Origin: Lachnospiraceae bacterium
GTDB taxonomy: Bacteria > Bacillota > Clostridia > Lachnospirales > Lachnospiraceae
Assembly (NCBI GenBank): GCA_030527645.1
Contig: JAUNAJ010000004.1
Coordinates: forward strand, 1-64,000
Reading direction: 5' to 3'
Length of the DNA stretch: 64,000 nucleotides
Part shown: in pieces, positions 1-64,000 of the stretch
Numbering within the stretch: position 1 is the stretch's first letter
How the letters are laid out: every line of letters begins with the position of its first letter
Position numbers and translations under genes: made by a program
Notes under the pieces: generated by a model
What the model was told of the DNA's origin: nothing
The model's database searches: none
Seen by the model: only the letters and a program-made list of their open reading frames with translations

Positions 1-74
1 TCGAAGCGACGGGATTCGAACCCACGACCTCTGCGTCCCGAACGCAGCGCTCTACCAAACTGAGCCACGCTTCG
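1..74 (-). tRNA. tRNA-Pro (anticodon CGG)
   Basis: On the minus strand a complete cloverleaf can be read: a 7-bp acceptor stem CGAAGCG/CGCTTCG with discriminator A at position 1, a D arm, an anticodon stem CTGCG/CGCAG with loop TTCGGGA (anticodon CGG, proline), and the T arm GGTTCGAATCC. No CCA is encoded. It reads proline CCG codons. A promoter lies directly upstream. Confidence 0.95.
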
Positions 75-95
75 CTTTGCTCATCAGCAAAATTT

Positions 96-124
96 ATTAT
101 ATTCGTCCATCCATCAAAAGTCAA
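96..124 (-). promoter_or_regulatory. Promoter of tRNA-Pro
   Basis: On the minus strand TTGACT (119-124) and TATAAT (96-101) are separated by exactly 17 bases, a near-consensus housekeeping sigma promoter ending about 22 bases before the tRNA. It sits just past the end of the rsmF-like gene, so the tRNA has its own start. Confidence 0.85.
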
Positions 125-132
125 GGATAAAT

Positions 133-1623
133 TTAATTTTTTCTCCAGCCTGCCGGAATTTTATTTTTTATCACTGTACCTGCCAGCTTTCCCCAGCCCA
201 CAGGAAAGCCTTCACAGCCCACAAGGATCCATCCTTTAGTCATAGACAGCTCCTGCAGCTCCTCTTCTGTCACTGCAATGCTTTCCCCTCTCAGAAACTG
301 ATCCAGGCGGGAATCCTCCTCCTTCAGACTGAGTCCGGTGCCGGCTGACATCCTGCCAAGAGACAGTGCAAGGGGCTGGGACGGCTCGAATCTTCCCTTT
401 TTGCATTCACCGAGATAGAGACCTCTCCGCAGAAACCGAAGTCCCGCTGTCTCTTCCGGAAGATGCAGCTTCTTATAGACATGACCGTTTCTGCACTCCA
501 GCTCCGAAAGCTCCAGAGGGATCTGCTGTTCCTTCAGAAACGCTTCCAGGACCTGCTGCTCCTCAGCAGAGAATCCACTCTTATCCCCACCGCCTTTTCT
601 GCCTGCAGTTTTTCCCTTATTCCTCTGTTTCTTTTTTGAAGTTCTCCGTTCATTCTCCGGAACAGTCTGCACCTGCCGCAAAGAATAGCCCTCCGCTTCT
701 CCTTCAGAAGGTCCGCCGGCCTTCTTCAACAGCGCCAGAAAATGTCCTTCTCCATTCATCCTGTGGGGCCAGATCCGCACACAGTTCCTAAGTTCTTCTC
801 TTTCTGACCCGATCCACTCCGGTCTTCCGCTTCCAAAGCCCTCGTAGGGCTCCATCTTCTGAATCTCCATGCCCGGAACATGTTCCAGCAGCCATTCCAC
901 TGATCCCTCATCCTCTGCCGGGGCAAAGGTACAGGTAGAATAAAGAAGCATTCCACCGGGACGCAGCATGGCAGCAGCACTTTTCAGAATGTTCCTCTGC
1001 TGAGCTGCAAAGTACTCCACCTTCTCAGGACTCCAGTCATCCGCCACCTCCTGAGACTTTCTGAACATACCTTCTCCGGAACAGGGGGCATCCACAAGGA
1101 TCTTGTCAAAATACCCGGGAAATGCCTTTTCCAGGCGCTCCGGAGTCTCATTTGTTACAAATACATTCGAGGCCCCAAACAGCTCCAGATTCCGAAGCAG
1201 AGCCTTGCATCGCGAGGCACTGATATCGTTCGCTGTCAGCACGCCCTCTCCCCGGAGTGCAGCTGCCAGTGCAGTCGCCTTTCCTCCCGGTGCCGCACAA
1301 AGGTCCAGCACCCGTTCTCCGGGTGTTACCGGAAGGCGGCTGGCGGGCGTCATGGCACTTGGTTCCTGCAGATAGTACACACCGGCTGCATACCAGGGAT
1401 GCCGCGCGGGGACTGCACCTTCCCCATAGGAGAATCCTTCGCTGATCCATGGAAGAGGCTCCACGGAAAAAGGACTTTCCTGTCCGAATTCTTCAGGAGT
1501 GATCTTCATGGAATTCACACGCAGACCGTACTTTCTGCTGTTTTCATACCCTGCCAGAAATGCTTCATATTCATCTCCCAGCATATTTTTCATTCGTTCC
1601 AGAAACTGCTGCGGTAACTTCAC
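133..1623 (-). CDS. RsmF/NOP2-Sun family rRNA (cytosine-C5) methyltransferase
   Basis: A 496-residue SAM-dependent RNA m5C methyltransferase of the NOL1/NOP2/Sun (RsmB/RsmF) family, expected to methylate a cytosine in 16S rRNA; the exact target cannot be read from sequence. The SAM-binding motif LDLCAAPGGK is at residues 106-115, DAPCSGEGMF with Cys181 at 178-187, and the TCTF motif with the presumed nucleophile Cys231 near 230. The C-terminal 190 residues hold a Lys/Arg-rich linker and a domain resembling the RNA-binding tail of RsmF proteins. The start is GTG at 1623, chosen because AGGAGG lies 7 bases upstream. It is a second Sun-family gene besides rsmB at 47697-49058. A terminator separates it from glgD, so it is probably transcribed alone. 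Confidence 0.9.
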   Translation of the reverse strand: MKLPQQFLERMKNMLGDEYEAFLAGYENSRKYGLRVNSMKITPEEFGQESPFSVEPLPWISEGFSYGEGAVPARHPWYAAGVYYLQEPSAMTPASRLPVTPGERVLDLCAAPGGKATALAAALRGEGVLTANDISASRCKALLRNLELFGASNVFVTNETPERLEKAFPGYFDKILVDAPCSGEGMFRKSQEVADDWSPEKVEYFAAQQRNILKSAAAMLRPGGMLLYSTCTFAPAEDEGSVEWLLEHVPGMEIQKMEPYEGFGSGRPEWIGSEREELRNCVRIWPHRMNGEGHFLALLKKAGGPSEGEAEGYSLRQVQTVPENERRTSKKKQRNKGKTAGRKGGGDKSGFSAEEQQVLEAFLKEQQIPLELSELECRNGHVYKKLHLPEETAGLRFLRRGLYLGECKKGRFEPSQPLALSLGRMSAGTGLSLKEEDSRLDQFLRGESIAVTEEELQELSMTKGWILVGCEGFPVGWGKLAGTVIKNKIPAGWRKN

Positions 1624-1764
1624 GATCCAACCTCCTGTACTCGCCTTCCCTGCTCTTCTTTCTTCTGTTTACGGAAACCTCCATCCATCCCCGCCGTTTC
1701 TTGACAGAGGCTGCTGCTGACGCAGCCTGACCGCTAAATACCATTCGTCTGTAAGAAATGCGGT

Positions 1765-1800
1765 AAAAAGACTGCCGGCATCCACTGTCCCGGCAGTCTT
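1765..1800 (-). terminator. Terminator of the glgC-glgD operon
   Basis: Read on the minus strand, AAGACTGCCGG and CCGGCAGTCTT form an 11-bp stem around a short loop, followed by a run of T. It lies 23 bases after the end of glgD. Confidence 0.9.
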
Positions 1801-1823
1801 CTCCTTTGAACGCGGTTCGATCA

Positions 1824-2939
1824 TCAGATCGCGTAGCGTTCGTTTTTCTCTATTACCACCTTGATTCCGTCTTCTCCGCTGTGGATGGAGTTTGCACGGA
1901 TGGTATCATTGCTCTCTACAATACAGTTCTCAATATGAGTATTGTCACCAAGATATACATTATTTAATATGATCGAATTCTTAATAACGCAGTTATTGCC
2001 TACAAACACATCCTTGAACAGGACAGAATTCTCCACAGATCCGTTGATAATGCAGCCGCTGGAGATCAGGCTGTTTTTTACTGCAGATCCGGGATTATAT
2101 TTTGCCGGCGGAAGATCATCCATTTTGGAATAGATTTCCCAGGAATCATTAAAGAAATATCTGCGTACTTCCGGTTTCAGGAAATCCATATTGGTTTTGA
2201 AATAGGCCTCCACCGTGGCGATATTGTTCCAGTACTCGTTGATCTTATACCCATAAATTCGTTTCAGGTTTTTGTAACGGATAAAGATGTCCTGCACCAG
2301 ATCATAGCGGTTTTCCGAAGCACAGCGCTCTACCATCTCGATCAGCAGGCGGCGGCGCAGCACATAGATTCCGGTGGAAATCAGATTCGAAGAGGAAACC
2401 ATGGGCTTCTCCTCAAATTCCTGGATTTTTCCGTCCTCATCGGTCTTCAGCACACCGAAGCGGCTGCAGTCTGCCTCGGGAGATTCTGTACAGACGATGG
2501 TAATATCCGCACGCTTGGAAATATGATACTCCAGCACCTTGTTGTAATCCAGCTTGTAAACACCGTCTCCGGATGCAATTACAACATACGGCTCATGGCT
2601 TTCCTTCAGCCATTTTAAATTTTGATAGATCGCATCGGCAGTTCCTCTGTACCACCAGCTGCTCTCTGCAGTTACAGTCGGAGTAAATACATACAGACCG
2701 CCCTGTTTACGCCCGAAATTCCACCACTTGGAAGACATCAGGTGTTCATTCAATGATCTTGCATTGTACTGCGTCAGAACAGCCACCTTCTGAATATGGG
2801 AATTGGTCATATTGCTCAGGGCGAAATCGATGCTTCTGTATGTACCGGCAACCGGCATAGCGGCAACCGCTCTTTTATCAGAAAGAGCACCCATTCTGCT
2901 GCTGTTTCCACCCGCAAGAATAATTCCTATTGCTCTCAT
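1824..2939 (-). CDS. glgD: Glucose-1-phosphate adenylyltransferase subunit GlgD
   Basis: A 371-residue paralogue of ADP-glucose pyrophosphorylase. The nucleotidyltransferase fold is visible at the N-terminus ([10 protein letters not shown] at residues 8-17, GTADAIYQN near 99-107), followed by a left-handed beta-helix of hexapeptide character near residues 280-355. In Firmicutes GlgD pairs with GlgC to make ADP-glucose, the donor for glycogen synthesis; GlgD is the less catalytic, modulating partner. Compared with the GlgC next to it, the N-terminal loop reads NSSRMGAL instead of QGSRLGVL, fitting a non-catalytic or weakly catalytic subunit. Its ATG overlaps the glgC stop (ATGA at 2936-2939), so translation is probably coupled and gives matched amounts. 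No glycogen synthase or branching enzyme lies in the window. Confidence 0.93.
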
Positions 2940-4216
2940 ACTAATTCACCGTCCTCCTTCTTAAGAATTGCTCCGCCTCCGGAAAGAAGCCCATCCGGAT
3001 AATCCTCCGGAGCAGTTACACCGGAGATACAGGTATTCTTGCCGATCTTTACATCATTCGGAATCACAGAGTTTTCACCGATAGTGCAAAGTCCCCAGCC
3101 ATATACTGCACTCTTATATACATTCGGAGCTTCCTCGCCTACGCCGATCTGAACATGATCGCCGACTGTAACATGTTCAGCGATGATACCCTTCTCGATC
3201 ACGCAGCCTGCTCCGATTTTTGTATGGCTCATAATAATAGAGTCACGGATCACAGCACCTTCTCCGATCTCAACACCCATTCCGATCACTGAGTTAGTGA
3301 CTGTTCCGAAAATTTCAGAACCTTCACCCACAATACATCGTTCTACCGTTGCATCAGCAGAAATATACTGCGGACGGATAATATCGCCCTTTGTATAGAT
3401 CTTCCAGAATTCCTCATACAGATTAAATTCCGGGATAATATCGATCAGCTCCATGTTGGCTTCCCAGTAGGATCCCAGTGTTCCGACATCCTTCCAATAG
3501 CCATTGAACTCATATGCAAACAGACGTTTTCCGTTATCACGGCAATAAGGAAGAATATGCATTCCGAAATCAAGATTCGGTTGATTCTTCAACGCAAGAA
3601 GAGATTCCTTCAGGATTTTCCAGCTGAAAATATAAATTCCCATAGACGCAAGATTACTCCTCGGATGCTCCGGTTTCTCTTCGAAATCAGTGATCCGCCC
3701 TGTCTCGTCTGCGATCATTACTCCGAAACGGCTGGCCTCCTCTATCGGAACAGGCATACAGGCCACCGTTAGATCTGCTTTGTTAGCTTTGTGATAATCC
3801 AGCATCACCTCATAATCCATCTTGTAAATATGATCGCCGGAAAGAATCAGTACGTATTCCGGATTGTAGGAATCCATGTAGGCAATATTCTGAAGAATTG
3901 CATTGGCAGTGCCGGTGTACCACTCACTGTTAGCACTCTTCTCATAAGGCGGAAGAACCGTTACTCCTCCTACATTTTTGTCCAGATCCCACGGAATACC
4001 AATGCCGATATGGCTGTTCAGCCGGAGCGGCTGATACTGAGTAAGAACACCTACTGTATCAACACCGGAGTTGATGCAGTTGCTGAGGGGGAAATCGATA
4101 ATACGATATTTGCCGCCAAATGCTACTGCAGGCTTTGCAACCTTCTCAGTCAGGACTCCGAGTCTGCTTCCCTGACCTCCTGCAAGCAGCATGGCAATCA
4201 TTTCTTTTTTAACCAT
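2936..4216 (-). CDS. glgC: Glucose-1-phosphate adenylyltransferase catalytic subunit GlgC
   Basis: A 426-residue enzyme that converts glucose-1-phosphate and ATP to ADP-glucose and pyrophosphate, the committed step of bacterial glycogen synthesis, in the cytoplasm. Visible motifs: GGQGSRLG (13-20, nucleotide loop), the lysine-bearing segment EKVAKPAV just after it, [10 protein letters not shown] (101-110), [10 protein letters not shown] (126-135, metal/substrate site) and a C-terminal beta-helix from about 290. Length is normal for the family. First gene of a two-gene operon with glgD, 4-base overlap. The ATG at 4216 follows a good site (AAGAGGTGATGGC). A promoter lies about 70 bases upstream; murC is divergent. 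Confidence 0.95.
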
Positions 4217-4284
4217 GCCATCACCTCTTGTAATTTTGAGTAACGATTCAGATCCTCTGAACAGTTACAATTTTGATAGGTAAA

Positions 4285-4313
4285 AGTATATCATAATTCA
4301 GAATATTTGTGAA
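4285..4313 (-). promoter_or_regulatory. Promoter of glgC-glgD
   Basis: On the minus strand TTCACA (4308-4313) and TATACT (4285-4290) are separated by 17 bases. The leader then carries GTAACTGTTCAGAG, a 14-mer also present at 17347-17360. Confidence 0.65.
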
Positions 4314-4391
4314 CAAATAACTATATTTACCGAAAAGAACCTCTTTCTTTCCTGCCGGATCCTCAAAGCGGAGCCAGCACTTTACAAACAA

Positions 4392-4420
4392 TTGTTTTTT
4401 ATCTGCAAAAAGAGTATAAT
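4392..4420 (+). promoter_or_regulatory. Promoter of murC
   Basis: TTGTTT (4392-4397) and a perfect TATAAT (4415-4420) with a 17-base spacer, about 70 bases before the murC start. Confidence 0.8.
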
Positions 4421-4491
4421 GACACCGCAAAGCAACAGAAAACGATCCGGTGATTCCGGATTCAGATATCAGAAACAGAAGGTACTTATAT

Positions 4492-5871
4492 ATGTATACA
4501 ATTAATTTTAATCAGCCGATCCACATTCATTTTATCGGAATCGGCGGCATCAGCATGAGCGGACTTGCCGAGGTTCTTCTCCAGAGAAACTTCACAGTAT
4601 CCGGCTCTGATGCCAGGGAAAGTACGCTGACAAAGGAGCTTGCTTCCAAAGGTGCAGTGATCCATTATCCTCAGGCTGCTGCGAATATCACCGATACTAT
4701 CGATGTGGTGGTTTATACAGCAGCGATTCATCCGGATAATCCGGAGTTTGCTGCCTGTGTTTCAAAAAATATTCCCATGCTCACCAGAGCAGAGCTTCTC
4801 GGACAAATGATGGACAATTATGAAACTCCCATCGCAGTGGCCGGTACCCACGGAAAAACGACAACAACTTCTATGATCTCTCATGTTCTTATGGCATGCG
4901 ACGCAGATCCCACCATATCTGTGGGGGGCATTCTTCCTTCGATCGGCGGCAATATCCGGGTCGGACATTCCGGCACCTTCCTTACTGAGGCCTGTGAATA
5001 TACCAACAGCTATCTCAGCTTCCGCCCGAAGATCAGTATCATTCTGAATGTGGATGCAGATCATCTGGATTTCTTTAAGGATCTGGATGCAATCTATGCC
5101 TCCTTCAGACAGTTTGCTGAGCTGGTTCCTGCAGACGGTGCACTGATCATCAATGCGGATACAGACCGCGTCGATGAACTGACCAGAGAACTTCCCTGCA
5201 GGGTGGTCACCTATGGGCTGGAGGCTTCTGCCGAATTCTGTGCGGCAGACATCGCCTATGATGAGCTTGGCTGCGGCTCCTTTACTGCTCTTCGAAACGG
5301 GCAGACGCTTGGACGGTTCACCCTTTCTGTACCGGGTATCCACAACGTATCCAATGCACTGGCTTCCATTGCGCTTGCCTGCGTGCTGGATCTGGATCTT
5401 TCATCCGTACAGCAGGGACTGACGGAATTCCGCGGAACAGACCGCCGGTTCCAGTACAAGGGAAAAGTTGGCGATGTAACGATCATTGATGACTATGCAC
5501 ATCACCCCACTGAGATTGCAGCAACTTTGAAGGCAGCTGCGAACTATCCGCACAAAGAACTATGGTGTGTGTTCCAGCCTCATACCTATACAAGAACCAA
5601 GGCTCTGCTGCCTGAATTCGCAGAAGCACTGTCCGGAGCAGACCATGTGGTACTGGCAGATATTTATGCTGCCAGAGAGACAGACACCCTGGGGATCTCC
5701 TCCGGAGATCTAAAGGAACTGATCGATGCAAAGGGATGTGACTGTCACTATCTGCCCTCCTTTGAGGAAATTGAAACATTCCTTCTTGAACATTGTTCCC
5801 CAGGAGATCTGTTGATAACTATGGGGGCCGGAGATGTTGTAAATATAGGAAATATGCTGCTTGGAATGTAG
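4492..5871 (+). CDS. murC: UDP-N-acetylmuramate--L-alanine ligase MurC
   Basis: A 459-residue cytoplasmic ATP-dependent ligase that adds L-alanine to UDP-MurNAc, the first peptide step of peptidoglycan synthesis. The dinucleotide-like loop HFIGIGGISMSG is at residues 13-24, the ATP P-loop GTHGKTTT at 118-125, and a YAHHPTEI segment typical of MurC lies in the C-terminal third. The start at 4492 is preferred to an in-frame ATG at 4450 because AGAAGG lies 9 bases upstream and the protein then begins MYTINFNQPIHIHFIGIGG as in relatives. It stands apart from the dcw cluster at 30841-39908, where murC often resides. The stop codon abuts the DnaA-box cluster. Confidence 0.95.
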   Translation: MYTINFNQPIHIHFIGIGGISMSGLAEVLLQRNFTVSGSDARESTLTKELASKGAVIHYPQAAANITDTIDVVVYTAAIHPDNPEFAACVSKNIPMLTRAELLGQMMDNYETPIAVAGTHGKTTTTSMISHVLMACDADPTISVGGILPSIGGNIRVGHSGTFLTEACEYTNSYLSFRPKISIILNVDADHLDFFKDLDAIYASFRQFAELVPADGALIINADTDRVDELTRELPCRVVTYGLEASAEFCAADIAYDELGCGSFTALRNGQTLGRFTLSVPGIHNVSNALASIALACVLDLDLSSVQQGLTEFRGTDRRFQYKGKVGDVTIIDDYAHHPTEIAATLKAAANYPHKELWCVFQPHTYTRTKALLPEFAEALSGADHVVLADIYAARETDTLGISSGDLKELIDAKGCDCHYLPSFEEIETFLLEHCSPGDLLITMGAGDVVNIGNMLLGM

Positions 5872-6077
5872 TTATCCACATTATCCACAGGGTTATTCAC
5901 ATTTTTCGTGAAAACCCCTGTGGATTTTTTTTTCTTTTATCCACAGTTTATCCACAAAAAGTGGATGGATCGGTGCATGAAAAATCCTTGTATTTTCGCC
6001 ATTATCCAGAATTTCTTCTCCACTTGTACACTTTATCCACAAATTCCACACAAATCACGAACAATTCCTGAACACGG

Positions 6078-6107
6078 GTAACCCTGAACAGGTTACGGTA
6101 TTTTTTT
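6078..6107 (+). terminator. Possible terminator or operator hairpin after murC
   Basis: GTAACC (6078-6083) and GGTTAC (6091-6096) can pair around a 7-base loop, with seven T at 6101-6107. It could end murC transcription, or be a protein-binding site in the DnaA-box region. The stem is short. Confidence 0.4.
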
Positions 6108-6137
6108 GTTTCGTGTTCATTTTTCCTGTGGTATACT
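6107..6137 (+). promoter_or_regulatory. Promoter of the dnaD-dnaI-prs operon
   Basis: A clear -10 box TATACT at 6132-6137; upstream candidates are TTGTTT at 6107-6112 (19-base spacer) or the weaker TTTCGT at 6109-6114 (17-base spacer). A minus-strand DnaA box with one mismatch begins at the last base of the -10 box, so bound DnaA should hinder the polymerase. Confidence 0.6.
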
Positions 6138-6161
6138 GTGGATACTACAAAGCGAGGATCT

Positions 6162-6218
6162 ATGTCAATCGATTGGATTCCGCTGAAACAAACCACTGAT
6201 TACTCGCCACCTCCATAG
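6162..6218 (+). CDS. Short leader ORF ending Pro-Pro-Pro-stop
   Basis: An 18-codon ORF, MSIDWIPLKQTTDYSPPP, with GAGG at 6154-6157 before its ATG and a TAG stop at 6216-6218, lying in the leader of the dnaD-like gene, whose ATG is 27 bases downstream. Its three final codons are prolines (CCA CCT CCA, 6207-6215), a context known to stall ribosomes without EF-P. The bases CACCTC (6208-6213) inside those codons are complementary to the GAGGTG ribosome site of the next gene (6237-6242). This looks like a translation-attenuation leader peptide, but short ORFs arise by chance and conservation has not been checked. Confidence 0.4.
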   Translation: MSIDWIPLKQTTDYSPPP

Positions 6219-6242
6219 GTGGGAGCCTCGACCACTGAGGTG
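6207..6242 (+). promoter_or_regulatory. Alternative RNA pairings over the dnaD ribosome-binding site
   Basis: CCACCT (6207-6212) can pair with AGGTGG (6217-6222) as a tight hairpin, or CACCTC (6208-6213) can pair with GAGGTG (6237-6242), the Shine-Dalgarno of the dnaD-like gene. The two pairings exclude each other and both overlap the last codons of the leader ORF. Confidence 0.45.
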
Positions 6243-6245
6243 AAT

Positions 6246-7334
6246 ATGCAAGCTATACAAGTATCCGACCACCGAACTGCTGATGTAACGCTGCTTTCTG
6301 ACAGATTTATCGAGAAGGCAATGCCCGGAGCAAACGGTGATTTCCTAAAAATATATATCTATCTGCTGAGCTCCTGTCATCATCCGGAGCGAGAGCTTTC
6401 ACTCTCTTCTATTGCAGATGTTTTTGCCTGCACGGAAAAGGACGTGCTGCGGGCTCTCTCCTACTGGGAAAAGGAGGGGCTTCTCCTGCTTTCACGTTCC
6501 GGCAGCAGCCTGACAGGCATCGCCTTTCCGGATTTCGATGCAGCATCCCCTGCTCCGACTCAAGATGCTGTACTGTCTGGTGAAAAAGTGACCTCTGCAG
6601 CTGTTCTGCAGGAGCCTTCCGAAGCAGCAGAACCGGCAGAATCGGCCTCTGTCTCGCTTTCGTCGGAACGCATTCACTCTCTGAAGGAAACGGATGCAGA
6701 GGCACAGCAGATCCTGTATGTAGCAGAGACCTATCTGAACAGACCCTTGAGCCGTTCTGATCTGGAATGTATTCTGTATTTCTACGATACTCTTCACATG
6801 TCAGCAGATCTTCTGGAATATCTCATCGAATACTGCGTGATGCATCAGAAGACCAGCATCCATTATATCCGGAAGGTCGGCCTGGAATGGCACCGGTCCG
6901 GCTTCACTACCGTTAAGGAAGCCAGAGAAGGCAGTTCCCTGATACGCAAAGAGTATTACTCTGTGCTGAATGCTCTTGGAATCAGCGGAAGAAAACCGGT
7001 TTCGGCAGAGATCGAGGCTGTCGATCGCTGGATGAATGAATATGGCTTTGAGCTTCCCCTGATTCTGGAAGCCTGCAGGCGAACGGTGGCTAACACCGGT
7101 GGAAGCAGCTTTGCCTATACCGAGGGAATCCTGTCTAACTGGAAAAAACAGAATGTTCACAGTATGGAGGATGTTCAAAGTGAGGACAACCGATATCTGA
7201 CAGAAAAAAAGAAGAAAGCCTCAGCAAAGAGAGAATCCGGAAGAACTGCATCACCTAACCGTTTCCATAATTTCCACCAGCGCGATTATGACTATGATGA
7301 GCTGGAGAAGGAGCTGCTGAAAAAGCAATGGTAA
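6246..7334 (+). CDS. DnaD-domain replication initiation protein
   Basis: A 362-residue protein of the DnaD/DnaB family, which in Firmicutes remodels the origin and recruits the helicase loader. An N-terminal winged-helix-like region (about 15-90) is followed by an Ala/Ser/Glu-rich linker (100-140) and two DnaD C-terminal type domains, each ending in the diagnostic YxxxIxxxW pattern: Y207..V211..W215 and Y291..I295..W299. The C-terminus is basic. The ATG at 6246 is chosen because GAGG lies 5 bases upstream; an in-frame GTG at 6219 has no such site and follows directly on a stop codon. First gene of an operon with a helicase loader and prs, behind a DnaA-box cluster, which strongly supports a role in replication initiation. 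It may do the work of both DnaD and DnaB of Bacillus. Confidence 0.88.
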   Translation: MQAIQVSDHRTADVTLLSDRFIEKAMPGANGDFLKIYIYLLSSCHHPERELSLSSIADVFACTEKDVLRALSYWEKEGLLLLSRSGSSLTGIAFPDFDAASPAPTQDAVLSGEKVTSAAVLQEPSEAAEPAESASVSLSSERIHSLKETDAEAQQILYVAETYLNRPLSRSDLECILYFYDTLHMSADLLEYLIEYCVMHQKTSIHYIRKVGLEWHRSGFTTVKEAREGSSLIRKEYYSVLNALGISGRKPVSAEIEAVDRWMNEYGFELPLILEACRRTVANTGGSSFAYTEGILSNWKKQNVHSMEDVQSEDNRYLTEKKKKASAKRESGRTASPNRFHNFHQRDYDYDELEKELLKKQW

Positions 7335-7362
7335 TCATTGATCTGATACAGGAGCGTTTACT

Positions 7363-8364
7363 ATGCCATTAACAAACACACAATACAATTCCATGCTCAG
7401 CCGCTATCAGGAGCGGCAGCTTCGAAACCGGCAGCTGCAGGAAGAGCATATCAGGGATGCTTATCAGCAGATTCCCCGTCTGGCGGAAATTCATGATGAG
7501 GTCTCCACTCTGTCAATGAAAAAAGCCCGGATCCTGCTGCACCCTTCCGGCAATGACAAGGATTTCAATCTGGATCTTGCCCTATCGGAGCTTGCGGATG
7601 AACGCAGAGCTCTCCTGCTGGCCAACGGCTATCCTGCAGACTATCTGGAACTCCCCGTCAGCTGTTCCCTTTGTCATGACACCGGCTATACCGAGGATGG
7701 CAGAAAATGCTCCTGCTTTCTCCAGATGGAAGTGGAGCTGCTGTATGACCAGTCCAATCTTAAGGAAATCCTGCAGAAGGAAAACTTCGAATACTTCAGT
7801 CTGGATTATTATTCCGATACAAACATTGATCCGAGAACAGGCCGGTCTTCCCGCGCCATTGCAGAACGGGCCTGTACCGTTGCAAAACAGTTTACCGAAC
7901 AGTTCGGAAAACAGCCGGAAAATTTATGTATCTACGGAGACACAGGTGTCGGAAAAACCTTTCTTTCACACTGCATCGCCAAAGAACTGATTGAAAAGGG
8001 ATTCAGTGTACTGTATCTCACGGCTTTCGAATTATTTGATTCACTGGAGACCAGAAAGTTTTCTGCAGATCTTGCCATTCAGGAAACCCACAGACATATC
8101 TTCGACTGCGATCTTCTTATTATTGATGATCTGGGTTCAGAGCTGAATAACAGCTTTACCACTTCCCAGCTGTTTCTCTGTATCAATCAGAGAATTCTGG
8201 ATCAGAAAGCTGTCATCATCTCCACAAACCTGTCTGTAGAAGACCTTCGGGCAAACTATTCCGAGCGGATTTTTTCACGTATTCTCAGCAGCTATAAAAT
8301 GATTCCGATGTATGGACGGGATATCCGTATCCAGAAGCAACTAACAGGAGGACAACATCCATGA
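7363..8364 (+). CDS. Helicase loader, DnaC/DnaI family AAA+ ATPase
   Basis: A 333-residue AAA+ protein. Walker A GDTGVGKT is at residues 192-199 and Walker B LLIIDDLG at 251-258. A four-cysteine cluster (Cys101, 104, 116, 118; CSLCHDTGY...CSC) resembles the zinc site of DnaI, and the N-terminal 80 residues are helical and charged, the region that contacts the replicative helicase in DnaI. It presumably loads DnaB-type helicase onto DNA at the origin. CAGGAG lies upstream of the ATG. Its end overlaps the prs start (ATGA at 8361-8364), so the two are translationally coupled. IstB-type transposition ATPases look similar, but the Cys cluster and the DnaD neighbour favour the loader. Confidence 0.92.
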   Translation: MPLTNTQYNSMLSRYQERQLRNRQLQEEHIRDAYQQIPRLAEIHDEVSTLSMKKARILLHPSGNDKDFNLDLALSELADERRALLLANGYPADYLELPVSCSLCHDTGYTEDGRKCSCFLQMEVELLYDQSNLKEILQKENFEYFSLDYYSDTNIDPRTGRSSRAIAERACTVAKQFTEQFGKQPENLCIYGDTGVGKTFLSHCIAKELIEKGFSVLYLTAFELFDSLETRKFSADLAIQETHRHIFDCDLLIIDDLGSELNNSFTTSQLFLCINQRILDQKAVIISTNLSVEDLRANYSERIFSRILSSYKMIPMYGRDIRIQKQLTGGQHP

Positions 8365-9548
8365 CTCAGTCAAAAAGCAATTATTATGAATCTATGCCGG
8401 TGGGACGCCTCGGCATTATCCCGCTGGCAAGCTGTGCAGAAATCGGTGCAAAGGTTAACGATCATATCACCGGATGGCGAAACAGCAGGAGCTGCCCCGC
8501 TGCACAGAACCAGCTGGCCGCAGATTATCAGCGTCCTTCCTACCTCATTGATATCAAAAACTCCCGCTTCGGCTCCGGTGAAGGAAAAGGAACGATCCTT
8601 GAATCCGTCCGCGGCGATGACCTGTACTTCCTTGTAGACGTGTGCAATCATTCCCTGTCCTATACAGTCTGCGGACAGGAAAACCACATGTCTCCGGATG
8701 ACCACTTTCAGGATCTGAAGCGCATGATTTCTGCAGTAGCAGGCAAAGCCCGCAGAATCAATGTGATCATGCCCTTCCTGTATGAAAGCCGTGTTGATAA
8801 GAGAACCTCCGGCAGAGATTCTCTGGACTGTGCTCTGGCTCTGCAGGAACTGACAGAGATGGGGGTGGATAATATCATTACCTTTGATGCCCATGATCCC
8901 CGAGTACAGAATGCCATTCCGCTGCATGGCTTTGAAACCATTACACCGGCCCATCAGTTTATCAAAAATATTCTTCGGAATGCCCCTGATATGAAGATCG
9001 ATTCTGATCATCTGATGATCATCAGTCCTGATGAGGGCGGTATGAAGCGTGCCATCTTCATGGCGAATAATATGGGAGTGGATATGGGAATGTTCTATAA
9101 GCGCCGCGATTATTCTGTCATTGTAAACGGAACAAGCCCAGTGGTCGCTCATGAATTTCTTGGTACGTCCGTAGAGGGAAAGGATATGATCATCGTGGAT
9201 GATATGATTTCCTCCGGAGACAGCGTGATCGAAGTGGCACAGCAGCTCAGGCAGAGACATGCACGAAACATCTATCTGTGCACCACCTTCGGCCTCTTTA
9301 CGCAGGGTCTGGAAAAATTTGACCGTGCCTATGAGGAAGGGCTGTTCTCTAAGCTCATTACCACCAATCTGATCTATCAGACTCCGGAGCTGCTTGAGAA
9401 GCCATATACTGTTTGCTGTGATTTCAGCAAATTCATTGCCCTTCTTATTGACACCCTGAATCATGATGGTTCCATGAGTTCTCTTCTGGATCCCTCCTCA
9501 AGAATCCAGAAAGTCGTGGAGCGTTTTAACCGTGGTGAAGAAATCTGA
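8361..9548 (+). CDS. prs: Ribose-phosphate pyrophosphokinase (PRPP synthetase)
   Basis: A 395-residue enzyme making PRPP from ribose-5-phosphate and ATP, the precursor for purines, pyrimidines, histidine, tryptophan and NAD. The PRPP/ribose-phosphate loop VDDMISSGDS is at 279-288; DAHDP (176-180) takes the place of the usual DLHAGQ-like segment, and the C-terminus contains a phosphate-binding region. At 395 residues it is about 75 longer than the classical Prs, with an N-terminal extension and insertions, so it belongs to a divergent long branch. It overlaps the helicase loader by 4 bases and ends before a strong bidirectional terminator. Co-expression of nucleotide precursor supply with replication initiation is a plausible reason for the arrangement. 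Whether another classical prs exists elsewhere is unknown. Confidence 0.88.
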   Translation: MTQSKSNYYESMPVGRLGIIPLASCAEIGAKVNDHITGWRNSRSCPAAQNQLAADYQRPSYLIDIKNSRFGSGEGKGTILESVRGDDLYFLVDVCNHSLSYTVCGQENHMSPDDHFQDLKRMISAVAGKARRINVIMPFLYESRVDKRTSGRDSLDCALALQELTEMGVDNIITFDAHDPRVQNAIPLHGFETITPAHQFIKNILRNAPDMKIDSDHLMIISPDEGGMKRAIFMANNMGVDMGMFYKRRDYSVIVNGTSPVVAHEFLGTSVEGKDMIIVDDMISSGDSVIEVAQQLRQRHARNIYLCTTFGLFTQGLEKFDRAYEEGLFSKLITTNLIYQTPELLEKPYTVCCDFSKFIALLIDTLNHDGSMSSLLDPSSRIQKVVERFNRGEEI

Positions 9549-9601
9549 TCCGAAGCTCTAAAAGCGGCTCTGACCTTTGAAAAATAAGTTCTGTATGAGC
9601 G

Positions 9602-9649
9602 GAAAACTCCCTCCGGAATCAGCAGACTGCTGAATCCGGAGGGAGTTTT
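9602..9649. terminator. Bidirectional terminator between prs and the TPR gene
   Basis: AAAACTCCCTCCGG (9603-9616) pairs with CCGGAGGGAGTTTT (9636-9649), extended inward by a near-complementary AATCAGCAG/CTGCTGA segment. A-run on one side and T-run on the other allow use from both strands, fitting the convergent genes. Confidence 0.92.
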
Positions 9650-9665
9650 CTGTTCACAGGATACA

Positions 9666-9752
9666 GGAGATACACTTGCCGGTCGTCATCCGGTCATACA
9701 GGAGACTGTATGTATATCTCCGGGGTATTCGAGCCGGGCTCGCGATTCCCGG
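9666..9752. other. Densely structured intergenic segment
   Basis: Two adjacent folds can be drawn. In the first, GGAGATACA (9666-9674) pairs with TGTATATCTCC (9711-9721) with a 2-base bulge, enclosing CCGG/CCGG (9679-9682, 9690-9693) and TACAG/CTGTA (9697-9701, 9706-9710) with a GAGA tetraloop. In the second, CCGGG (9720-9724) pairs with CCCGG (9748-9752) around CGAGC/GCTCG (9730-9734, 9738-9742). There is no T-run, so it is not a simple terminator. It may be the 3' end of the minus-strand operon, a structured RNA or a decayed repeat. Confidence 0.45.
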
Positions 9753-9758
9753 CAAAAT

Positions 9759-10529
9759 CTACATATCGGTATTTCTATGATAGGTATCTGTCCAGTCTCT
9801 CAGAGCCTCGTCCAGATTCTCCGGCATATCCGGCATCTGGACAGCTGCGATTTCCCGGGCAAGCTTCACTCTGCTTTTTTCATCTACTCCGAATTCATCC
9901 AGCTTCTGTCTGTACTCCGACTCTCCGTCCTTTAAAAAAACTGAAAACAGATAGCTCTTCAGCACATGCAGGGTATGCAGATCCTCATAGGCACGCAGGA
10001 AGCACTCACAGGCCTCCTCCATCTGGAACAGCCTTGCGTATACACAGCCAAGATTATTGTAAACCGTACCCCGGAACTGGATACCGGTATTTCCCTGATC
10101 CTCACAAACCAATGCTTCCCGGTAGTATTTCAGCGCCCGTGTATATTTTTCATGCTGCATCAGGGTATCTGCTTTCTTCTTCAGACGAACTGCCAGCGGT
10201 TTCTTTTCCAACTCGTCCAGTTTCTGGTCAAAGGCTGTCAGCTCTCTGGAATTCATATAACAGATTTCTTTCAGAAGAGTCAATATAAAATCCCTGTCCG
10301 TATAGGGTCCCTGCAGAATATTCATCAGCTTTCCTGACAGCGTAACCATCTTAAGTTCACTTCTTACCCATTGGGCCAGTCCCTCACAAACGATAGACTG
10401 ATCCACCAGCGGAAGATTATTGCAGATAAAATAACCAAGCTCCTCTGCGGAATAAATATTCAAACCGATATTTTCCAGATACCAGGGTTCGGAAGCCCTT
10501 GGTATCTGACATAAAATTGGAATTCCCAT
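9759..10529 (-). CDS. TPR-containing protein, third gene of an uncharacterised operon
   Basis: A 256-residue protein that I do not recognise as a named family. The centre (about residues 133-195) carries tetratricopeptide-like helical pairs, for example KADTLMQHEKYTRALKYYRE followed by a segment with YNNLGCVYARL, usually protein-binding scaffolds. The N-terminal 110 residues are unlike known domains and hydrophobic patches are modest; there is no signal peptide or membrane segment, so it is probably cytoplasmic. Its ATG overlaps the stop of the Hsp70-like gene (TGATG at 10527-10531), so the two are translated together. Last gene of the operon, ending before the shared terminator. TPR proteins commonly act as co-chaperones of Hsp70, which makes a partner role to the neighbouring Hsp70-like protein a reasonable guess. 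Confidence 0.7.
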   Translation of the reverse strand: MGIPILCQIPRASEPWYLENIGLNIYSAEELGYFICNNLPLVDQSIVCEGLAQWVRSELKMVTLSGKLMNILQGPYTDRDFILTLLKEICYMNSRELTAFDQKLDELEKKPLAVRLKKKADTLMQHEKYTRALKYYREALVCEDQGNTGIQFRGTVYNNLGCVYARLFQMEEACECFLRAYEDLHTLHVLKSYLFSVFLKDGESEYRQKLDEFGVDEKSRVKLAREIAAVQMPDMPENLDEALRDWTDTYHRNTDM

Positions 10530-11779
10530 CAGTTCTGATCCTCCATCACCTCATTCCAGATTTTTCCGCTGGCAGGAAACATCTCTCCGAAACCAAGGTC
10601 CTCTGCTGTGATCCTGCATTTTCCTGCTGCCTCATACTCCATATGGACTTTTAGTCTGGTAGTTCCGGCAGGACGACTGGGGAGCCCCGGAAGAGGCATC
10701 ACCAGTTTCTTCCGGCTCTTTTCATTCATTCGGCTCACAAGAAATGTGAGTTCCTCACCCTGATCAAGAAGTATTTCGAAATCTGCAGCTGTCTCGTACC
10801 AGTTCACCCCGGCAGAGATCAGCGGATATACAGCTGCAATCCCCTGCACCATCAGCTCCATAGAGACATTATGACGAACCAGATCGCTGCCCACATAGAG
10901 GAAACTCTTCAGATGTCCCGGCTCCGTCTTTTCTCTGGCCGACAGCGCTGCCCCCTTCGCATACAGATTATTTCCGCCGAATACTTTTCTGGCTCCCTTG
11001 CAGAGAAGACGGATGGATTCCTTTGCCCATCTCTGATCAAATTCTTCTCCCATCAGGAAGATCCCTGAATACAGGTCCTCCCCGAGACTTTCTCTGATAA
11101 AAGAAACCAGCATGCGGTCTTTCTGCTCATCATTTCCTTTCAGTGAAATGCTACCTCCGTCATTCACGTAGGCAGCCACAGGCTTTGTCCGGAAATTCAT
11201 CTCCAGACAGGAAAAGTGTACCTGTCCGTTCCGGAATTCAAAGAGCCCGGTTTTTCTTGCCCATACATCCTGACTCTGAAACAAAGTATGCACAAAAAAG
11301 CTCTCCTTATAATCCTGCAGAAAACCTCTGTTTCTGGGGATTCCCAGGACCTCATAGGCCTGACGGATGGCACGCACAAAAAATCTGGTGAGCTTCGGTA
11401 CCGTAATCACAATGCCTGCAACCTGAGAGGCGGGATTCTCCGCCCCTGCTGCTTCCAGTGTCTTTCTGAGAAAAACAGCCAGAAGGTCTGCACCTGCGTA
11501 TTCCTTCCCCTCGATCCATGCCGAAGTTCCGTCTGCGCAAAGATCATACAGCTGGTCAATGAGTATCCCGTTTTTCTTCTCAGCAAAGTACCTTGCTTCG
11601 ATTCCGTGATACCAGGAATGATCTGCGGGAACCAGACAAAGAAGCGTCGGAAAGGTCAGCTGATCTGATCCTGCTTTCACCGGTATGCTGACCGCATCCC
11701 CAAGGGATCTGTCGTAACAGCAGACCTGAGAACCGGATCTGTTCAGATCAATTCCAATTATCATACGTTTCACATCCAT
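10529..11779 (-). CDS. Degenerate Hsp70/actin-fold protein (possibly DUF5716)
   Basis: A 416-residue protein with recognisable traces of the Hsp70 ATPase fold. IIGIDLNRSGS (7-17) matches the DnaK phosphate-1 loop IIGIDLGTTNS, IVITVPK (123-129) matches the segment before the adenosine helix, and YAGADLLAVFLRKTLEAAG (94-112) matches the crossing helix. The phosphate-2 loop, normally DLGGGTFD, reads EFRNGQVHF (181-189), losing the Asp and most glycines; the later GG motif reads FLMGEEF (241-247). There is no Hsp70 substrate-binding domain; the C-terminal 100 residues look beta-rich. I infer weak or absent ATP hydrolysis. It sits between a giant helical protein and a TPR protein. From memory it may belong to the family catalogued as DUF5716; this is unverified. 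Confidence 0.7.
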   Translation of the reverse strand: MDVKRMIIGIDLNRSGSQVCCYDRSLGDAVSIPVKAGSDQLTFPTLLCLVPADHSWYHGIEARYFAEKKNGILIDQLYDLCADGTSAWIEGKEYAGADLLAVFLRKTLEAAGAENPASQVAGIVITVPKLTRFFVRAIRQAYEVLGIPRNRGFLQDYKESFFVHTLFQSQDVWARKTGLFEFRNGQVHFSCLEMNFRTKPVAAYVNDGGSISLKGNDEQKDRMLVSFIRESLGEDLYSGIFLMGEEFDQRWAKESIRLLCKGARKVFGGNNLYAKGAALSAREKTEPGHLKSFLYVGSDLVRHNVSMELMVQGIAAVYPLISAGVNWYETAADFEILLDQGEELTFLVSRMNEKSRKKLVMPLPGLPSRPAGTTRLKVHMEYEAAGKCRITAEDLGFGEMFPASGKIWNEVMEDQN

Positions 11780-11791
11780 AGTTCTCTCCCG

Positions 11792-14700
11792 TTACATAAT
11801 CCTGCAGAAATACTCCGTAAAGGCATCCTGCCATAAATAATCCTCTATTGCCGTATTCATTCTCTCCAGGCTGCCCGTTGCTCTGGCGGTCAGAATCCTG
11901 TTCAGAATTTTATACCGGCTCCCTCCGTCTGTATCCAGTTCGGTCAGAGCCAGCTTCCTCTCCCCTACCTTTAATTCCTCTTCTCCGTTCCTGTAGGTCA
12001 GATAATAGGTCAGAACTTCTCCGTAAAACAGAAGAAATTCCCGAGAGAAGATTCCCGGAATCATTTCCGGCAAAGGCTCTGACTTCCAGACCGGGGCTTC
12101 CTCCGCCTCCTCTCTGTGACCCAGGGCATAATGAATGATCACCCTTGTTCCGGGGAGAAAACGTTCCTCCACAAACAGCTTTTCCTCCAGCTGCAGAGGA
12201 CGGATCAGCTCTTTCGGAAGTCTTTTAAAGAAGGCAAAGGTAAGCTTTTTCTCTCTGCATAAAGTCAGGATTTTCTCCGCCTCTTTCAGCTGCTCACCTC
12301 CGAGAGACTCCTGTTTCGAATAATATTTCAGAAGTGCCAGCCGGCACAAAAGATTCAGTTCCCATCGATTTCCCAGTAATTTTTCCAGATACAGGAAGAT
12401 CAGATCCGGAATCTCTATGTCCTGATAGATCCATCCTCCTGAGACCCAGGTCAAAAAAGAAGTGATGACTGATTCCTGCCCTTGATTCAGTATATAGCTC
12501 TCCAGAATCAGTTCCGGCTCGGACGGCATCCGACCGGTCAGCACCGCCAGCACCAGTATCCTCTTTTCCAGTTTCAGGGGCTCCAGATGGAATCCCTTCA
12601 CCCTCTTCCATAATTCACAGAGATATTCTATAGAACCCATACTGAACTCCAGCAGATAGGTCAGCATGATCTCATCGTATTTCCCCTGTCGGAAGACATA
12701 TTCTGAGAGACAAAGAAGATCTTCATCCTCCTGAAATTCCATTTTCAGGATCATGCGGCTGGCCAGACGCAGCAGCAGGCTGTCCGGAATCCTCTCATAG
12801 CCGAATTCGGAAACCAGTTGAAATGCCCGCTCGTACAGACCCGCTTCAATCAGCAGAACAGCAGTACTTACCTTGTCAACGGCGGCATACTCCCGCATAT
12901 CTCCGGTAAGAACAGAAATCAGCAGCCGTTCATCCTCCAGATTGTCCATGTAAAAGTCCAGAAGCTTCTGACGGATCTTTCCGCGAAAGGAATCTGTAAA
13001 ATCTTCATTGGCCTCTGCCATTCTGCAGCAGGCCAGTATCCGCTGGCTTACCTTCAGCTGCCGGGACTTTTCTCCGCAGCAATACAGCTGAAGGCCTGTG
13101 TGCTCAACACCCAGCGCTATACAACGGGCGGCTATATCTCTGATCTCCATGAGCGGTCTGCAGGAATACTCCACTGTAGAGGCAAAACGGCGGCGTTTTT
13201 CGTCCTCAAAAAGAATACAGGCATCCTCACTGTAGAGATCCACATAGGCAGCTCCGTCTCTGCAGGGATATTTTCTTTCTGCTCTCAATGCATGATGGCA
13301 GACGATCACATAGCGGATGGAGGCGTCTTTCACTTCAACCTTATGACAGAACAGAACGTTTGTCAGTGCTGCTGCCGTTTCTACAGAATCCGGATGCTGC
13401 AGCAATGCCTGATAAAGTACAGCAAATTCCTCAGAAATCCTTCCCTTTTTCAGGGAAGCTTCCGCAAATGTACGGATTGCTGTCTGATAGTTCATATAGC
13501 AGGTTCGATCTTTGTCCTTATGCAGGAGAACGCTGGAATACAGAAGCGCCCGACGGCGCTCTCCCAGTGTATTATTGTAGGTGAAATACATGCGGATCTG
13601 TCGGGGGATCCTGTCCGCCATCTCTCTGGGAATAGTTTCCATATAGTACTCATAGAGTCTGGTGATGCGAAGCTCCTTTTCCACAGCCAGTGCATACCAG
13701 ACAAAGTACTCTTTTTTATAGGCCTGCCCCTTCATGATCTGCTTGCATATTGCCTCCAGAATGTCCACACTCTGATATTTTTTGTACCCGGATGCCAGAA
13801 GCTGATAGACAGGCTCAGAGAATTCCCTTATGCTGCCTGCAAGAAAAGTCATCCGTCTGTAAAGAGACTCTGACAGCTGTCCCCTCACCGCTGCAAATCG
13901 CAGAACCTGCAGATAAAAGGGTGTAAGTCTGCGGAGCAGACTCTCCTGCTCGTTCAACATCTTCCATGCTTTCAGATACAGAAACGGGCTGTTGCAGCCC
14001 TGCTCATAACACTGCTCAAGCTCGAACATGATTCTGGCTGACATATGCTCATAGGAGGGATCCTCCTGCAGCAGCAGATGCAGGTAGAGATACTGATCCG
14101 GCTCCAGTTCATGATTACGCCGAACCTTCATTAGAAAATTCTGTGTTTCCCGGCTCCGGATGCCGGCAAGCTTTGAAAGGTACAGGTACCAGGTCTCTTC
14201 CTCCTTTGATTTCAGTGTTCTGCTGCCCTTCTGAAACAGACCCAGCAGCATATTCATCCGCTGCAGATTGTCCTCTGAATAGCAAAGATAGGCATCGTAC
14301 AGGATTGCTGCAGAATTCTCCGGATCCAGGTTCTTCAGATCAGTCACAAGCTGTCTGCCTCTCTGCTGCCAGGTCCTGTAGTCGATTCGGCGCATCTGCA
14401 GATCCAGCATGTCTCTGGCAATAGCAGCCCGGATTCTGTTTTCCCGCAGACCCGCCACCTCTTTCAGTGCACCTGCAGATGCTTCGATTCGAAACTCCAG
14501 CTCCTGATATACGCTTTTCAGACGGATCGTCCCGTAGTTTCTGCCCTGATGCAGCCGTTCACGATTTACAATATACTCCAAACCGAAGACTTTTCCGATA
14601 AAGTCCTCTGATGTGATCACTCTTTTTTCCACCTGTAGAAAAGTGCCTGTCAGTTCTACCTCGATCCGCACGTAGCCCCAGTTATTCTTATAGATATACA

Positions 14701-15358
14701 GGGTATCCTTCTGGGAAGCATCCAGGTGATACACCTCTTTTTCCTGCTTATCAAGGCTGAACAGCACCGGTTTCTTTTTTTCGATCGAAATCAGAAATTC
14801 CTCCATATGCTGATAGGTAACGGGAGCATGGGAAAGCCCTTTATACAGAGGGAGAAAGGCTCTGTTTTTGCCTCGAAGAAGACCTGCAAAGGAATTGCTC
14901 GCAAACAGACGGAAGCCCTCCCGATAGCTCTTCATACAGAGTCTGGTAAAATCCTCCAGTGACCGGATGGCTCCCTCCGATGCCTGTACCGTCTCGGCAA
15001 TGATCTCTGCCTTTACCGGTATCCTTTTCTCAGACAGATTACTGCTGATCACAATGGTTCCGCTGATCAGATCCCCCTCTTTCAATCCTTTTGTATCCAC
15101 ACCAAACAGGATGGTGCAGGAATTTCCTGAAATGCTGTTGCCTGCCAGCAGGATCCTGTGATTGTCTGAAGTAACCAGTCCTCTCATTCTTGACCCGTCT
15201 GACGTCCCCAGGCTGACAGATCCCTTGTATTTTTTTCCTTCCTGTATCTGAAGCCGCAGCTCCGAAACCGAAGTGATCAGCTCCGGACGGCTCATTTCGT
15301 ATGTTCCGGATAGCAATTCTTCCATTCTGTTATTCACACCGCACACCCTGCCCCTCAT
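11792..15358 (-). CDS. Giant helical-repeat protein (possibly DUF5717), first gene of an uncharacterised operon
   Basis: An 1188-residue protein. The first 130 residues are beta-rich and Ig-like (SELRLQIQEGKKYKGSVSL, then GDLISGTIVISSNLSEKRIP), and a second beta region follows near 205-300. From about 300 to the end it is almost entirely amphipathic helices with TPR/HEAT character, many Tyr-Leu pairs, and no obvious catalytic motif, signal peptide or membrane span. Several in-frame starts exist (ATG 15358, GTG 15337, ATG 15325) and none has an ideally spaced ribosome site; AAAGGAGGG at 15382-15390 is about 24 bases before the first, so the N-terminus is uncertain. Twelve bases separate it from the Hsp70-like gene. 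From memory it resembles the family DUF5717; function unknown. Confidence 0.7.
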   Translation of the reverse strand: MRGRVCGVNNRMEELLSGTYEMSRPELITSVSELRLQIQEGKKYKGSVSLGTSDGSRMRGLVTSDNHRILLAGNSISGNSCTILFGVDTKGLKEGDLISGTIVISSNLSEKRIPVKAEIIAETVQASEGAIRSLEDFTRLCMKSYREGFRLFASNSFAGLLRGKNRAFLPLYKGLSHAPVTYQHMEEFLISIEKKKPVLFSLDKQEKEVYHLDASQKDTLYIYKNNWGYVRIEVELTGTFLQVEKRVITSEDFIGKVFGLEYIVNRERLHQGRNYGTIRLKSVYQELEFRIEASAGALKEVAGLRENRIRAAIARDMLDLQMRRIDYRTWQQRGRQLVTDLKNLDPENSAAILYDAYLCYSEDNLQRMNMLLGLFQKGSRTLKSKEEETWYLYLSKLAGIRSRETQNFLMKVRRNHELEPDQYLYLHLLLQEDPSYEHMSARIMFELEQCYEQGCNSPFLYLKAWKMLNEQESLLRRLTPFYLQVLRFAAVRGQLSESLYRRMTFLAGSIREFSEPVYQLLASGYKKYQSVDILEAICKQIMKGQAYKKEYFVWYALAVEKELRITRLYEYYMETIPREMADRIPRQIRMYFTYNNTLGERRRALLYSSVLLHKDKDRTCYMNYQTAIRTFAEASLKKGRISEEFAVLYQALLQHPDSVETAAALTNVLFCHKVEVKDASIRYVIVCHHALRAERKYPCRDGAAYVDLYSEDACILFEDEKRRRFASTVEYSCRPLMEIRDIAARCIALGVEHTGLQLYCCGEKSRQLKVSQRILACCRMAEANEDFTDSFRGKIRQKLLDFYMDNLEDERLLISVLTGDMREYAAVDKVSTAVLLIEAGLYERAFQLVSEFGYERIPDSLLLRLASRMILKMEFQEDEDLLCLSEYVFRQGKYDEIMLTYLLEFSMGSIEYLCELWKRVKGFHLEPLKLEKRILVLAVLTGRMPSEPELILESYILNQGQESVITSFLTWVSGGWIYQDIEIPDLIFLYLEKLLGNRWELNLLCRLALLKYYSKQESLGGEQLKEAEKILTLCREKKLTFAFFKRLPKELIRPLQLEEKLFVEERFLPGTRVIIHYALGHREEAEEAPVWKSEPLPEMIPGIFSREFLLFYGEVLTYYLTYRNGEEELKVGERKLALTELDTDGGSRYKILNRILTARATGSLERMNTAIEDYLWQDAFTEYFCRIM

Positions 15359-15419
15359 GGTTTATCTCAGCCGAGAAGACTCCCTCCTTTACAGGTGGTG
15401 AGTTTATTATAAGCCTCTC

Positions 15420-15435
15420 TGCTCTAATAAGAGCA
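15420..15435. promoter_or_regulatory. Inverted repeat between promoter and first gene of the unknown operon
   Basis: TGCTCT-AATA-AGAGCA, a 6-bp inverted repeat located downstream of the -10 box at 15447-15452 and upstream of a second TATAAT on the minus strand (near 15408). Position fits a repressor site; no regulator is identified. Confidence 0.35.
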
Positions 15436-15446
15436 CATATAAATTG

Positions 15447-15475
15447 ATTATACACTAACCCAAAAGAGGAGACAA
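15447..15475 (-). promoter_or_regulatory. Promoter of the DUF5717-like operon
   Basis: On the minus strand TTGTCT (15470-15475) and TATAAT (15447-15452) are separated by 17 bases. The -35 box lies inside the arm of the dapB terminator hairpin. Confidence 0.65.
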
Positions 15476-15506
15476 GGTTCCGTGCTTCGGAACCTTGTCT
15501 CCTCTT
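15462..15506 (-). terminator. Terminator of dapA-dapB, 19-bp perfect hairpin
   Basis: AAGAGGAGACAAGGTTCCG (15464-15482) and its exact complement (15488-15506) enclose a 5-base loop. On the minus strand it is followed by TTTT. It lies about 105 bases after dapB. The stem is unusually long and of the GGAGACAAGG type seen in palindromic repeats. Confidence 0.8.
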
Positions 15507-15536
15507 GTATTGCTGTTCACAGGGAGCCTTCCCTTA

Positions 15537-15568
15537 CCTGCAGAAGCGACCGACGGTGCTTCTGCAGG
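15537..15568. repeat. Inverted repeat downstream of dapB
   Basis: CCTGCAGAAGC (15537-15547) and GCTTCTGCAGG (15558-15568) form an 11-bp perfect stem around a 10-base loop, between dapB and its terminator. No T-run follows; role unknown. Confidence 0.6.
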
Positions 15569-15611
15569 ACGCATGGCGACGCGTATCTACTGCATCCCGC
15601 GTACAACAGAC

Positions 15612-16367
15612 TTATTGAATCACATCACTCATATCATAGAGACCGGCAGGCTTTCCTGCCAGATATTTTGCGGCCTCCACTGCACCTTTTCCGAATACAG
15701 TTTTGGAATAAGCTGTGTGCTTAAACTCAATCACTTCATCAGGGCCTGCAAAAATCACCTCATGCTCACCTACGATAGTACCGCCGCGCACAGCTGAGAT
15801 GCCGATCTCCTTCGCATCCCTTTCCTCGTGTCTGTCACTTCTGTCGTACACATAGGAGTACGCATTGTCCATTGCTCCGTTCAAACTATCTGCCAGAGCC
15901 AGTGCTGTTCCGCTTGGAGCATCCTTTTTCAGTCTGTGGTGCTTCTCCACGATCTCCATGTCAAAGCCTGCAGCAGCAAGAACCTTTGCAGCATCTGCGA
16001 TCAGCTTCATCAGGGTGTTGATTCCCAGAGACATGTTTGCAGACCGGAGAATTGCTGTTTCCTTACTATACTCCCGTACCTTCTCCAGCTGCTCCTCTGT
16101 CAGTCCGGTGGTGCAGAGCACCAGCGGGAGTTTTCTCTTCCGGCAGTACTCCAGTACGCCGTCTGCTGCCTTGTAGGAAGAGAAGTCGATCATACAGTCC
16201 GCTTCCACATCACAGCTGTTAATGTCTGTAAATACCGGATATCCGTTGTCTCTGTTATCAGCCAGATCAATCCCCGCCGCCATCTCAGCTGCCGGATCTG
16301 CAGCGATCAGACCTGATATAACCTGACCCATATGGCCGTTGCATCCATGCATAATAATTTTGATCAT
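15612..16367 (-). CDS. dapB: 4-hydroxy-tetrahydrodipicolinate reductase DapB
   Basis: A 251-residue NAD(P)H-dependent reductase in the diaminopimelate/lysine pathway, giving tetrahydrodipicolinate for peptidoglycan and lysine. The nucleotide loop HGCNGHMGQV is at residues 7-16, and the signature EKHHRLKKDAPSGTA is at 141-155 with the proton-relay His143/His144, Lys148 and the SGT substrate site. Length is normal. It follows dapA by 60 bases on the same strand and shares the upstream lysine riboswitch. Start at ATG 16367 fits the family N-terminus (MIKIIMHGCNGHMG). Confidence 0.95.
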   Translation of the reverse strand: MIKIIMHGCNGHMGQVISGLIAADPAAEMAAGIDLADNRDNGYPVFTDINSCDVEADCMIDFSSYKAADGVLEYCRKRKLPLVLCTTGLTEEQLEKVREYSKETAILRSANMSLGINTLMKLIADAAKVLAAAGFDMEIVEKHHRLKKDAPSGTALALADSLNGAMDNAYSYVYDRSDRHEERDAKEIGISAVRGGTIVGEHEVIFAGPDEVIEFKHTAYSKTVFGKGAVEAAKYLAGKPAGLYDMSDVIQ

Positions 16368-16427
16368 ACACCCTCATTTCCGTACCCCTGCCGGGAACAT
16401 TTTTCTGTTAAAATACGCCTGCACTGC

Positions 16428-17309
16428 TCACATCAGACCGAAATCTTCCATTGTTTTTCTCAGATACTCTTTCTCTGCAGGCTCCATGTCATACAGCGGT
16501 GCACGAAGAGGACCAACCTCCTTGCCAAGCACATTCATAGCAACCTTCACCGGGATTGGATTGACCTGGCAGAACAGTGCATCGATCAGAGGAAGGGCAT
16601 TCAGCTGCATCTCTGCCGCCTTCTTCACATCACCGTCCAGATAGCTCTGGCACATGTCGTGGGTATATTTTGGAGCCACATTGGAAAGCACGGAAATGAC
16701 ACCGTCTGCTCCGAGAGCCATCATCGGAATCACCTGGTCATCGTTTCCGGAATAGATCTCGCACTGCGGGCAGAGGAATTTTGTCTTTGCCATCTGTGAG
16801 ATGTTTCCTGTTGCTTCCTTCAGACCTACAATGTTCTCTACGTTGTTCACAAGCTCTGCCACTGTCTCCGGAAGGATGTTGCAGCCGGTACGACTCGGTA
16901 CATTGTACAGAATGATCGGCAGTGTTACTGCCTCTGCAATGGTTGTAAAGTGTTTTACAAGACCCTTCTGCGTTGCCTTATTATAGTAAGGAGTTACCAC
17001 CAGCAGTGCGTCAGCGCCGCAGTCCTGAGCACCTTTTGAAAGGTGGATGGCCTCTGCTGTTGAGTTAGAACCGGTACCTGCGATTACCGGAACCCTTTTG
17101 TTTACCTTTTCTACGCAGAAACGAATCACATCCAGATGCTCCTGATGACTCATGGTGGCTGACTCTCCGGTAGTTCCGCAGATTACAATGGCATCGGTTC
17201 CCTCTGTGATCTGCTCCTCGATGATTTCTGCAAGCTTCTCATAATTTACATCCCCGTTATCAAACATTGGTGTAACGATCGCTACTGCTGCTCCCTTAAA
17301 TACTGACAT
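16428..17309 (-). CDS. dapA: 4-hydroxy-tetrahydrodipicolinate synthase DapA
   Basis: A 293-residue class I aldolase condensing pyruvate and aspartate semialdehyde, the first committed step to lysine and diaminopimelate. GTTGES at 45-50 supplies the Thr46/Thr47 pair, Tyr135 lies in [10 protein letters not shown], and the Schiff-base lysine is Lys164 in VGLKEATG. Length and motifs are complete. A GGAGG site precedes the ATG. Expression is controlled by the lysine riboswitch and leader terminator upstream; dapB follows in the same transcript. Confidence 0.96.
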
Positions 17310-17417
17310 GATTTTCCTCCTGAATACAAAACATCTTTCAATTACAGTAACTGTTCAGAGTCTGCATGCGCACATACTGCATTCTATAAACAGACATCTG
17401 TAAAGCTACAGCTACAT

Positions 17418-17446
17418 AAAAAAACAGACATCGCTCAGTCGATGTC
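17418..17446 (-). terminator. Leader terminator of the lysine riboswitch
   Basis: On the minus strand GACATCG pairs with CGATGTC (17440-17446 with 17427-17433), followed by TG and seven T. It lies 39 bases after the aptamer and before dapA, as expected for the OFF state of a transcriptional riboswitch. Confidence 0.88.
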
Positions 17447-17484
17447 CATCTGTTCTCTCCATACAGTATGCTTGTAAAAAGAAA

Positions 17485-17648
17485 CCAGATAGCACTCCAC
17501 CCTTCGATGACAGTCGCAGACTTCTTCAATCTGCGCCCAAGGTTCCGTTTTCAGATGCGGTTCCTTTCGGCATGCTTTCCTTTCTCCTGCGTTCCTCTGA
17601 TCCTGAATCATCCGGCAGGGTACTGATCAAGCATGCAACCTCTATCCT
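17485..17648 (-). ncRNA. Lysine riboswitch (L box) aptamer
   Basis: Read on the minus strand, the RNA starts with GATAGAGGTTGC and contains the conserved AGTA, GCCGAAAGGAACCGC and CTTGGGCGCAG segments of the lysine aptamer in order. The closing stem is formed by the 5' GGATAG (17642-17647) with CTATCT (17487-17492). A terminator and then dapA follow. A putative ORF at 17338-17529 in this leader is therefore rejected. High lysine should favour termination. Confidence 0.9.
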
Positions 17649-17661
17649 GTTCACATCAGTG

Positions 17662-17690
17662 ACTATATCATTATACCGCAGTAAAGTCAA
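17662..17690 (-). promoter_or_regulatory. Promoter of the lysine riboswitch-dapA-dapB transcript
   Basis: On the minus strand TTGACT (17685-17690) and TATAGT (17662-17667), spacer 17 bases. The predicted start is just before the riboswitch aptamer. Confidence 0.85.
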
Positions 17691-17716
17691 GATATTCTGT
17701 AAATCGCAAAAGTTAC

Positions 17717-17740
17717 GGGGAACCGGCAAACCGGTTCCCC
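17717..17740 (-). terminator. Terminator after the IolH-like gene
   Basis: GGGGAACCGG and CCGGTTCCCC form a perfect 10-bp stem with a 4-base loop, 25 bases after the stop. The following minus-strand sequence GTAACTTTT is only weakly T-rich. Confidence 0.7.
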
Positions 17741-17764
17741 TCTTTAAGAAATAATGTAGTTCGA

Positions 17765-18685
17765 TTATTTACCGAGAAGCTCTTTCTCGATGCGTTCTCT
17801 TGCTGCAGGCGCCTGCTCGTCCATCTTCTCCGGGAATCCGAAGTAGGATACACATGCAATGTTGTCGCCGCCCACCTTCGGAGCGTCTGCCTTCAGCTGC
17901 TTATTTGCGAAATCCATCTCCCGCAGAGTCTCGAAGATACCCGGGAAGTCAACATCGCCCTCACCCATTGCAAGGTGCTGATGAATGGTCACATCAGAGG
18001 TTCCTCTGCTGTTCAGCCACGGCGGATTTGCAATGTAACGGCAGTCCAGTGTCTGATTGTAGGTATCTGCAAACAGAACGTGAGTCAGCTCATCACCTGC
18101 ATACTGAAGCATATGACGAACATCACCCTTACCCTGATCATAGAAGAATCCATGAGCTGCAGAATATACGTAGCCAAGGTTTTTGGAGCGGAATGACTTA
18201 ACAATATCACAGGTCTCGTCATTCAGTTCACAGAAGTCATACGGATGAGACTGGATCTCCACACGAAGTCCCTCTCTCTCAATGATCGGAAGAAGCTCTT
18301 CCATGGATCTGAAGAACATGCCGTTGCAGATCTCCTGCTGGTTCGGGTCACCGGAAAACTCTGTGTTGATGACCGGAACGCCCATATTTACAGCGATCTC
18401 GATGATTCTCTTCCAGTTTGCAACTGCGTGCTGTCTCTGCTCCTCTGTAGGACCGGACCAGCGGTATACTACAATGAAGGAGGAAAGCTCTACGCCATAT
18501 CTTGCCAGAGCCTCACGATAGTCCCTCTCACACTCCTCTGAAAACAGCGGATGCTTGTAGAAAGGGTTGATCCTCGGATGAGGTGACTGCTCAATGTACT
18601 TATATCCCCACTCGGATACCTTGTACACATAATCAGGAATACTCATCTGTTTTGCCAGTACGTCCACATCAAATGCAATTTTCAT
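17765..18685 (-). CDS. IolH-like sugar phosphate isomerase/epimerase (TIM barrel)
   Basis: A 306-residue protein of the AP endonuclease family 2 / xylose isomerase-like TIM-barrel group. The segments MKIAFDVDVLAKQM, WGYKYIEQSPHPRINPFYKH and VYRWSGP and INTEFSGDPN closely resemble IolH of inositol catabolism, whose exact reaction is not settled. Metal-binding residues are plausible (Glu in INTEFSGD, Glu/His in VEIQSHPYD, His in SAAHG). No other iol gene (iolC, D, E, G, T) is in the window, so it is either an orphan or acts on another sugar. AAAGGAA precedes the ATG. A hairpin terminator follows. Divergent from typA. Confidence 0.78.
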   Translation of the reverse strand: MKIAFDVDVLAKQMSIPDYVYKVSEWGYKYIEQSPHPRINPFYKHPLFSEECERDYREALARYGVELSSFIVVYRWSGPTEEQRQHAVANWKRIIEIAVNMGVPVINTEFSGDPNQQEICNGMFFRSMEELLPIIEREGLRVEIQSHPYDFCELNDETCDIVKSFRSKNLGYVYSAAHGFFYDQGKGDVRHMLQYAGDELTHVLFADTYNQTLDCRYIANPPWLNSRGTSDVTIHQHLAMGEGDVDFPGIFETLREMDFANKQLKADAPKVGGDNIACVSYFGFPEKMDEQAPAARERIEKELLGK

Positions 18686-18893
18686 GTTTCTTGTTTCCTT
18701 TCGAACTAAAATATTCCCACCACAAGGTCAGTGTAACACAAAAAGAACGTTCCGTTAAGACGCTTCCTGAAAAAAATAAAAGTTTTTCGTTACAGCACAT
18801 TGCACAGTTACCCGGCTGTTTCTCCTGTGAAAATCTGCATACCCAAACATCACGAAATGTGCTATACTTTTTTGGATGTTTTGACCTATTGAC
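18686..18893. promoter_or_regulatory. Divergent promoter region of iolH-like and typA
   Basis: For the minus strand TTAACG and TACACT are separated by 17 bases (about 18729-18757), and the palindrome GAACGTTC lies in the spacer, a possible operator. For the plus strand an extended -10 TGCTATACT ends at 18868, without a clear -35 box. The rest of the stretch shows no gene. Confidence 0.5.
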
Positions 18894-18986
18894 ATCTTCC
18901 GGTTTTTATCTCACCGGAGAACACCTCCCCTGAGACAGACATGCACCGGGACTCGCAGACGAGTCTTGGTGGAGCGGAAGATTTTT
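18894..18986 (+). ncRNA. Structured 5' leader of typA with alternative pairings
   Basis: ATCTTCCG (18894-18901) can pair with CGGAAGAT (18975-18982), followed by TTTTT like a terminator. Inside, CACCGGGACTCG (18944-18955) and CGAGTCTTGGTG (18960-18971) make a 12-bp stem with a 4-base loop and two G-U pairs. TCCGGT (18898-18903) can instead pair with ACCGGA (18913-18918), which excludes the outer stem; TCTCA (18909-18913) and TGAGA (18931-18935) also match. I do not recognise a known riboswitch class. Confidence 0.5.
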
Positions 18987-19011
18987 CATTAAATTTACAA
19001 CGAGGGAACTT

Positions 19012-20847
19012 ATGAAAACTACAAGAGAAGATATCAGAAATGTCGCCATCATCGCCCATGTTGACCACGGCAAGACCACTCTGGTGGATGAGCTGCTGAA
19101 GCAGAGCGGTGTATTCCGTGCCAACCAGGAGGTACAGGAGCGTGTCATGGACTCCAATGACCTGGAACGTGAGCGAGGCATCACCATCCTTTCTAAAAAC
19201 ACAGCAGTATTCTATAAGGATACAAAGATCAATATCATTGACACGCCCGGCCATGCGGATTTCGGCGGCGAGGTAGAGCGTGTTCTGAAGATGGTGAACG
19301 GTGTCATTCTTCTGGTAGATGCCTTTGAGGGTGCTATGCCTCAGACAAAATTCGTTCTGAAGAAGGCGCTGGAGCTGGATCTGAAGGTGATCGTCTGTAT
19401 CAACAAAATTGACCGTCCGGAGGCGCGTCCGGACGAGGTCGTGGATGAGGTTCTGGAGCTTCTGATGGATCTGGATGCCTCCGACGAGCAGCTGGACTGC
19501 CCCTTCCTCTATGCTTCTGCCAAGCGCGGACACGCTGTGCTGGATCTGAATGATTCTCCGCAGGATATGACTCCGCTCTTTGATGCGATCCTGAAATATA
19601 TCCCCGCTCCGGAAGGTGATCCGGATGCCGGTACACAGGTACTGATCAGCACCATTGACTACAATGAATATGTAGGACGTATCGGTGTAGGAAAAGTCGA
19701 TAACGGAAGCATTTCCGTCAACCAGGAAGTACTGCTGATGAATCATCACGATCCTGAAAAAAGGAAAAAAGTAAAGATCAGCAAGCTCTATGAGTTCGAC
19801 GGCTTGAACAAGGTAGAAGTCAGCAGGGCTGACATCGGTTCCATTGTAGCAGTTTCCGGAATTGCAGATATCCATATCGGTGATACCCTGTGTGATCCGG
19901 AGCATCCCGAGTCCATTCCCTTCCAGAAAATCTCCGAACCTACCATTGCAATGAATTTTCTGGTCAATGACTCTCCTCTGGCCGGTCAGGAGGGCAAGTA
20001 CATTACCTCCCGACACCTGCGTGACCGGCTTTTCAGAGAATTAAACACAGACGTCAGTCTGCGTGTCGAAGAAACCGATTCAGCTGACTGCTTCAAGGTT
20101 TCCGGACGAGGTGAGCTGCATCTGTCCGTTCTCATTGAAAATATGCGCCGGGAAGGCTATGAATTCGCAGTGAGCAAGGCTGAGGTGATCTACAAGACCG
20201 ATGAGCGCGGTAAAAAGCTGGAGCCGATGGAACTGGCCTACATCGATGTTCCTGAAGAATTTTCCGGATCCGTCATTCAGAGACTCAGCGAGAGAAAAGG
20301 AGAGCTTCAGGGAATGGGAATCGGCAGCGACGGTTCCTCCAGGCTGGAATTCTCTATTCCTGCCAGAGGTCTCATTGGATTCCGCGGAGATTTCCTGACC
20401 ATGACAAAGGGAACCGGAATCCTGAATACTATCTTTGATGACTATGCGCCGTACAAGGGTGATATCAAGTTCCGCAAGCAGGGATCTCTGATTGCTTTCG
20501 AATCCGGTGAAGCTGTTACTTACGGTCTGTTCAATGCCCAGGCAAGAGGGACGCTGTTTATCGGACCCGGCGAGAAGGTGTACAGCGGCATGATCATCGG
20601 TCAGAGTGCTAAGCCCGAAGATATTGAGCTGAATGTCTGCAAGACAAAACACCTGACCAATACCCGTTCCTCCTCTGCAGATGAAGCGCTGACGCTGGTC
20701 ACCCCACGGGTGCTTTCACTGGAGCAGGCACTGGAGTTCATCGACAACGATGAGCTTCTGGAAGTTACTCCGTCTTCTATACGAATCAGAAAACGTATTC
20801 TGGATCCGCGATTGAGAAAACGTGATTCCATGAAAAAGAATAATTGA
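19012..20847 (+). CDS. typA: Translational GTPase TypA/BipA
   Basis: A 611-residue ribosome-associated GTPase of the EF-G superfamily, involved in ribosome assembly and stress or cold adaptation. G1 AHVDHGKTT is at 15-23, ERGIT (switch I) at 54-58, DTPGH at 77-81 and NKID near 131-134; EF-G-like domains II, III and V follow, and the C-terminal domain specific to BipA is complete. Length is standard. AGGGAAC precedes the ATG. It has a structured leader and ends at a bidirectional palindromic terminator. Monocistronic by context. Confidence 0.96.
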
Positions 20848-20855
20848 TCAATCAT

Positions 20856-20931
20856 AAAAAATGGAACAGGGGGACGGTGCTGCTATACCACATATGTGGT
20901 ACGGCAGCACCGTCCCCCTGTTCCATTTTTT
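20856..20931. repeat. 76-bp near-perfect palindrome, GGGGGACGG type, acting as bidirectional terminator
   Basis: The outer 28 bases (20856-20883 and 20904-20931) are exactly complementary and begin with AAAAAATGGAACAGGGGGAC; the inner TACCACATATGTGGTA is itself a perfect palindrome, leaving only two mismatched pairs in the whole element. A-run and T-run at the ends make it a terminator in both directions between convergent typA and the TcaA-like gene. Its length and the GGGGGACGG core resemble REP-type mobile palindromes. Confidence 0.85.
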
Positions 20932-20948
20932 CTTCTCTGGATTGTATC

Positions 20949-20960
20949 GTTACAGTTCAC
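20949..20960 (+). repeat. Copy of intergenic motif GTTACAGTTCAC
   Basis: Exact 12-base match to copies at 52974-52985 and 58156-58167; related GTTACTGTTCAC at 41419-41430. All are between genes. Confidence 0.55.
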
Positions 20961-20978
20961 TCAATGAGCTGTCTTTCA

Positions 20979-22247
20979 TCAGCTGAAACTCTGGATCTTC
21001 CACTGACCGTTTTCCTGATGATAACACAAAAGACCCACACTTGTTTGTGTATCACTCTTTTCCATTCCTTCATCCAAATAGGAGTAGGTCATAACAGACT
21101 GGATCTCCATTACAAGATCTCCCGGTTCTGCATATCCGCTTCTCACTGTGGATACAAAGGACGCAGTGATATCACTGAGCTCATATCTGAGGATTCCTGA
21201 TCCGGTTTCCGGATCGTATGCTTGGCTGCAGGCGTTCGCATACATATTCTGTGCTCTGCCCTCTGCGATTGCAGCCTCTGCGAAGTACTGCTCCACGGCA
21301 CTGAAGTCCTGACGGTTTACACTGTTCTCCAGAATTGCCTGGTAATCCGATACGAACTGAGCAAGAATGGCATCCATCAGTTCCTGATCCGGATACAGCT
21401 CCGCTCCCGCAAGTGAAACAAACGCATTATCCTCTGCTGCAATTTCCACATCTGTATAGTAAGCCGCCCGGTTTTCGGCATTCAGCTCTGCTGTCCAGAC
21501 TCCTGTGAACAGTCTGTCGAAGGTATAAACAGTTGACTGCTCCTGAAGATTTTCAACTCCCTCCGATTCCGGTGACAGTCCGTTCAAAAGAATGTCTGCC
21601 TCCGATGGAACAGCAATACTGATGCCGGATGCCGATACAGTAGAAAGATCCACCTTCCACTCGTTTAGGAACAGCAGCTTTTTGTTCCCTGTCCGAACCA
21701 TTGTGATCGTGTTATTCTTTGTTCCTTCAGAGGTCTCATAAACGGCCGAGTAGATTTTTTTATCAGCTGTACTGCTGATTTCCTCCAGCGAAAGAGATCG
21801 GAACCCGTCCGCACCTGTTCGTTCCCTCACTGTCTCAAACATTTCCGCGGAAAGATATGTTGAGGGCTCTTCTTCAAAAAACAGGTATCCGTATGCCTCT
21901 GACCAGTTACCTGACAGCATTGCGATTTCAAAGCCCCTTGCATCCTGCTCCGGTCCGTATCTTTTCGGAACCTGTACAGCCAGAAGTATCACCACTGCGA
22001 TCAGCACAAGAACAGCCGCTGAAAAAGCGATACGCGGACGGCTGCTTCTGTTCAATTGATGAAGCTCCCTCTCGAGTGCCTTCAATTCTTCCGATGTCGC
22101 CTCCTCATGTTTCTTTTCTACCGGAGGATCTTCTGTGATTTTCGATTCCTTCCCGTCACCGGTCTGCATTTTGATCAGGGGTGACCCGCAGCTGCTGCAG
22201 TAGTTTGTCCCTTCCTCGTTGAATTTTCCGCATTGTTCACAATACAT
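20979..22247 (-). CDS. Zinc-ribbon membrane protein, TcaA-like
   Basis: A 422-residue protein. An N-terminal zinc ribbon (Cys3, Cys6, Cys17, Cys20) and a charged cytoplasmic stretch precede one membrane segment near residues 73-92 (FSAAVLVLIAVVILLAV); the remaining 330 residues are outside the cell. The outer part has repeated alpha/beta modules like those of TcaA, a teicoplanin-susceptibility protein of staphylococci, and ends with a domain resembling NTF2-like folds (FVSDYQAILENSVNRQDFSAVEQYF). Function is unknown; a cell-envelope stress role is guessed from the family. 21 bases after the YARHG gene on the same strand, so probably co-transcribed. Confidence 0.75.
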   Translation of the reverse strand: MYCEQCGKFNEEGTNYCSSCGSPLIKMQTGDGKESKITEDPPVEKKHEEATSEELKALERELHQLNRSSRPRIAFSAAVLVLIAVVILLAVQVPKRYGPEQDARGFEIAMLSGNWSEAYGYLFFEEEPSTYLSAEMFETVRERTGADGFRSLSLEEISSTADKKIYSAVYETSEGTKNNTITMVRTGNKKLLFLNEWKVDLSTVSASGISIAVPSEADILLNGLSPESEGVENLQEQSTVYTFDRLFTGVWTAELNAENRAAYYTDVEIAAEDNAFVSLAGAELYPDQELMDAILAQFVSDYQAILENSVNRQDFSAVEQYFAEAAIAEGRAQNMYANACSQAYDPETGSGILRYELSDITASFVSTVRSGYAEPGDLVMEIQSVMTYSYLDEGMEKSDTQTSVGLLCYHQENGQWKIQSFS

Positions 22248-22268
22248 TGCTTCTTGTCTCCTCCACAG

Positions 22269-22880
22269 TTACCCCAGGGTCTCACGAACAGCCAGCAGCA
22301 AATCGATATTTGCCTTTTCCACTGCATTAAACTGTGCCTCCACCGCTGATGCACTTTCTGTTTTTGTCATGGACTGATACCAGCCCAGACTCATAAAATA
22401 ATCGTAATCTGAAGCATTCTTTTCTCTGTGAAACTGATATCCGTGACGTGCATAGATTTCATTCACAGCTCTCTGGCACTGTGCTTTTGTTGAAACCGCT
22501 GCCCGCACCTGAGCTTCTGTCAGTACTGTACTGTCACTTTCCGGAAATATAAAATCACTGCCGCTGATCTCAGTGGACTCTTCCGGCTCCGGTGTCGGTG
22601 TCGGTGTCGGAGCAGCTGTAGGTACAGGGGTTGCTTCCGGGGTCGGAACCGGGGTTGGTTCCGGGGTCGATTCCGCACTGATCTCAGCCGTGATCAGACC
22701 TGTAAAAGACGATGTATGCGATTCCGCAAGCTCAGACTGCTCTGTTTGATCAACTGCAGCTTTTCCTGCTGCGGCTTCGCTCTTCCCGGAGGATCCTGTC
22801 AGAAGTCCGACTGCCAGCCCCACCAGCAGCAGATCCATTACCCCGAGTATCCCAGCAGGAAGATAGGGATGTTTTTTCAT
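22269..22880 (-). CDS. YARHG-domain exported protein
   Basis: A 203-residue membrane-anchored protein: one hydrophobic segment near residues 10-28 (GVMDLLLVGLAVGLLTG), a long Pro/Thr linker (PTPVPTPEATPVP near 75-100), then a YARHG domain near 130-180 with the defining NEIYARHGYQF. YARHG domains are extracellular and of unknown function. It is first of a pair with the TcaA-like gene; both have the single-span, external-domain architecture. A hairpin separates it from rpoC. Confidence 0.8.
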   Translation of the reverse strand: MKKHPYLPAGILGVMDLLLVGLAVGLLTGSSGKSEAAAGKAAVDQTEQSELAESHTSSFTGLITAEISAESTPEPTPVPTPEATPVPTAAPTPTPTPEPEESTEISGSDFIFPESDSTVLTEAQVRAAVSTKAQCQRAVNEIYARHGYQFHREKNASDYDYFMSLGWYQSMTKTESASAVEAQFNAVEKANIDLLLAVRETLG

Positions 22881-22894
22881 GGCTTTTCTCCTAA

Positions 22895-22929
22895 AGAGAA
22901 GGGGGCATTACAATTTCTTGCAACGCCCC
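22895..22929 (-). terminator. Probable terminator of rpoB-rpoC
   Basis: On the minus strand GGGGCGTTGCA and TGTAATGCCCC form an 11-bp stem with two G-U pairs and a 6-base loop, followed by CTTCTCTTT. The T-run is imperfect and the YARHG start codon lies only 15 bases further, so some read-through is likely. Confidence 0.55.
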
Positions 22930-22997
22930 TCCTATTCATTACAGCAAATGGATGTTTCTCCATGTTATGCAGTTTCGTTGATTGTTCCTGTTATGGA

Positions 22998-25900
22998 TCA
23001 CTCCTCTTCCTGAAAATCGAACTCCTCGGAAATCTCAATTTCCTCCTCTGAAATCTCCTGAACATCCATCTCAGGCTCGATCAGCTCTGCTTCCGCTCCG
23101 TCGTCCTCATCCATTTCCTGCTGCAGCATGAAATCCTCCTCTGTCAGACTTTCCTCCGGTGCTTTATCGGAGTCCAGCTTGATGTTGCTGTAGCATTTCA
23201 TACCGGTTCCTGCAGGAATCAGCTTACCGATCAGAACATTCTCCTTCAGACCGATCAGATGGTCAACCTTTCCTTTGATTGCAGCTTCAGTAAGGACTTT
23301 TGTTGTCTCCTGGAAGGATGCTGCAGACAGGAAGGAGTCTGTAGCAAGTGATGCCTTTGTAATTCCAAGAAGTACGCGGGTACCCTCTGCAGGTTCTTTA
23401 CCCTCTGCGATCATCTGTTCGTTAATATCTTCGAAGTCAAGAATATTAACAAGAGTTCCCGGAAGAAGGTTTGTATCACCATTCTCCTCGATTCGGATCT
23501 TTTTCAGCATCTGACGCACGATTACCTCGATATGCTTATCACTGATCTCTACACCCTGAAGACGGTATACTCTCTGTACCTCACGGAGGAGATAATCCTG
23601 TACATCACGAACACCCTTGATTCTCAGGATATCATGCGGATTGACGCTTCCCTCTGTCAGTTCATCACCAGCCTCAAGATAGGTTCCGTCAAGAACCTTG
23701 ATTCTGGATCCGTACGGAATCAGATAGGTCTTGCTGTTTCCTGTCTCGTTATCGGTAACGATGATCTCGCGTTTTTTCTTTGTATCTTTGATAGTTGCAA
23801 CGCCCTTAATCTCAGTGATGATCGCAAGTCCTTTCGGCTTACGAGCCTCGAACAGCTCCTCCACTCGAGGAAGACCCTGTGTGATATCTCCACCTGCTAC
23901 ACCACCGGTATGGAAGGTACGCATGGTCAGCTGTGTACCCGGCTCACCGATGGACTGTGCAGCGATGATACCTACAGACTCACCAACCTGAACCGCTTCA
24001 CCGGTCGCCATGTTTGCACCATAGCATTTTGCACAGATTCCTACATGGGAACGACAGGTCAGAATATTTCTGATCTTAACCTTTTTGAACGGCTCTCCCT
24101 TCTCATCCACACCATTTTCAATAACCTTAGCGGCACGTTTTGGTGTGATCATATGATTTGCTTTTACGAGCACATTGCCTTCACGGTCCTTGATCGTCTC
24201 TGCAGCAAATCGTCCTGTGATTCGCTCCTGAAGAGATTCAATTTCCTCTTTTCCGTCAGCGAACTGTGACACATACATTCCGGGAATCTCACCGGATCCT
24301 TCACAGCAGTCCATCTCTCGAATGATCAGATCCTGAGAAACGTCAACCATTCGACGGGTCAGATAACCGGAATCGGCTGTACGAAGTGCCGTATCGGACA
24401 GACCTTTACGTGCACCGTGGGCAGACATGAAATACTCCAGAACGTCAAGTCCCTCACGGAAGTTGGACTTAATCGGAAGCTCAATGGTATGGCCGGTTGT
24501 ATCAGCCATCAGACCACGCATACCTGCCAGCTGCTTGATCTGCTTATCGGAACCACGGGCTCCTGAGTCAGCCATCATGAAGATGTTGTTATACTTATCC
24601 AATCCTGTCAGAAGAGCCTTTGTAAGGGCATCATCTGTATTCTTCCACGTCTCAACAACCTCTTTATACCGCTCCTCATCGGTAAGAAGTCCTCGCTTGA
24701 AGTTCTTCGTGATTCTGTCTACCGTATTCTGGGCATCCTGAATCATCTGCGGTTTCTGCGGCGGAACGGTCATATCAGAAATAGAAACGGTCATTGCCGC
24801 ACGAGTGGAATACTTGTAGCCCATTGCCTTAATAGAGTCCAGAACCTCAGCCGTCATGGTTGCACCATGGGTGTTGATGACCTTCTCAAGAATCTTCTTC
24901 AGCTGTTTCTTTCCTACCAGGAAATCAACCTCCGGCTTCAGAATATTCTCACGGATGCTGCGGTCTACGAAGCCCAGATCCTGCGGAAGGATCTCATTGA
25001 ACAGGAGGCGGCCCAGAGTAGTTTCAATGAATGCAGAGATTTCATCTCCATTTTCATCTACACCCTTACGGAAGACCTTGATAATGGTCTGCAGAGTAAT
25101 ATAGCCGTTCTCGTATGCAAGAATTGCCTCATTCATGCTCTTGAAGGTACTTCCTTCGCCCTTTACACCGGGGCGATCCTGTGTCAGATAATAAATTCCA
25201 AGAACCATATCCTGAGAGGGCACTGCCACCGGGCCGCCATCAGAAGGTTTCAACAGGTTATTGGGAGAAAGCAGCATAAAGCGGCATTCTGCCTGTGCTT
25301 CCACAGACAATGGAAGATGCACAGCCATCTGGTCTCCGTCAAAATCCGCATTGAACGCTGTACATACCAGCGGATGCAGCTTGATTGCCTTACCCTCGAC
25401 CAGAATCGGTTCAAATGCCTGAATACCGAGACGATGCAGTGTTGGCGCACGGTTCAGCATAACCGGGTGTTCCTTGATCACTTCCTCGAGGATATCCCAT
25501 ACTTCCGGCTCCAGCTTCTCAACCATTTTCTTGGCATTCTTAATATTATGTGCGGTTCCGCTGGCTACAAGCTCTTTCATTACAAAAGGCTTAAACAGCT
25601 CAATTGCCATCTCTTTCGGCAGACCGCACTGATAGATCTTCAGCTCAGGTCCAACTACGATTACAGAACGGCCGGAATAGTCTACTCGTTTTCCGAGCAG
25701 GTTCTGACGGAAACGTCCGGATTTACCTTTCAGCATATCGGACAGAGATTTCAACGCTCTGTTTCCCGGACCTGTTACCGGACGACCACGGCGGCCGTTA
25801 TCGATCAGTGCGTCTACCGCCTCCTGAAGCATACGTTTCTCATTGCGAACAATAATATCCGGCGCTCCAAGATCCAGCAGTCGCTGCAGACGGTTATTTC

Positions 25901-26717
25901 TGTTAATGATACGGCGGTACAGATCATTCAGATCAGAGGTGGCAAAACGGCCTCCGTCCAGCTGAACCATGGGACGAAGATCCGGCGGAATAACCGGAAT
26001 TGCATCCATGATCATCCACTCGGGACGATTACCTGACTCACGGAATGCCTCTACTACTTCCAGTCTTTTGATAATTCTGGCGCGCTTCTGGCCGGAGGAT
26101 GTTTTCAACCCTGCCGTAAGCTCCTCGGACTCAGCTTCCAGATCGATGGCGCACAGAAGCTCTTTAATTGCTTCTGCACCCATTCCTACACGGAAAGTAT
26201 TGCCATAGGTTTCTCTGGCTTCCTGATACTCCTTCTCATTGAGCACCTGCTTGTAAACCAGATTAGTATCCCCTGACTCCAATACAATATAATTAGCAAA
26301 ATACAGCACCTTCTCCAGTGTTCTTGGAGAAATATCAAGAATCAGACCCATACGTGAGGGAATACCCTTGAAGTACCAGATATGAGATACAGGAGCTGCC
26401 AGCTCAATATGTCCCATTCTCTCACGGCGAACAGAAGATTTTGTAACCTCTACACCGCACTTGTCGCAAACAACACCTTTATAACGGATTTTTTTATATT
26501 TTCCGCAATGGCACTCCCAGTCTTTGGAAGGTCCGAAAATACGTTCACAAAACAAACCGTCTCTTTCCGGTTTCAACGTTCTGTAGTTAATGGTCTCCGG
26601 TTTTTTCACTTCACCGTGGGACCACTCACGGATCTTCTCCGGAGAAGCCAGACCGATTTTAATGGCATCAAATTCGATCTGCTGATGAGTCGGCTTATTT
26701 TTTACTGTTTCTGGCAT
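22998..26717 (-). CDS. rpoC: RNA polymerase beta' subunit RpoC
   Basis: A 1239-residue largest RNA polymerase subunit. The active-site motif [12 protein letters not shown] that holds the catalytic magnesium is present, along with the N-terminal zinc site (CHCGKYK...CDKCGVEV), the second zinc site ([13 protein letters not shown]) and trigger-loop sequence ([11 protein letters not shown]). The C-terminal 50 residues are strongly acidic ([16 protein letters not shown]). 27 bases after rpoB, same operon. It is not followed by rpsL-rpsG-fusA as in many Firmicutes. Confidence 0.98.
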
Positions 26718-26744
26718 TTGATTACCCCTTTCTGTTCGATTCCA

Positions 26745-29700
26745 TTATTCATCAATGTCATCAAAAGATTCATCCACATCATCGAAATCATCTGCCGGTT
26801 CTGTGTTCTCTTCAACATCAACCAGCTCTTCACCCTGGAACTCCTGTTTGGAGAATCCATATGCGCCGTAAGACTCTTCATCACGATCTCTGTTGTAACG
26901 ATCGCCCTCGATAATGTTTCGCAAGTTTGTCTCACCATAATCTGCAGACTCCATGATTTCCACCTCAGTACCATCCTCACCGAGCACTCGAACATCCAGA
27001 CCAAGGGACTGAAGCTCTTTCAGCAGTACTTTGAAGGATTCAGGAATACCCGGCTCAGGAATATTCTCACCCTTAATGATTGCCTCATAGGTCTTCACAC
27101 GACCGACCACATCATCGGATTTAACAGTCAGGATTTCCTGCAGAGTATAGGAAGCACCATATGCCTCCAGTGCCCAAACCTCCATTTCTCCGAAACGCTG
27201 TCCGCCGAACTGTGCCTTACCGCCCAGAGGCTGCTGCGTTACAAGGGAGTAGGGACCGGTCGAACGTGCATGAATCTTATCGTCTACCAGATGATGCAGT
27301 TTCAGATAGTGCATGTGTCCGATGGTCGTCGGGCTGTCAAAAGGTTCTCCGGTACGTCCGTCACGCAGCTGAACCTTACCGTCTCTGGAAATCGGAACTC
27401 CCTTCCACAGCTCCCTGTGGTCCTTGTTCTCATCCAGATATTCATATACTTCCGGAAGAAGATCTTCTTTGTATTTTGCAGAGAAGTCACTCCAGGACAT
27501 ATTTACATAGTCATTCGCCAATTCCAGTGTATCCTGGATATCCAGCTCATTGGCACCATCAAATACCGGTGTCGCAATATTGAAACCGAGAGCCTTTGCC
27601 GCAAGAGAAAGGTGGATTTCCAGCACCTGTCCGATATTCATACGAGATGGTACACCCAGAGGGTTCAGCACGATATCCAGCGGGCGTCCGTTTGGAAGGA
27701 ACGGCATATCCTCAACAGGAAGGACACGGGAAACTACACCCTTATTACCATGACGGCCGGCCATCTTATCTCCTACAGAGATTTTTCTCTTCTGGGCAAT
27801 GTAGATACGAACAGCCTGGTTTACACCCGGTGAAAGCTCATCGCCATTCTCACGTGTAAATACCTTTGCATCTACAACGATACCGTATTCTCCGTGTGGA
27901 ACCTTCAGAGAGGTGTCACGTACCTCCCGGGCCTTTTCTCCGAAGATGGCACGAAGCAGTCTCTCCTCTGCAGTCAGCTCAGTCTCTCCCTTAGGCGTTA
28001 CCTTGCCGACGAGAATATCTCCTGCACGAACCTCTGCACCAATGCGGATGATGCCTCGCTCATCCAGATCCTTCAGTGCATCATCGCCCACACCCGGAAC
28101 ATCCTTTGTGATCTCCTCCGGTCCAAGCTTTGTATCACGAGCCTCTGCCTCATATTCTTCAATATGAATGGATGTATACACATCATCCTGCACAAGGCGT
28201 TCGCTGAGGAGAACCGCATCCTCATAGTTATAGCCTTCCCAGGTCATAAATCCGATCAAAGGATTCTTGCCCAGTGCCAGCTCTCCCTGAGAAGTGGAAG
28301 GACCGTCTGCTATGACAGATCCTGCCTCTACATGCTCTCCCTTCAGGACAATAGGGCGCTGGTTATAGCAGTTGCTCTGGTTGCTTCGCATAAATTTTGT
28401 CAGTCGGTAAGCATCCTTTGTTCCGTCCTCATTATCCATACGGATTTCCTTGGAAGAAACATAGGTAATGGTGCCGGATTTCTTTGCTACCACGCATACT
28501 CCGGAATCAATCGCTGTCTTTGCCTCCATACCGGTTCCTACTACAGGAGCATCAGTAAACAGAAGCGGTACCGCCTGACGCTGCATGTTGGATCCCATCA
28601 GCGCACGGTTCGCATCATCGTTCTGAAGGAACGGAATCAGTGCGGTTGCAACCGAGAACACCATCTTAGGAGATACATCCATGTATTCAAACATATGACG
28701 CTCATACTCCTGAGTCTCATCCAGATAACGTCCGGATACATTCTTATGAATGAAATGTCCTTCTGCGTCCAGCGGCTCATTTGCCTGTGCCACATGGAAA
28801 TTATCCTCTTCATCAGCTGTCATGTAAACAACTTCATCGGTTACAACAGGATTCATCGGATCCGTACGGTCAATCTTACGATACGGTGCTTCTACAAATC
28901 CATATCCATTGATACGTGCATAGGATGCCAGAGAGTTGATCAGACCGATGTTCGGTCCCTCAGGAGTCTCGATCGGACACATTCTTCCGTAATGAGAATA
29001 GTGAACGTCTCGAACCTCGAAGCCTGCACGGTCACGTGATAATCCTCCGGGGCCGAGTGCGGAGAGACGTCTCTTATGAGTCAGCTCACCGAGGGGGTTG
29101 TTCTGATCCATGAACTGCGACAGCTGGGAGGATCCGAAGAATTCCTTTACTGCTGCTGTTACCGGTTTAATATTGATCAGGGACTGCGGAGAGATTGACT
29201 CAATGTCCTGAGTTGTCATTCTCTCCCGAACTACTCTCTCCAGTCGAGACAGACCGATTCTATACTGGTTCTGAAGCAGCTCACCCACAGCACGAATACG
29301 ACGGTTGCCAAGATGATCGATATCGTCACTGCTGCCAATTCCGTATTCCAGGTGCATATTATAGTTTACAGAAGCAAAGATATCCTCTTTTGTGATGTGC
29401 TTTGGAATCAGTTCAGCGATACGAGTGCTCACCTGCTCCTTCTGCTCCTCGAGATCAGAATATTCATCCAGAATCTTTTCCAATACAGGATAGTATACTT
29501 CCTCAGTTACTCCGACCTCCTCCGGGTCCACATCCATCCATTTTGTAATGTCAACCATCATATTGGACAGAACCTTCACCGGACGTTCCTGCTCCTCTAC
29601 ACGAATCCATACATAGGGAACCGCCTGGTACTGGATTGCCTCTGCAATTTCTCTTGTAAGAACAGTACCTGCCTCTGCAAGGATTTCTCCTGTAACCGGG

Positions 29701-30599
29701 CTTACTGCATCCTCAGCCAGTACCTGTCCGCGAAGACGGTTGCGGAAGGAAAGTTTCTTATTAAATTTATATCGGCCGACTTTGGCAAGATCATAGCGGC
29801 GTGCATCAAAGAACATACCGTTGATGAGAGTTTCTGCACTCTCTACTGCCAGAGGCTCGCCCGGTCGGATCTTCTTGTAAAGCTCAAGAAGACCTTCCTG
29901 ATAATTGGTAGAAACGTCTTTTGTAAAGCTTGCCATGATCTTTGGCTCTTCGCCGAACAGCTCTACGATCTCGGAATTTGTCCCAAGACCAAGGGCACGA
30001 AGAAGAACGGTGATCGGTACTTTTCTTGTTCTGTCTACACGTACATAGAACACATCGTTGGAATCGGTCTCATACTCAAGCCACGCACCACGATTGGGAA
30101 TAACCGTGCTGGAATACAGAGTTTTACCTATTTTATCATGGGCAATTCCATAGTAGATTCCTGGAGAACGAACCAGCTGGCTGACGATTACACGTTCTGC
30201 ACCGTTGATTACAAATGTTCCGGTCTCGGTCATCAGCGGAAGATCTCCCATAAAGATCTCATGCTCAGTGATTTCATCCTTTTCTCTATTAAAGAGACGT
30301 ACCTTTACTTTCAGCGGTGCTGCGTATGTAGCATCTCTCTGCTTGCATTCTTCGATGGAATACTTTACGTCATCCCTGCACAGTGCAAAGTTTACAAATT
30401 CCAGGCTGAGTTTTCCTGCATAATCCTGAATCGGGGAGATATCAGCGAAAACCTCCTTCATTCCTTCATTCAGGAACCAGTTGTAGGAGTCCTTCTGTAC
30501 CTCGATCAGATTGGGCATTTCCAAAACTTCTTTCTGTCTCTGGTAACTCATTCGCATACTTCTTCCGGTGGCAATCGGACGTATTCTGTTTTTCTCCAT
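26745..30599 (-). CDS. rpoB: RNA polymerase beta subunit RpoB
   Basis: A 1284-residue subunit. The rifampicin-binding region [20 protein letters not shown] and the following [10 protein letters not shown] are wild-type in form, so no resistance change is visible there. The conserved [13 protein letters not shown] loop is present. The ATG at 30599 is chosen over an in-frame start at 30689 because AAGGGGTG lies about 8 bases upstream and the protein then begins [20 protein letters not shown]. The C-terminus has an acidic tail ([15 protein letters not shown]). First gene of rpoBC, expressed from its own promoter directly downstream of ftsZ; rplJ-rplL are absent. Confidence 0.98.
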
Positions 30600-30643
30600 T
30601 GACGTTTCACCCCTTGTATATATAATAAAATTATGATGTGCGG

Positions 30644-30673
30644 GTCTGCAGGATGTTTCACCCTTCTGCAGAC
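30644..30673 (-). promoter_or_regulatory. Hairpin in the rpoB leader carrying a copy of the ribosome-binding region
   Basis: GTCTGCAG (30644-30651) and CTGCAGAC (30666-30673) form an 8-bp stem; the loop on the minus strand reads AAGGGTGAAACATC, very like AAGGGGTGAAACGTC just before the rpoB ATG. Confidence 0.45.
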
Positions 30674-30704
30674 GGGCATATCTATCCATAATAGTGCATT
30701 TTTT

Positions 30705-30733
30705 ACTGTAGCATTTTCAAGTCTGTCTGTCAA
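30705..30733 (-). promoter_or_regulatory. Promoter of rpoB-rpoC
   Basis: On the minus strand TTGACA (30728-30733) and TACAGT (30705-30710), spacer 17 bases, leaving a leader of about 100 bases. Confidence 0.85.
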
Positions 30734-30734
30734 G

Positions 30735-30764
30735 CAAAAAAGGAACAGCCATCGGATGTTCCTT
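30735..30764 (-). terminator. Second terminator after ftsZ
   Basis: On the minus strand AAGGAACA and TGTTCCTT pair around a 9-base loop, followed by six T. Together with 30778-30809 it forms a tandem stop ahead of the rpoB promoter. Confidence 0.8.
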
Positions 30765-30777
30765 AAAGACAGATAAC

Positions 30778-30809
30778 AAAAAAACTCCGCAATCTATGCG
30801 GAGTTTTTT
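30778..30809 (-). terminator. Terminator of ftsZ
   Basis: AAAAAACTCCGCA and TGCGGAGTTTTTT form a long stem around a short loop with a T-run on the minus strand, about 30 bases after ftsZ. Confidence 0.93.
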
Positions 30810-30840
30810 CTGTGCTGTATGACACCGGCAAACTGAACCA

Positions 30841-31995
30841 TTACTTTTTCTGTCTCAGAAAATCCGGAATCTGGATATCTTTCTTCTGTACATTACTGTT
30901 TACCGGTGCAGTTTTCGGCATCTGGTAAGCAGGTCTTGCAGTATTGGATGACGCAGACTGCGCAGAAGCAGGCATCTGATAGGAAGGCACTGTACCTGCT
31001 GCAGGTGCCTTCTCCTTTTTCGGTTCAACCGCAACGGGCTCTGAAACATCCTCCAGACCTGTAGCGATAACGGTGATCCGCGCATAATCCGGAATTGTCT
31101 CATCGTACATGGCACCAAAGATAATATTCGTATCTTCACCTGCAAGATTCTGTACATAGGTTGCTGCATCATTTGCATCCATCAAACTGATATCACCGGA
31201 AATATTAATGATCACATGACTTGCGCCGGCAATAGTAGTCTCAAGCAGCGGACTGAAGACTGCCTGCTGAACTGCCTCCAGCGCCTTATCGTCTCCCTTT
31301 GCCTCACCGATACCGATATGTGCAATACCCTTATCGGTCATTACGGTCTGAACATCCGCGAAGTCAAGGTTGATCAGCGCCGGCAGGTTGATCAGATCCG
31401 TGATTCCCTGAACAGCCTGCTGCAGAACCTCATCTGCTTTCTTAAGGGCTTCCGGCATGGTTGTTCTGCGGTCAACAATCTCAAGCAGCTTGTCATTCGG
31501 AATCACGATCAGGGTATCTACATTTTCTTTCAGTTTATCAATACCTGTCATGGCATTTGCCATACGGGCTTTTGCTTCAAAACGGAAAGGCTTTGTAACA
31601 ACACCAACGGTCAGAATTCCCATCTCCTTTGCAAGACCGGCAACTACCGGTGCAGCACCTGTTCCGGTTCCACCGCCCATTCCGCAGGTAACAAATACCA
31701 TGTCCGCACCTTCCATAAGTGCTCTCAGTTCATCAATACTCTCCTCTGCAGCTTTCTGACCTACCTCAGGTTTTGCTCCTGCCCCGAGACCCTTTGTTAT
31801 TTTCTCACCAATCTGAAGAATTGTAGGAGCCTTGCTCAGAGTAAGAGCCTGTTTATCAGTATTAACTCCGATGAATTCTACTCCACCGATCGTTTCTTCT
31901 ACCATTCGATTCACAGCATTGTTGCCGGCACCACCGACACCAACGACAATAATTCTTGCAGAAGACTCTGCCTCATTTGTCATAATCTCTAACAA
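30841..31995 (-). CDS. ftsZ: Cell division protein FtsZ
   Basis: A 384-residue tubulin homologue that polymerises with GTP into the division ring. The tubulin signature [10 protein letters not shown] is present, the N-terminal GTPase motif is [15 protein letters not shown], and the C-terminal tail [12 protein letters not shown] matches the conserved peptide that binds FtsA, SepF or ZapD-type partners. A variable Pro/Ala/Ser linker precedes the tail. The start is TTG at 31995, because AGGAGG lies 8 bases upstream whereas the next ATG (31983) is 20 bases away. Last gene of the dcw cluster, with its own promoter and double terminator. ftsA is absent from this position. Confidence 0.97.
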
Positions 31996-32070
31996 AATGA
32001 TTCCTCCTTATATAGAAACAACTGTCTTATTTCACGTGTTTGAACCTTATTTTTTTAAACACTTATTGAT

Positions 32071-32099
32071 ATGATAGCTCGATTTATTTGATTTAGCAA
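32071..32099 (-). promoter_or_regulatory. Promoter of ftsZ
   Basis: On the minus strand TTGCTA (32094-32099) and TATCAT (32071-32076), spacer 17 bases, in the 133-base gap between divIB and ftsZ. A GTGTTT/AAACAC hairpin follows in the leader. Confidence 0.65.
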
Positions 32100-32128
32100 C
32101 AATTTTTTTAATTCTGCCGTTTCGCTTA

Positions 32129-33067
32129 CTAATCCTCTTCAAACACAATATTGATGGTATCACCGGTAAACTCTTCGAGATGAAGAACTCCCGAACGCTC
32201 TGTCAGCTTCGGAAGGATTGCTGCGAGTCTTGTGATTTTTTCCTCCAGATCGCTGTCCGTTCCCAACGCTGCCCTGACCGTTCCATAGTAAAGGGACATC
32301 TCTTTCTCATTTTTTTCATTTTCTGTAATCAACACATAATCCGGATAGATCTTATATTTATCGATCATCTTTGTAAGCGACTGAATTGTATTAAAGATTA
32401 CCGAATCACTAACCGGAAGTCTCTGTCCCTCCTCTACAGGAGAAACTTCCAGTCCTGTGACCAGAGGCACATCTGCGAGATCCGGATTAAATTCCTGTAT
32501 ATTCTCCTTTACCGCTTCTAATTCGTTTTCATCCGCTTCTGCAGATTCTTCCGAAGCGATTTCGCCGATTTCTGCGGACTCTTCTGATTCAGACTGCACT
32601 TCTGTCTCCTGAACGCCTTCTGCAGACTCCAGCTTCAACTGTGCTGTTTCCTCTGCTGACATGATTTCCAGGACAATTCCGTTATGATCAAAATAAAAAT
32701 CCACATCATTAAGGCGCACAAAGCCAACTGCCTTCTGCTCGTTCACGTGAAGCCGGATCTCGTTGCGGTTTTTCACTTCCACTTCCACGCTTTCCATGAA
32801 GCGAACATCCTGAAGATCTGCCTTTCTTCGTAAAATACGAAGCAGTGCAGAATTTCTCGTCCAAAATTCCGGAAGGGTCATCTCTATAATTTCCTGATCC
32901 GTATAGTTCTTTCCGCTGTTCCCCACTACTTCAATGGAATTCACATGAAACAAGCCCCAGAAAAGTATAGCAGCAATCAAAGCTGCTCCGATCCATTCCA
33001 GAATCAACCTTCTTTTTCGAAGCAGCGAAGAGCGGGATTGTTTTTTCACGGATTGTTTTTTCATCAT
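32129..33067 (-). CDS. ftsQ: Cell division protein DivIB/FtsQ
   Basis: A 312-residue bitopic membrane protein of the divisome. A basic cytoplasmic N-terminus (KKQSVKKQSRSSLLRKRR) precedes a membrane segment near 25-42, then a POTRA domain near 45-115 (HVNSIEVVGNSGKNYTDQEI) and a beta domain to the end. An acidic Glu/Ser-rich insertion (about 150-195, SEESAEIGEIASEESAEADE) interrupts the external part and is not typical of the family. With FtsL and FtsB/DivIC it links the ring to wall synthesis. Between murD and ftsZ on the same strand. Confidence 0.88.
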   Translation of the reverse strand: MMKKQSVKKQSRSSLLRKRRLILEWIGAALIAAILFWGLFHVNSIEVVGNSGKNYTDQEIIEMTLPEFWTRNSALLRILRRKADLQDVRFMESVEVEVKNRNEIRLHVNEQKAVGFVRLNDVDFYFDHNGIVLEIMSAEETAQLKLESAEGVQETEVQSESEESAEIGEIASEESAEADENELEAVKENIQEFNPDLADVPLVTGLEVSPVEEGQRLPVSDSVIFNTIQSLTKMIDKYKIYPDYVLITENEKNEKEMSLYYGTVRAALGTDSDLEEKITRLAAILPKLTERSGVLHLEEFTGDTINIVFEED

Positions 33068-33143
33068 GAATCTCCCTCAGGCATTCGTATTTCACTTTTG
33101 TGATTCTCTGCCGATCCGTTTTGTCCCCTGCATGCAGCCGTAC

Positions 33144-34502
33144 TTACATTTTCCGCACCAGTTCCCGAAATACATCTCCGCGCTGCTCATAATTGTCAAA
33201 CTGTCCCCAGCTTGCACAGGCAGGTGACAGAAGCACTGCATCTCCTGTTTCCGCAAGAAGTTTACAGGTTTCCACTGCCTCTTCCAAATTTTCACGAAGC
33301 AGGATCCTATCATTCGGGAATCCGCAGTTTCTTGCAGTTTCAGCAATTTTTTCCTTTGTCTGGCCAATCAGTACCAGATATCTGACTTTTCCGTCAAAGG
33401 AACGGATCCACTCCTCATAGGATGACTGTTTATCGTAGCCTCCTCCAATCAGGATCGTGGGGCGGTTCATGGCCTGAATTCCCTTGATTGCAGCATCAGG
33501 ATTGGTCCCCTTTGAATCATTGTAATATTTTACTCCGGCTTTCTCATCTATATATTCGATACGATGAGCAACACCTCTGAATCTACAGATTGTTCTCACA
33601 ATGCTGTCCGTCGGAACTCCTGCATGAAGTGCCATTGCTGCCGCACACATGATATTTTCATAGTTGTGCAGTCCCAGCAGATGAAGGTCATCCGTCTTTA
33701 CAAGGAGCTGATCCTTTCCGGCATCAGCAATCCTGATCTCGCCGGCTTGATAATAGATTCCTTCATCCAAAGCACGCCGGCTTGAGAAGTATATCACCTT
33801 TGCTCGAACAGATGAACCGAATTCCCGCAGCACAGGATCCTCATAATTCAGAACGCAGAAATCCCTTTCCGTCTGGTTTTCTGTGATCAGTTCCTTCACC
33901 CGAATATATTCCTCCATGGTATGATGACGATTCAGATGATCCTCTGTAATATTCGTAATGCAGGACACCTCCGGATGGAATGTGCTGATTGTTTCCAGCT
34001 GAAAACTGGAAATCTCCGCTACTGTTACTGCCTTCTCTGTCATCAGCGGTGCGGCATCCGTATAGGGATTTCCGATATTTCCGACTACATAGACCTCCGG
34101 ATAATAATCCTTCATAATCTCCCCAAGAAGGGTTGTGACAGTGGTTTTACCATTTGTTCCGGTTATAGCAAGTACTCTGCCTTTCCCTACTCTGAAGGCA
34201 AGTTCTACCTCACCCCAGATCGGTATTCCGACTTTCTTAAAAAGTTCCACCACGGGGAGGTCACAGGGTACACCGGGACTCATAATTACCAGCTCAAGGC
34301 CTGCCAGTTTTTCCTCCGGAAATGCTCCGAGTATGATCTCTGTCTCTTTATCTTCCAGCTGATCAAGAATATCGGCAGGATCGAGTCCGTCATTGCCGTC
34401 ATATAATACCGGTTTTGCCCCCAGGGCAGAGAGCAGTGATGCAGCTCCGATTCCGCTCTTTCCCGAGCCAAACACCAGAACTTTTTTTCCTGTCCATTCC
34501 AT
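33144..34502 (-). CDS. murD: UDP-N-acetylmuramoyl-L-alanine--D-glutamate ligase MurD
   Basis: A 452-residue cytoplasmic Mur ligase adding D-glutamate to UDP-MurNAc-L-alanine. The N-terminal loop FGSGKSGIGA (11-20), the ATP P-loop GTNGKTT (115-121), and central ENITEDHLNRH-like and YYNDSKGTNPDA motifs are present; length is normal. Between mraY and divIB. In many relatives ftsW and murG follow murD, but only 76 bases separate it from divIB here. Confidence 0.96.
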   Translation of the reverse strand: MEWTGKKVLVFGSGKSGIGAASLLSALGAKPVLYDGNDGLDPADILDQLEDKETEIILGAFPEEKLAGLELVIMSPGVPCDLPVVELFKKVGIPIWGEVELAFRVGKGRVLAITGTNGKTTVTTLLGEIMKDYYPEVYVVGNIGNPYTDAAPLMTEKAVTVAEISSFQLETISTFHPEVSCITNITEDHLNRHHTMEEYIRVKELITENQTERDFCVLNYEDPVLREFGSSVRAKVIYFSSRRALDEGIYYQAGEIRIADAGKDQLLVKTDDLHLLGLHNYENIMCAAAMALHAGVPTDSIVRTICRFRGVAHRIEYIDEKAGVKYYNDSKGTNPDAAIKGIQAMNRPTILIGGGYDKQSSYEEWIRSFDGKVRYLVLIGQTKEKIAETARNCGFPNDRILLRENLEEAVETCKLLAETGDAVLLSPACASWGQFDNYEQRGDVFRELVRKM

Positions 34503-34548
34503 GACTCATTCTCCTCTCATTATCTTATCTAATGCTCATACAACCTGA

Positions 34549-35505
34549 TTACATTGCATTGCATGCAATGATACAGCACAGAATCGTCACAATGGTAAAC
34601 ACCGTCACAATTCTTGTTTCCGACCAGTCACTCAATTCAAAATGATGATGGATCGGTGTCATCTTAAAGATGCGTTTGCCGTGGGTAAGTTTAAAGTAGC
34701 TTACCTGGAGAACAACCGAGAGAAGTTCTGCAGCATAGATCAATCCGATGACAGGGATAAACAAAGGCATGTTCAGCATGTAAGCGGACGCAGCTACAAA
34801 GCCGCCCAGTGCCAGAGAGCCTGTATCCCCCATGAAGATTTTTGCGGGAAATGCATTGTAGCACAGAAATCCAAGCAGGCCGCCAATTACGGCAAAAGCA
34901 GTCAGTTCAATTCCTGCTCCCTTTGCGACGGAGGCATATGCAAAGAAAAATGCCACTGCCACTGTAACAGAGGATGCCAGGCCGTCCACTCCGTCCGTGA
35001 AATTCACACCATTCACTGTTGCCAGAACAACGATAAACAGAAATGGTACTGCCAGAATTCCGATATTGATCGTTGTTCCTCCTGTAAAGGGTACGATCAG
35101 ATCCAATCTGACATCTGTCTTATTTAACAGCCAGTATACAAAGAGGCAGGTGATCAGAAACTGCAGACCCAGCTTTTGCCAGGCAAGAAGTCCGTCGGAA
35201 TTTTTTTTCACCACCTTCAGATAATCATCCAGAAATCCGACAATACCAAATCCGATGGTCAGGATCAGAATCGGTATGATGTTCGGATAAATTCTGATAT
35301 ACGGCATCGCAACAAGAAGAATCGCAATCAAAAACATTAAGCCGCCCATGGTTGGCGTTCCGGCCTTCAGGAGATGGGACTGTACCCCCTCCTCCCGCTC
35401 AGTATTTCCGAATTTCAGCCTGCGAAGGAAGGGGATCACAAATGGTCCCAGTGCCAGTGTGATTGCAAATGCCGCTCCTAGAGCGATTGCCATATACCAA
35501 TTCAT
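34549..35505 (-). CDS. mraY: Phospho-N-acetylmuramoyl-pentapeptide transferase MraY
   Basis: A 318-residue integral membrane enzyme transferring phospho-MurNAc-pentapeptide to undecaprenyl phosphate, giving lipid I. About ten hydrophobic segments can be counted. The Asp pair of FLDDYLK (93-94), the NFTDGVDGL segment, the GDTGSLALGG motif and the C-terminal HHHFEL are all present. Located between the penicillin-binding protein and murD. Confidence 0.96.
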   Translation of the reverse strand: MNWYMAIALGAAFAITLALGPFVIPFLRRLKFGNTEREEGVQSHLLKAGTPTMGGLMFLIAILLVAMPYIRIYPNIIPILILTIGFGIVGFLDDYLKVVKKNSDGLLAWQKLGLQFLITCLFVYWLLNKTDVRLDLIVPFTGGTTINIGILAVPFLFIVVLATVNGVNFTDGVDGLASSVTVAVAFFFAYASVAKGAGIELTAFAVIGGLLGFLCYNAFPAKIFMGDTGSLALGGFVAASAYMLNMPLFIPVIGLIYAAELLSVVLQVSYFKLTHGKRIFKMTPIHHHFELSDWSETRIVTVFTIVTILCCIIACNAM

Positions 35506-35559
35506 AAATACCTCTTTTCCATACCCCTCAGGAGTATTCTATTTCATCAGACTATCTGC

Positions 35560-37923
35560 CTACTCATTGGGAATCCCATCAGAATAGATCGTATTTTCTC
35601 CATTCTCCACAGCTTCATCCGGTATCTCTTCAGGTGGTGCAGGTATGTCTGTATCCAGAATCTGCGTTTCATCTGTTATCTGTACTTCCCCGGTACCTTC
35701 AGTCGTCTGTCCCTCAGTATTCTGTACTTCTTCACCTTCACTCTGTCCTGCCTGTTCCTCTGAAGACGTTTCCGCTGGCTGCTGTTCACTGCCGGTTTCT
35801 CCTTCTGTACCGGCCTGTGCCGCGCCCTCTGCTGCTCTGGCAGCTTCCTCTGCCGCACGTGCTGCTTCTTCTGCCGCAGCTTTTTCCGCAGCCTCCGATT
35901 CACGAAGCCGTGTAATAAATGCCTCCACTGCCTCTGCATCGTCCGGGAATATATTCAGATAGGGAAGAAGTTCAATAAAGATTTCACGTGCAATCTCCTG
36001 GGCATAGACGCTGCTGCCCTGATCCTCAACATTTGGCGTGTCCACCACTACATAAACCACTACCTCGGGATCCTCTACCGGTGCACAGCCTATGAAGCTG
36101 ACCACATAATTTCCGTCGTAGGTCTTCGTGGCTGCATTAACTTTCTGGGCTGTACCGGTCTTTCCCGCCAAACTGTAGCCATCTACTCTGGCAACAGAGC
36201 CGGAACCATCATCCTCCATGACTTCCTGAAGCCATTCTCTGATCTGATCACTGATGCCTGAAGAAACTACCTGCCGTTCTACCGAAGCATCCACTGTCTC
36301 AGCGACAGCACCACTGCTGTCTGTAACTGCACTGACCACATGAGGTTTATAATAATAGCCTCCGTTTACTATAGCTGAGAAAGCTGCTGCTTCCTGGACC
36401 ATGGTACAGGTAAAGCCCTGACCATAGGAGGTGGTTGCGAGTTCTACCTCGCCCATACTCTCTTCCGTATGAAGAACTCCTGCATTTTCACCTGGCAGAT
36501 CGATACCTGTCCTCATGCCAAAATTAAATAATTCCTGATATTTCAGCAGGGATGCAGCTCCCAGTTGTTTCGCTACCTGCATCATTACATCATTGCAGGA
36601 CACCTTAAGGGCACCCTCAAGGTTCAGTTCGCCGTGTTCGTCAGGATAGATTACGCAGTGAAGCGTGGCATTAAGGATCTGCTCCAGTCCATCACAGTAA
36701 TACGTCTCTTTATTATCTGTCACATCTGTTTCCATAGCAGCTGCCACAGTAACCGGTTTAAATGTGGAACCGGGCTCAAAGGAGTCCGAAATGCAGTAAT
36801 TCTTCCACATTTCACCGAGTTCGTTTCTGACTTTTGCGTATTCCTCGTCAGTCATCGCCTTGAATTCTTCTGTGGTATAAAGCCGCGGCTGATTCAGATC
36901 ATACCAGTCACTGGAATCCATACCGAGAATTTCCCCTGTATCAGGATCCATTACAATAATGCCGATATTTTCAGCAGCTGCTTCTCCGTTTGGTCCGCCA
37001 CTGTATTTGTCAATAAATTTTTCCATTGCGGAACGAATGATCTGCTGAACATTTACGTCAATGGTAGAAATCACATCTCTGCCCGCCACCGGATCGATAA
37101 TCGTCTGCTCGACAGCTGCATCGTCATTGAAAAAGCCGAACTGCCTTCCGTTAGTACCGTTAAGAATATCAGAATAGTATCCCTCGATACCGTAACTGGC
37201 ATTGTTCTCAGCATCAGAAAAACCAATCAGATCGCAGGCAAGAGAATTCATGGGATACACACGAAGATAATCTTCTTCAAACCATACTCCCTGGATTTTC
37301 TTGCGCTCTTCCTGCACACCCTCCGGGAGATTTTCATTCTCATCACTTTCGAGGTCTGTGTAATCCTCAAATTTCTGTTTTTCAGAAAGAGACAGATTTT
37401 CCAGCAGTACAACGTACTGACTATCTCTGGTGGCTTCATCATTCAGAAGCCCCCTTAGTTCCTGCTCATCCAGATCATACAGCTTTACAAGCGCTGCAAC
37501 AGTCGGTTCCAATGACTCTTTCACCTGTTTTTCTATGATCTGATCATCCTGTTTTTCCGTGACAGTTTTTTCGCTGTTCACAACCTTGCAGTCCAGAATC
37601 AGATTATATACCCTCTCACTGGTTGCCAGAATTGTTCCGTTGCGGTCCCTGATATCTCCTCTTTTAAAAGGGATCGTCCTGGTTTCATATTGCTGCTGGG
37701 TCTGATTGAGAACAGTTCTTTTGTACTGCTCTCCGTCCCTGATATTGATTCTCGTAATATTCAAAGCTAAGCAGATTAAAGCCAGTATGACTAACAAGAA
37801 TAGTCCTACCAGCTTTTTGCCCATCTTATTATTCATTTTTACATGACGCATCTTCTGACGGCGTCTTTCCTTCGTTTCCTTTTCCCGGAGACGCTGCATT
37901 TTTTTCGTATTTTTTTGACTCAT
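35560..37923 (-). CDS. Division-type class B penicillin-binding protein (FtsI/SpoVD family)
   Basis: A 787-residue transpeptidase. A basic cytoplasmic N-terminus and one membrane segment (about 37-56) precede a PBP dimerisation domain and a transpeptidase domain with the catalytic Ser386 in STFK (386-389), SCN (442-444) and KTGT (588-591). Position after ftsL in the dcw cluster indicates a septal role (FtsI/PBP2B type); a sporulation SpoVD role cannot be excluded. There are no PASTA domains; instead residues about 675-787 are low-complexity, first Ala/Glu helical repeats then Gly/Thr/Glu-rich, outside the membrane. Confidence 0.9.
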   Translation of the reverse strand: MSQKNTKKMQRLREKETKERRRQKMRHVKMNNKMGKKLVGLFLLVILALICLALNITRINIRDGEQYKRTVLNQTQQQYETRTIPFKRGDIRDRNGTILATSERVYNLILDCKVVNSEKTVTEKQDDQIIEKQVKESLEPTVAALVKLYDLDEQELRGLLNDEATRDSQYVVLLENLSLSEKQKFEDYTDLESDENENLPEGVQEERKKIQGVWFEEDYLRVYPMNSLACDLIGFSDAENNASYGIEGYYSDILNGTNGRQFGFFNDDAAVEQTIIDPVAGRDVISTIDVNVQQIIRSAMEKFIDKYSGGPNGEAAAENIGIIVMDPDTGEILGMDSSDWYDLNQPRLYTTEEFKAMTDEEYAKVRNELGEMWKNYCISDSFEPGSTFKPVTVAAAMETDVTDNKETYYCDGLEQILNATLHCVIYPDEHGELNLEGALKVSCNDVMMQVAKQLGAASLLKYQELFNFGMRTGIDLPGENAGVLHTEESMGEVELATTSYGQGFTCTMVQEAAAFSAIVNGGYYYKPHVVSAVTDSSGAVAETVDASVERQVVSSGISDQIREWLQEVMEDDGSGSVARVDGYSLAGKTGTAQKVNAATKTYDGNYVVSFIGCAPVEDPEVVVYVVVDTPNVEDQGSSVYAQEIAREIFIELLPYLNIFPDDAEAVEAFITRLRESEAAEKAAAEEAARAAEEAARAAEGAAQAGTEGETGSEQQPAETSSEEQAGQSEGEEVQNTEGQTTEGTGEVQITDETQILDTDIPAPPEEIPDEAVENGENTIYSDGIPNE

Positions 37924-37928
37924 ATTTT

Positions 37929-38483
37929 TTATTCAGGCACATCCTGATACTGACGCAGATAACTGCTCTCATCAACGCTGTAATATTCGATCTGGGATTC
38001 GGATGCATAGTACATTCCATAGCCCAGTGCCGCCTCCTTGATATCCTCAAGAGTTACGGAAGACTGAACCTGATTATAGTAAGCGTCATTATCTGCCTGC
38101 ATGGAATTCAGCTGACTTTCCAGAATCTCAATCTTATCATTCTGTGCTGTCAGGGTAGACTTCATACTTAGATAACGCACGCATAAAAACATAGTAAGCA
38201 GGCATGCGGCAGTCAAAAAAAGGACATACCCCAGCCCCATGCTTCTAGCATTTGCTCTGTTCCTTGCCAACTGCTCCCGGCTGAGCGGCCGATGCTGCAC
38301 AGCCCTTTTCTGCCTGCCGTTCCCCTGTGCAGAAGCAGATTGCCTGATGCGGCGTTTTTCAGATACAGGCGTCTGATTCTGTTCTGCACTTCTGCGAACA
38401 TGAACCTGACGAGCTGTACTGCCGTCCACATATGTATGTATTTCGGTCCGATTAGAATTTACCCTTCTTCGACCTGTATTTGC
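37929..38483 (-). CDS. ftsL: FtsL-like division protein
   Basis: A 184-residue bitopic protein. A long basic cytoplasmic N-terminus (1-80) precedes a membrane segment near 85-105 ([20 protein letters not shown]) and an external coiled coil ([15 protein letters not shown] type heptads). That layout, and its place between rsmH and the PBP, identify it as FtsL although sequence conservation is low. The ATG at 38483 is preferred over an ORF opening at 38675: AGGAG lies 7 bases upstream, and the coding region then overlaps rsmH by 32 bases rather than 224. Five bases before the PBP start. Confidence 0.8.
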
Positions 38484-39447
38484 CATCCTTAAACTCTCCT
38501 GACTGCCAACTGCTGCTTCGCTCAAACACGCGGAGCTTCGAACTCTTGGATCGCTTATTGGCTTCAATTTCTTCTTCTGTCGGAATAATCGGTTTTCGCG
38601 AGACAACGAATCCCTTGCTCTCTCTGCCGCAGACACATACAGGGAACTCCGGCGGACAGATACAGGGGTTTTCATTTTTCCTGAAAAGATTTTTTACGAT
38701 CCTGTCTTCCAGAGAATGGAATGTTATGATACACAGGCGTCCATTCTCATTGAGCAGATCGATCATCTCATCCAGTGAATTTTCAAGAACCTCCAGTTCC
38801 CGGTTTACTTCAATCCGGATTGCCTGAAACGTTCTCTTTGCAGGATGACCGCCGGTGGCTCTCATTTTAGCAGGAATCGCAGCTTTAATCAGATCGATCA
38901 GCTCCCCAGTTGTCTCAATCTTCTTTTCCGCTCTTGCCCTGCAGATATGCCTGGCGATATTCTTTGCAAATTTCTCCTCACCGTACTCCTTAATGACATG
39001 ATACAGGCTGCTTTCATCGTAGGTATTCACGACGTCGTATGCAGTGCGCTCCTGGTTACGGTCCATCCGCATATCCAAAGGCGCATCCGCACGATACGTA
39101 AATCCGCGATCAGCATTGTCTAACTGATAGGATGATACACCGAGATCCAGCAGAATCCCGTCCACCTTGCTGATGCCTATGGAATGAAGCTGCGCTGCCA
39201 TATCACAGTAGTTACTGTGAATCAGAGTCACTCTGTCCTGAAAATCAGCCAGACGCTTCCCTGCTGCTGCCAGTGCCTCCTCATCCTGATCGATCCCGAT
39301 CAGTCTCCCCTTATCTGATAGTTGTCTGCAAACCTCCAGAGCATGGCCTCCGCCTCCCAACGTACCGTCCACATAGATACCGTCCGGTTTAATATTGAGA
39401 TTTGCAATGGTCTCCTCCAGCAATACCGACACATGTTTGAATTCCAT
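38452..39447 (-). CDS. rsmH: 16S rRNA (cytosine(1402)-N4)-methyltransferase RsmH
   Basis: A 331-residue SAM-dependent methyltransferase acting on 16S rRNA C1402. [12 protein letters not shown] begins the protein, the SAM loop [11 protein letters not shown] is at 26-36, and [14 protein letters not shown] is near the C-terminal part. The ATG at 39447 follows AAAAGGAG with 8-base spacing; an in-frame start at 39471 is less suitable. Second gene of the dcw cluster, 29 bases after mraZ. Confidence 0.95.
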
Positions 39448-39476
39448 ATCTGTCACTCCTTTTGGGAGCATGCAGT

Positions 39477-39908
39477 TTAAATGGATAATCCGATGTTTTC
39501 CAGTTCCTCTGCAAAAACATCCATATTATCAAAATCGCTGTTCTCGCTCCATCTTTCCTTGCTCCAGACCTCGATCCTGTCAATGCTTCCTGCCAGAACT
39601 ACATCCTTTGTGATACCGGCAAATTCCCGCTGTGTAGCAGGAATCAAAATTCTCCCCTGTTTATCCAGTTCACATTCTGCAGCTCCGGACACAAAAAAGC
39701 GGACCAGAGTTCTTGCATTCTTATTTGTAAGCGGCAGTTTTCTGAGTTTTTCCTGAAAAAGCATCCATTCAGAAGAGGGATAGATATAAAGACAGCCGTC
39801 CAGACCCTTTGTAATGACGAAGTTATCCCCTAATTCGTCTCTGAATCTGACCGGTATGATCAGTCTTCCTTTCGCGTCAACTGAATGACTGTACTCTCCC
39901 ATGAACAT
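39477..39908 (-). CDS. mraZ: Transcriptional regulator MraZ
   Basis: A 143-residue DNA-binding protein with two AbrB-like/MraZ half domains; [23 protein letters not shown] begins the first and [12 protein letters not shown] the second, each with the DxxGR pattern. In other bacteria MraZ forms rings and represses its own dcw operon by binding short direct repeats. Here four 10-base repeats with the core AAGTGG lie upstream (39990-40027), fitting autoregulation. First gene of the cluster. Confidence 0.95.
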
Positions 39909-39932
39909 AAGTAATAACCCTCAAACGCTGGC

Positions 39933-39960
39933 AAAAAGAGAAAGACTCCCCTCTTTCTCT
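39933..39960 (-). terminator. Putative attenuator in the mraZ leader
   Basis: On the minus strand AGAGAAAGA and TCTTTCTCT make a 9-bp stem with a 6-base loop, followed by TTTT. It lies between the promoter/MraZ repeats and the mraZ start, so it would stop transcription before the operon unless read through. Confidence 0.6.
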
Positions 39961-39989
39961 GTCATGTGGATCACGAAGTTCCCTACGCT

Positions 39990-40027
39990 CCATTTTCCAC
40001 CACTTTTCACCACTTTCTACCACTTAC
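39990..40027 (-). promoter_or_regulatory. MraZ operator: four 10-bp direct repeats
   Basis: On the minus strand AAGTGGTAGA, AAGTGGTGAA, AAGTGGTGGA and AAATGGA follow one another in an exact 10-base register. Position just downstream of the -10 box suits repression by MraZ, whose known sites are tandem GTGG/TGGG-type repeats with this periodicity. Confidence 0.85.
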
Positions 40028-40032
40028 GAACC

Positions 40033-40061
40033 ATTCTAAACCAAAAAAAAGGAAATATCAA
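40033..40061 (-). promoter_or_regulatory. Promoter of the dcw cluster
   Basis: On the minus strand TTGATA and TAGAAT are separated by 17 bases. The -35 box lies in the 3' arm of the ychF terminator and the spacer contains its T-run. Confidence 0.65.
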
Positions 40062-40090
40062 TGCTTTTCTGCGACATTGATATTTCCATT
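40042..40090 (-). terminator. Terminator of ychF
   Basis: GGAAATATCAATG and its complement CATTGATATTTCC form a 13-bp stem around an 11-base loop, with eight T following on the minus strand. Confidence 0.92.
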
Positions 40091-40143
40091 TTTGGAAATC
40101 CACTCCCATTCACATCCAAACCTGTTCGAACAGGAACTGAAAC

Positions 40144-41271
40144 TTATACATTGAACAGGAATTCGATGATGTCCCCGTCCTTCACTACATACTCTTTTCC
40201 CTCGGAACGGTACAGACCTCTTGCCTTAACCTCGGCCATCTTCCCACCGCATTCCATCAGCGTATCAAAGGCACACACCTGAGCCCGGATAAATCCGCGC
40301 TCGAAATCGGAATGTATCTTTCCTGCTGCCTGAGGAGCTTTTGTTCCCCGGGTGATGGTCCATGCACGGCACTCTTTCTTTCCGTCTGTCAGGAAAGAAA
40401 TCAGTCCCAGAAGAGAATAGCTCGCTTTGATCAAACGATTCAGGCCTGATTCTGTGATCCCCAGATCCTCCATAAACATAGCCCGCTCTTCCTCGTCCAG
40501 TTCCACCAGTTCTTCTTCTGTTTTAGCACAGATCGGAATGACCTCCGCTCCCTCTGCTTCTGCACGCTTCTTTACAATCTGATAATACGCATTGCTCTCA
40601 GGGTCTGCTACACCGTCCTCATCCATATTGCAGGCATAGATGATCGGCTTTGCAGACAGAAGCCCCATTTCCTTTGCGATGCGCATCTGAGTTTCATCGG
40701 TTTCATCAAACTCGAAGGTTCTGGCACTTAAGCCCTTCTCCAGATGAGCCACCAGGGGCTCCAGCAGGGCAACCTCTGCCTTAGCATCCTTGTTGCCGGT
40801 CTTGGCTGCCTTGGCAAATTTATTCAAACGATTCTGTGCCATGTCAAGATCAGCGAAGATCAGTTCAAGATCAATACACTCGATATCTCCGTCCGGATCC
40901 ACCGGCACAGGCTTTGTAGCATCCTCCACCACATGAGTGATATTATCATCATCAAAGCAGCGCACCACATGTACAATGGCATCGCACTCACGAATGTGCC
41001 CCAGAAATTTATTTCCCAGACCGGCTCCCTGGGATGCACCCTTTACCAGCCCTGCAATGTCGGTAAACTCAACCACAGCAGGAGTCTTTTTATCCGGATC
41101 CCAGATCTCACACAGCTGGTCCAACCTCTCATCCGGCACTGCTACAATACCGGTGTTCGGCTCGATCGTGCAGAAGGGATAGTTTGCGGCCTGTGCATTG
41201 GCGGTTCCTGTAATCGCATTAAACAGCGTACTCTTTCCTACATTGGGAAGACCTACGATTCCTAATTTCAT
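40144..41271 (-). CDS. ychF: Redox-regulated ATPase YchF (Obg-like)
   Basis: A 375-residue P-loop NTPase of the Obg family that prefers ATP. G1 [11 protein letters not shown] is at 7-17, [10 protein letters not shown] replaces the usual DxPG, and the base-recognition motif is NMDED rather than NKxD, the family's reason for ATP preference. A coiled coil follows and a TGS domain ends the protein. Associated with ribosomes and the proteasome or oxidative-stress response in other species. Monocistronic by promoter and terminator. Confidence 0.96.
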
Positions 41272-41349
41272 CTATTGCATACCTCCATGAAAATCCTGAT
41301 AACTGTTGAATTGTTATTGTTCACAGCAACGTCGATCAATCAATACAAG

Positions 41350-41378
41350 AGTGTACCATGCCGGAACTCAAAATTCAA
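41350..41378 (-). promoter_or_regulatory. Promoter of ychF
   Basis: On the minus strand TTGAAT (41373-41378) and TACACT (41350-41355), spacer 17 bases. Confidence 0.65.
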
Positions 41379-41407
41379 GTTCGGCAGGATCGGATTCATT
41401 CCTGCAT

Positions 41408-41452
41408 GAACAGTAACGGTTACTGTTCACGTAACCAGTAACGCTGCTATTC
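41408..41452. repeat. Palindrome and dispersed intergenic motif upstream of ychF
   Basis: GAACAGTAAC (41408-41417), a central G, and GTTACTGTTC (41419-41428) are a perfect 21-base palindrome. GTTACTGTTCAC here differs by one base from GTTACAGTTCAC at three other intergenic sites, and is followed by GTAACCAGTAAC. No gene is visible in 41272-41488. Confidence 0.6.
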
Positions 41453-41488
41453 GCGTAGCACAGATACTCAGGTTTTAATTTTTCGTAA

Positions 41489-42166
41489 TTATATGCCAAT
41501 GTCTTCTCCCGACCGGTCCCTGCTTTCAACAACGATCAGAGTTCCTCTCTTCCAGCGAATGCATGCTGTTTGATCCGTCCTCTCATTGCTGACACCCAGA
41601 CCTCCGTCTCCAAGAACCAGAACAGCATCCGTCAAAGGATACTTCATGCCGGTGAGCGTCAGTCCCTCCACCTGGAGGCCAAAGGGAAATAAGGAGATAT
41701 ATGTTCCGAACTGTGTCTCCTCTGTAATTTCATAAAACTTACCAAGAGGCATGGTGATCAGGTTATTAGGATCGGCGATCCAGCCACGGATTCCCTTTTC
41801 TCTCAGGAGGGAAAGATTGTAGATGCAGCTGAGCACGTGATCCAATCTGCTTCCTGTACATCCCAGAAAAAAAATCTCGTCGGCACCGGCTTCCTCTGCT
41901 TTCTTTACAGCGATATCCGTATCGGTCATATCCTTTTCAGGACGGAAGGTATAAATGGGCAGATCCGTCTTCTCCCGATAGAATCGGATCACCTCCGGAT
42001 CAATACTGTCAAAGTCTCCCACAATACAATCCGGACGGATGTTCTGCCGATAGCAGAACTCCAGACCCCTGTCTGCGGCAATAATAAAATCCGGCTGTTT
42101 TTCGTTAATAAAATCGAGGGCAAATCCATCATGGATACTGCCCCCGGAAATAATCAAAGTCTTCAA
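41489..42166 (-). CDS. thiN: Thiamine pyrophosphokinase
   Basis: A 225-residue enzyme converting thiamine and ATP to thiamine pyrophosphate. GDFDSID (catalytic Asp pair), the preceding AADRGLEFC and the later DMTDTDIAVKKA segment are family signatures; the C-terminal half is the beta-rich thiamine-binding domain. Last gene of the priA-to-thiN run, one base after rpe; the same neighbourhood is found in Bacillus. Confidence 0.93.
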   Translation of the reverse strand: MKTLIISGGSIHDGFALDFINEKQPDFIIAADRGLEFCYRQNIRPDCIVGDFDSIDPEVIRFYREKTDLPIYTFRPEKDMTDTDIAVKKAEEAGADEIFFLGCTGSRLDHVLSCIYNLSLLREKGIRGWIADPNNLITMPLGKFYEITEETQFGTYISLFPFGLQVEGLTLTGMKYPLTDAVLVLGDGGLGVSNERTDQTACIRWKRGTLIVVESRDRSGEDIGI

Positions 42167-42167
42167 C

Positions 42168-42848
42168 TTAGCAACCTCTTACTTCTGCTTCTTTTGCTTT
42201 AATCTTAGCAAGAGAATCCTTCACATTCTGAGCAATATCTCCTCCGAACGTAGCAGATCCCATGACAAGAATATCCGCACCGGCATCCAGAACTGTATCG
42301 ATGGTCTTTGCGTTGACTCCGCCGTCTACCTCAATACTCACATCCGGATAGCCCGCATCGTCCAGCTTCTTTCTCAATGCACGGATCTTGTCCGTCATTC
42401 CCGGAATGTACTTCTGTCCGCCGTATCCGGGATTTACTGTCATAAGCAGAACCATATCCACCATATCCATCACATGATCAATCGTATCCAGAGGAGTAGC
42501 CGGATTCAGTACAACTCCGGCCTGCATACCTGCTTCTCTGATTGCCTGCAGGGTCCGGTGAAGGTGCTTGCACGCTTCTACGTGAACTGTCACCATATCA
42601 GCACCGCATTTTTTCAGATCATCCACAAACCGTCCCGGCTCTTCCACCATCATATGTACATCAAAGAACATATTGCACTGTTTGCGGATAGATTTGATCA
42701 CAGGCATGCCAAAGGAAATGTTCGGAACAAACGCTCCATCCATCACATCAATGTGAAGCCATTTGCATCCGTTGTCTTCGATCAGTTTCAGCTGCTCTCC
42801 CAGAATATTAAAATCTGCAGACAGCATGGATGGTGATAATTCATACAT
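42168..42848 (-). CDS. rpe: Ribulose-phosphate 3-epimerase
   Basis: A 226-residue TIM-barrel, metal-dependent enzyme interconverting ribulose-5-phosphate and xylulose-5-phosphate in the pentose phosphate pathway. SPSMLSADF starts the protein, HIDVMDGAFVPN holds a metal-binding His/Asp, TVHVEACKH the next, and SIEVDGGVN the catalytic Asp. Two bases after rsgA. Confidence 0.96.
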   Translation of the reverse strand: MYELSPSMLSADFNILGEQLKLIEDNGCKWLHIDVMDGAFVPNISFGMPVIKSIRKQCNMFFDVHMMVEEPGRFVDDLKKCGADMVTVHVEACKHLHRTLQAIREAGMQAGVVLNPATPLDTIDHVMDMVDMVLLMTVNPGYGGQKYIPGMTDKIRALRKKLDDAGYPDVSIEVDGGVNAKTIDTVLDAGADILVMGSATFGGDIAQNVKDSLAKIKAKEAEVRGC

Positions 42849-42850
42849 AA

Positions 42851-43729
42851 TCAGTATCTCCTTTTTTCCTTTAATTCCTCATAAAACATTCGATAATTTT
42901 CATACCGTTCTTTGCTGATCATCCCTTTCGCAAGGGCAGCCTTCACAGCACAGTCCGGCTCATTCATGTGAGCACATCCCTGAAATCTGCAGCAGCCCTC
43001 GAAGGGTGTAAATTCCGGAAAGCAGTACTGCAGCTGTTCCTTTTCCATATCAGCAGTGTAAAGGGAAGTAAATCCCGGAGTGTCCACAAGATACGTCCCT
43101 TCGCTGATAGGAATCAGCTGAGAATGCCTTGTTGTATGTTTTCCTCTCTGGAGCTTCCTGCTGATCTCGCCGGTTTCCATGCGGATCTCCGACTGCATCA
43201 GATTTGTGATCGTGGATTTGCCCACTCCGGAGGGACCTGCCACCACGGTTGTCCGTCCTTCCAGAAGGGACCGGATCGGCTGTATTCCGTCCTGCTCCAG
43301 CGCCCTGCTGAACAGGATCTGATAGCCTGTATGCTCATACACCCGTTTCCAGTACTGAAGGTCCTCCTCCGTTCCCAGATCGCACTTGTTAAAGCAGATC
43401 GTCACAGGAACCTCCACATGCTCCATCATTACAAGGAAACGATCCAGCAGTGCCCGGTTCGGTTCCGGATCCTTTAATGCAAAGATCACGACTGCCTGAT
43501 CAATATTCGCCACAGCCGGACGAATGAGCTCATTCTTTCTTTTATATAGTTCTACTATATTGGCTGTTTTCTCCGCTTCATCCAGCACTTCGATCCGTAC
43601 CAGATCACCCACCAGAGGTTTCTGACCGTTTTTGCGAAAGATTCCCTTAGCCTTACATTCATAGATGCCGGATTCCACTGCATCAACGTAGTAGAATCCG
43701 GCAATCCCTTTAATTATTCTTCCATTCAT
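42851..43729 (-). CDS. rsgA: Ribosome small subunit-dependent GTPase RsgA
   Basis: A 292-residue circularly permuted GTPase that helps 30S maturation. An OB fold (about 1-65) precedes the permuted G domain with G4 FNKCDLG, then G1 GPSGVGKST and G3 DTPGF, and a C-terminal zinc site (CCRFQGCAHMNEPDC). Follows prkC by 12 bases; in Bacillus the homologous gene also follows prkC and its product is a kinase substrate. Confidence 0.96.
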   Translation of the reverse strand: MNGRIIKGIAGFYYVDAVESGIYECKAKGIFRKNGQKPLVGDLVRIEVLDEAEKTANIVELYKRKNELIRPAVANIDQAVVIFALKDPEPNRALLDRFLVMMEHVEVPVTICFNKCDLGTEEDLQYWKRVYEHTGYQILFSRALEQDGIQPIRSLLEGRTTVVAGPSGVGKSTITNLMQSEIRMETGEISRKLQRGKHTTRHSQLIPISEGTYLVDTPGFTSLYTADMEKEQLQYCFPEFTPFEGCCRFQGCAHMNEPDCAVKAALAKGMISKERYENYRMFYEELKEKRRY

Positions 43730-43741
43730 GAAATTTTACTG

Positions 43742-45859
43742 TTACTGTGGACTAAACTCAAGAAGGATTGTATCAAGTAATACATCACCCTCATAAATAC
43801 TCAGATAGCCGTACGGATATCCCTGCAGTCCGTAAATCGTGGTGGAATATACTCCGTTCACAAACGGATCAGCTCCGGAATAGATGGTAGTTGTCACAGG
43901 ACTCTGCTCAAGAATCAGCTGCACATCCCCGCCTGTGTAGGCAGCCGGCTGCTGAATGACTGCCTGACTGATATAAGAATCAGGATCCGGAGCGGTATTC
44001 ACTGTGATCGAAACAGTGCTTCCCTCTTCAACAGAGGATCCTGCTGCAGGACTGATTTCCGTAACAACACCGTCTGCATAAGCCGCATCATATGCTTCTG
44101 CAACAGATACCTGCAGTCCCAGACCGGAAAGGGTATTGACTACAGATGCCTGATCCACCCCAATCAGATTATCAGGAATAGTCACACGACCGGTTGCGCT
44201 TCCGCTGCTGACGGTCAATGTCACTGCTGTTCCGGGCAGAACACTGCTGCCCTCTCCGGGTGAAACGGAAATGACATAGCCCTCTGCTACAGTCTCACTT
44301 GCTTCAGATACCACGCTGGAACCAAGACCTGCCGCAGCAAGTGCATTCACAGCATCCTGCTGAGCCAGCCCAACCAGGGATGTCGGAACAGTGATCGTAT
44401 TGGATCCGCTGCTGATCACAACGCCAATCGTAGCATTCGGTTCTACTTTATCTCCGGCTGCTACATCCTGTGAGATAATTCTGCCTTCTTCCACCTCTGA
44501 TGATTCCTGAGTACCGGTCTGTTTCACGCCGATTCCGTAAGAGTTTGCTGTCTCCTGCGCCTCAGCAAGCGTGTAGTTTGAGAAATCCGGTACCGTCACA
44601 GTAGCCAGATCCGCTTCCGCTTCCTCATTCTCTTCCAACTCCGCAGCTGTTGAAGATGTACTTGCAGAAGCACTTGCTGCATCCGAGGAGGAAGAGCTTC
44701 TATTGAACAGACCCGCCATATTTCCGATCACTACGATCAGGATAATGATGATGACCGCTCCGATCAGGAAGCCTCCGATGGTAATCGCTTTTTCCAGCTT
44801 TGAGCTGACCATATCAGTTCCATCGTCATAGTCCCTGTTTCTGGAAGGTCTGTTATATTCCTCTTCCTCTTCCTCATGATAGGGAGATGAGGTCTGAGCA
44901 GTCGTCCTTTGCATTCTCTGCTGCCTTGACTCAGACTGCTGTTTTCTTGCAGCCTTCCGTACAGCAGCGGTATCTGATGAGGAAGCAATCACAGTATGTG
45001 CCGAAGTATTCAATGGTGTAAGCTGTACAAAATTGCCCTGAGGATCCACCAGTGATTTCTTCAGATCTTCAATCAGATCTCCAATGTATGGATATCTTCT
45101 TTCCGGATTTTTTTGAGTACATTTCAGAATAATCTGCTCCAGAGAGAAGGGAAGATCCGGTGTAAAACGTGAGGGTGCAATGAGTTCCTCCTGAAGATGC
45201 TTAATGGCAATCGCCACCGTAGTATCTCCGTCAAACGGTACACGGCCTGTAACCATCTCATACATGGTAATACCTAATGAATAGATATCACTCTTCGTAT
45301 CGGAAAAGCCGCCTCTTACCTGCTCCGGTGCGCTGTAATGAACAGACCCCATCACATTGGCAGTAATCGTATTGGAGTTAATTGCCTTGGCGATACCGAA
45401 ATCGGAAAGCTTTACCTTTCCGTCTGTAGATATGATGATATTCTGGGGCTTCACATCCCTGTGAACGATTCCCTCGTTATGAGCCGCCTCCAGCCCCAGC
45501 GAAACCTGAATTGCAATGCTGGTAGCCTCCTTAACACTGAGTTTTCCCTTTTTCGTGATATAATCCTTCAGTGTAATGCCTTCCACGAGTTCCATTACAA
45601 TATAATAAAGCCCTCTGTCCTCGCCTACATCATAGACATTCACTACATTGGGATGGGCAAGTCCGGCTGCCGCCTGCGCCTCCTTCTGAAACTTAGAAAC
45701 AAAGGTCGTATCGGCACGAAACTCAGCCTTCAGAACTTTAACGGCAACCATGCGGCTCAGTTTGTGATCTTTCGCCTTATATACGTCAGCCATTCCGCCG
45801 GAACCGATTCTGGAGATTATCTCATACCGATCTCCAATAATAATTCCTTCTTTTAACAT
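43742..45859 (-). CDS. prkC: PASTA-domain serine/threonine protein kinase
   Basis: A 705-residue membrane kinase (PrkC/PknB/Stk type). The kinase domain occupies about 1-275 with Lys41 (VAVKVL), Glu60, HRDVKPQN (133-140) and DFG (153-155). A membrane segment lies near 358-382, followed by an Ala/Ser linker and three PASTA domains (about 425-635) that bind muropeptides or lipid II outside the cell, plus a C-terminal tail of about 70 residues with a beta character. Its start overlaps the stp stop by one base (TAATG), giving coupled synthesis of kinase and phosphatase. Regulates growth, division and wall synthesis in relatives. Confidence 0.96.
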   Translation of the reverse strand: MLKEGIIIGDRYEIISRIGSGGMADVYKAKDHKLSRMVAVKVLKAEFRADTTFVSKFQKEAQAAAGLAHPNVVNVYDVGEDRGLYYIVMELVEGITLKDYITKKGKLSVKEATSIAIQVSLGLEAAHNEGIVHRDVKPQNIIISTDGKVKLSDFGIAKAINSNTITANVMGSVHYSAPEQVRGGFSDTKSDIYSLGITMYEMVTGRVPFDGDTTVAIAIKHLQEELIAPSRFTPDLPFSLEQIILKCTQKNPERRYPYIGDLIEDLKKSLVDPQGNFVQLTPLNTSAHTVIASSSDTAAVRKAARKQQSESRQQRMQRTTAQTSSPYHEEEEEEYNRPSRNRDYDDGTDMVSSKLEKAITIGGFLIGAVIIIILIVVIGNMAGLFNRSSSSSDAASASASTSSTAAELEENEEAEADLATVTVPDFSNYTLAEAQETANSYGIGVKQTGTQESSEVEEGRIISQDVAAGDKVEPNATIGVVISSGSNTITVPTSLVGLAQQDAVNALAAAGLGSSVVSEASETVAEGYVISVSPGEGSSVLPGTAVTLTVSSGSATGRVTIPDNLIGVDQASVVNTLSGLGLQVSVAEAYDAAYADGVVTEISPAAGSSVEEGSTVSITVNTAPDPDSYISQAVIQQPAAYTGGDVQLILEQSPVTTTIYSGADPFVNGVYSTTIYGLQGYPYGYLSIYEGDVLLDTILLEFSPQ

Positions 45860-46596
45860 TATTCACTCTCCTCGTTTGTAAATGGATCAATCAGGATAAC
45901 AGCTATATTATCCTTGCCTCCATTTGCATTCGCTCGATCCACCAAGGCCTGTGCCTTGCCGGGATGTTCAACATTCTTCACAATATCATAAATCGTCTGA
46001 TCATCCACCATGTTAGTCAACCCGTCTGAACACATCAGAAGCATGGCTCCCTCTTCCAGTTTCAAATCAAAGAAATCGATCCGAACATCCTCACCTGTTC
46101 CGATCGCCCGGGTAATAATATTTTTGTCCGGGTGATTTCTGGCTTCTTCAGGTGTAAGCTCCCCTAAACGCACCATTTCTTCGACCAGAGAATGATCCTG
46201 AGTAACCTGGGTAAGCTGGTCGGATACCAGATACAGGCGGCTGTCGCCTACATTTGCGATATATGCATAACCGCCAACGATTGCAGCAACAACCATCGTG
46301 GTACCCATGCCTGCCATAGAAGAATCTCTCTTCGCCTGCTCAATGACCTCTCTGTTTGCCGCCTCTATTCCCGCCCGGATAATTTTCACCGGGTTGAAAT
46401 TATTGTCTTTTTTGATATTTTCCACCAATACAGACACACCGTAGCGCGAGGCAAAATCACCGGCATTATGACCGCCCATGCCATCTGCAACTACGAACAG
46501 ATTCGGAAGATTGCCCACCGGCTCTTCCGAAGCAAACAGGAAATCCTGATTCATCTGCCGCTTCTGTCCTATATCGGTAGCAGAATATACCTTCAT
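45859..46596 (-). CDS. stp: PP2C-type serine/threonine phosphatase (Stp/PrpC)
   Basis: A 245-residue manganese-dependent phosphatase reversing PrkC phosphorylation. Motifs of the PPM family are seen in order: NQDF (18-21), VADGMGGHNAGD, GTTMVVAAI, ANVGDSRLYL, and the C-terminal GGKDNIAVILI. Lies between rlmN and prkC, the common arrangement. Confidence 0.96.
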   Translation of the reverse strand: MKVYSATDIGQKRQMNQDFLFASEEPVGNLPNLFVVADGMGGHNAGDFASRYGVSVLVENIKKDNNFNPVKIIRAGIEAANREVIEQAKRDSSMAGMGTTMVVAAIVGGYAYIANVGDSRLYLVSDQLTQVTQDHSLVEEMVRLGELTPEEARNHPDKNIITRAIGTGEDVRIDFFDLKLEEGAMLLMCSDGLTNMVDDQTIYDIVKNVEHPGKAQALVDRANANGGKDNIAVILIDPFTNEESE

Positions 46597-46599
46597 GTA

Positions 46600-47700
46600 T
46601 TATTCTCCTGATTTATCTAAGTAACTCTTTCTCAGCTGCCCGCAGGCACCATCAATATCCGAGCCCATTTCTCTTCTAATAGTAACATTAATTCCGCATT
46701 TTTCAAGTTTATTTTGGAAATTCAACACCACTTTTTTGGCGGAACGCCCATATTTACGCTCTTTTACAGGGTTGATCGGAATCAGATTTACGTGGCAGTT
46801 CAGCCCTTTTAAAAGCCTTCCGAGCCGTTCTGCATCGGCCTCTGCATCGTTGGCATCGGCAGCAAGAGCATATTCAAAGGTGAGTCTTCTGCCTGTTTTA
46901 TCAAAATAATACCGGCATGCATCCAGTAATTCCTCAATCGTGTATCTGTTTGCAATGGGCATCATCTCCCGGCGTTTTTCATCATCCGGAGCATGCAGTG
47001 AGATAGCCAGTGTGATGGCCAGCTCCTCATCTGCCAGATCATAGATCCTCGGAACGATTCCACAGGTGGAAACCGTCAGATTCCGCTGGCTGATTCCTAA
47101 TCCGTTCTGCATGCTTGCAAGATATACAAACCGAAGGATATTGTTATAGTTGTCCAGGGGCTCCCCTGATCCCATCACAACCACATTAGATACCCGTTCT
47201 CCTGTCAGCTGCTGGATCCTGTAAATCTGTTCCAGCATTTCCGACGCCTGGAGAGACCGAACCAGCCCGTCCAGAGTAGATGCACAGAACCGGCAGCCCA
47301 TTCTGCAGCCCGCCTGTGAGGAAATGCAAACGGAATTTCCATGCTTATATTTCATCCAGACGCTCTCGATCACATTGCCGTCATGGAGGGCAAAGAGATA
47401 TTTTCTTGTTCCGTCTATCCTGGATTCCTGCATATTAACGACTTCCAGTGTGTGCAGAGGATACCTTTCTTTCAGTTTTTCTCTGAGGGCACCCGAAAGA
47501 CTGGTCATCTCATCGTAGGATTCCACCCGTTTCTCATGCAGCCACTCAAACAGCTGCTTTGCACGGAAGGGCTTTTCACCCAGCTCCTCCATCAGCCTTT
47601 TCAATTCCGGCAGATACATGGAACGAATATCCGGATCCGCTCCCGGAAGCTCTTTCCACTCTGCAGCGCTGTCTCTATTCTTGATCACTTTTTCTGTCAT
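46600..47700 (-). CDS. rlmN: Dual-specificity rRNA/tRNA adenine-C2 methyltransferase RlmN
   Basis: A 366-residue radical-SAM enzyme methylating A2503 of 23S rRNA and A37 of some tRNAs. The iron-sulfur motif is CRMGCRFC (Cys132, 136, 139), and the methyl-carrying Cys lies in the C-terminal DIDGACGQLRKSY; RKYLFALHDG and GEPLDNYNN are also diagnostic. It overlaps rsmB by four bases. Cfr-type resistance is unlikely given the standard neighbourhood and length. Confidence 0.95.
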   Translation of the reverse strand: MTEKVIKNRDSAAEWKELPGADPDIRSMYLPELKRLMEELGEKPFRAKQLFEWLHEKRVESYDEMTSLSGALREKLKERYPLHTLEVVNMQESRIDGTRKYLFALHDGNVIESVWMKYKHGNSVCISSQAGCRMGCRFCASTLDGLVRSLQASEMLEQIYRIQQLTGERVSNVVVMGSGEPLDNYNNILRFVYLASMQNGLGISQRNLTVSTCGIVPRIYDLADEELAITLAISLHAPDDEKRREMMPIANRYTIEELLDACRYYFDKTGRRLTFEYALAADANDAEADAERLGRLLKGLNCHVNLIPINPVKERKYGRSAKKVVLNFQNKLEKCGINVTIRREMGSDIDGACGQLRKSYLDKSGE

Positions 47701-49058
47701 ACTGTTCTTTTTCTGAATCGTGCAATAAAAAATCCGTCACCTGCATGGACGTCGGGCAGCAGTTGAAGATATCCTTCTGCTGTAGTGGTTCCGCGAAGTT
47801 CCTCCGGCAGCCACGGATCCAGACTTTCCGGCATCAGATCCAGCTCCTCTCTGATAAAACGGACATTTTCCTCGTTTTCCTCTGCTGCAATGGTACAGGT
47901 GCTGAACAGCAGTACGCCTCCGGGCCTTACACAGGCTGCCGCATTCTTCAGGATCGCTCTCTGCAGCTGTACCAGCTCCTGCTGATTTTCCCGGCTGGCT
48001 CTGTATTTGATATCCGGTTTCCTGCCTATCACACCGTAGCCGGAACATGGAACATCAGCAAGAACCACATCCATCCTGCCTTCCAGTCCCGGATCCATAA
48101 CAGCTGCATCCTTCGCTTCCACCGTTACATTCCCGATTCCGCACCGGTGAAGATTCTGGCGGATCAATTCTGTTTTATATTCTGTAAGATCTCTGGCAAT
48201 CACTCTGCCCGCCTCACCAGCAGCATCCGCTGCCGCAATACTCTTTCCTCCAGGTGCAGCACACAGATCCAGTATTGTCTGTCCCGGTGTAATTCCGGCA
48301 CACTCTACCGCAAGCATGGAACTGACATCCTGCACCTGCAGGCGTCCTTCATAAAAGGCAGGCAGATATGCCAGACTGTTGACATGCTTCAGAATCACTG
48401 CCTGTTCCATATACGGAGCCGCCTGCACCGCAATACCGGAATCCTTCAGTTCCTCCAGAATTGTCTTCCGTTTCAGAGGGTCACCATGATCTCTCAGCCG
48501 TACAGTGATCGGCTTCTCCTCCAAAAAAGCACTGCAGATTTTTACTGCAGTCTCAAATCCATAGGCATCCATCCACTTTTTCGCCAGATACTCCGGCATG
48601 CATCCGCATACCTCCAGATATAGAAGAGGCTGCTCCTCTCCGGGAAATTTTAAAGTCTTTTTCTCCCGGATCACAGTACGCAGCACACCATTCACGAAAC
48701 CCTTCAGAGAACGGAACCCTTTCTTCACTGCCAGCTTCACTGCCTCATTTACAGCAGCGGATTCCGGCACCTGATCCATATGGTACAGCTGATATACGGC
48801 CATCCGAAGAATCTCCCTGATTACCGGTTTCATTTTAGTTGTCTTCACGCTGGAATACTGATTCAGAATGTAATCCAGCTGAGGTCGATATTCCAATGTG
48901 CCCTGACACAGGCGTGAGAAGAAGGCACGATCCTGTTTGGGAAGGTACTGGTACTTATCCAGTACGCTGCGGATTACCCGGTGGCTCTGCCTGCCTTCCT
49001 CCTGCATTTCCAACAGAGCAAGCAGAGCAAGCTCTCTGATATTTACAGTCTCTGACAT
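47697..49058 (-). CDS. rsmB: 16S rRNA (cytosine(967)-C5)-methyltransferase RsmB
   Basis: A 453-residue enzyme. An N-terminal NusB-like RNA-binding helical domain (about 1-135) is followed by the Sun domain with LDLCAAPGGK (263-272), DVPCSGYGVIG and STCTI containing the catalytic Cys. Methylates C967 of 16S rRNA. 15 bases after fmt; conserved neighbourhood. Confidence 0.95.
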   Translation of the reverse strand: MSETVNIRELALLALLEMQEEGRQSHRVIRSVLDKYQYLPKQDRAFFSRLCQGTLEYRPQLDYILNQYSSVKTTKMKPVIREILRMAVYQLYHMDQVPESAAVNEAVKLAVKKGFRSLKGFVNGVLRTVIREKKTLKFPGEEQPLLYLEVCGCMPEYLAKKWMDAYGFETAVKICSAFLEEKPITVRLRDHGDPLKRKTILEELKDSGIAVQAAPYMEQAVILKHVNSLAYLPAFYEGRLQVQDVSSMLAVECAGITPGQTILDLCAAPGGKSIAAADAAGEAGRVIARDLTEYKTELIRQNLHRCGIGNVTVEAKDAAVMDPGLEGRMDVVLADVPCSGYGVIGRKPDIKYRASRENQQELVQLQRAILKNAAACVRPGGVLLFSTCTIAAEENEENVRFIREELDLMPESLDPWLPEELRGTTTAEGYLQLLPDVHAGDGFFIARFRKRTV

Positions 49059-49073
49059 ATCTGTCTGCTCCTC

Positions 49074-50009
49074 TTATTCTCCAAGCCTCGTGCCCGGCTC
49101 GATCTGATATCCTCTGAGGAATGCATCAGCCGGCATTCTTTTCTTCCCTTCCATCTGCAGATCAGTGATCCTGATCTGACCACTTCCTGTCTGCACAGTC
49201 AGTCCGTCTCTGCCCGCTGCAACAATCTGCCCCGGTTCCATGGACGAATCCTCATTCAGGATCTCAGCCTTCCAGACTTTCAGCGTTTTTCCATTCAGAC
49301 GGCTGAAGGCCCCCGGCCAGGGAATCACGCCTCTGATCCTCCGTTCCAGCTCCTCTGCTGGGCGGGACCAGTCAATCCTGCCATCTTCCTTTGTAATCAT
49401 TCTTGCATAGTCCGTCGGACTGTCCGCAGGCTGCGGAACGGGCTGGATCCCGCCCGCCTCCACCTTCGGAAGCGTGTCCGCAAGAAGCTGTGCACCCAGA
49501 TCACTGAGCTTATCAAACAAGCTCCCGCCAGTCTCATCAGCCGCGAGAGGGATTTCGGCAAAGGACAGCATATCACCTGTATCCAGTCCGGCATCCATCT
49601 GCATGATCGTGACCCCGGCGGTCTTTTCACCATCGATCACTGCCCACTGGATCGGTGCCGCTCCCCTGTATTTCGGAAGCAGGGATGCGTGCACATTGAG
49701 ACACCCATAGGGCGGAAGCTGAAGGATCGACTCCGGTATAATCTGTCCGAATGCAACTACGACGATCACCTCCGGAGCAAGTTCCCTTAGCACGGTCTGA
49801 AACTCTTCTTCTCTGACTCTTTCAGGCTGGTACACCTCCAGTCCGTGCCGCAGGGCAGCCTCCTTCACCGGTGTGGGCTGCATGGCCTTTCCTCTGCCCC
49901 TTGGTTTGTCCGGCTGGGTAACAACGCCAACTACCTGATGCCCCTCCTCTACTAATTTATCAAGTGTTCCCACCGCAAAATCCGGTGTTCCCATAAATAC
50001 TACTCTCAT
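49074..50009 (-). CDS. fmt: Methionyl-tRNA formyltransferase
   Basis: A 311-residue enzyme adding a formyl group to initiator Met-tRNA. MRVVFMGTPDFA is the family N-terminus; HASLLPKYRGAAPIQWA carries the formyltetrahydrofolate-site residues, and MDAGLDTGD the metal/proton-relay Asp. The C-terminal OB domain binds tRNA. Between def and rsmB. Confidence 0.96.
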   Translation of the reverse strand: MRVVFMGTPDFAVGTLDKLVEEGHQVVGVVTQPDKPRGRGKAMQPTPVKEAALRHGLEVYQPERVREEEFQTVLRELAPEVIVVVAFGQIIPESILQLPPYGCLNVHASLLPKYRGAAPIQWAVIDGEKTAGVTIMQMDAGLDTGDMLSFAEIPLAADETGGSLFDKLSDLGAQLLADTLPKVEAGGIQPVPQPADSPTDYARMITKEDGRIDWSRPAEELERRIRGVIPWPGAFSRLNGKTLKVWKAEILNEDSSMEPGQIVAAGRDGLTVQTGSGQIRITDLQMEGKKRMPADAFLRGYQIEPGTRLGE

Positions 50010-50057
50010 GCAGCTTCACCTCATCTTTCAAATATGTTCCGCAGCCTGAAGCCACTG

Positions 50058-50552
50058 TCACTGAGCGAATTCCTCCTCAGAGGCTCCTGCCTCTCTGAGC
50101 TCGCCCTCTACCTTGGTCATATAAAGTATTCCATCCAGATGATCCAGCTCATGGCAGATCGCTCTGGCAAGAAGCCCTTCCCCCTCGATCTCATAAGGCT
50201 CCATATTCCGATCCAGGGCTCTGGCCTTTACCCGCATGGGTCTGGTCACAGTACCGGACTGTCCCGGAAGGCTAAGACAGCCCTCGTCGCCGGTCTGTGT
50301 CTCCTCGGAAACCTCCAGAATTTCAGGATTGATCATAATGTAGGGATGCGGCTCCTCAAAATCCACATCGATCACAACGATCCGCTTCAGGATACCCACC
50401 TGCGGTGCAGCAAGGCCAACGCCGCCTGCATCGTACATGGTCTCCAGCATATCGTTGATAAGATTCTCCACCTTTGGTGTCATCTCCTTAACCGGCCTGC
50501 ATGTTTTCTCAAGAACTCTATCTCCTGCTATTCTGATATTTCTAAGTGCCAT
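50058..50552 (-). CDS. def: Peptide deformylase
   Basis: A 164-residue metalloprotease-like enzyme removing the N-formyl group from new proteins. All three motifs are present: GVGLAAPQVG (44-53), EGCLSLP (90-96) with the metal ligand Cys, and HELDH (134-138). Works with fmt, its neighbour. Type I (short) in length. Confidence 0.96.
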   Translation of the reverse strand: MALRNIRIAGDRVLEKTCRPVKEMTPKVENLINDMLETMYDAGGVGLAAPQVGILKRIVVIDVDFEEPHPYIMINPEILEVSEETQTGDEGCLSLPGQSGTVTRPMRVKARALDRNMEPYEIEGEGLLARAICHELDHLDGILYMTKVEGELREAGASEEEFAQ

Positions 50553-50609
50553 CTGAATTCTCCTTTATAGATATTTTATTCGTAACAATTTCATTCGAGC
50601 CAGTATAAC

Positions 50610-52877
50610 TTATGACTCGTTTCCCGCTGAGATGCCCCCCGCTCCCACCGAGATGACCTCAAACTGAATCTGCACAAGATTGAATCCCGGATTGATCTCA
50701 ATATATTTTTCCAGCGTGCTGCGAAGGCGGAGCAGCCGATTCCGGTTCTTCTCCCGCACATACAGAACTCTGCGGTACTGGTCCTGAACTTTTGCAACGC
50801 GCTCCGGAGCCGGTCCGATGATTCGGGTCGTTCCGCCCCGGGCGATCCTCTCCAGAAATTTTCGGATATATTCCATGGCCAGATCCAGCTGCTCTTCCCG
50901 GCTGCAGGAAGCATGAACTGCCAGCATACCGGACACAGGGGGATATCCCATCAGCTCTCTGGCCGCTATTTCCTCCTCAAAGAATGCATCGTAATCCTGA
51001 ACGATGGCTGCCTGTATGCAGGAATGTTCCGGATGATAGGTCTGGATCACCGCCTCGCCCGGCTTCACACCTCTTCCTGCCCTGCCCACCGCCTGCACCA
51101 GCAGCTGATAGGTCTGTTCAGACGCCCGGTAATCCTCTGCAAACAGGGAAGCATCGGCAGCCAGAACTCCCACCAGTGTAACATCGGGAAAATCATGTCC
51201 TTTGATGATCATCTGGGTTCCTATGAGAATATCTGCCTCTCCCGCGGCAAAAGCCTTCAGGATTTTCTCATAACCATCCTTTCCTCTGGTACTGTCCGCA
51301 TCCATACGAAGGACCCGGGCAGAAGGGAATTCCCTCTGAACCAGCTGCTCCACCTGCTGTGTTCCCGCCCGAAAGCCTCCGATGTAGGGGGAGCCGCATT
51401 CCGGACAGCGTTCCGTCTTCTCCCGGGTATACCCACAATAATGACAGATCAGCCTCCCGTTATTATGGTAGGTCAGGGAGACATCACAATGGGGACATTT
51501 GATCACCGTGCCGCAGGATCTGCAGGAAATAAACCCGGTATGGCCTCTCCTGTTGAGAAACAGGAGCACCTGCTCTTTTTTTTGAAGTCTCTCCTGTATT
51601 TTTTTATGCAGATCCCTCCCCAGAATACTTCTGTTTCCTGCCTTCAGTTCCTCCCGCATATCTGTGACGGTAACCTCCGGCAGTACCGCTGCACCGTATC
51701 GGCTTTCCAGAAGAAATCTGGCATAGCTGCCTCTCCGGCACCGCCAGGAGGATTCCACCGACGGAGTAGCAGATCCCAGCAGCACATGGGCTCCTTCCAG
51801 CTTCGCTCTCTGAATCGCTGTGTCCCTTGCATCATAGCGGGGCGTAACCTCGCTCTGATAGGTATGCTCCTGTTCCTCGTCCACAATGATCAGTCCCAGA
51901 TTGGAAAACGGGGTAAACAGTGCCGAACGCGGCCCGATCACAATCCGGACCTGTCTCTTCTTCACTCGTTCAAACTGATCGGAACGCTCCGCCGGAGTCA
52001 TACGGGAATGGAGCACCGTAACCTGTTCTCCGAATCGCTGATAAAACCGGTTCACCGTCTGCCAGGTAAGGGCAATTTCCGGAATCAGTACGATACAGTC
52101 TTTCCCCTGCTCCAGGATCCCCTGAATCAGTTCAATATAGACAAAGGTTTTACCGCTTCCGGTCACACCCTGCAGCAGCACCGGACGATTCCCGCTCTTC
52201 CACTCCGCTCGGATTCCTTCGCAGACCAGGTGCTGTTCTTCGTCAAGAGACGGCAGCTGTCCCTGCTGCATTTCCGGATCCAGATGCTCCAGGGGATTTC
52301 TGTACCGGATCTCTCCCTCCACTCGAAGGATTCCCTGCTGCTCCATAGGCTTCCAGGCAGAGGACGGAACCTTTAAGTCCTTCGTTACAGCCTCCCATTC
52401 CAGGCTTCCCTGCTTCATCAAAGCCTCCAGAAGTCTTGCTCTTGCCTTACTGTTCTTTTTATTATATTGTTCCAGAAGAAGGGACGCCTGCTCCTGATCT
52501 GCCAGCAGCCGAAAGCGCTTTTTCTCCCTGCTCTTCTTTTTCACCTTTACAGGCATGACTGTTTTCAGCGCCTGATTCATGGTTGATCCATAGGTTTCCC
52601 GAATCCAGGCAGCCAGAGCAATCAGCTTCGTCTCCACCGTCAGCCCTTCCTTCGGTACAGCTGCGATTTCCTTGATCTTCTCCGGATCAAATCCCGGACT
52701 TTCACTGAAGCTGACCACATAGCCTGTGACAGAGCGGTTTCCGCCCCCAAAGGGAATCTGTACCCGGGTGCCGATCCGAACCTTGTCAGAGAGAGCTTCC
52801 GGTATCCGATACTGAAAGACTCTGTCCAGCTTTTCACTTGTAATATCCACGATGACATCTGCAAAATACTGACTCAT
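50610..52877 (-). CDS. priA: Primosomal replication restart helicase PriA
   Basis: A 755-residue 3'-5' superfamily 2 helicase that restarts stalled forks. The N-terminal DNA-binding region is followed by Walker A GVTGSGKT, DEEQEH in place of the usual DEEH motif, and a zinc region with CRSCGTVIKCPHC, CHYCGY and CPECGS cysteines. The ATG at 52877 is preferred over GTG at 52883 because GGAG lies directly upstream at a better distance. First gene of the priA-def-fmt-rsmB-rlmN-stp-prkC-rsgA-rpe-thiN run. Confidence 0.95.
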   Translation of the reverse strand: MSQYFADVIVDITSEKLDRVFQYRIPEALSDKVRIGTRVQIPFGGGNRSVTGYVVSFSESPGFDPEKIKEIAAVPKEGLTVETKLIALAAWIRETYGSTMNQALKTVMPVKVKKKSREKKRFRLLADQEQASLLLEQYNKKNSKARARLLEALMKQGSLEWEAVTKDLKVPSSAWKPMEQQGILRVEGEIRYRNPLEHLDPEMQQGQLPSLDEEQHLVCEGIRAEWKSGNRPVLLQGVTGSGKTFVYIELIQGILEQGKDCIVLIPEIALTWQTVNRFYQRFGEQVTVLHSRMTPAERSDQFERVKKRQVRIVIGPRSALFTPFSNLGLIIVDEEQEHTYQSEVTPRYDARDTAIQRAKLEGAHVLLGSATPSVESSWRCRRGSYARFLLESRYGAAVLPEVTVTDMREELKAGNRSILGRDLHKKIQERLQKKEQVLLFLNRRGHTGFISCRSCGTVIKCPHCDVSLTYHNNGRLICHYCGYTREKTERCPECGSPYIGGFRAGTQQVEQLVQREFPSARVLRMDADSTRGKDGYEKILKAFAAGEADILIGTQMIIKGHDFPDVTLVGVLAADASLFAEDYRASEQTYQLLVQAVGRAGRGVKPGEAVIQTYHPEHSCIQAAIVQDYDAFFEEEIAARELMGYPPVSGMLAVHASCSREEQLDLAMEYIRKFLERIARGGTTRIIGPAPERVAKVQDQYRRVLYVREKNRNRLLRLRSTLEKYIEINPGFNLVQIQFEVISVGAGGISAGNES

Positions 52878-52973
52878 AACCACTCCGTTTTTTCGTTTAT
52901 CGTTTCAGCATATCATATTGAAGATAAATTTTCAATTCTCAGTCAGCCGTGCCCAGGGCCTGCATCGGAAACC

Positions 52974-52985
52974 GTTACAGTTCAC
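52974..52985 (+). repeat. Copy of intergenic motif GTTACAGTTCAC
   Basis: Exact copy of the motif at 20949-20960 and 58156-58167. It lies in the 264-base gap between priA and glyS, where otherwise only the glyS terminator is seen. Confidence 0.55.
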
Positions 52986-53031
52986 GGGCAAAACGGACTT
53001 GCAGACATGGCCGAATGCTCGTTGTTCGCGC

Positions 53032-53076
53032 AAAAAGAGGGCAGGAGTTCGATATAAAACAATCGAACTCCTGCCC
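53032..53076 (-). terminator. Terminator of glyS
   Basis: GGGCAGGAGTTCGAT (53039-53053) and its complement (53062-53076) form a 15-bp perfect stem, followed by TCTTTTT on the minus strand. Confidence 0.92.
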
Positions 53077-53141
53077 CTCAGATTTTAACTCTTACCTGTC
53101 AGATTGCAGCATCTGACCTCTGCATCCTGAGAAATACATAA

Positions 53142-54539
53142 TCAGAATATAAATTTGTCAGCGAAATATGCATCCAGCTCATCGATTTTCACACGAACCT
53201 GCTCCATGGAATCACGGAAGCGAATGGTCACAGCCTGGTCTGTCTCAGAATCAAAGTCGTAGGTGATGCAGAACGGTGTTCCGATCTCATCCTGACGGCG
53301 GTATCTCTTTCCGATATTGCCGCGGTCATCGTACTCACAGTTGTATTTCTTAGAAAGCTCGGCGAAGATCTTCTCAGCACCCTCGTTCAGTTTTTTGGAG
53401 AGCGGCAGAACGGCGATCTTCACCGGTGCCAGTGCCGGATGGAAGTGCATAACAGTACGCACATCATTTCTCTCAGCATCCAGTACCTCTTCGTCATATG
53501 CAGCGCACAGGAAAGCCAGAACCACGCGGTCTGCACCAAGAGACGGCTCAATAACATAGGGAATATATTTCTCACCCTTGGAATCATCAAAGTAGCTCAT
53601 ATCCTGTCCGGACACGTTCTGATGCTGGGTCAGATCGTAATCGGTACGGTCTGCGATTCCCCACAGCTCACCCCATCCGAAGGGGAACAGATACTCGATA
53701 TCGGTTGTTCCCTTGCTGTAGAAGGAAAGCTCCTCAGGAGAATGATCTCTTACACGCATCTCCTCGTCCTTCATGCCCAGGCTCTTCAGCCAGTTGATAC
53801 AGAAGCTTCTCCAATACTGAAACCACTCCAGATCTGTGTCCGGCTCACAGAAGAATTCCAGCTCCATCTGTTCAAATTCTCTTGTACGGAAGGTAAAGTT
53901 TCCGGGCGTTATCTCGTTGCGGAAGGATTTTCCGATCTGGCCGATTCCAAAGGGAATTTTCTTTCTGGAGGTTCTTGCAACATTCTTAAAGTTTACGAAG
54001 ATACCCTGTGCAGTCTCCGGGCGAAGATATACAGTGTTTTTCGCATCCTCGGTAACACCCTGGAAGGTTTTGAACATCAGGTTGAACTGACGGATATCTG
54101 TAAAATTATGCTTGCCGCAGGTAGGACAGGGAATGTTGTGCTCTTCGATAAAGTTTTTCATATCCTCCTGGCTCAGAGAATCTACGCTTCCGTTGGGAAT
54201 TTCCAGATTGTTCTCCACGCAGAAATCCTCAATGATCTTATCTGCACGAAAACGCTCATGACACTCCTTGCAGTCCATCAGCGGATCAGAGAAACCTCCC
54301 AGATGTCCGGATGCGATCCAGGTCTGAGGATTCATCAGGATTGCACAGTCAACACCCACATTGTACTGATTCTCCATAATGAATTTCTGCCACCATGCCT
54401 TTTTTACATTGTTCTTCAGTTCTACTCCCAGCGGACCGTAATCCCAGGTATTTGCAAGACCTCCGTAGATCTCAGATCCAGGATATACGAATCCTCTGGA
54501 CTTTGCCAGTGCTACGATCTTCTCCATTGACTTTTCCAT
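53142..54539 (-). CDS. glyS: Glycine--tRNA ligase (dimeric type)
   Basis: A 465-residue class II aminoacyl-tRNA synthetase charging tRNA-Gly, of the single-chain alpha2 kind rather than the two-subunit kind. Zinc-like cysteines CKECHERF and CPTCGKH interrupt the catalytic domain, and the C-terminal anticodon-binding domain is complete. The ATG at 54539 follows AAGGAG; the ORF opening at 54617 would add 26 residues of unlikely sequence. No T-box element is visible in the 120 bases upstream. Two tRNA-Gly genes lie 5 kb away. Confidence 0.95.
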
Positions 54540-54577
54540 AATATGGTTCTCCTTGTAAGTTGTAATAATGCCCGTTC

Positions 54578-54618
54578 TGCAGGCATTTCTATGCCGGCTG
54601 CCTTTCATGGCAGCCACT
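54578..54618 (-). promoter_or_regulatory. Two hairpins in the glyS leader
   Basis: On the minus strand GGCTGCC/GGCAGCC with loop ATGAAA and then GGCAT/ATGCC with loop AGAA follow each other between the lipoprotein gene and glyS. No T-run follows; they may be an RNA processing or stability signal. Confidence 0.35.
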
Positions 54619-54659
54619 CTTTATTCACATCTTTCGCATCCTGAAAACAGGAACCGGTG

Positions 54660-55280
54660 TTACTCAAAAATCAGCCAGCCGGCTGCTTCGGTCTTCCGCG
54701 GATAGTACCCGGAGGTTCCGGCATCTCCGTCCCCGAAGACTGCGGTCGTTTCACCGGTGATCACCACCGTCCCGCCCGAGCCGAGAATGGCAGTTTCTGT
54801 CTGTACCAGTGTATGCTCAGACAGACTCAGAATATGATACTCCGGATGTTCTGCCAGAAGAGCGGCAATGTCTACCGCTTCGCCGCCTGCAGCGATCAGC
54901 TGCTCCTCCGGTATCATTCCGGCAGTCTGTGCCTCTTCCAGTGTTCCAAGGAAACAGTCCATGGAATTGAATCCGGTATAATCCTCAAAGGATCCGTAAG
55001 ACAGCTCAGCATAGATCACTCCCTCTTCCTCTGTACAGGAATTCAGCTGTACGTCCGCATCCGTATGTGCCTTGTTGTAGGCCGCGATTCTGTCTTCTGT
55101 ATACGTCTGCAGCTCGCCCGGGGAATAGTCCGGTGCAGGATCCACAAGAATCTGCTTCAGATTTCCCTTTTTGTCCACATAGACAGTAGTAGCCTCCGGC
55201 CGCTCTCCGCCGCAGGCAGAGAGTGACAGAAGACTCGTGATCAGCAGAAGACACACACAGATCTTTCTGCAAAGTTTCAT
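54660..55280 (-). CDS. Putative lipoprotein
   Basis: A 206-residue exported protein. A signal peptide with lipobox LSAC (20-23, Cys23 lipidated) is clear; the mature part (acidic, with ITGETTAVFGDGDAGTSG near the end) matches no family I know. Three bases after purA on the same strand and 120 bases before glyS, so probably in the purBA transcript. Function unknown. Confidence 0.75.
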   Translation of the reverse strand: MKLCRKICVCLLLITSLLSLSACGGERPEATTVYVDKKGNLKQILVDPAPDYSPGELQTYTEDRIAAYNKAHTDADVQLNSCTEEEGVIYAELSYGSFEDYTGFNSMDCFLGTLEEAQTAGMIPEEQLIAAGGEAVDIAALLAEHPEYHILSLSEHTLVQTETAILGSGGTVVITGETTAVFGDGDAGTSGYYPRKTEAAGWLIFE

Positions 55281-55283
55281 ATG

Positions 55284-56564
55284 TTATTTCTCCCGAAAAA
55301 TGATATCGTCCCTTCCGGGTCCGTTGGAAACCATGGTAATCGGGAAGCCGATCTGTTTCTCGATAAATTCCACATAGTTCCGGCAGTTTTCAGGCAGATC
55401 CTCGTACTTTTTAATCCCGCGGATATCCTGCTTCCAGCCCGGAAGAATCTCCAGTACCGGCTTTGCTTTCTCCAGAAGACCGGTTACAGGGAATTCAGTG
55501 GTTACTTCACCGTCGATCTCGTATCCCACGCAGACCGGAATCTCATCCAGATATCCAAGCACATCCAGAACAGTAAAGGCAACGTCGGTAGTACCCTGAA
55601 GTCTGCAGCCGTATTTGGAAGCAACACAGTCATACCAGCCCATTCTTCTTGGACGGCCGGTGGTAGCTCCGAACTCTCCTCCGTCACCGCCTCTGCGCCT
55701 CAGTTCATCCGCCTCATCCCCGAAAATTTCGGACACAAAGGCGCCTGCTCCTACTGCACTGGAATATGCCTTGGAAACCGTTACGACCTGCTTGATCTCA
55801 TAAGGAGGAAGGCCTGCTCCTACCGCTCCGTATCCTGCCAGTGTAGAGGAGGAGGTCACCATCGGGTAGATTCCGTGATCCGGATCCTTCAGGGTTCCCA
55901 GCTGTCCTTCCAGAAGGATCTCTTTTCCCTCCTTCAGTGCATTCCAAAGGAAATTGGATACATCGCATACAAACGGAGCGATCATCTCCTTCCACTTCAT
56001 CAGCTCATCAAACAGCTCGTCAGGATTCAGCAGCGGCTTGTGATACAGGTGCTCAAGAAGAATATTTTTGGTCTCACAGACACGAACCAGCTTTTCCTTC
56101 AGTGCATTTTCATCGAACAGCTCATTTACCTGAAAACCGATTTTTGCATATTTATCAGAATAGAATGGTGCGATACCGGACTTTGTTGAACCGAAGGAAC
56201 GTCCTCCCAGTCTCTCCTCCTCATACTGATCGAACAGGATATGATAGGGCATAACCATCTGTGCTCTGTCAGAAACAAGGATCTTCGGCATGGGAACACC
56301 TTTTTCCACAATGGAATGAATTTCCTCAGACAGAATCGGGATATTCAGTGCAACACCGTTTCCGATCACGCTTGTTGTATGGCTGTAAAACACGCCCGAG
56401 GGAAGGGTATGCAATGCGAATTTACCGTAATTGTTGACAATCGTATGCCCGGCATTCGCACCGCCCTGAAAACGCACAATAATATCCGCATGCTCCGACA
56501 TCATATCGGTAATCTTACCTTTTCCTTCGTCTCCCCAGTTTGCACCGACAACTGCTTTTACCAT
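55284..56564 (-). CDS. purA: Adenylosuccinate synthetase
   Basis: A 426-residue enzyme joining IMP and aspartate with GTP, the first step from IMP to AMP. The P-loop GANWGDEGKGKI is at 6-17, the catalytic HTIVNNYGKFALHT region follows, and TTGRPRRMGWYD lies in the C-terminal half. 32 bases after purB, the next enzyme of the pathway. Confidence 0.97.
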   Translation of the reverse strand: MVKAVVGANWGDEGKGKITDMMSEHADIIVRFQGGANAGHTIVNNYGKFALHTLPSGVFYSHTTSVIGNGVALNIPILSEEIHSIVEKGVPMPKILVSDRAQMVMPYHILFDQYEEERLGGRSFGSTKSGIAPFYSDKYAKIGFQVNELFDENALKEKLVRVCETKNILLEHLYHKPLLNPDELFDELMKWKEMIAPFVCDVSNFLWNALKEGKEILLEGQLGTLKDPDHGIYPMVTSSSTLAGYGAVGAGLPPYEIKQVVTVSKAYSSAVGAGAFVSEIFGDEADELRRRGGDGGEFGATTGRPRRMGWYDCVASKYGCRLQGTTDVAFTVLDVLGYLDEIPVCVGYEIDGEVTTEFPVTGLLEKAKPVLEILPGWKQDIRGIKKYEDLPENCRNYVEFIEKQIGFPITMVSNGPGRDDIIFREK

Positions 56565-56596
56565 TCTAGTATCCTCCTGAATCCTTAATTTAACTA

Positions 56597-58033
56597 TTAT
56601 ACATTAATCTCTGCAGTCATTCCCAGCAGATCCTTATGCTCCTCCAGAAGAGGACGGATCACATTGTTCAGATATGCATCCACCTGAACCTGAGAACGGC
56701 CTGTATATCTGGACGGATCCATGGTCTTCTTCAGATCCTCCAGCGTCAGATTAAAGGCCGGATCTGCAGCAATACGCTCCAGAAGGTCGTTATCCTTACC
56801 CTCTACCTTCACAGTTTTTCCTGCCTCCATAGAAAGGGTGCGGATCTTTTCATGCAGCTCCTGACGGTCGCCGCCGGCTTTAACTGCATCCATCATAATA
56901 TTTTCCGTTGCCATAAAGGGCAGCTCAGACATCAGTCGTTTCTCGATTACTTTCGGATAAACCACAAGGCCGTCCACAACATTCAGAGTCAGATCCAGAA
57001 TTCCGTCAATTGCCAGGAAGCCTTCCGGTACTGAAAGTCTCTTGTTTGCTGAATCATCCAGGGTTCTCTCAAACCACTGGGTTGCGGATGTGATGGCAGG
57101 ATTCAATGCATCGATCATCACATAGCGGGACAGTGAAGCAATTCGTTCACTTCTCATGGGATTTCTCTTATATGCCATTGCAGAGGATCCGATCTGGCTC
57201 TTCTCGAAAGGCTCCTCCACCTCTTTCAGATGCTGAAGAAGACGGATATCATTGGAGAATTTATGAGCACTTGCAGCGATGCCTGCCAGAACGTTCAGAA
57301 CACGGGTATCCACCTTTCTGGAGTAGGTCTGTCCGGATACAGGATAGCAGGCCTTGAATCCCATCTTCTCAGCGATCATGGGATCGATCTTGTCGATGGT
57401 CTCCTGATCTCCCTCAAACAGTTCCAGGAAAGATGCCTGTGTGCCGGTGGTTCCCTTTGATCCGAGAAGCTTCAGGGTACTCTGCACATACTCCAGATCC
57501 TCCAGATCCATAGCAAATTCCTGCAGCCACAGGGTGGCTCTCTTGCCGACGGTCGTAGGCTGTGCAGGCTGGAAATGGGTAAATGCCAGTGTAGGCTGCG
57601 CCTTCTGCTCATCTGCAAATTTTGCAAGCTCGGCGATTACATTCACCAGTTTTTTCTTAACCAGCTTCAATGCCTCGTTCATCACGATGATATCTGTATT
57701 ATCACCAACGTAGCAGGAGGTTGCACCCAGATGGATGATTCCCTTTGCCTTGGGGCAGAGCTGACCGTAGGCATATACGTGAGACATTACATCATGACGT
57801 ACTTCCTTTTCCCTTGCCCGGGCCACATCATAGTTAATGTCTGTGATATGCGCCTTCATCTCGTCAATCTGTTCCTGTGTAATATTAAGACCCAGCTCTT
57901 TCTCCGTTTCGGCAAGGGCGATCCACAGTCTTCTCCAGGTAGAGAATTTCATATCCTGAGAGAAAATATACTGCATTTCCTTACTTGCATAACGTTCGGA
58001 AAGAGGGCTGCTGTAGCGATCTGTAGTACTCAT
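56597..58033 (-). CDS. purB: Adenylosuccinate lyase
   Basis: A 478-residue fumarase/aspartase-superfamily enzyme acting at two steps of purine synthesis: SAICAR to AICAR and adenylosuccinate to AMP. The signature loop SSAMAYKRNP is present, as are GATSCYVGDN and the TFQPAQPTTVGKR-like segment (THFQPAQPTTVG). Length is normal for the longer type. First gene of purB-purA, with its own promoter. Confidence 0.96.
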   Translation of the reverse strand: MSTTDRYSSPLSERYASKEMQYIFSQDMKFSTWRRLWIALAETEKELGLNITQEQIDEMKAHITDINYDVARAREKEVRHDVMSHVYAYGQLCPKAKGIIHLGATSCYVGDNTDIIVMNEALKLVKKKLVNVIAELAKFADEQKAQPTLAFTHFQPAQPTTVGKRATLWLQEFAMDLEDLEYVQSTLKLLGSKGTTGTQASFLELFEGDQETIDKIDPMIAEKMGFKACYPVSGQTYSRKVDTRVLNVLAGIAASAHKFSNDIRLLQHLKEVEEPFEKSQIGSSAMAYKRNPMRSERIASLSRYVMIDALNPAITSATQWFERTLDDSANKRLSVPEGFLAIDGILDLTLNVVDGLVVYPKVIEKRLMSELPFMATENIMMDAVKAGGDRQELHEKIRTLSMEAGKTVKVEGKDNDLLERIAADPAFNLTLEDLKKTMDPSRYTGRSQVQVDAYLNNVIRPLLEEHKDLLGMTAEINV

Positions 58034-58087
58034 ACATTCATCTCCTTTCGATTCCGCCCATAAATCATGGCATAACCTAACTATTTT

Positions 58088-58117
58088 ATACTATCATAGC
58101 GGTTTCCTGACTGTCAA
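58088..58117 (-). promoter_or_regulatory. Promoter of purB-purA
   Basis: On the minus strand TTGACA (58112-58117) and TAGTAT (58088-58093), spacer 18 bases. An ACATTGT/ACAATGT inverted repeat lies just upstream. Confidence 0.65.
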
Positions 58118-58123
58118 TGAACT

Positions 58124-58139
58124 ACATTGTGTACAATGT
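58124..58139. promoter_or_regulatory. Inverted repeat upstream of the purB promoter
   Basis: ACATTGT-GT-ACAATGT, 7-base arms with 2-base centre, seven bases before the -35 box. Suits an operator or activator site; no regulator known. Confidence 0.4.
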
Positions 58140-58155
58140 TACAGTAATCAATGAC

Positions 58156-58167
58156 GTTACAGTTCAC
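58156..58167 (+). repeat. Copy of intergenic motif GTTACAGTTCAC
   Basis: Third exact copy. A related GTTACAGTAATCAATGAC (58139-58156) precedes it, so the region looks like two diverged tandem units (each ending CAATGAC). Confidence 0.55.
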
Positions 58168-58186
58168 CAATGACAAAGACAGCCTC

Positions 58187-58726
58187 TTAATCCAGAAGCT
58201 GTCTGTAGTCCTCCTCCATAAAGCGGTGATAGATCGTGTGTCCCATCTCCTCCTTTATGCAGTAATAATATTCATCCGGTTCTTTTCCCGGAAAATACAT
58301 GACATAATCAAAGTCAGTCCCCTCCGGCATCTCCTCCAGCACATAGCTGTCAGAAAATTTCTCAAACACCTGACGAAGCATCGTTCTGTCCGGTGCATGA
58401 TGAGCGGCAAACAATTCGATCATCGCCTTCAGAAATGCCGGTTCCGGCAGCTGCTCATGACAGAACACCACCGTCTCCGGCGGCACGCAGATTTCCAGAC
58501 GGCCTGCATGAGTGCGGAAGGACGCCTCCCCCGGAAGTCCGCTGAAAAGGTCAGCACTTTGAAGCAGCTCTGCCATTTCCTCAGCAGTTTCAGCATTTGC
58601 ATGAAGCAGCTCATTCAGAGAAGACACCGGATAATACAGGCGCATGGTTTCTCTTGCAAAGCCCAGCTTCAGCTGTGCCTCCTTTACCTGGTCCAGAATA
58701 TTTTTGATCAGACGATCTGTATTCAT
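58187..58726 (-). CDS. Conserved hypothetical protein (possibly DUF3877)
   Basis: A 179-residue soluble protein without signal peptide or known catalytic motif. Mostly helical, acidic, with a conserved-looking C-terminal stretch (DFDYVMYFPGKEPDEYYYCI). From memory it resembles the Lachnospiraceae family DUF3877; unverified. Its ATG overlaps the end of the membrane protein gene (ATGA at 58723-58726), so the two are coupled. Confidence 0.6.
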   Translation of the reverse strand: MNTDRLIKNILDQVKEAQLKLGFARETMRLYYPVSSLNELLHANAETAEEMAELLQSADLFSGLPGEASFRTHAGRLEICVPPETVVFCHEQLPEPAFLKAMIELFAAHHAPDRTMLRQVFEKFSDSYVLEEMPEGTDFDYVMYFPGKEPDEYYYCIKEEMGHTIYHRFMEEDYRQLLD

Positions 58727-59382
58727 AACTTTTTTCCTTTCAGTTTCTCATCCTTTTCCTTTGGTGTGGTAAAATTCTGAACAACCATTCCCAGAATTGC
58801 CAGCAGGACAATGATCCCGATCCATACTTCACGAGTTTCCGGAGTAAACTGCAGTCCGGTGTTCAGACTTGTTATACACATCACGACCCAGTAGGCACCT
58901 GCCGCTGCTGTAACAAAAATAATTGCAAATCTCAACAGCTTTACTGCCGCAAAACCAAGCGCACAAGCCAGCAGAACCGCCAGCAATACCGGGAGCCGCT
59001 CTGCAAGTGCCGGTCCGAAGGAGCCGGGAAGATTCAGCGTACTCGTCTGCTGGATCACCGGAAGCTGCTGGATCACACCAGCTGCCAGAACTGCTGCGAA
59101 AATAAAAATACCCACCTTTGCGATCACAAAAGAGAAAAGCATCAGAATTACTCCGCAGACCAGTCCAATCACCGGAGGAGCATAGGGGTGATCTGCAATC
59201 AATCTCGAAGAGACCAGATACCCGCCTCCCATTCCAACGCAAAACAGGAATGCTGCAACCCAGGACTGAATATACCGATATCCGGAAAAGCACAAACCCA
59301 GTCCAAGGGGAATGCCCAAGACCATCAGATAAAACTGGTAGGTCGTAATAAGCTCAATTATCCTGTTAATAAAATATCCCAT
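58723..59382 (-). CDS. Integral membrane protein (DUF4203/TMEM198-like)
   Basis: A 219-residue protein with about seven hydrophobic segments and glycine-rich turns (CFSGYRYIQSWVAAFLFCVG); the overall layout fits the DUF4203 (TMEM198) group, whose function in bacteria is unknown. The ATG at 59382 is chosen because AAAGGAG lies 9 bases upstream; the longer ORF to 59502 would run through the tRNA-Gly gene. The C-terminus is Lys-rich (KEKDEKLKGKKL). Confidence 0.7.
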   Translation of the reverse strand: MGYFINRIIELITTYQFYLMVLGIPLGLGLCFSGYRYIQSWVAAFLFCVGMGGGYLVSSRLIADHPYAPPVIGLVCGVILMLFSFVIAKVGIFIFAAVLAAGVIQQLPVIQQTSTLNLPGSFGPALAERLPVLLAVLLACALGFAAVKLLRFAIIFVTAAAGAYWVVMCITSLNTGLQFTPETREVWIGIIVLLAILGMVVQNFTTPKEKDEKLKGKKL

Positions 59383-59409
59383 AGACAATACTCCTTTCCC
59401 CTGATAAAG

Positions 59410-59441
59410 AAAAAGCTCGGAATTTCCAGGAAACTCCGAGC
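59410..59441 (-). terminator. Terminator after tRNA-Gly(GCC)
   Basis: GCTCGGA and TCCGAGC pair, with further partial pairing inward, followed by five T on the minus strand, directly after the tRNA. Confidence 0.85.
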
Positions 59442-59447
59442 AATTAA

Positions 59448-59519
59448 AGCGCGAGACGGGATTCGAACCCGCGACCCCAACCTTGGCAAGGTTGTACTCC
59501 ACCCCTGAGCCACTCGCGC
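59448..59519 (-). tRNA. tRNA-Gly (anticodon GCC)
   Basis: Acceptor stem GCGCGAG/CTCGCGC with discriminator T, anticodon stem CAACC/GGTTG with loop TTGCCAA (anticodon GCC), T arm GGTTCGAATCC. No CCA is encoded. Confidence 0.94.
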
Positions 59520-59551
59520 ATATTCATATGGATGAAACAAGTTGTTTCAAA

Positions 59552-59622
59552 AGCAGGTGATGGGAATCGAACCCACGTATCCAGCTTGGAAGGCTGGTGT
59601 TCTACCATTGAACTACACCTGC
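59552..59622 (-). tRNA. tRNA-Gly (anticodon TCC)
   Basis: Acceptor stem GCAGGTG/CACCTGC with discriminator T, anticodon stem CCAGC/GCTGG with loop CTTCCAA (anticodon TCC), T arm GGTTCGATTCC. 32 bases upstream of the GCC gene; both share one promoter. Confidence 0.94.
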
Positions 59623-59650
59623 GTGTATCTGTTGTCCGTCAACAAAAGTT

Positions 59651-59679
59651 ACTATACTACTCTTGTTTCCGGATGTCAA
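59651..59679 (-). promoter_or_regulatory. Promoter of the two tRNA-Gly genes
   Basis: On the minus strand TTGACA (59674-59679) and TATAGT (59651-59656) with a 17-base spacer, ending about 30 bases before tRNA-Gly(TCC). Confidence 0.88.
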
Positions 59680-59697
59680 CAGATTTTTTTATTTTTT

Positions 59698-60132
59698 TTA
59701 AATAACGTAGTTATCGGCTGCTGCCGCAGACCAGTTCTTGAAATCCTCCAGTGTATACTTATCCACTACAGATGTAATGGCTGTGTCCAGCTCCTTCCAG
59801 AACCGCAGTGTGACACAGTTCTGCTCCCGGTTGCAGGGTGCTGCATTGGGATCCAGACATTCCACCGGCACAAGGCTGCCCTCTGTCTGGCGGAGAATAT
59901 CTCCAACGGTATAATCCGCCGGATTTCTGGTCAGGCGATAGCCGCCCTGCGGTCCCCGCACACTGCTCAGATAACCGGCATGCACCAGCGTAGATATGAT
60001 CTGTTCCAGATATTTTACCGAAATTTCCTGCCTCGCAGCGATATCCTTCACAGGAACCGGCGAACCGGTTCCGTGAATGCTGATATCGATCATCAGGCGC
60101 AGTGCATATCTTCCTTTTGTAGAAATTTTCAT
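59698..60132 (-). CDS. Rrf2-family transcriptional regulator (IscR/CymR-like)
   Basis: A 144-residue winged-helix regulator. MKISTKGRYALRLM is the family N-terminus, the recognition helix lies near 28-50, and RGPQGGYRLTRN is the wing. Cys92, Cys100 and Cys106 (spacing 8 and 6) recall the three iron-sulfur ligands of IscR (spacing 6 and 6), so an iron-sulfur cluster is likely. Downstream of cysK and metY on the same strand, which points to control of sulfur or cysteine metabolism as in CymR. Confidence 0.88.
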   Translation of the reverse strand: MKISTKGRYALRLMIDISIHGTGSPVPVKDIAARQEISVKYLEQIISTLVHAGYLSSVRGPQGGYRLTRNPADYTVGDILRQTEGSLVPVECLDPNAAPCNREQNCVTLRFWKELDTAITSVVDKYTLEDFKNWSAAAADNYVI

Positions 60133-60159
60133 TGTACCCTCCTGCTGTACTAGTCTGAT

Positions 60160-60176
60160 GAGTTACCCAGTAACTC
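60160..60176. promoter_or_regulatory. Palindrome upstream of the Rrf2 gene
   Basis: GAGTTAC-CCA-GTAACTC, 7-base arms, 28 bases before the rrf2 start. Fits an autoregulatory operator, or a processing hairpin in the metY-rrf2 transcript. Confidence 0.4.
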
Positions 60177-60286
60177 TGATCGCTTCTCTCCGTCGGATCA
60201 ACTCCCGCTGCGGCAGGTGTAAGAATCACAGGCTCAGAGTAACCAGGATGGCTCACAGCAGACAGGATTTTCCGCTGCAGCCGGAA

Positions 60287-61591
60287 TTATGCCAGAGTCT
60301 TGAATGCCTCATCCAGATCCTGAATAATATCGTCAATATTCTCCGTTCCGATAGAAAGACGAATGGTATTCTCTTTGATTCCCTGATCCTCCAGTTCCTC
60401 TTTTGTAGACTGGCTGTGTGTCGTTGTTGCAGGATGGATGACCAGTGATTTTACATCCGCTACATTTGCCAGAAGAGAGAACAGTTCCAGATTGTCGATA
60501 AATTTATGTGCTTCCGCTACACCGCCCTTAATATTAAAGGTGAAGATGCTTCCTCCTCCGTTGGGGAAATATTTCTGATACAGCTCATGATCCGGATGGC
60601 TTTCCAGTGACGGATGATTTACGCTCTCTACCAGCGGATGGTTTGCAAGGTACTCTACCACCTTCTTTGTATTCTCATTGTGACGTTCGATCCTCAGAGA
60701 AAGAGTCTCAGTTCCCTGAAGCAGAATGAATGCGTTGAATGGAGAAAGGGTGGCACCTGTATCACGAAGCAGGATCGCACGGATATAGGTAACAAAGGCT
60801 GCCGGACCTGCTGCCTCTGTGAATCTTACACCATGGTAGCTTGGATTCGGCTCAGAGATCCACGGATATTTTCCGCTTGCCGCCCAGTCAAAGGTTCCTC
60901 CCTCAACGATCACACCGCCCAGAGAGGTTCCGTGACCGCCGATGAATTTTGTTGCGGAATGAACAACGATATCAGCACCGTGCTCGATAGGACGGAACAG
61001 ATACGGTGTTCCGAATGTATTGTCCACAACCACAGGAAGACCGTGTTTATGAGCGATTGCAGCGATTGCATCGATATCCGGAATGTCACTGTTGGGGTTT
61101 CCCAGAGTCTCCAGATAAATTGCTTTTGTATTCTCCTGAATGGCATCCTCTACCTCTTTCAGGTTGTGTGCATCCACGAAGGTAGCTGTAATTCCGTACA
61201 GGGGAAGTGTGTGACCCAGCAGATTGGAGGTTCCGCCATAGATGGTCTTCTGTGCCACGATATGCTCGCCAGCCTTTGCCAGAGTCTGGAGCGTATAGGT
61301 AACGGCGGCTGCACCGGACGCTACCGCCAGACCTGCAGATCCGCCTTCCAGAGCTGCGATTCTGTCCTCAAACACACCCTGTGTGGAGTTGGTCAGACGT
61401 CCATAGATGTTGCCTGCATCGGCCAGACCGAATCTTGCAGCCGCATGTGCAGAATCTCTGAACACATAGGAAGTAGTCTGGTAGATCGGAACCGCTCTTG
61501 CATCGGTAGCCGGATCCGGATTCTCCTGTCCTACATGAAGCTGCAGTGTCTCAAATTTAAACTTTCTGTCTTTTCTCTCAATTTTAGCCAT
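60287..61591 (-). CDS. metY: O-acetylhomoserine sulfhydrylase (MetY type)
   Basis: A 434-residue PLP enzyme of the Cys/Met metabolism family that makes homocysteine from O-acetylhomoserine and sulfide; some also act on O-acetylserine. The PLP lysine is Lys215 in HSATKFIGGHG, YGRLTNST and ASGAAAVTYT are typical, and the length exceeds that of cystathionine synthases, supporting MetY. GAGGAG precedes the ATG. Two small hairpins separate it from cysK upstream. Confidence 0.92.
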   Translation of the reverse strand: MAKIERKDRKFKFETLQLHVGQENPDPATDARAVPIYQTTSYVFRDSAHAAARFGLADAGNIYGRLTNSTQGVFEDRIAALEGGSAGLAVASGAAAVTYTLQTLAKAGEHIVAQKTIYGGTSNLLGHTLPLYGITATFVDAHNLKEVEDAIQENTKAIYLETLGNPNSDIPDIDAIAAIAHKHGLPVVVDNTFGTPYLFRPIEHGADIVVHSATKFIGGHGTSLGGVIVEGGTFDWAASGKYPWISEPNPSYHGVRFTEAAGPAAFVTYIRAILLRDTGATLSPFNAFILLQGTETLSLRIERHNENTKKVVEYLANHPLVESVNHPSLESHPDHELYQKYFPNGGGSIFTFNIKGGVAEAHKFIDNLELFSLLANVADVKSLVIHPATTTHSQSTKEELEDQGIKENTIRLSIGTENIDDIIQDLDEAFKTLA

Positions 61592-61654
61592 TGTTCTATG
61601 CTCCTCATTTTACTGTTTTCCTGTATGATTATCAAGATATTAATAGACTTTTCG

Positions 61655-61706
61655 GATGAACCTTTCTTCATCCATGCTGCAAGTTCACGGGGTGAACTAT
61701 CACACA
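61655..61706 (-). other. Two hairpins between cysK and metY
   Basis: On the minus strand AGTTCAC/GTGAACT with loop CCC, then GGATGAA/TTCATCC with loop GAAAGG. No T-runs, so transcription may continue; they may set relative mRNA stability of the two genes. Confidence 0.45.
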
Positions 61707-62639
61707 TCAATTCTCAAAGAGAGGTGTGGAATAATATCTGTCTCCGCTGTCCGGAAGAAGTGCAACGATTGTCTTGCCCTCTGACTCTGGACGCTTAGCG
61801 ATTTCGATGGCCGCAGACAGTGCTGCACCGGAGGAGATTCCAACCAGAACACCCTCTAAATGTGCCAGCTCCTTGGCCTCTGTGAAGCAGATCTCATTGT
61901 CCACAGTAAGGATCTCGTCATAAACCTTTGTATTCAGAACCTTCGGAACAAAACCTGCACCGATTCCCTGGATCTTATGAGGTCCCGCCTGTCCTGTGGA
62001 GAGAACGGCGGATGTAAGAGGCTCTACTGCCACGATCTTCACATCCGGGTTTTTGCTCTTCAGATACTCGCCTACACCGGTGATGGTTCCGCCGGTTCCG
62101 ATACCTGCTACAAATACATCAACCTCTCCGTCTGTATCGTTCCAGATCTCGGGACCTGTGGTCTCCAGATGTGCCTTCGGATTGGACGGATTCTCAAACT
62201 GTCCTGTCAGGAAGGCTCCCTCTGTCTGTTCTGTAATCTCTTTTGCTTTTGCGATCGCACCTGTCATACCCTTGGATCCGTCTGTCAGAACCAGCTCTGC
62301 TCCATAGGCCTTCAGGATATTTCTTCTCTCAACGGACATGGTCTCCGGCATGGTCAGGATCAGCTTGTAGCCCTTTGCAGCTGCAGCAGATGCAAGACCG
62401 ATTCCGGTGTTTCCGGATGTCGGCTCAACGATGGTTGCGCCCGGCTTCAGGAGACCTGCTTTTTCAGCGTCCTCGATCATTGCTTTTGCAATTCGATCCT
62501 TTACGCTTCCTGCCGGATTCAGATATTCCAGCTTTACCAGCAGTCTGGCCTTCAATTCATGTTTTGCTTCAATGTTCTTCAGCTCTACCAGCGGGGTATT
62601 TCCTACAAGTTCCAGTGCTCCATTATAAATCTTAGCCAT
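61707..62639 (-). CDS. cysK: Cysteine synthase A
   Basis: A 310-residue PLP enzyme making cysteine from O-acetylserine and sulfide. The PLP lysine is Lys47 in NPAGSVKDRI, TSGNTGIGLA (74-83) binds substrate, and GTGGTITGVG binds the cofactor phosphate. First gene of cysK-metY-rrf2, from a consensus promoter. Confidence 0.96.
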   Translation of the reverse strand: MAKIYNGALELVGNTPLVELKNIEAKHELKARLLVKLEYLNPAGSVKDRIAKAMIEDAEKAGLLKPGATIVEPTSGNTGIGLASAAAAKGYKLILTMPETMSVERRNILKAYGAELVLTDGSKGMTGAIAKAKEITEQTEGAFLTGQFENPSNPKAHLETTGPEIWNDTDGEVDVFVAGIGTGGTITGVGEYLKSKNPDVKIVAVEPLTSAVLSTGQAGPHKIQGIGAGFVPKVLNTKVYDEILTVDNEICFTEAKELAHLEGVLVGISSGAALSAAIEIAKRPESEGKTIVALLPDSGDRYYSTPLFEN

Positions 62640-62711
62640 GATTTTTTCTCCTCTTCTATTATTTTACTTTGTCCATCAGGAATTCTCTATATTTCCTAGC
62701 TGATAAATAGG

Positions 62712-62740
62712 ATTATAGGTATTAACCCTCCGTTTGTCAA
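62712..62740 (-). promoter_or_regulatory. Consensus promoter of cysK with putative Rrf2 site
   Basis: On the minus strand TTGACA (62735-62740) and TATAAT (62712-62717), spacer 17 bases. CCTAT occurs three times across the promoter and early leader and TAATCCTA faces TAGGAAATA downstream, a plausible Rrf2 operator over a strong promoter. Confidence 0.85.
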
Positions 62741-62831
62741 TAGGTTTTTAAAATATTTTTCACTTTTTCATAGGGGTTTAGTAGGAAATTAATTAAAGAA
62801 AAAGAATGACCACCGGATCTTCTCAGTGCAC

Positions 62832-62872
62832 GCAAAAAAGCAGCCATCCCCCTTCGGGCATTGCTGCTTTTT
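62832..62872 (-). terminator. Terminator after the sigma-like gene
   Basis: AAAAGCAGC and GCTGCTTTT flank a partly paired centre (GCCC/GGGG) with a T-run on the minus strand, 70 bases after the stop. Between it and cysK only the promoter region is seen. Confidence 0.85.
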
Positions 62873-62939
62873 GCTGTAGTTCACCGGGAACCTCTCCGGT
62901 CTGATTCAGGTGAGCATACTATACTCTTCCTACTGTAAA

Positions 62940-63698
62940 TTATTCCGGAGTATCCTCCTCATCCTCGGGAACATCCTCTCCCGCGAGTTTCAGGATATCC
63001 GCCGCTTCATCCTCGGAGATGTCCATAAACTGTGCCAACTCATCCAGAAAGACCTTCCGTCCCAGCTCATCCTTCAGAACAGTGATGTTATCCTTCAGTT
63101 CCTCTACCTTTCCAACCATCCGACGGTTCTGCTGCTTCACGTCCTTCAGCTGCTCGGACAGGGTCTCCATTCCCTCTCTGGCAGAGCGAAGCAGTTCCCT
63201 TCTCGCTTCCTCAGGATCCAGCTCTGCCCGACCGATGAGATTGTTGATCCCGATCACCAGAAAAAGATTTCCCTCCTGGATCAGATCCGGCATCAGCACA
63301 TCCGGATGATACAGGTTTCTTGCCATAGAAGGAATCTCCTTCAGCATAGCCTCTGCCAGGCGCTCCCGCGGTTCATCCTCTCCTCTGCGGACTGCAAGGA
63401 TCAGCTCGTCGATCTCCTGCTCCGAATAGACCTTCACTGCTGCCAGTTCTTCCTCATAGGACTTCAGATAGGCCTCTGCCTCAGGGGACAGTTCCACCTC
63501 CTCTTCCTGCTGCTTCTCATATCCCTCGACACGGATTCCTCTGGACAGCAGAAAATCATAGACCAGGTTCAGCTGCTCCTCCTCAAACTCTCCATCGGAA
63601 AAATCCTCTTCTACCGCTTCCCGGCTGATCTGATTTCCCTGCTCCATGGCGCGGCTCATGAGCTGCATCAGCTTTTCCTGAAATTCCTGTTGTGTCAT
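62940..63698 (-). CDS. Truncated sigma-70-like protein
   Basis: A 252-residue acidic protein that resembles parts of the primary sigma factor. Residues 1-58 look like region 1.1 (EQLNLVYDFLLSRGIRVEGY), 70-145 like regions 1.2-2.1 (SPEAEAYLKSYEEE, then DLIQEGN at 138-144), and 217-240 like region 3 (FLDELAQFMDISEDEAADIL). Between them lies a coiled coil (about 165-212). The DNA-melting and -10 recognition part of region 2 (2.3-2.4) and region 4 are missing, so it is unlikely to direct transcription itself; it could bind core polymerase or act as an anti-sigma-like factor. Eleven bases after the Nudix gene. Confidence 0.65.
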   Translation of the reverse strand: MTQQEFQEKLMQLMSRAMEQGNQISREAVEEDFSDGEFEEEQLNLVYDFLLSRGIRVEGYEKQQEEEVELSPEAEAYLKSYEEELAAVKVYSEQEIDELILAVRRGEDEPRERLAEAMLKEIPSMARNLYHPDVLMPDLIQEGNLFLVIGINNLIGRAELDPEEARRELLRSAREGMETLSEQLKDVKQQNRRMVGKVEELKDNITVLKDELGRKVFLDELAQFMDISEDEAADILKLAGEDVPEDEEDTPE

Positions 63699-63709
63699 TC
63701 CGTCACCTC

Positions 63710-64000
63710 TTAATCCTCAAACACCCGTTTGATACTGTCATAATGCAGAAAGATCCCCCTGTCTGCAAACTCCCGGATCTGCTCCAGAGTTGCCAGCATA
63801 TATCCGTCTGCCTCATCCTCCTGAATCTGTACATCGGCCTCCTGGAAATCCAGCACAAAACGATAGACGTCTACAAAATAGTTGTCTCCCTCTCCCGGAT
63901 TTTCCCGATGATAGGTAAAGCGGTATCCATCCCCGCAGCCGGACACATCGAGTCCTGTTTCCTCCTTCAGCTCACGGATGACCGCATCACGGGAGCTCTC
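63710..64000 (-). CDS. Nudix hydrolase, C-terminal part (cut by window end)
   Basis: The frame is open to the window edge. The first visible residues include RELKEETGL, the second half of the Nudix box that binds magnesium, followed by a YRFTYHRENPGEGDNYFVDV strand region. Substrate (a nucleoside diphosphate derivative) cannot be told. Start codon lies beyond 64000; an internal GTG at 63946 is not the start. Confidence 0.85.
   Translation of the reverse strand, partial: ESSRDAVIRELKEETGLDVSGCGDGYRFTYHRENPGEGDNYFVDVYRFVLDFQEADVQIQEDEADGYMLATLEQIREFADRGIFLHYDSIKRVFED

Follow-up and report, generated by a model that had tools for sequence, protein, structure and literature searches.

The nearest described system to the genes considered here is theme 2 of the GAP1-N2 GTPase class of biological-conflict systems (HSP70, GrpE, an SBD-less HSP70 and FNIII-DnaJ/TPR proteins). 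Systems of that class assemble HSP70, GrpE, an SBD-less HSP70 and FNIII-TPR proteins into a complex that can be triggered (eLife 2020, PMC7159879). This was the only relevant paper found in our literature search on gene content; searches on DUF5716 and DUF5717 returned no relevant paper, the sole match to DUF5716 being irrelevant. Loss of the motors of a chaperone machine, with its pseudo-enzyme and scaffold retained, is a step seen mostly among the atypical Hsp70s of eukaryotes. The atypical Hsp70s Ssz1 and Hsp110 bind ATP.

The window analysed here is a 64,000-nucleotide stretch from a member of the Lachnospiraceae (contig JAUNAJ010000004.1, positions 1 to 64,000), a family of common gut bacteria. 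It carries three minus-strand genes, arranged as one unit, for a DUF5717 protein, a DUF5716 protein and a TPR protein. It is suggested, with a probability of about 0.6, that this trio forms a cytosolic scaffold complex with a nucleotide-independent pseudo-Hsp70, reduced from a dedicated Hsp70 machine. Interaction between the proteins has been neither predicted nor measured, and no client has been identified. The features of the locus are as follows, g1 to g8 being genes of a putative ancestral cluster described below.

9601-9651, no strand assigned: strong hairpin, -40.9 kcal/mol, with a T tail on each strand; probable bidirectional terminator
9759-10529, minus strand: TPR protein of 256 aa whose N-terminal domain is conserved; shortened form of ancestral g8 (TPR_2, family alignment)
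10529-11779, minus strand: DUF5716 protein, 416 aa; pseudo-Hsp70 (NBD fold and SBD-beta, without lid), descendant of ancestral g5 (PF18980, AF2, tree)
11792-15358, minus strand: DUF5717 protein, 1188 aa; Ig-like and alpha-solenoid scaffold in which ancestral g1 and g2 are fused (PF18984, PF18983, AF2 model)
15447-15475, minus strand: promoter-like site TTGTCT-17-TATAAT between dapB and DUF5717, 10/12 consensus matches, by consensus only
15464-15506, minus strand: hairpin between the trio and dapB, -35 kcal/mol; probable terminator of the dapB transcript

A preliminary description, made from the sequence alone, had proposed a three-gene operon with a 12-base gap and a TGATG overlap. Its open reading frames and junctions were confirmed, the gap between DUF5717 and DUF5716 lying at 11780-11791 and the DUF5716-TPR junction reading ...CTGATGGG, in which TGA and ATG share one base. 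The shared promoter and terminator that it also proposed are plausible but remain a possibility inferred from sequence, not shown; promoter-like sites were no more numerous in the scanned sequence than in its shuffles. It is possible that DUF5717 starts at a GTG at 15337 and not at the ATG at 15358, since a homologue from the same genus begins at the equivalent MNNRMDE. All three genes have similar dN/dS values (0.13-0.15).

Membership of the largest protein in Pfam DUF5717 is clear, as both halves of the family were matched above the cut-off of 25 bits and in the correct order (DUF5717_N, PF18984, E 3e-236, 786.8 bits; C-terminal profile, PF18983, E 1e-78, 265.1 bits). An NCBIfam search of DUF5717 and DUF5716 gave nothing useful. 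The AlphaFold (AF2) model of DUF5717 has a pLDDT of 86 and a pTM of 0.60, the latter leaving the overall shape uncertain, and predicts the following domains.

14966-15280, minus strand: Ig-like beta-sandwich 1, residues 27-131 (AF2 strands)
14474-14761, minus strand: Ig-like beta-sandwich 2, residues 200-295 (AF2 model)
13352-14464, minus strand: alpha-solenoid, first part, residues 299-669 (AF2 model)
13154-13348, minus strand: beta-rich insert within the solenoid, residues 671-735 (AF2 model)
12194-13141, minus strand: alpha-solenoid, second part, residues 740-1055 (AF2 model)
11948-12181, minus strand: C-terminal beta domain, residues 1060-1137 (AF2 model)

In Foldseek searches the first sandwich matched ciliary central-pair proteins and the SPD-2 domain of CEP192 (E 6e-7 to 3e-5), and the first part of the solenoid matched TPR solenoids such as those of Ctr9, Ski3 and Naa15. 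TM-scores against the ciliary central-pair proteins are low because only domains match.

The DUF5716 protein meets its own family profile with ease (DUF5716_C, PF18980, E 8e-92, 307.8 bits against a cut-off of 34.7), and its relation to Hsp70 is barely visible to sequence searches: the HSP70 profile gave only E 0.3, and a PDB sequence search found nothing better than E 0.09, to DnaK and BiP. The AF2 model, in contrast, has a pLDDT of 94.9 and matches DnaK in Foldseek (E 2e-19, probability 1.00) and in VIA-align (7kru, Z 21.5 over 378 residues). It is thus very likely, as a model-based prediction, that DUF5716 has the Hsp70 superfamily fold, with an actin-like NBD followed by SBD-beta. There is no SBD-alpha lid, since the 416-residue chain stops shortly behind its last SBD-beta strand, at 407-413. 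Two motifs of the protein lie as follows.

11720-11755, minus strand: degenerate phosphate-1 motif GIDLNRSGSQVC, for which DnaK has GIDLGTTNSCVA (alignment of 266 Hsp70-type sequences)
10586-10600, minus strand: conserved C-terminal D-x-G-F-G motif of DUF5716

In the same alignment the phosphate-1, phosphate-2 and adenosine motifs of DUF5716 are all degenerate, with GIDLNRSGSQVC / GLFEFRNGQVHFSC / GIFLMGEEFDQR in place of the canonical GIDLGTTNSCVA / MVYDLGGGTFDVSI / KVLLVGGSTRIP. The absence of the motifs by which Hsp70s use ATP suggests a chaperone turned structural scaffold, although loss of motifs does not prove that ATP binding is lost.

These results bear on the possibility that DUF5716 is an Hsp110/Ssz1-like co-chaperone of the housekeeping DnaK, acting as a nucleotide-exchange or nascent-chain partner, with DUF5717 and the TPR protein delivering clients to DnaK. 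In its favour, the best structural matches include atypical Hsp70s that act in this way (Sse1, Z 20.7-20.8; Ssz1, Z 20.1-20.4), DnaK is kept in the window genome and the dedicated partner Hsp70s are all gone from it. However, scores of this kind are similar for all Hsp70s, Z differing by about 1; Ssz1 and Hsp110 bind ATP, whereas in DUF5716 each of the three binding motifs is degenerate; and no J-domain was found in the trio or in the genes of the eight-gene cluster. We consider this explanation unlikely.

Other families of the same order, Lachnospirales, proved informative in suggesting where the trio came from. They carry a cluster of eight genes in the order g1 (Ig-like), g2 (helical), g3 (Hsp70), g4 (GrpE-tailed), g5 (degenerate Hsp70), g6 (Hsp70), g7 (Hsp70-vWA) and g8 (TPR), which is collinear in all 59 non-redundant loci with median gaps of 3-32 bases; a gene for a membrane coiled-coil protein, g0, frequently stands before it (17 loci). 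Profile matches within it include GrpE (E 9e-14), vWA (E 8e-10) and HSP70 (E 1e-58 to 2e-90). The ATP motifs are intact in g3, g6 and g7 and degenerate in g5, as in DUF5716; the D-x-G-F-G motif is common to DUF5716, g5 and g6, rare in g7 and absent from g3 and DnaK. The DUF5717_N and DUF5717 profiles match g1 and g2, in order, which supports the orthology of DUF5717 to g1 and g2 together. In the tree DUF5716 is nested within g5 (support 1.0) as sister to the g5 of L037, an intermediate with a complete set of eight genes, whose g5 is the nearest to DUF5716 (DUF5716_C, E 3e-58). L133 was separately reduced to g1, g2 and g5. Because g3, g4, g6 and g7 are absent from the window genome, whose Hsp70s are DnaK and only two weak family matches in 345-codon frames, the trio is a reduced derivative and not the full system. 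From the g5 ancestry and the g1 and g2 orthology, it is likely that the trio is a streamlined remnant of an undescribed eight-gene Hsp70/GrpE/vWA chaperone machine. As g5 is already degenerate in the full system, the role of the pseudo-enzyme is older than the loss of the active Hsp70s.

Within the Lachnospiraceae the trio is single-copy and near-universal. DUF5717 was present in 58 of the 60 family genomes sampled and in none of 393 genomes from outside the family in a phylum-wide sample, and the three genes were contiguous in 26/26 loci examined. In one genome, L142, DUF5716 and the TPR protein are naturally fused (8834-10888), which supports an interaction between them, although physical contact is inferred. 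The claims of the preliminary description fared well against these data. An Ig-like and helical-repeat protein of 1188 residues, an actin/Hsp70 fold and a TPR protein (TPR_2, E 2e-8) were all upheld, the fold by modelling more than by sequence search; the single functional unit is supported by contiguity and by the fusion, and vertical, near-universal inheritance within the family is supported. Neither finding that it said would refute it, homologues apart or a structure without the Hsp70 fold, was seen. Its scaffold or chaperone-like assembly remains the best reading, to which are now added the reduction from eight genes and the loss of ATPase motifs.

A flagellar or sporulation role was rejected because flagellin occurs in only 33 and SpoIVA in only 42 of the 60 genomes, against 58 for DUF5717, and the window genome has neither. 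A mobile-element origin was also rejected, with no plasmid match. Five 'phage' records match the trio; the one examined (MT835486) is evidently a bacterial contig, since it has the whole trio, the gene c3 and chromosomal-type neighbours.

The gene c3 encodes a coiled-coil protein with two TM segments and is found in 26/60 family genomes (~40%), 23 of these 26 having it downstream of DUF5717 on the same contig and strand. It showed no sign of homology to g0 (hhalign probability 1%). Membrane tethering of the scaffold is considered probable, but the link rests on these accessory genes, and the window genome lacks c3. A cytoskeleton-like structure, in which DUF5716, having the actin/Hsp70 fold, would form polymers or decorate the membrane and DUF5717 would be an accessory protein of the lattice, could be supported by the superfamily fold of DUF5716, by the coiled-coil membrane partners g0 and c3, and by the resemblance of the Ig-like domains to those of proteins in the ciliary central pair, where an Hsp70 is also present (7sqc, 7n6g). 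Yet the fold is that of Hsp70 with SBD-beta and not of MreB or FtsA, and actin-type filaments need nucleotide, for which DUF5716 has lost the motifs. This view is very unlikely.

It is also very unlikely that the genes belong to the GAP1-N2 GTPase class of biological-conflict (defence) systems. The HSP70s, GrpE, vWA and beta-sandwich/helical-repeat proteins of the ancestral cluster do resemble theme 2. Against this, no GTPase was found among the trio, the eight cluster genes or the 25 commonest flanking families; no effector recurred among 65 flanking genes (25 commonest families only); the trio matched no PADLOC model at E up to 1; there was no plasmid match, and the examined phage record is bacterial. 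The single copy, near-universal presence and fixed order are also unlike conflict systems.

We therefore return to the scaffold complex as the preferred reading. In the ancestral machine, active Hsp70s with their own GrpE would have cycled on a DUF5717-type platform. In the reduced form the Ig-like/solenoid protein would be the large platform, on which the pseudo-Hsp70 may stay docked with no need of a nucleotide cycle, while the TPR protein may cap the pseudo-Hsp70 or bring in partners through it. The complex would then act independently of nucleotide, as a holdase or as a scaffold for assembly that might share the housekeeping DnaK/GrpE, with a putative membrane tether in lineages that have c3, and a client that is presumably neither flagella- nor spore-specific. 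A bolder reading would be that this order has an Hsp70 machine peculiar to it, not described before and tethered to the membrane, which combines a dedicated GrpE and three active Hsp70s, one bearing a vWA domain for client binding, with a pseudo-Hsp70 seated on the Ig/solenoid platform. Such a machine would twice independently have shed all its ATPases and would survive in the Lachnospiraceae as a nucleotide-free pseudo-Hsp70 scaffold with a conserved core function. Taken as a joint claim, this could as readily fail as hold.

For two Pfam families of unknown function, nearly universal in the sampled Lachnospiraceae, the analysis provides an ancestry and a role that can be tested, and the trio offers a case of a chaperone machine that loses its motors and keeps pseudo-enzyme and scaffold. 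Its eight-gene parent is a chaperone system not described before, in which a GrpE of its own and an Hsp70 fused to vWA stand out; the isolate Defluviitalea phaphyphila could serve as the source for reconstituting it.

Among known systems, the ciliary central-pair apparatus likewise has an Ig-like and helical-repeat scaffold with Hsp70; the likeness is by fold matches only, the apparatus is eukaryotic and no homology is claimed. DnaK/GrpE shares the Hsp70 fold and SBD-beta with DUF5716 and the GrpE domain with g4, whereas DUF5716 lacks ATPase motifs and lid, has no J-domain gene and lies at a separate locus from DnaK, which is kept. Ssz1 of the ribosome-associated complex (PMC7083937, PMC9197937) and Hsp110/Sse1 are, like DUF5716, atypical Hsp70s kept as partner or scaffold, but they are eukaryotic and paired with Hsp40 or Hsp70, and the likeness is of fold only. 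GAP1-N2 systems, found in Firmicutes among others, come closest in being multi-gene, with HSP70, GrpE, a partial Hsp70-like protein and beta-sandwich and TPR-type proteins; the eight-gene cluster has HSP70, GrpE and a DUF5717-type protein, of which the HSP70 and GrpE genes are absent at the window locus. Unlike them, the trio and the cluster have no GTPase, the cluster has three intact Hsp70 paralogues with one degenerate and an Hsp70-vWA fusion, and the genes keep a fixed arrangement, are found in a single taxonomic order and are near-universal in the Lachnospiraceae.

The three genes of the trio lie together on the minus strand of the window, with 12 bases between the DUF5717 and DUF5716 genes and a TGATG overlap at the junction of the DUF5716 and TPR genes:

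11792-15358, minus strand: DUF5717 gene, first of three, 1188 aa
10529-11779, minus strand: DUF5716 gene, second of three, 416 aa
9759-10529, minus strand: TPR protein gene, third of three, 256 aa

Because of a same-genus homologue, the GTG at 15337 is likely to be the DUF5717 start in preference to the ATG at 15358 (window:15337-15358). The locus is bordered upstream by the probable dapB terminator, a hairpin, and by a promoter-like site, and downstream by a strong two-way hairpin. It is flanked by housekeeping genes, with dapB and dapA at one end and, at the other, genes for a PRPP-synthetase-like protein, a DnaC-like ATPase and a DnaB_2 replication protein.

The fold of DUF5716 is shown by its predicted structure (pLDDT 94.9), which matches DnaK throughout (Foldseek E 2e-19; VIA-align Z 21.5, 378 residues); the model consists of the NBD and SBD-beta sandwich of Hsp70, and the chain stops ahead of the lid. 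DUF5717 (pLDDT 86) is modelled as two Ig-like sandwiches, a long alpha-solenoid into which a beta segment is inserted, and a beta domain at the C-terminus. In fold alone, the sandwiches are similar to domains of ciliary proteins and the solenoid to generic TPR proteins.

Conservation of the trio is likewise shown. Across the order sample, DUF5716_C was found in 142/295 and DUF5717_N in 145/295 genomes, including all listed Lachnospiraceae, and in a separate sample of this family 58/60 genomes were positive (46/47 of those of good quality). All five positives among 398 genomes sampled phylum-wide were Lachnospiraceae, with none in the remaining 393. At 26 Lachnospiraceae loci the three genes are contiguous, separated by gaps whose medians are 15 and 9 bases; in one of these, L053, gene calling hid the DUF5716 frame under a spurious overlapping ORF, and the frame was placed by profile match. 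Within the window's genus the three genes evolve at near-equal rates (66-71% identity, dN/dS 0.13-0.15), constrained yet about three times faster than adjacent housekeeping genes. A three-gene form also occurs at L047 (G167 contig C40), a short contig of a genome assigned to another family, and could reflect either assembly contamination (5%) or transfer. The faecal record L144 (MT835486.1:5332-12180), labelled 'Bacteriophage sp.', carries the entire trio with chromosomal-type neighbours and the two-TM gene c3; despite its label it is evidently a bacterial contig.

In other families of the order, matches to DUF5716 and DUF5717 are several kilobases apart, and the cluster that spans these loci has eight genes:

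g1: Ig-like, about 390 aa
g2: helical, about 900 aa, second part of DUF5717_N and DUF5717 C
g3: Hsp70, 558 aa, Pfam HSP70
g4: C-terminal GrpE domain, about 620 aa, Pfam GrpE E 9e-14
g5: degenerate Hsp70, about 515 aa
g6: Hsp70, 546 aa, Pfam HSP70
g7: Hsp70 with C-terminal vWA domain, 692 aa, Pfam vWA 8e-10
g8: TPR, 387 aa

Pfam HSP70 E-values for g3, g6 and g7 range from 1e-58 to 2e-90. Among non-redundant loci that hold three or more of the eight genes, gene order is invariant in 59/59, on a single strand and with median gaps of 3-32 bases. The cluster is carried by, among others, the isolate Defluviitalea phaphyphila Alg1 and numerous metagenome-assembled genomes. The g4 profile has matches in many genomes of other families, and its best match in Lachnospiraceae is only a short frame the length of an ordinary GrpE. 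Apart from one DnaK, an Hsp70 search of the window genome gave only two weak matches in 345-codon frames, of MreB-like length. Upstream of the three-gene form as well as the eight-gene form there is a divergently oriented gene for a class I/II aminotransferase whose N-terminus is CobD/HisC-like; this shared synteny is a trace of their common descent:

L034:14568-15716, aminotransferase gene
L035:16579-17649, aminotransferase gene
L129:16131-17249, aminotransferase gene
L141:12005-13120, aminotransferase gene

The ancestry of the trio is shown by a tree of 266 Hsp70-type sequences, in which DUF5716 forms a single clade (0.999) that falls within g5 (1.0) and has the g5 of L037 as its sister (1.0). 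This locus retains all eight genes, its g5 and g1/g2 are nearest to DUF5716 and DUF5717, and it is intermediate between cluster and trio. Loss of the ATP-binding motifs is also shown: phosphate-1, phosphate-2 and adenosine are intact in g3, g6 and g7; in g5 they are mostly gone, and in DUF5716 gone altogether. Since L037 g5 is already degenerate although the full cluster is still present, the pseudo-enzyme predates loss of the motors. A separate reduction to g1+g2+g5 in another family (L133:5816-10915), where the TPR gene is also gone, suggests that these three are likely to be the functional core. A C-terminal D-x-G-F-G-type motif, sited at the expected lid start, is present in g6 (59/59), g5 (66/70) and DUF5716 (24/25), absent from g3 (0/62) and rare in g7 (2/49); it is inferred to be a candidate docking site.

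In one Lachnospiraceae genome DUF5716 and the TPR protein are naturally fused in a 684-residue protein (L142:8834-10888; DUF5716 part, residues 1-387, E 1e-45; TPR part, 422-683, E 2e-60). The trio proteins lack transmembrane and signal-like segments. Membrane genes adjoin both locus types:

L038:15328-16650, L050:12645-13940 and 15 others: g0, unannotated membrane gene directly upstream of the eight-gene cluster
L045:2937-4130, L046:9812-10990 and relatives: c3

The g0 proteins, which open 17 eight-gene loci, are homologous, with three TM segments and, as judged by eye, a C-terminal coiled coil. The uncharacterised c3 protein (~398 aa) has two central TM segments between charged helical regions and matches no Pfam family above cut-off; homology between c3 and g0 was not detectable. 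In Lachnospiraceae c3 lies immediately 3' of the TPR gene in 14/26 loci and occurs in 26/60 sampled genomes (about 40%), and in 23 of these 26 it shares contig and strand with the DUF5717_N match and follows it by about 3 kb. No c3 is present in the window genome.

The ancestral machine would most likely have comprised an Ig/solenoid platform and pseudo-Hsp70 as a fixed base, on which three Hsp70s driven by ATP would have cycled near the membrane, together with a GrpE of their own and a client binder of vWA type. The trio would be the retained base, in our opinion a nucleotide-independent holdase or assembly scaffold, and it is possible that it borrows DnaK. That the trio forms a complex, has a client and acts at a membrane site is inferred. 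A client in motility or sporulation is unlikely, because flagellin is missing in 27/60 and SpoIVA in 18/60 genomes of the family sample while DUF5717 is nearly universal.

Nothing on the function of DUF5716 or DUF5717 was found in the literature searched. Of the systems already described, the GAP1-N2 neighbourhoods, which carry HSP70, GrpE and SBD-less HSP70, come nearest (PMC7159879); they have parts in common with the clusters described here, but the GTPase that defines them is missing from these. The fixed, single-copy, near-universal pattern is also unlike that of a conflict system, and the closest functional likeness, by analogy, may be to Ssz1-type atypical Hsp70s, which are partners rather than motors. 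We therefore regard the trio as an Hsp70-derived assembly that is a member of no named system.
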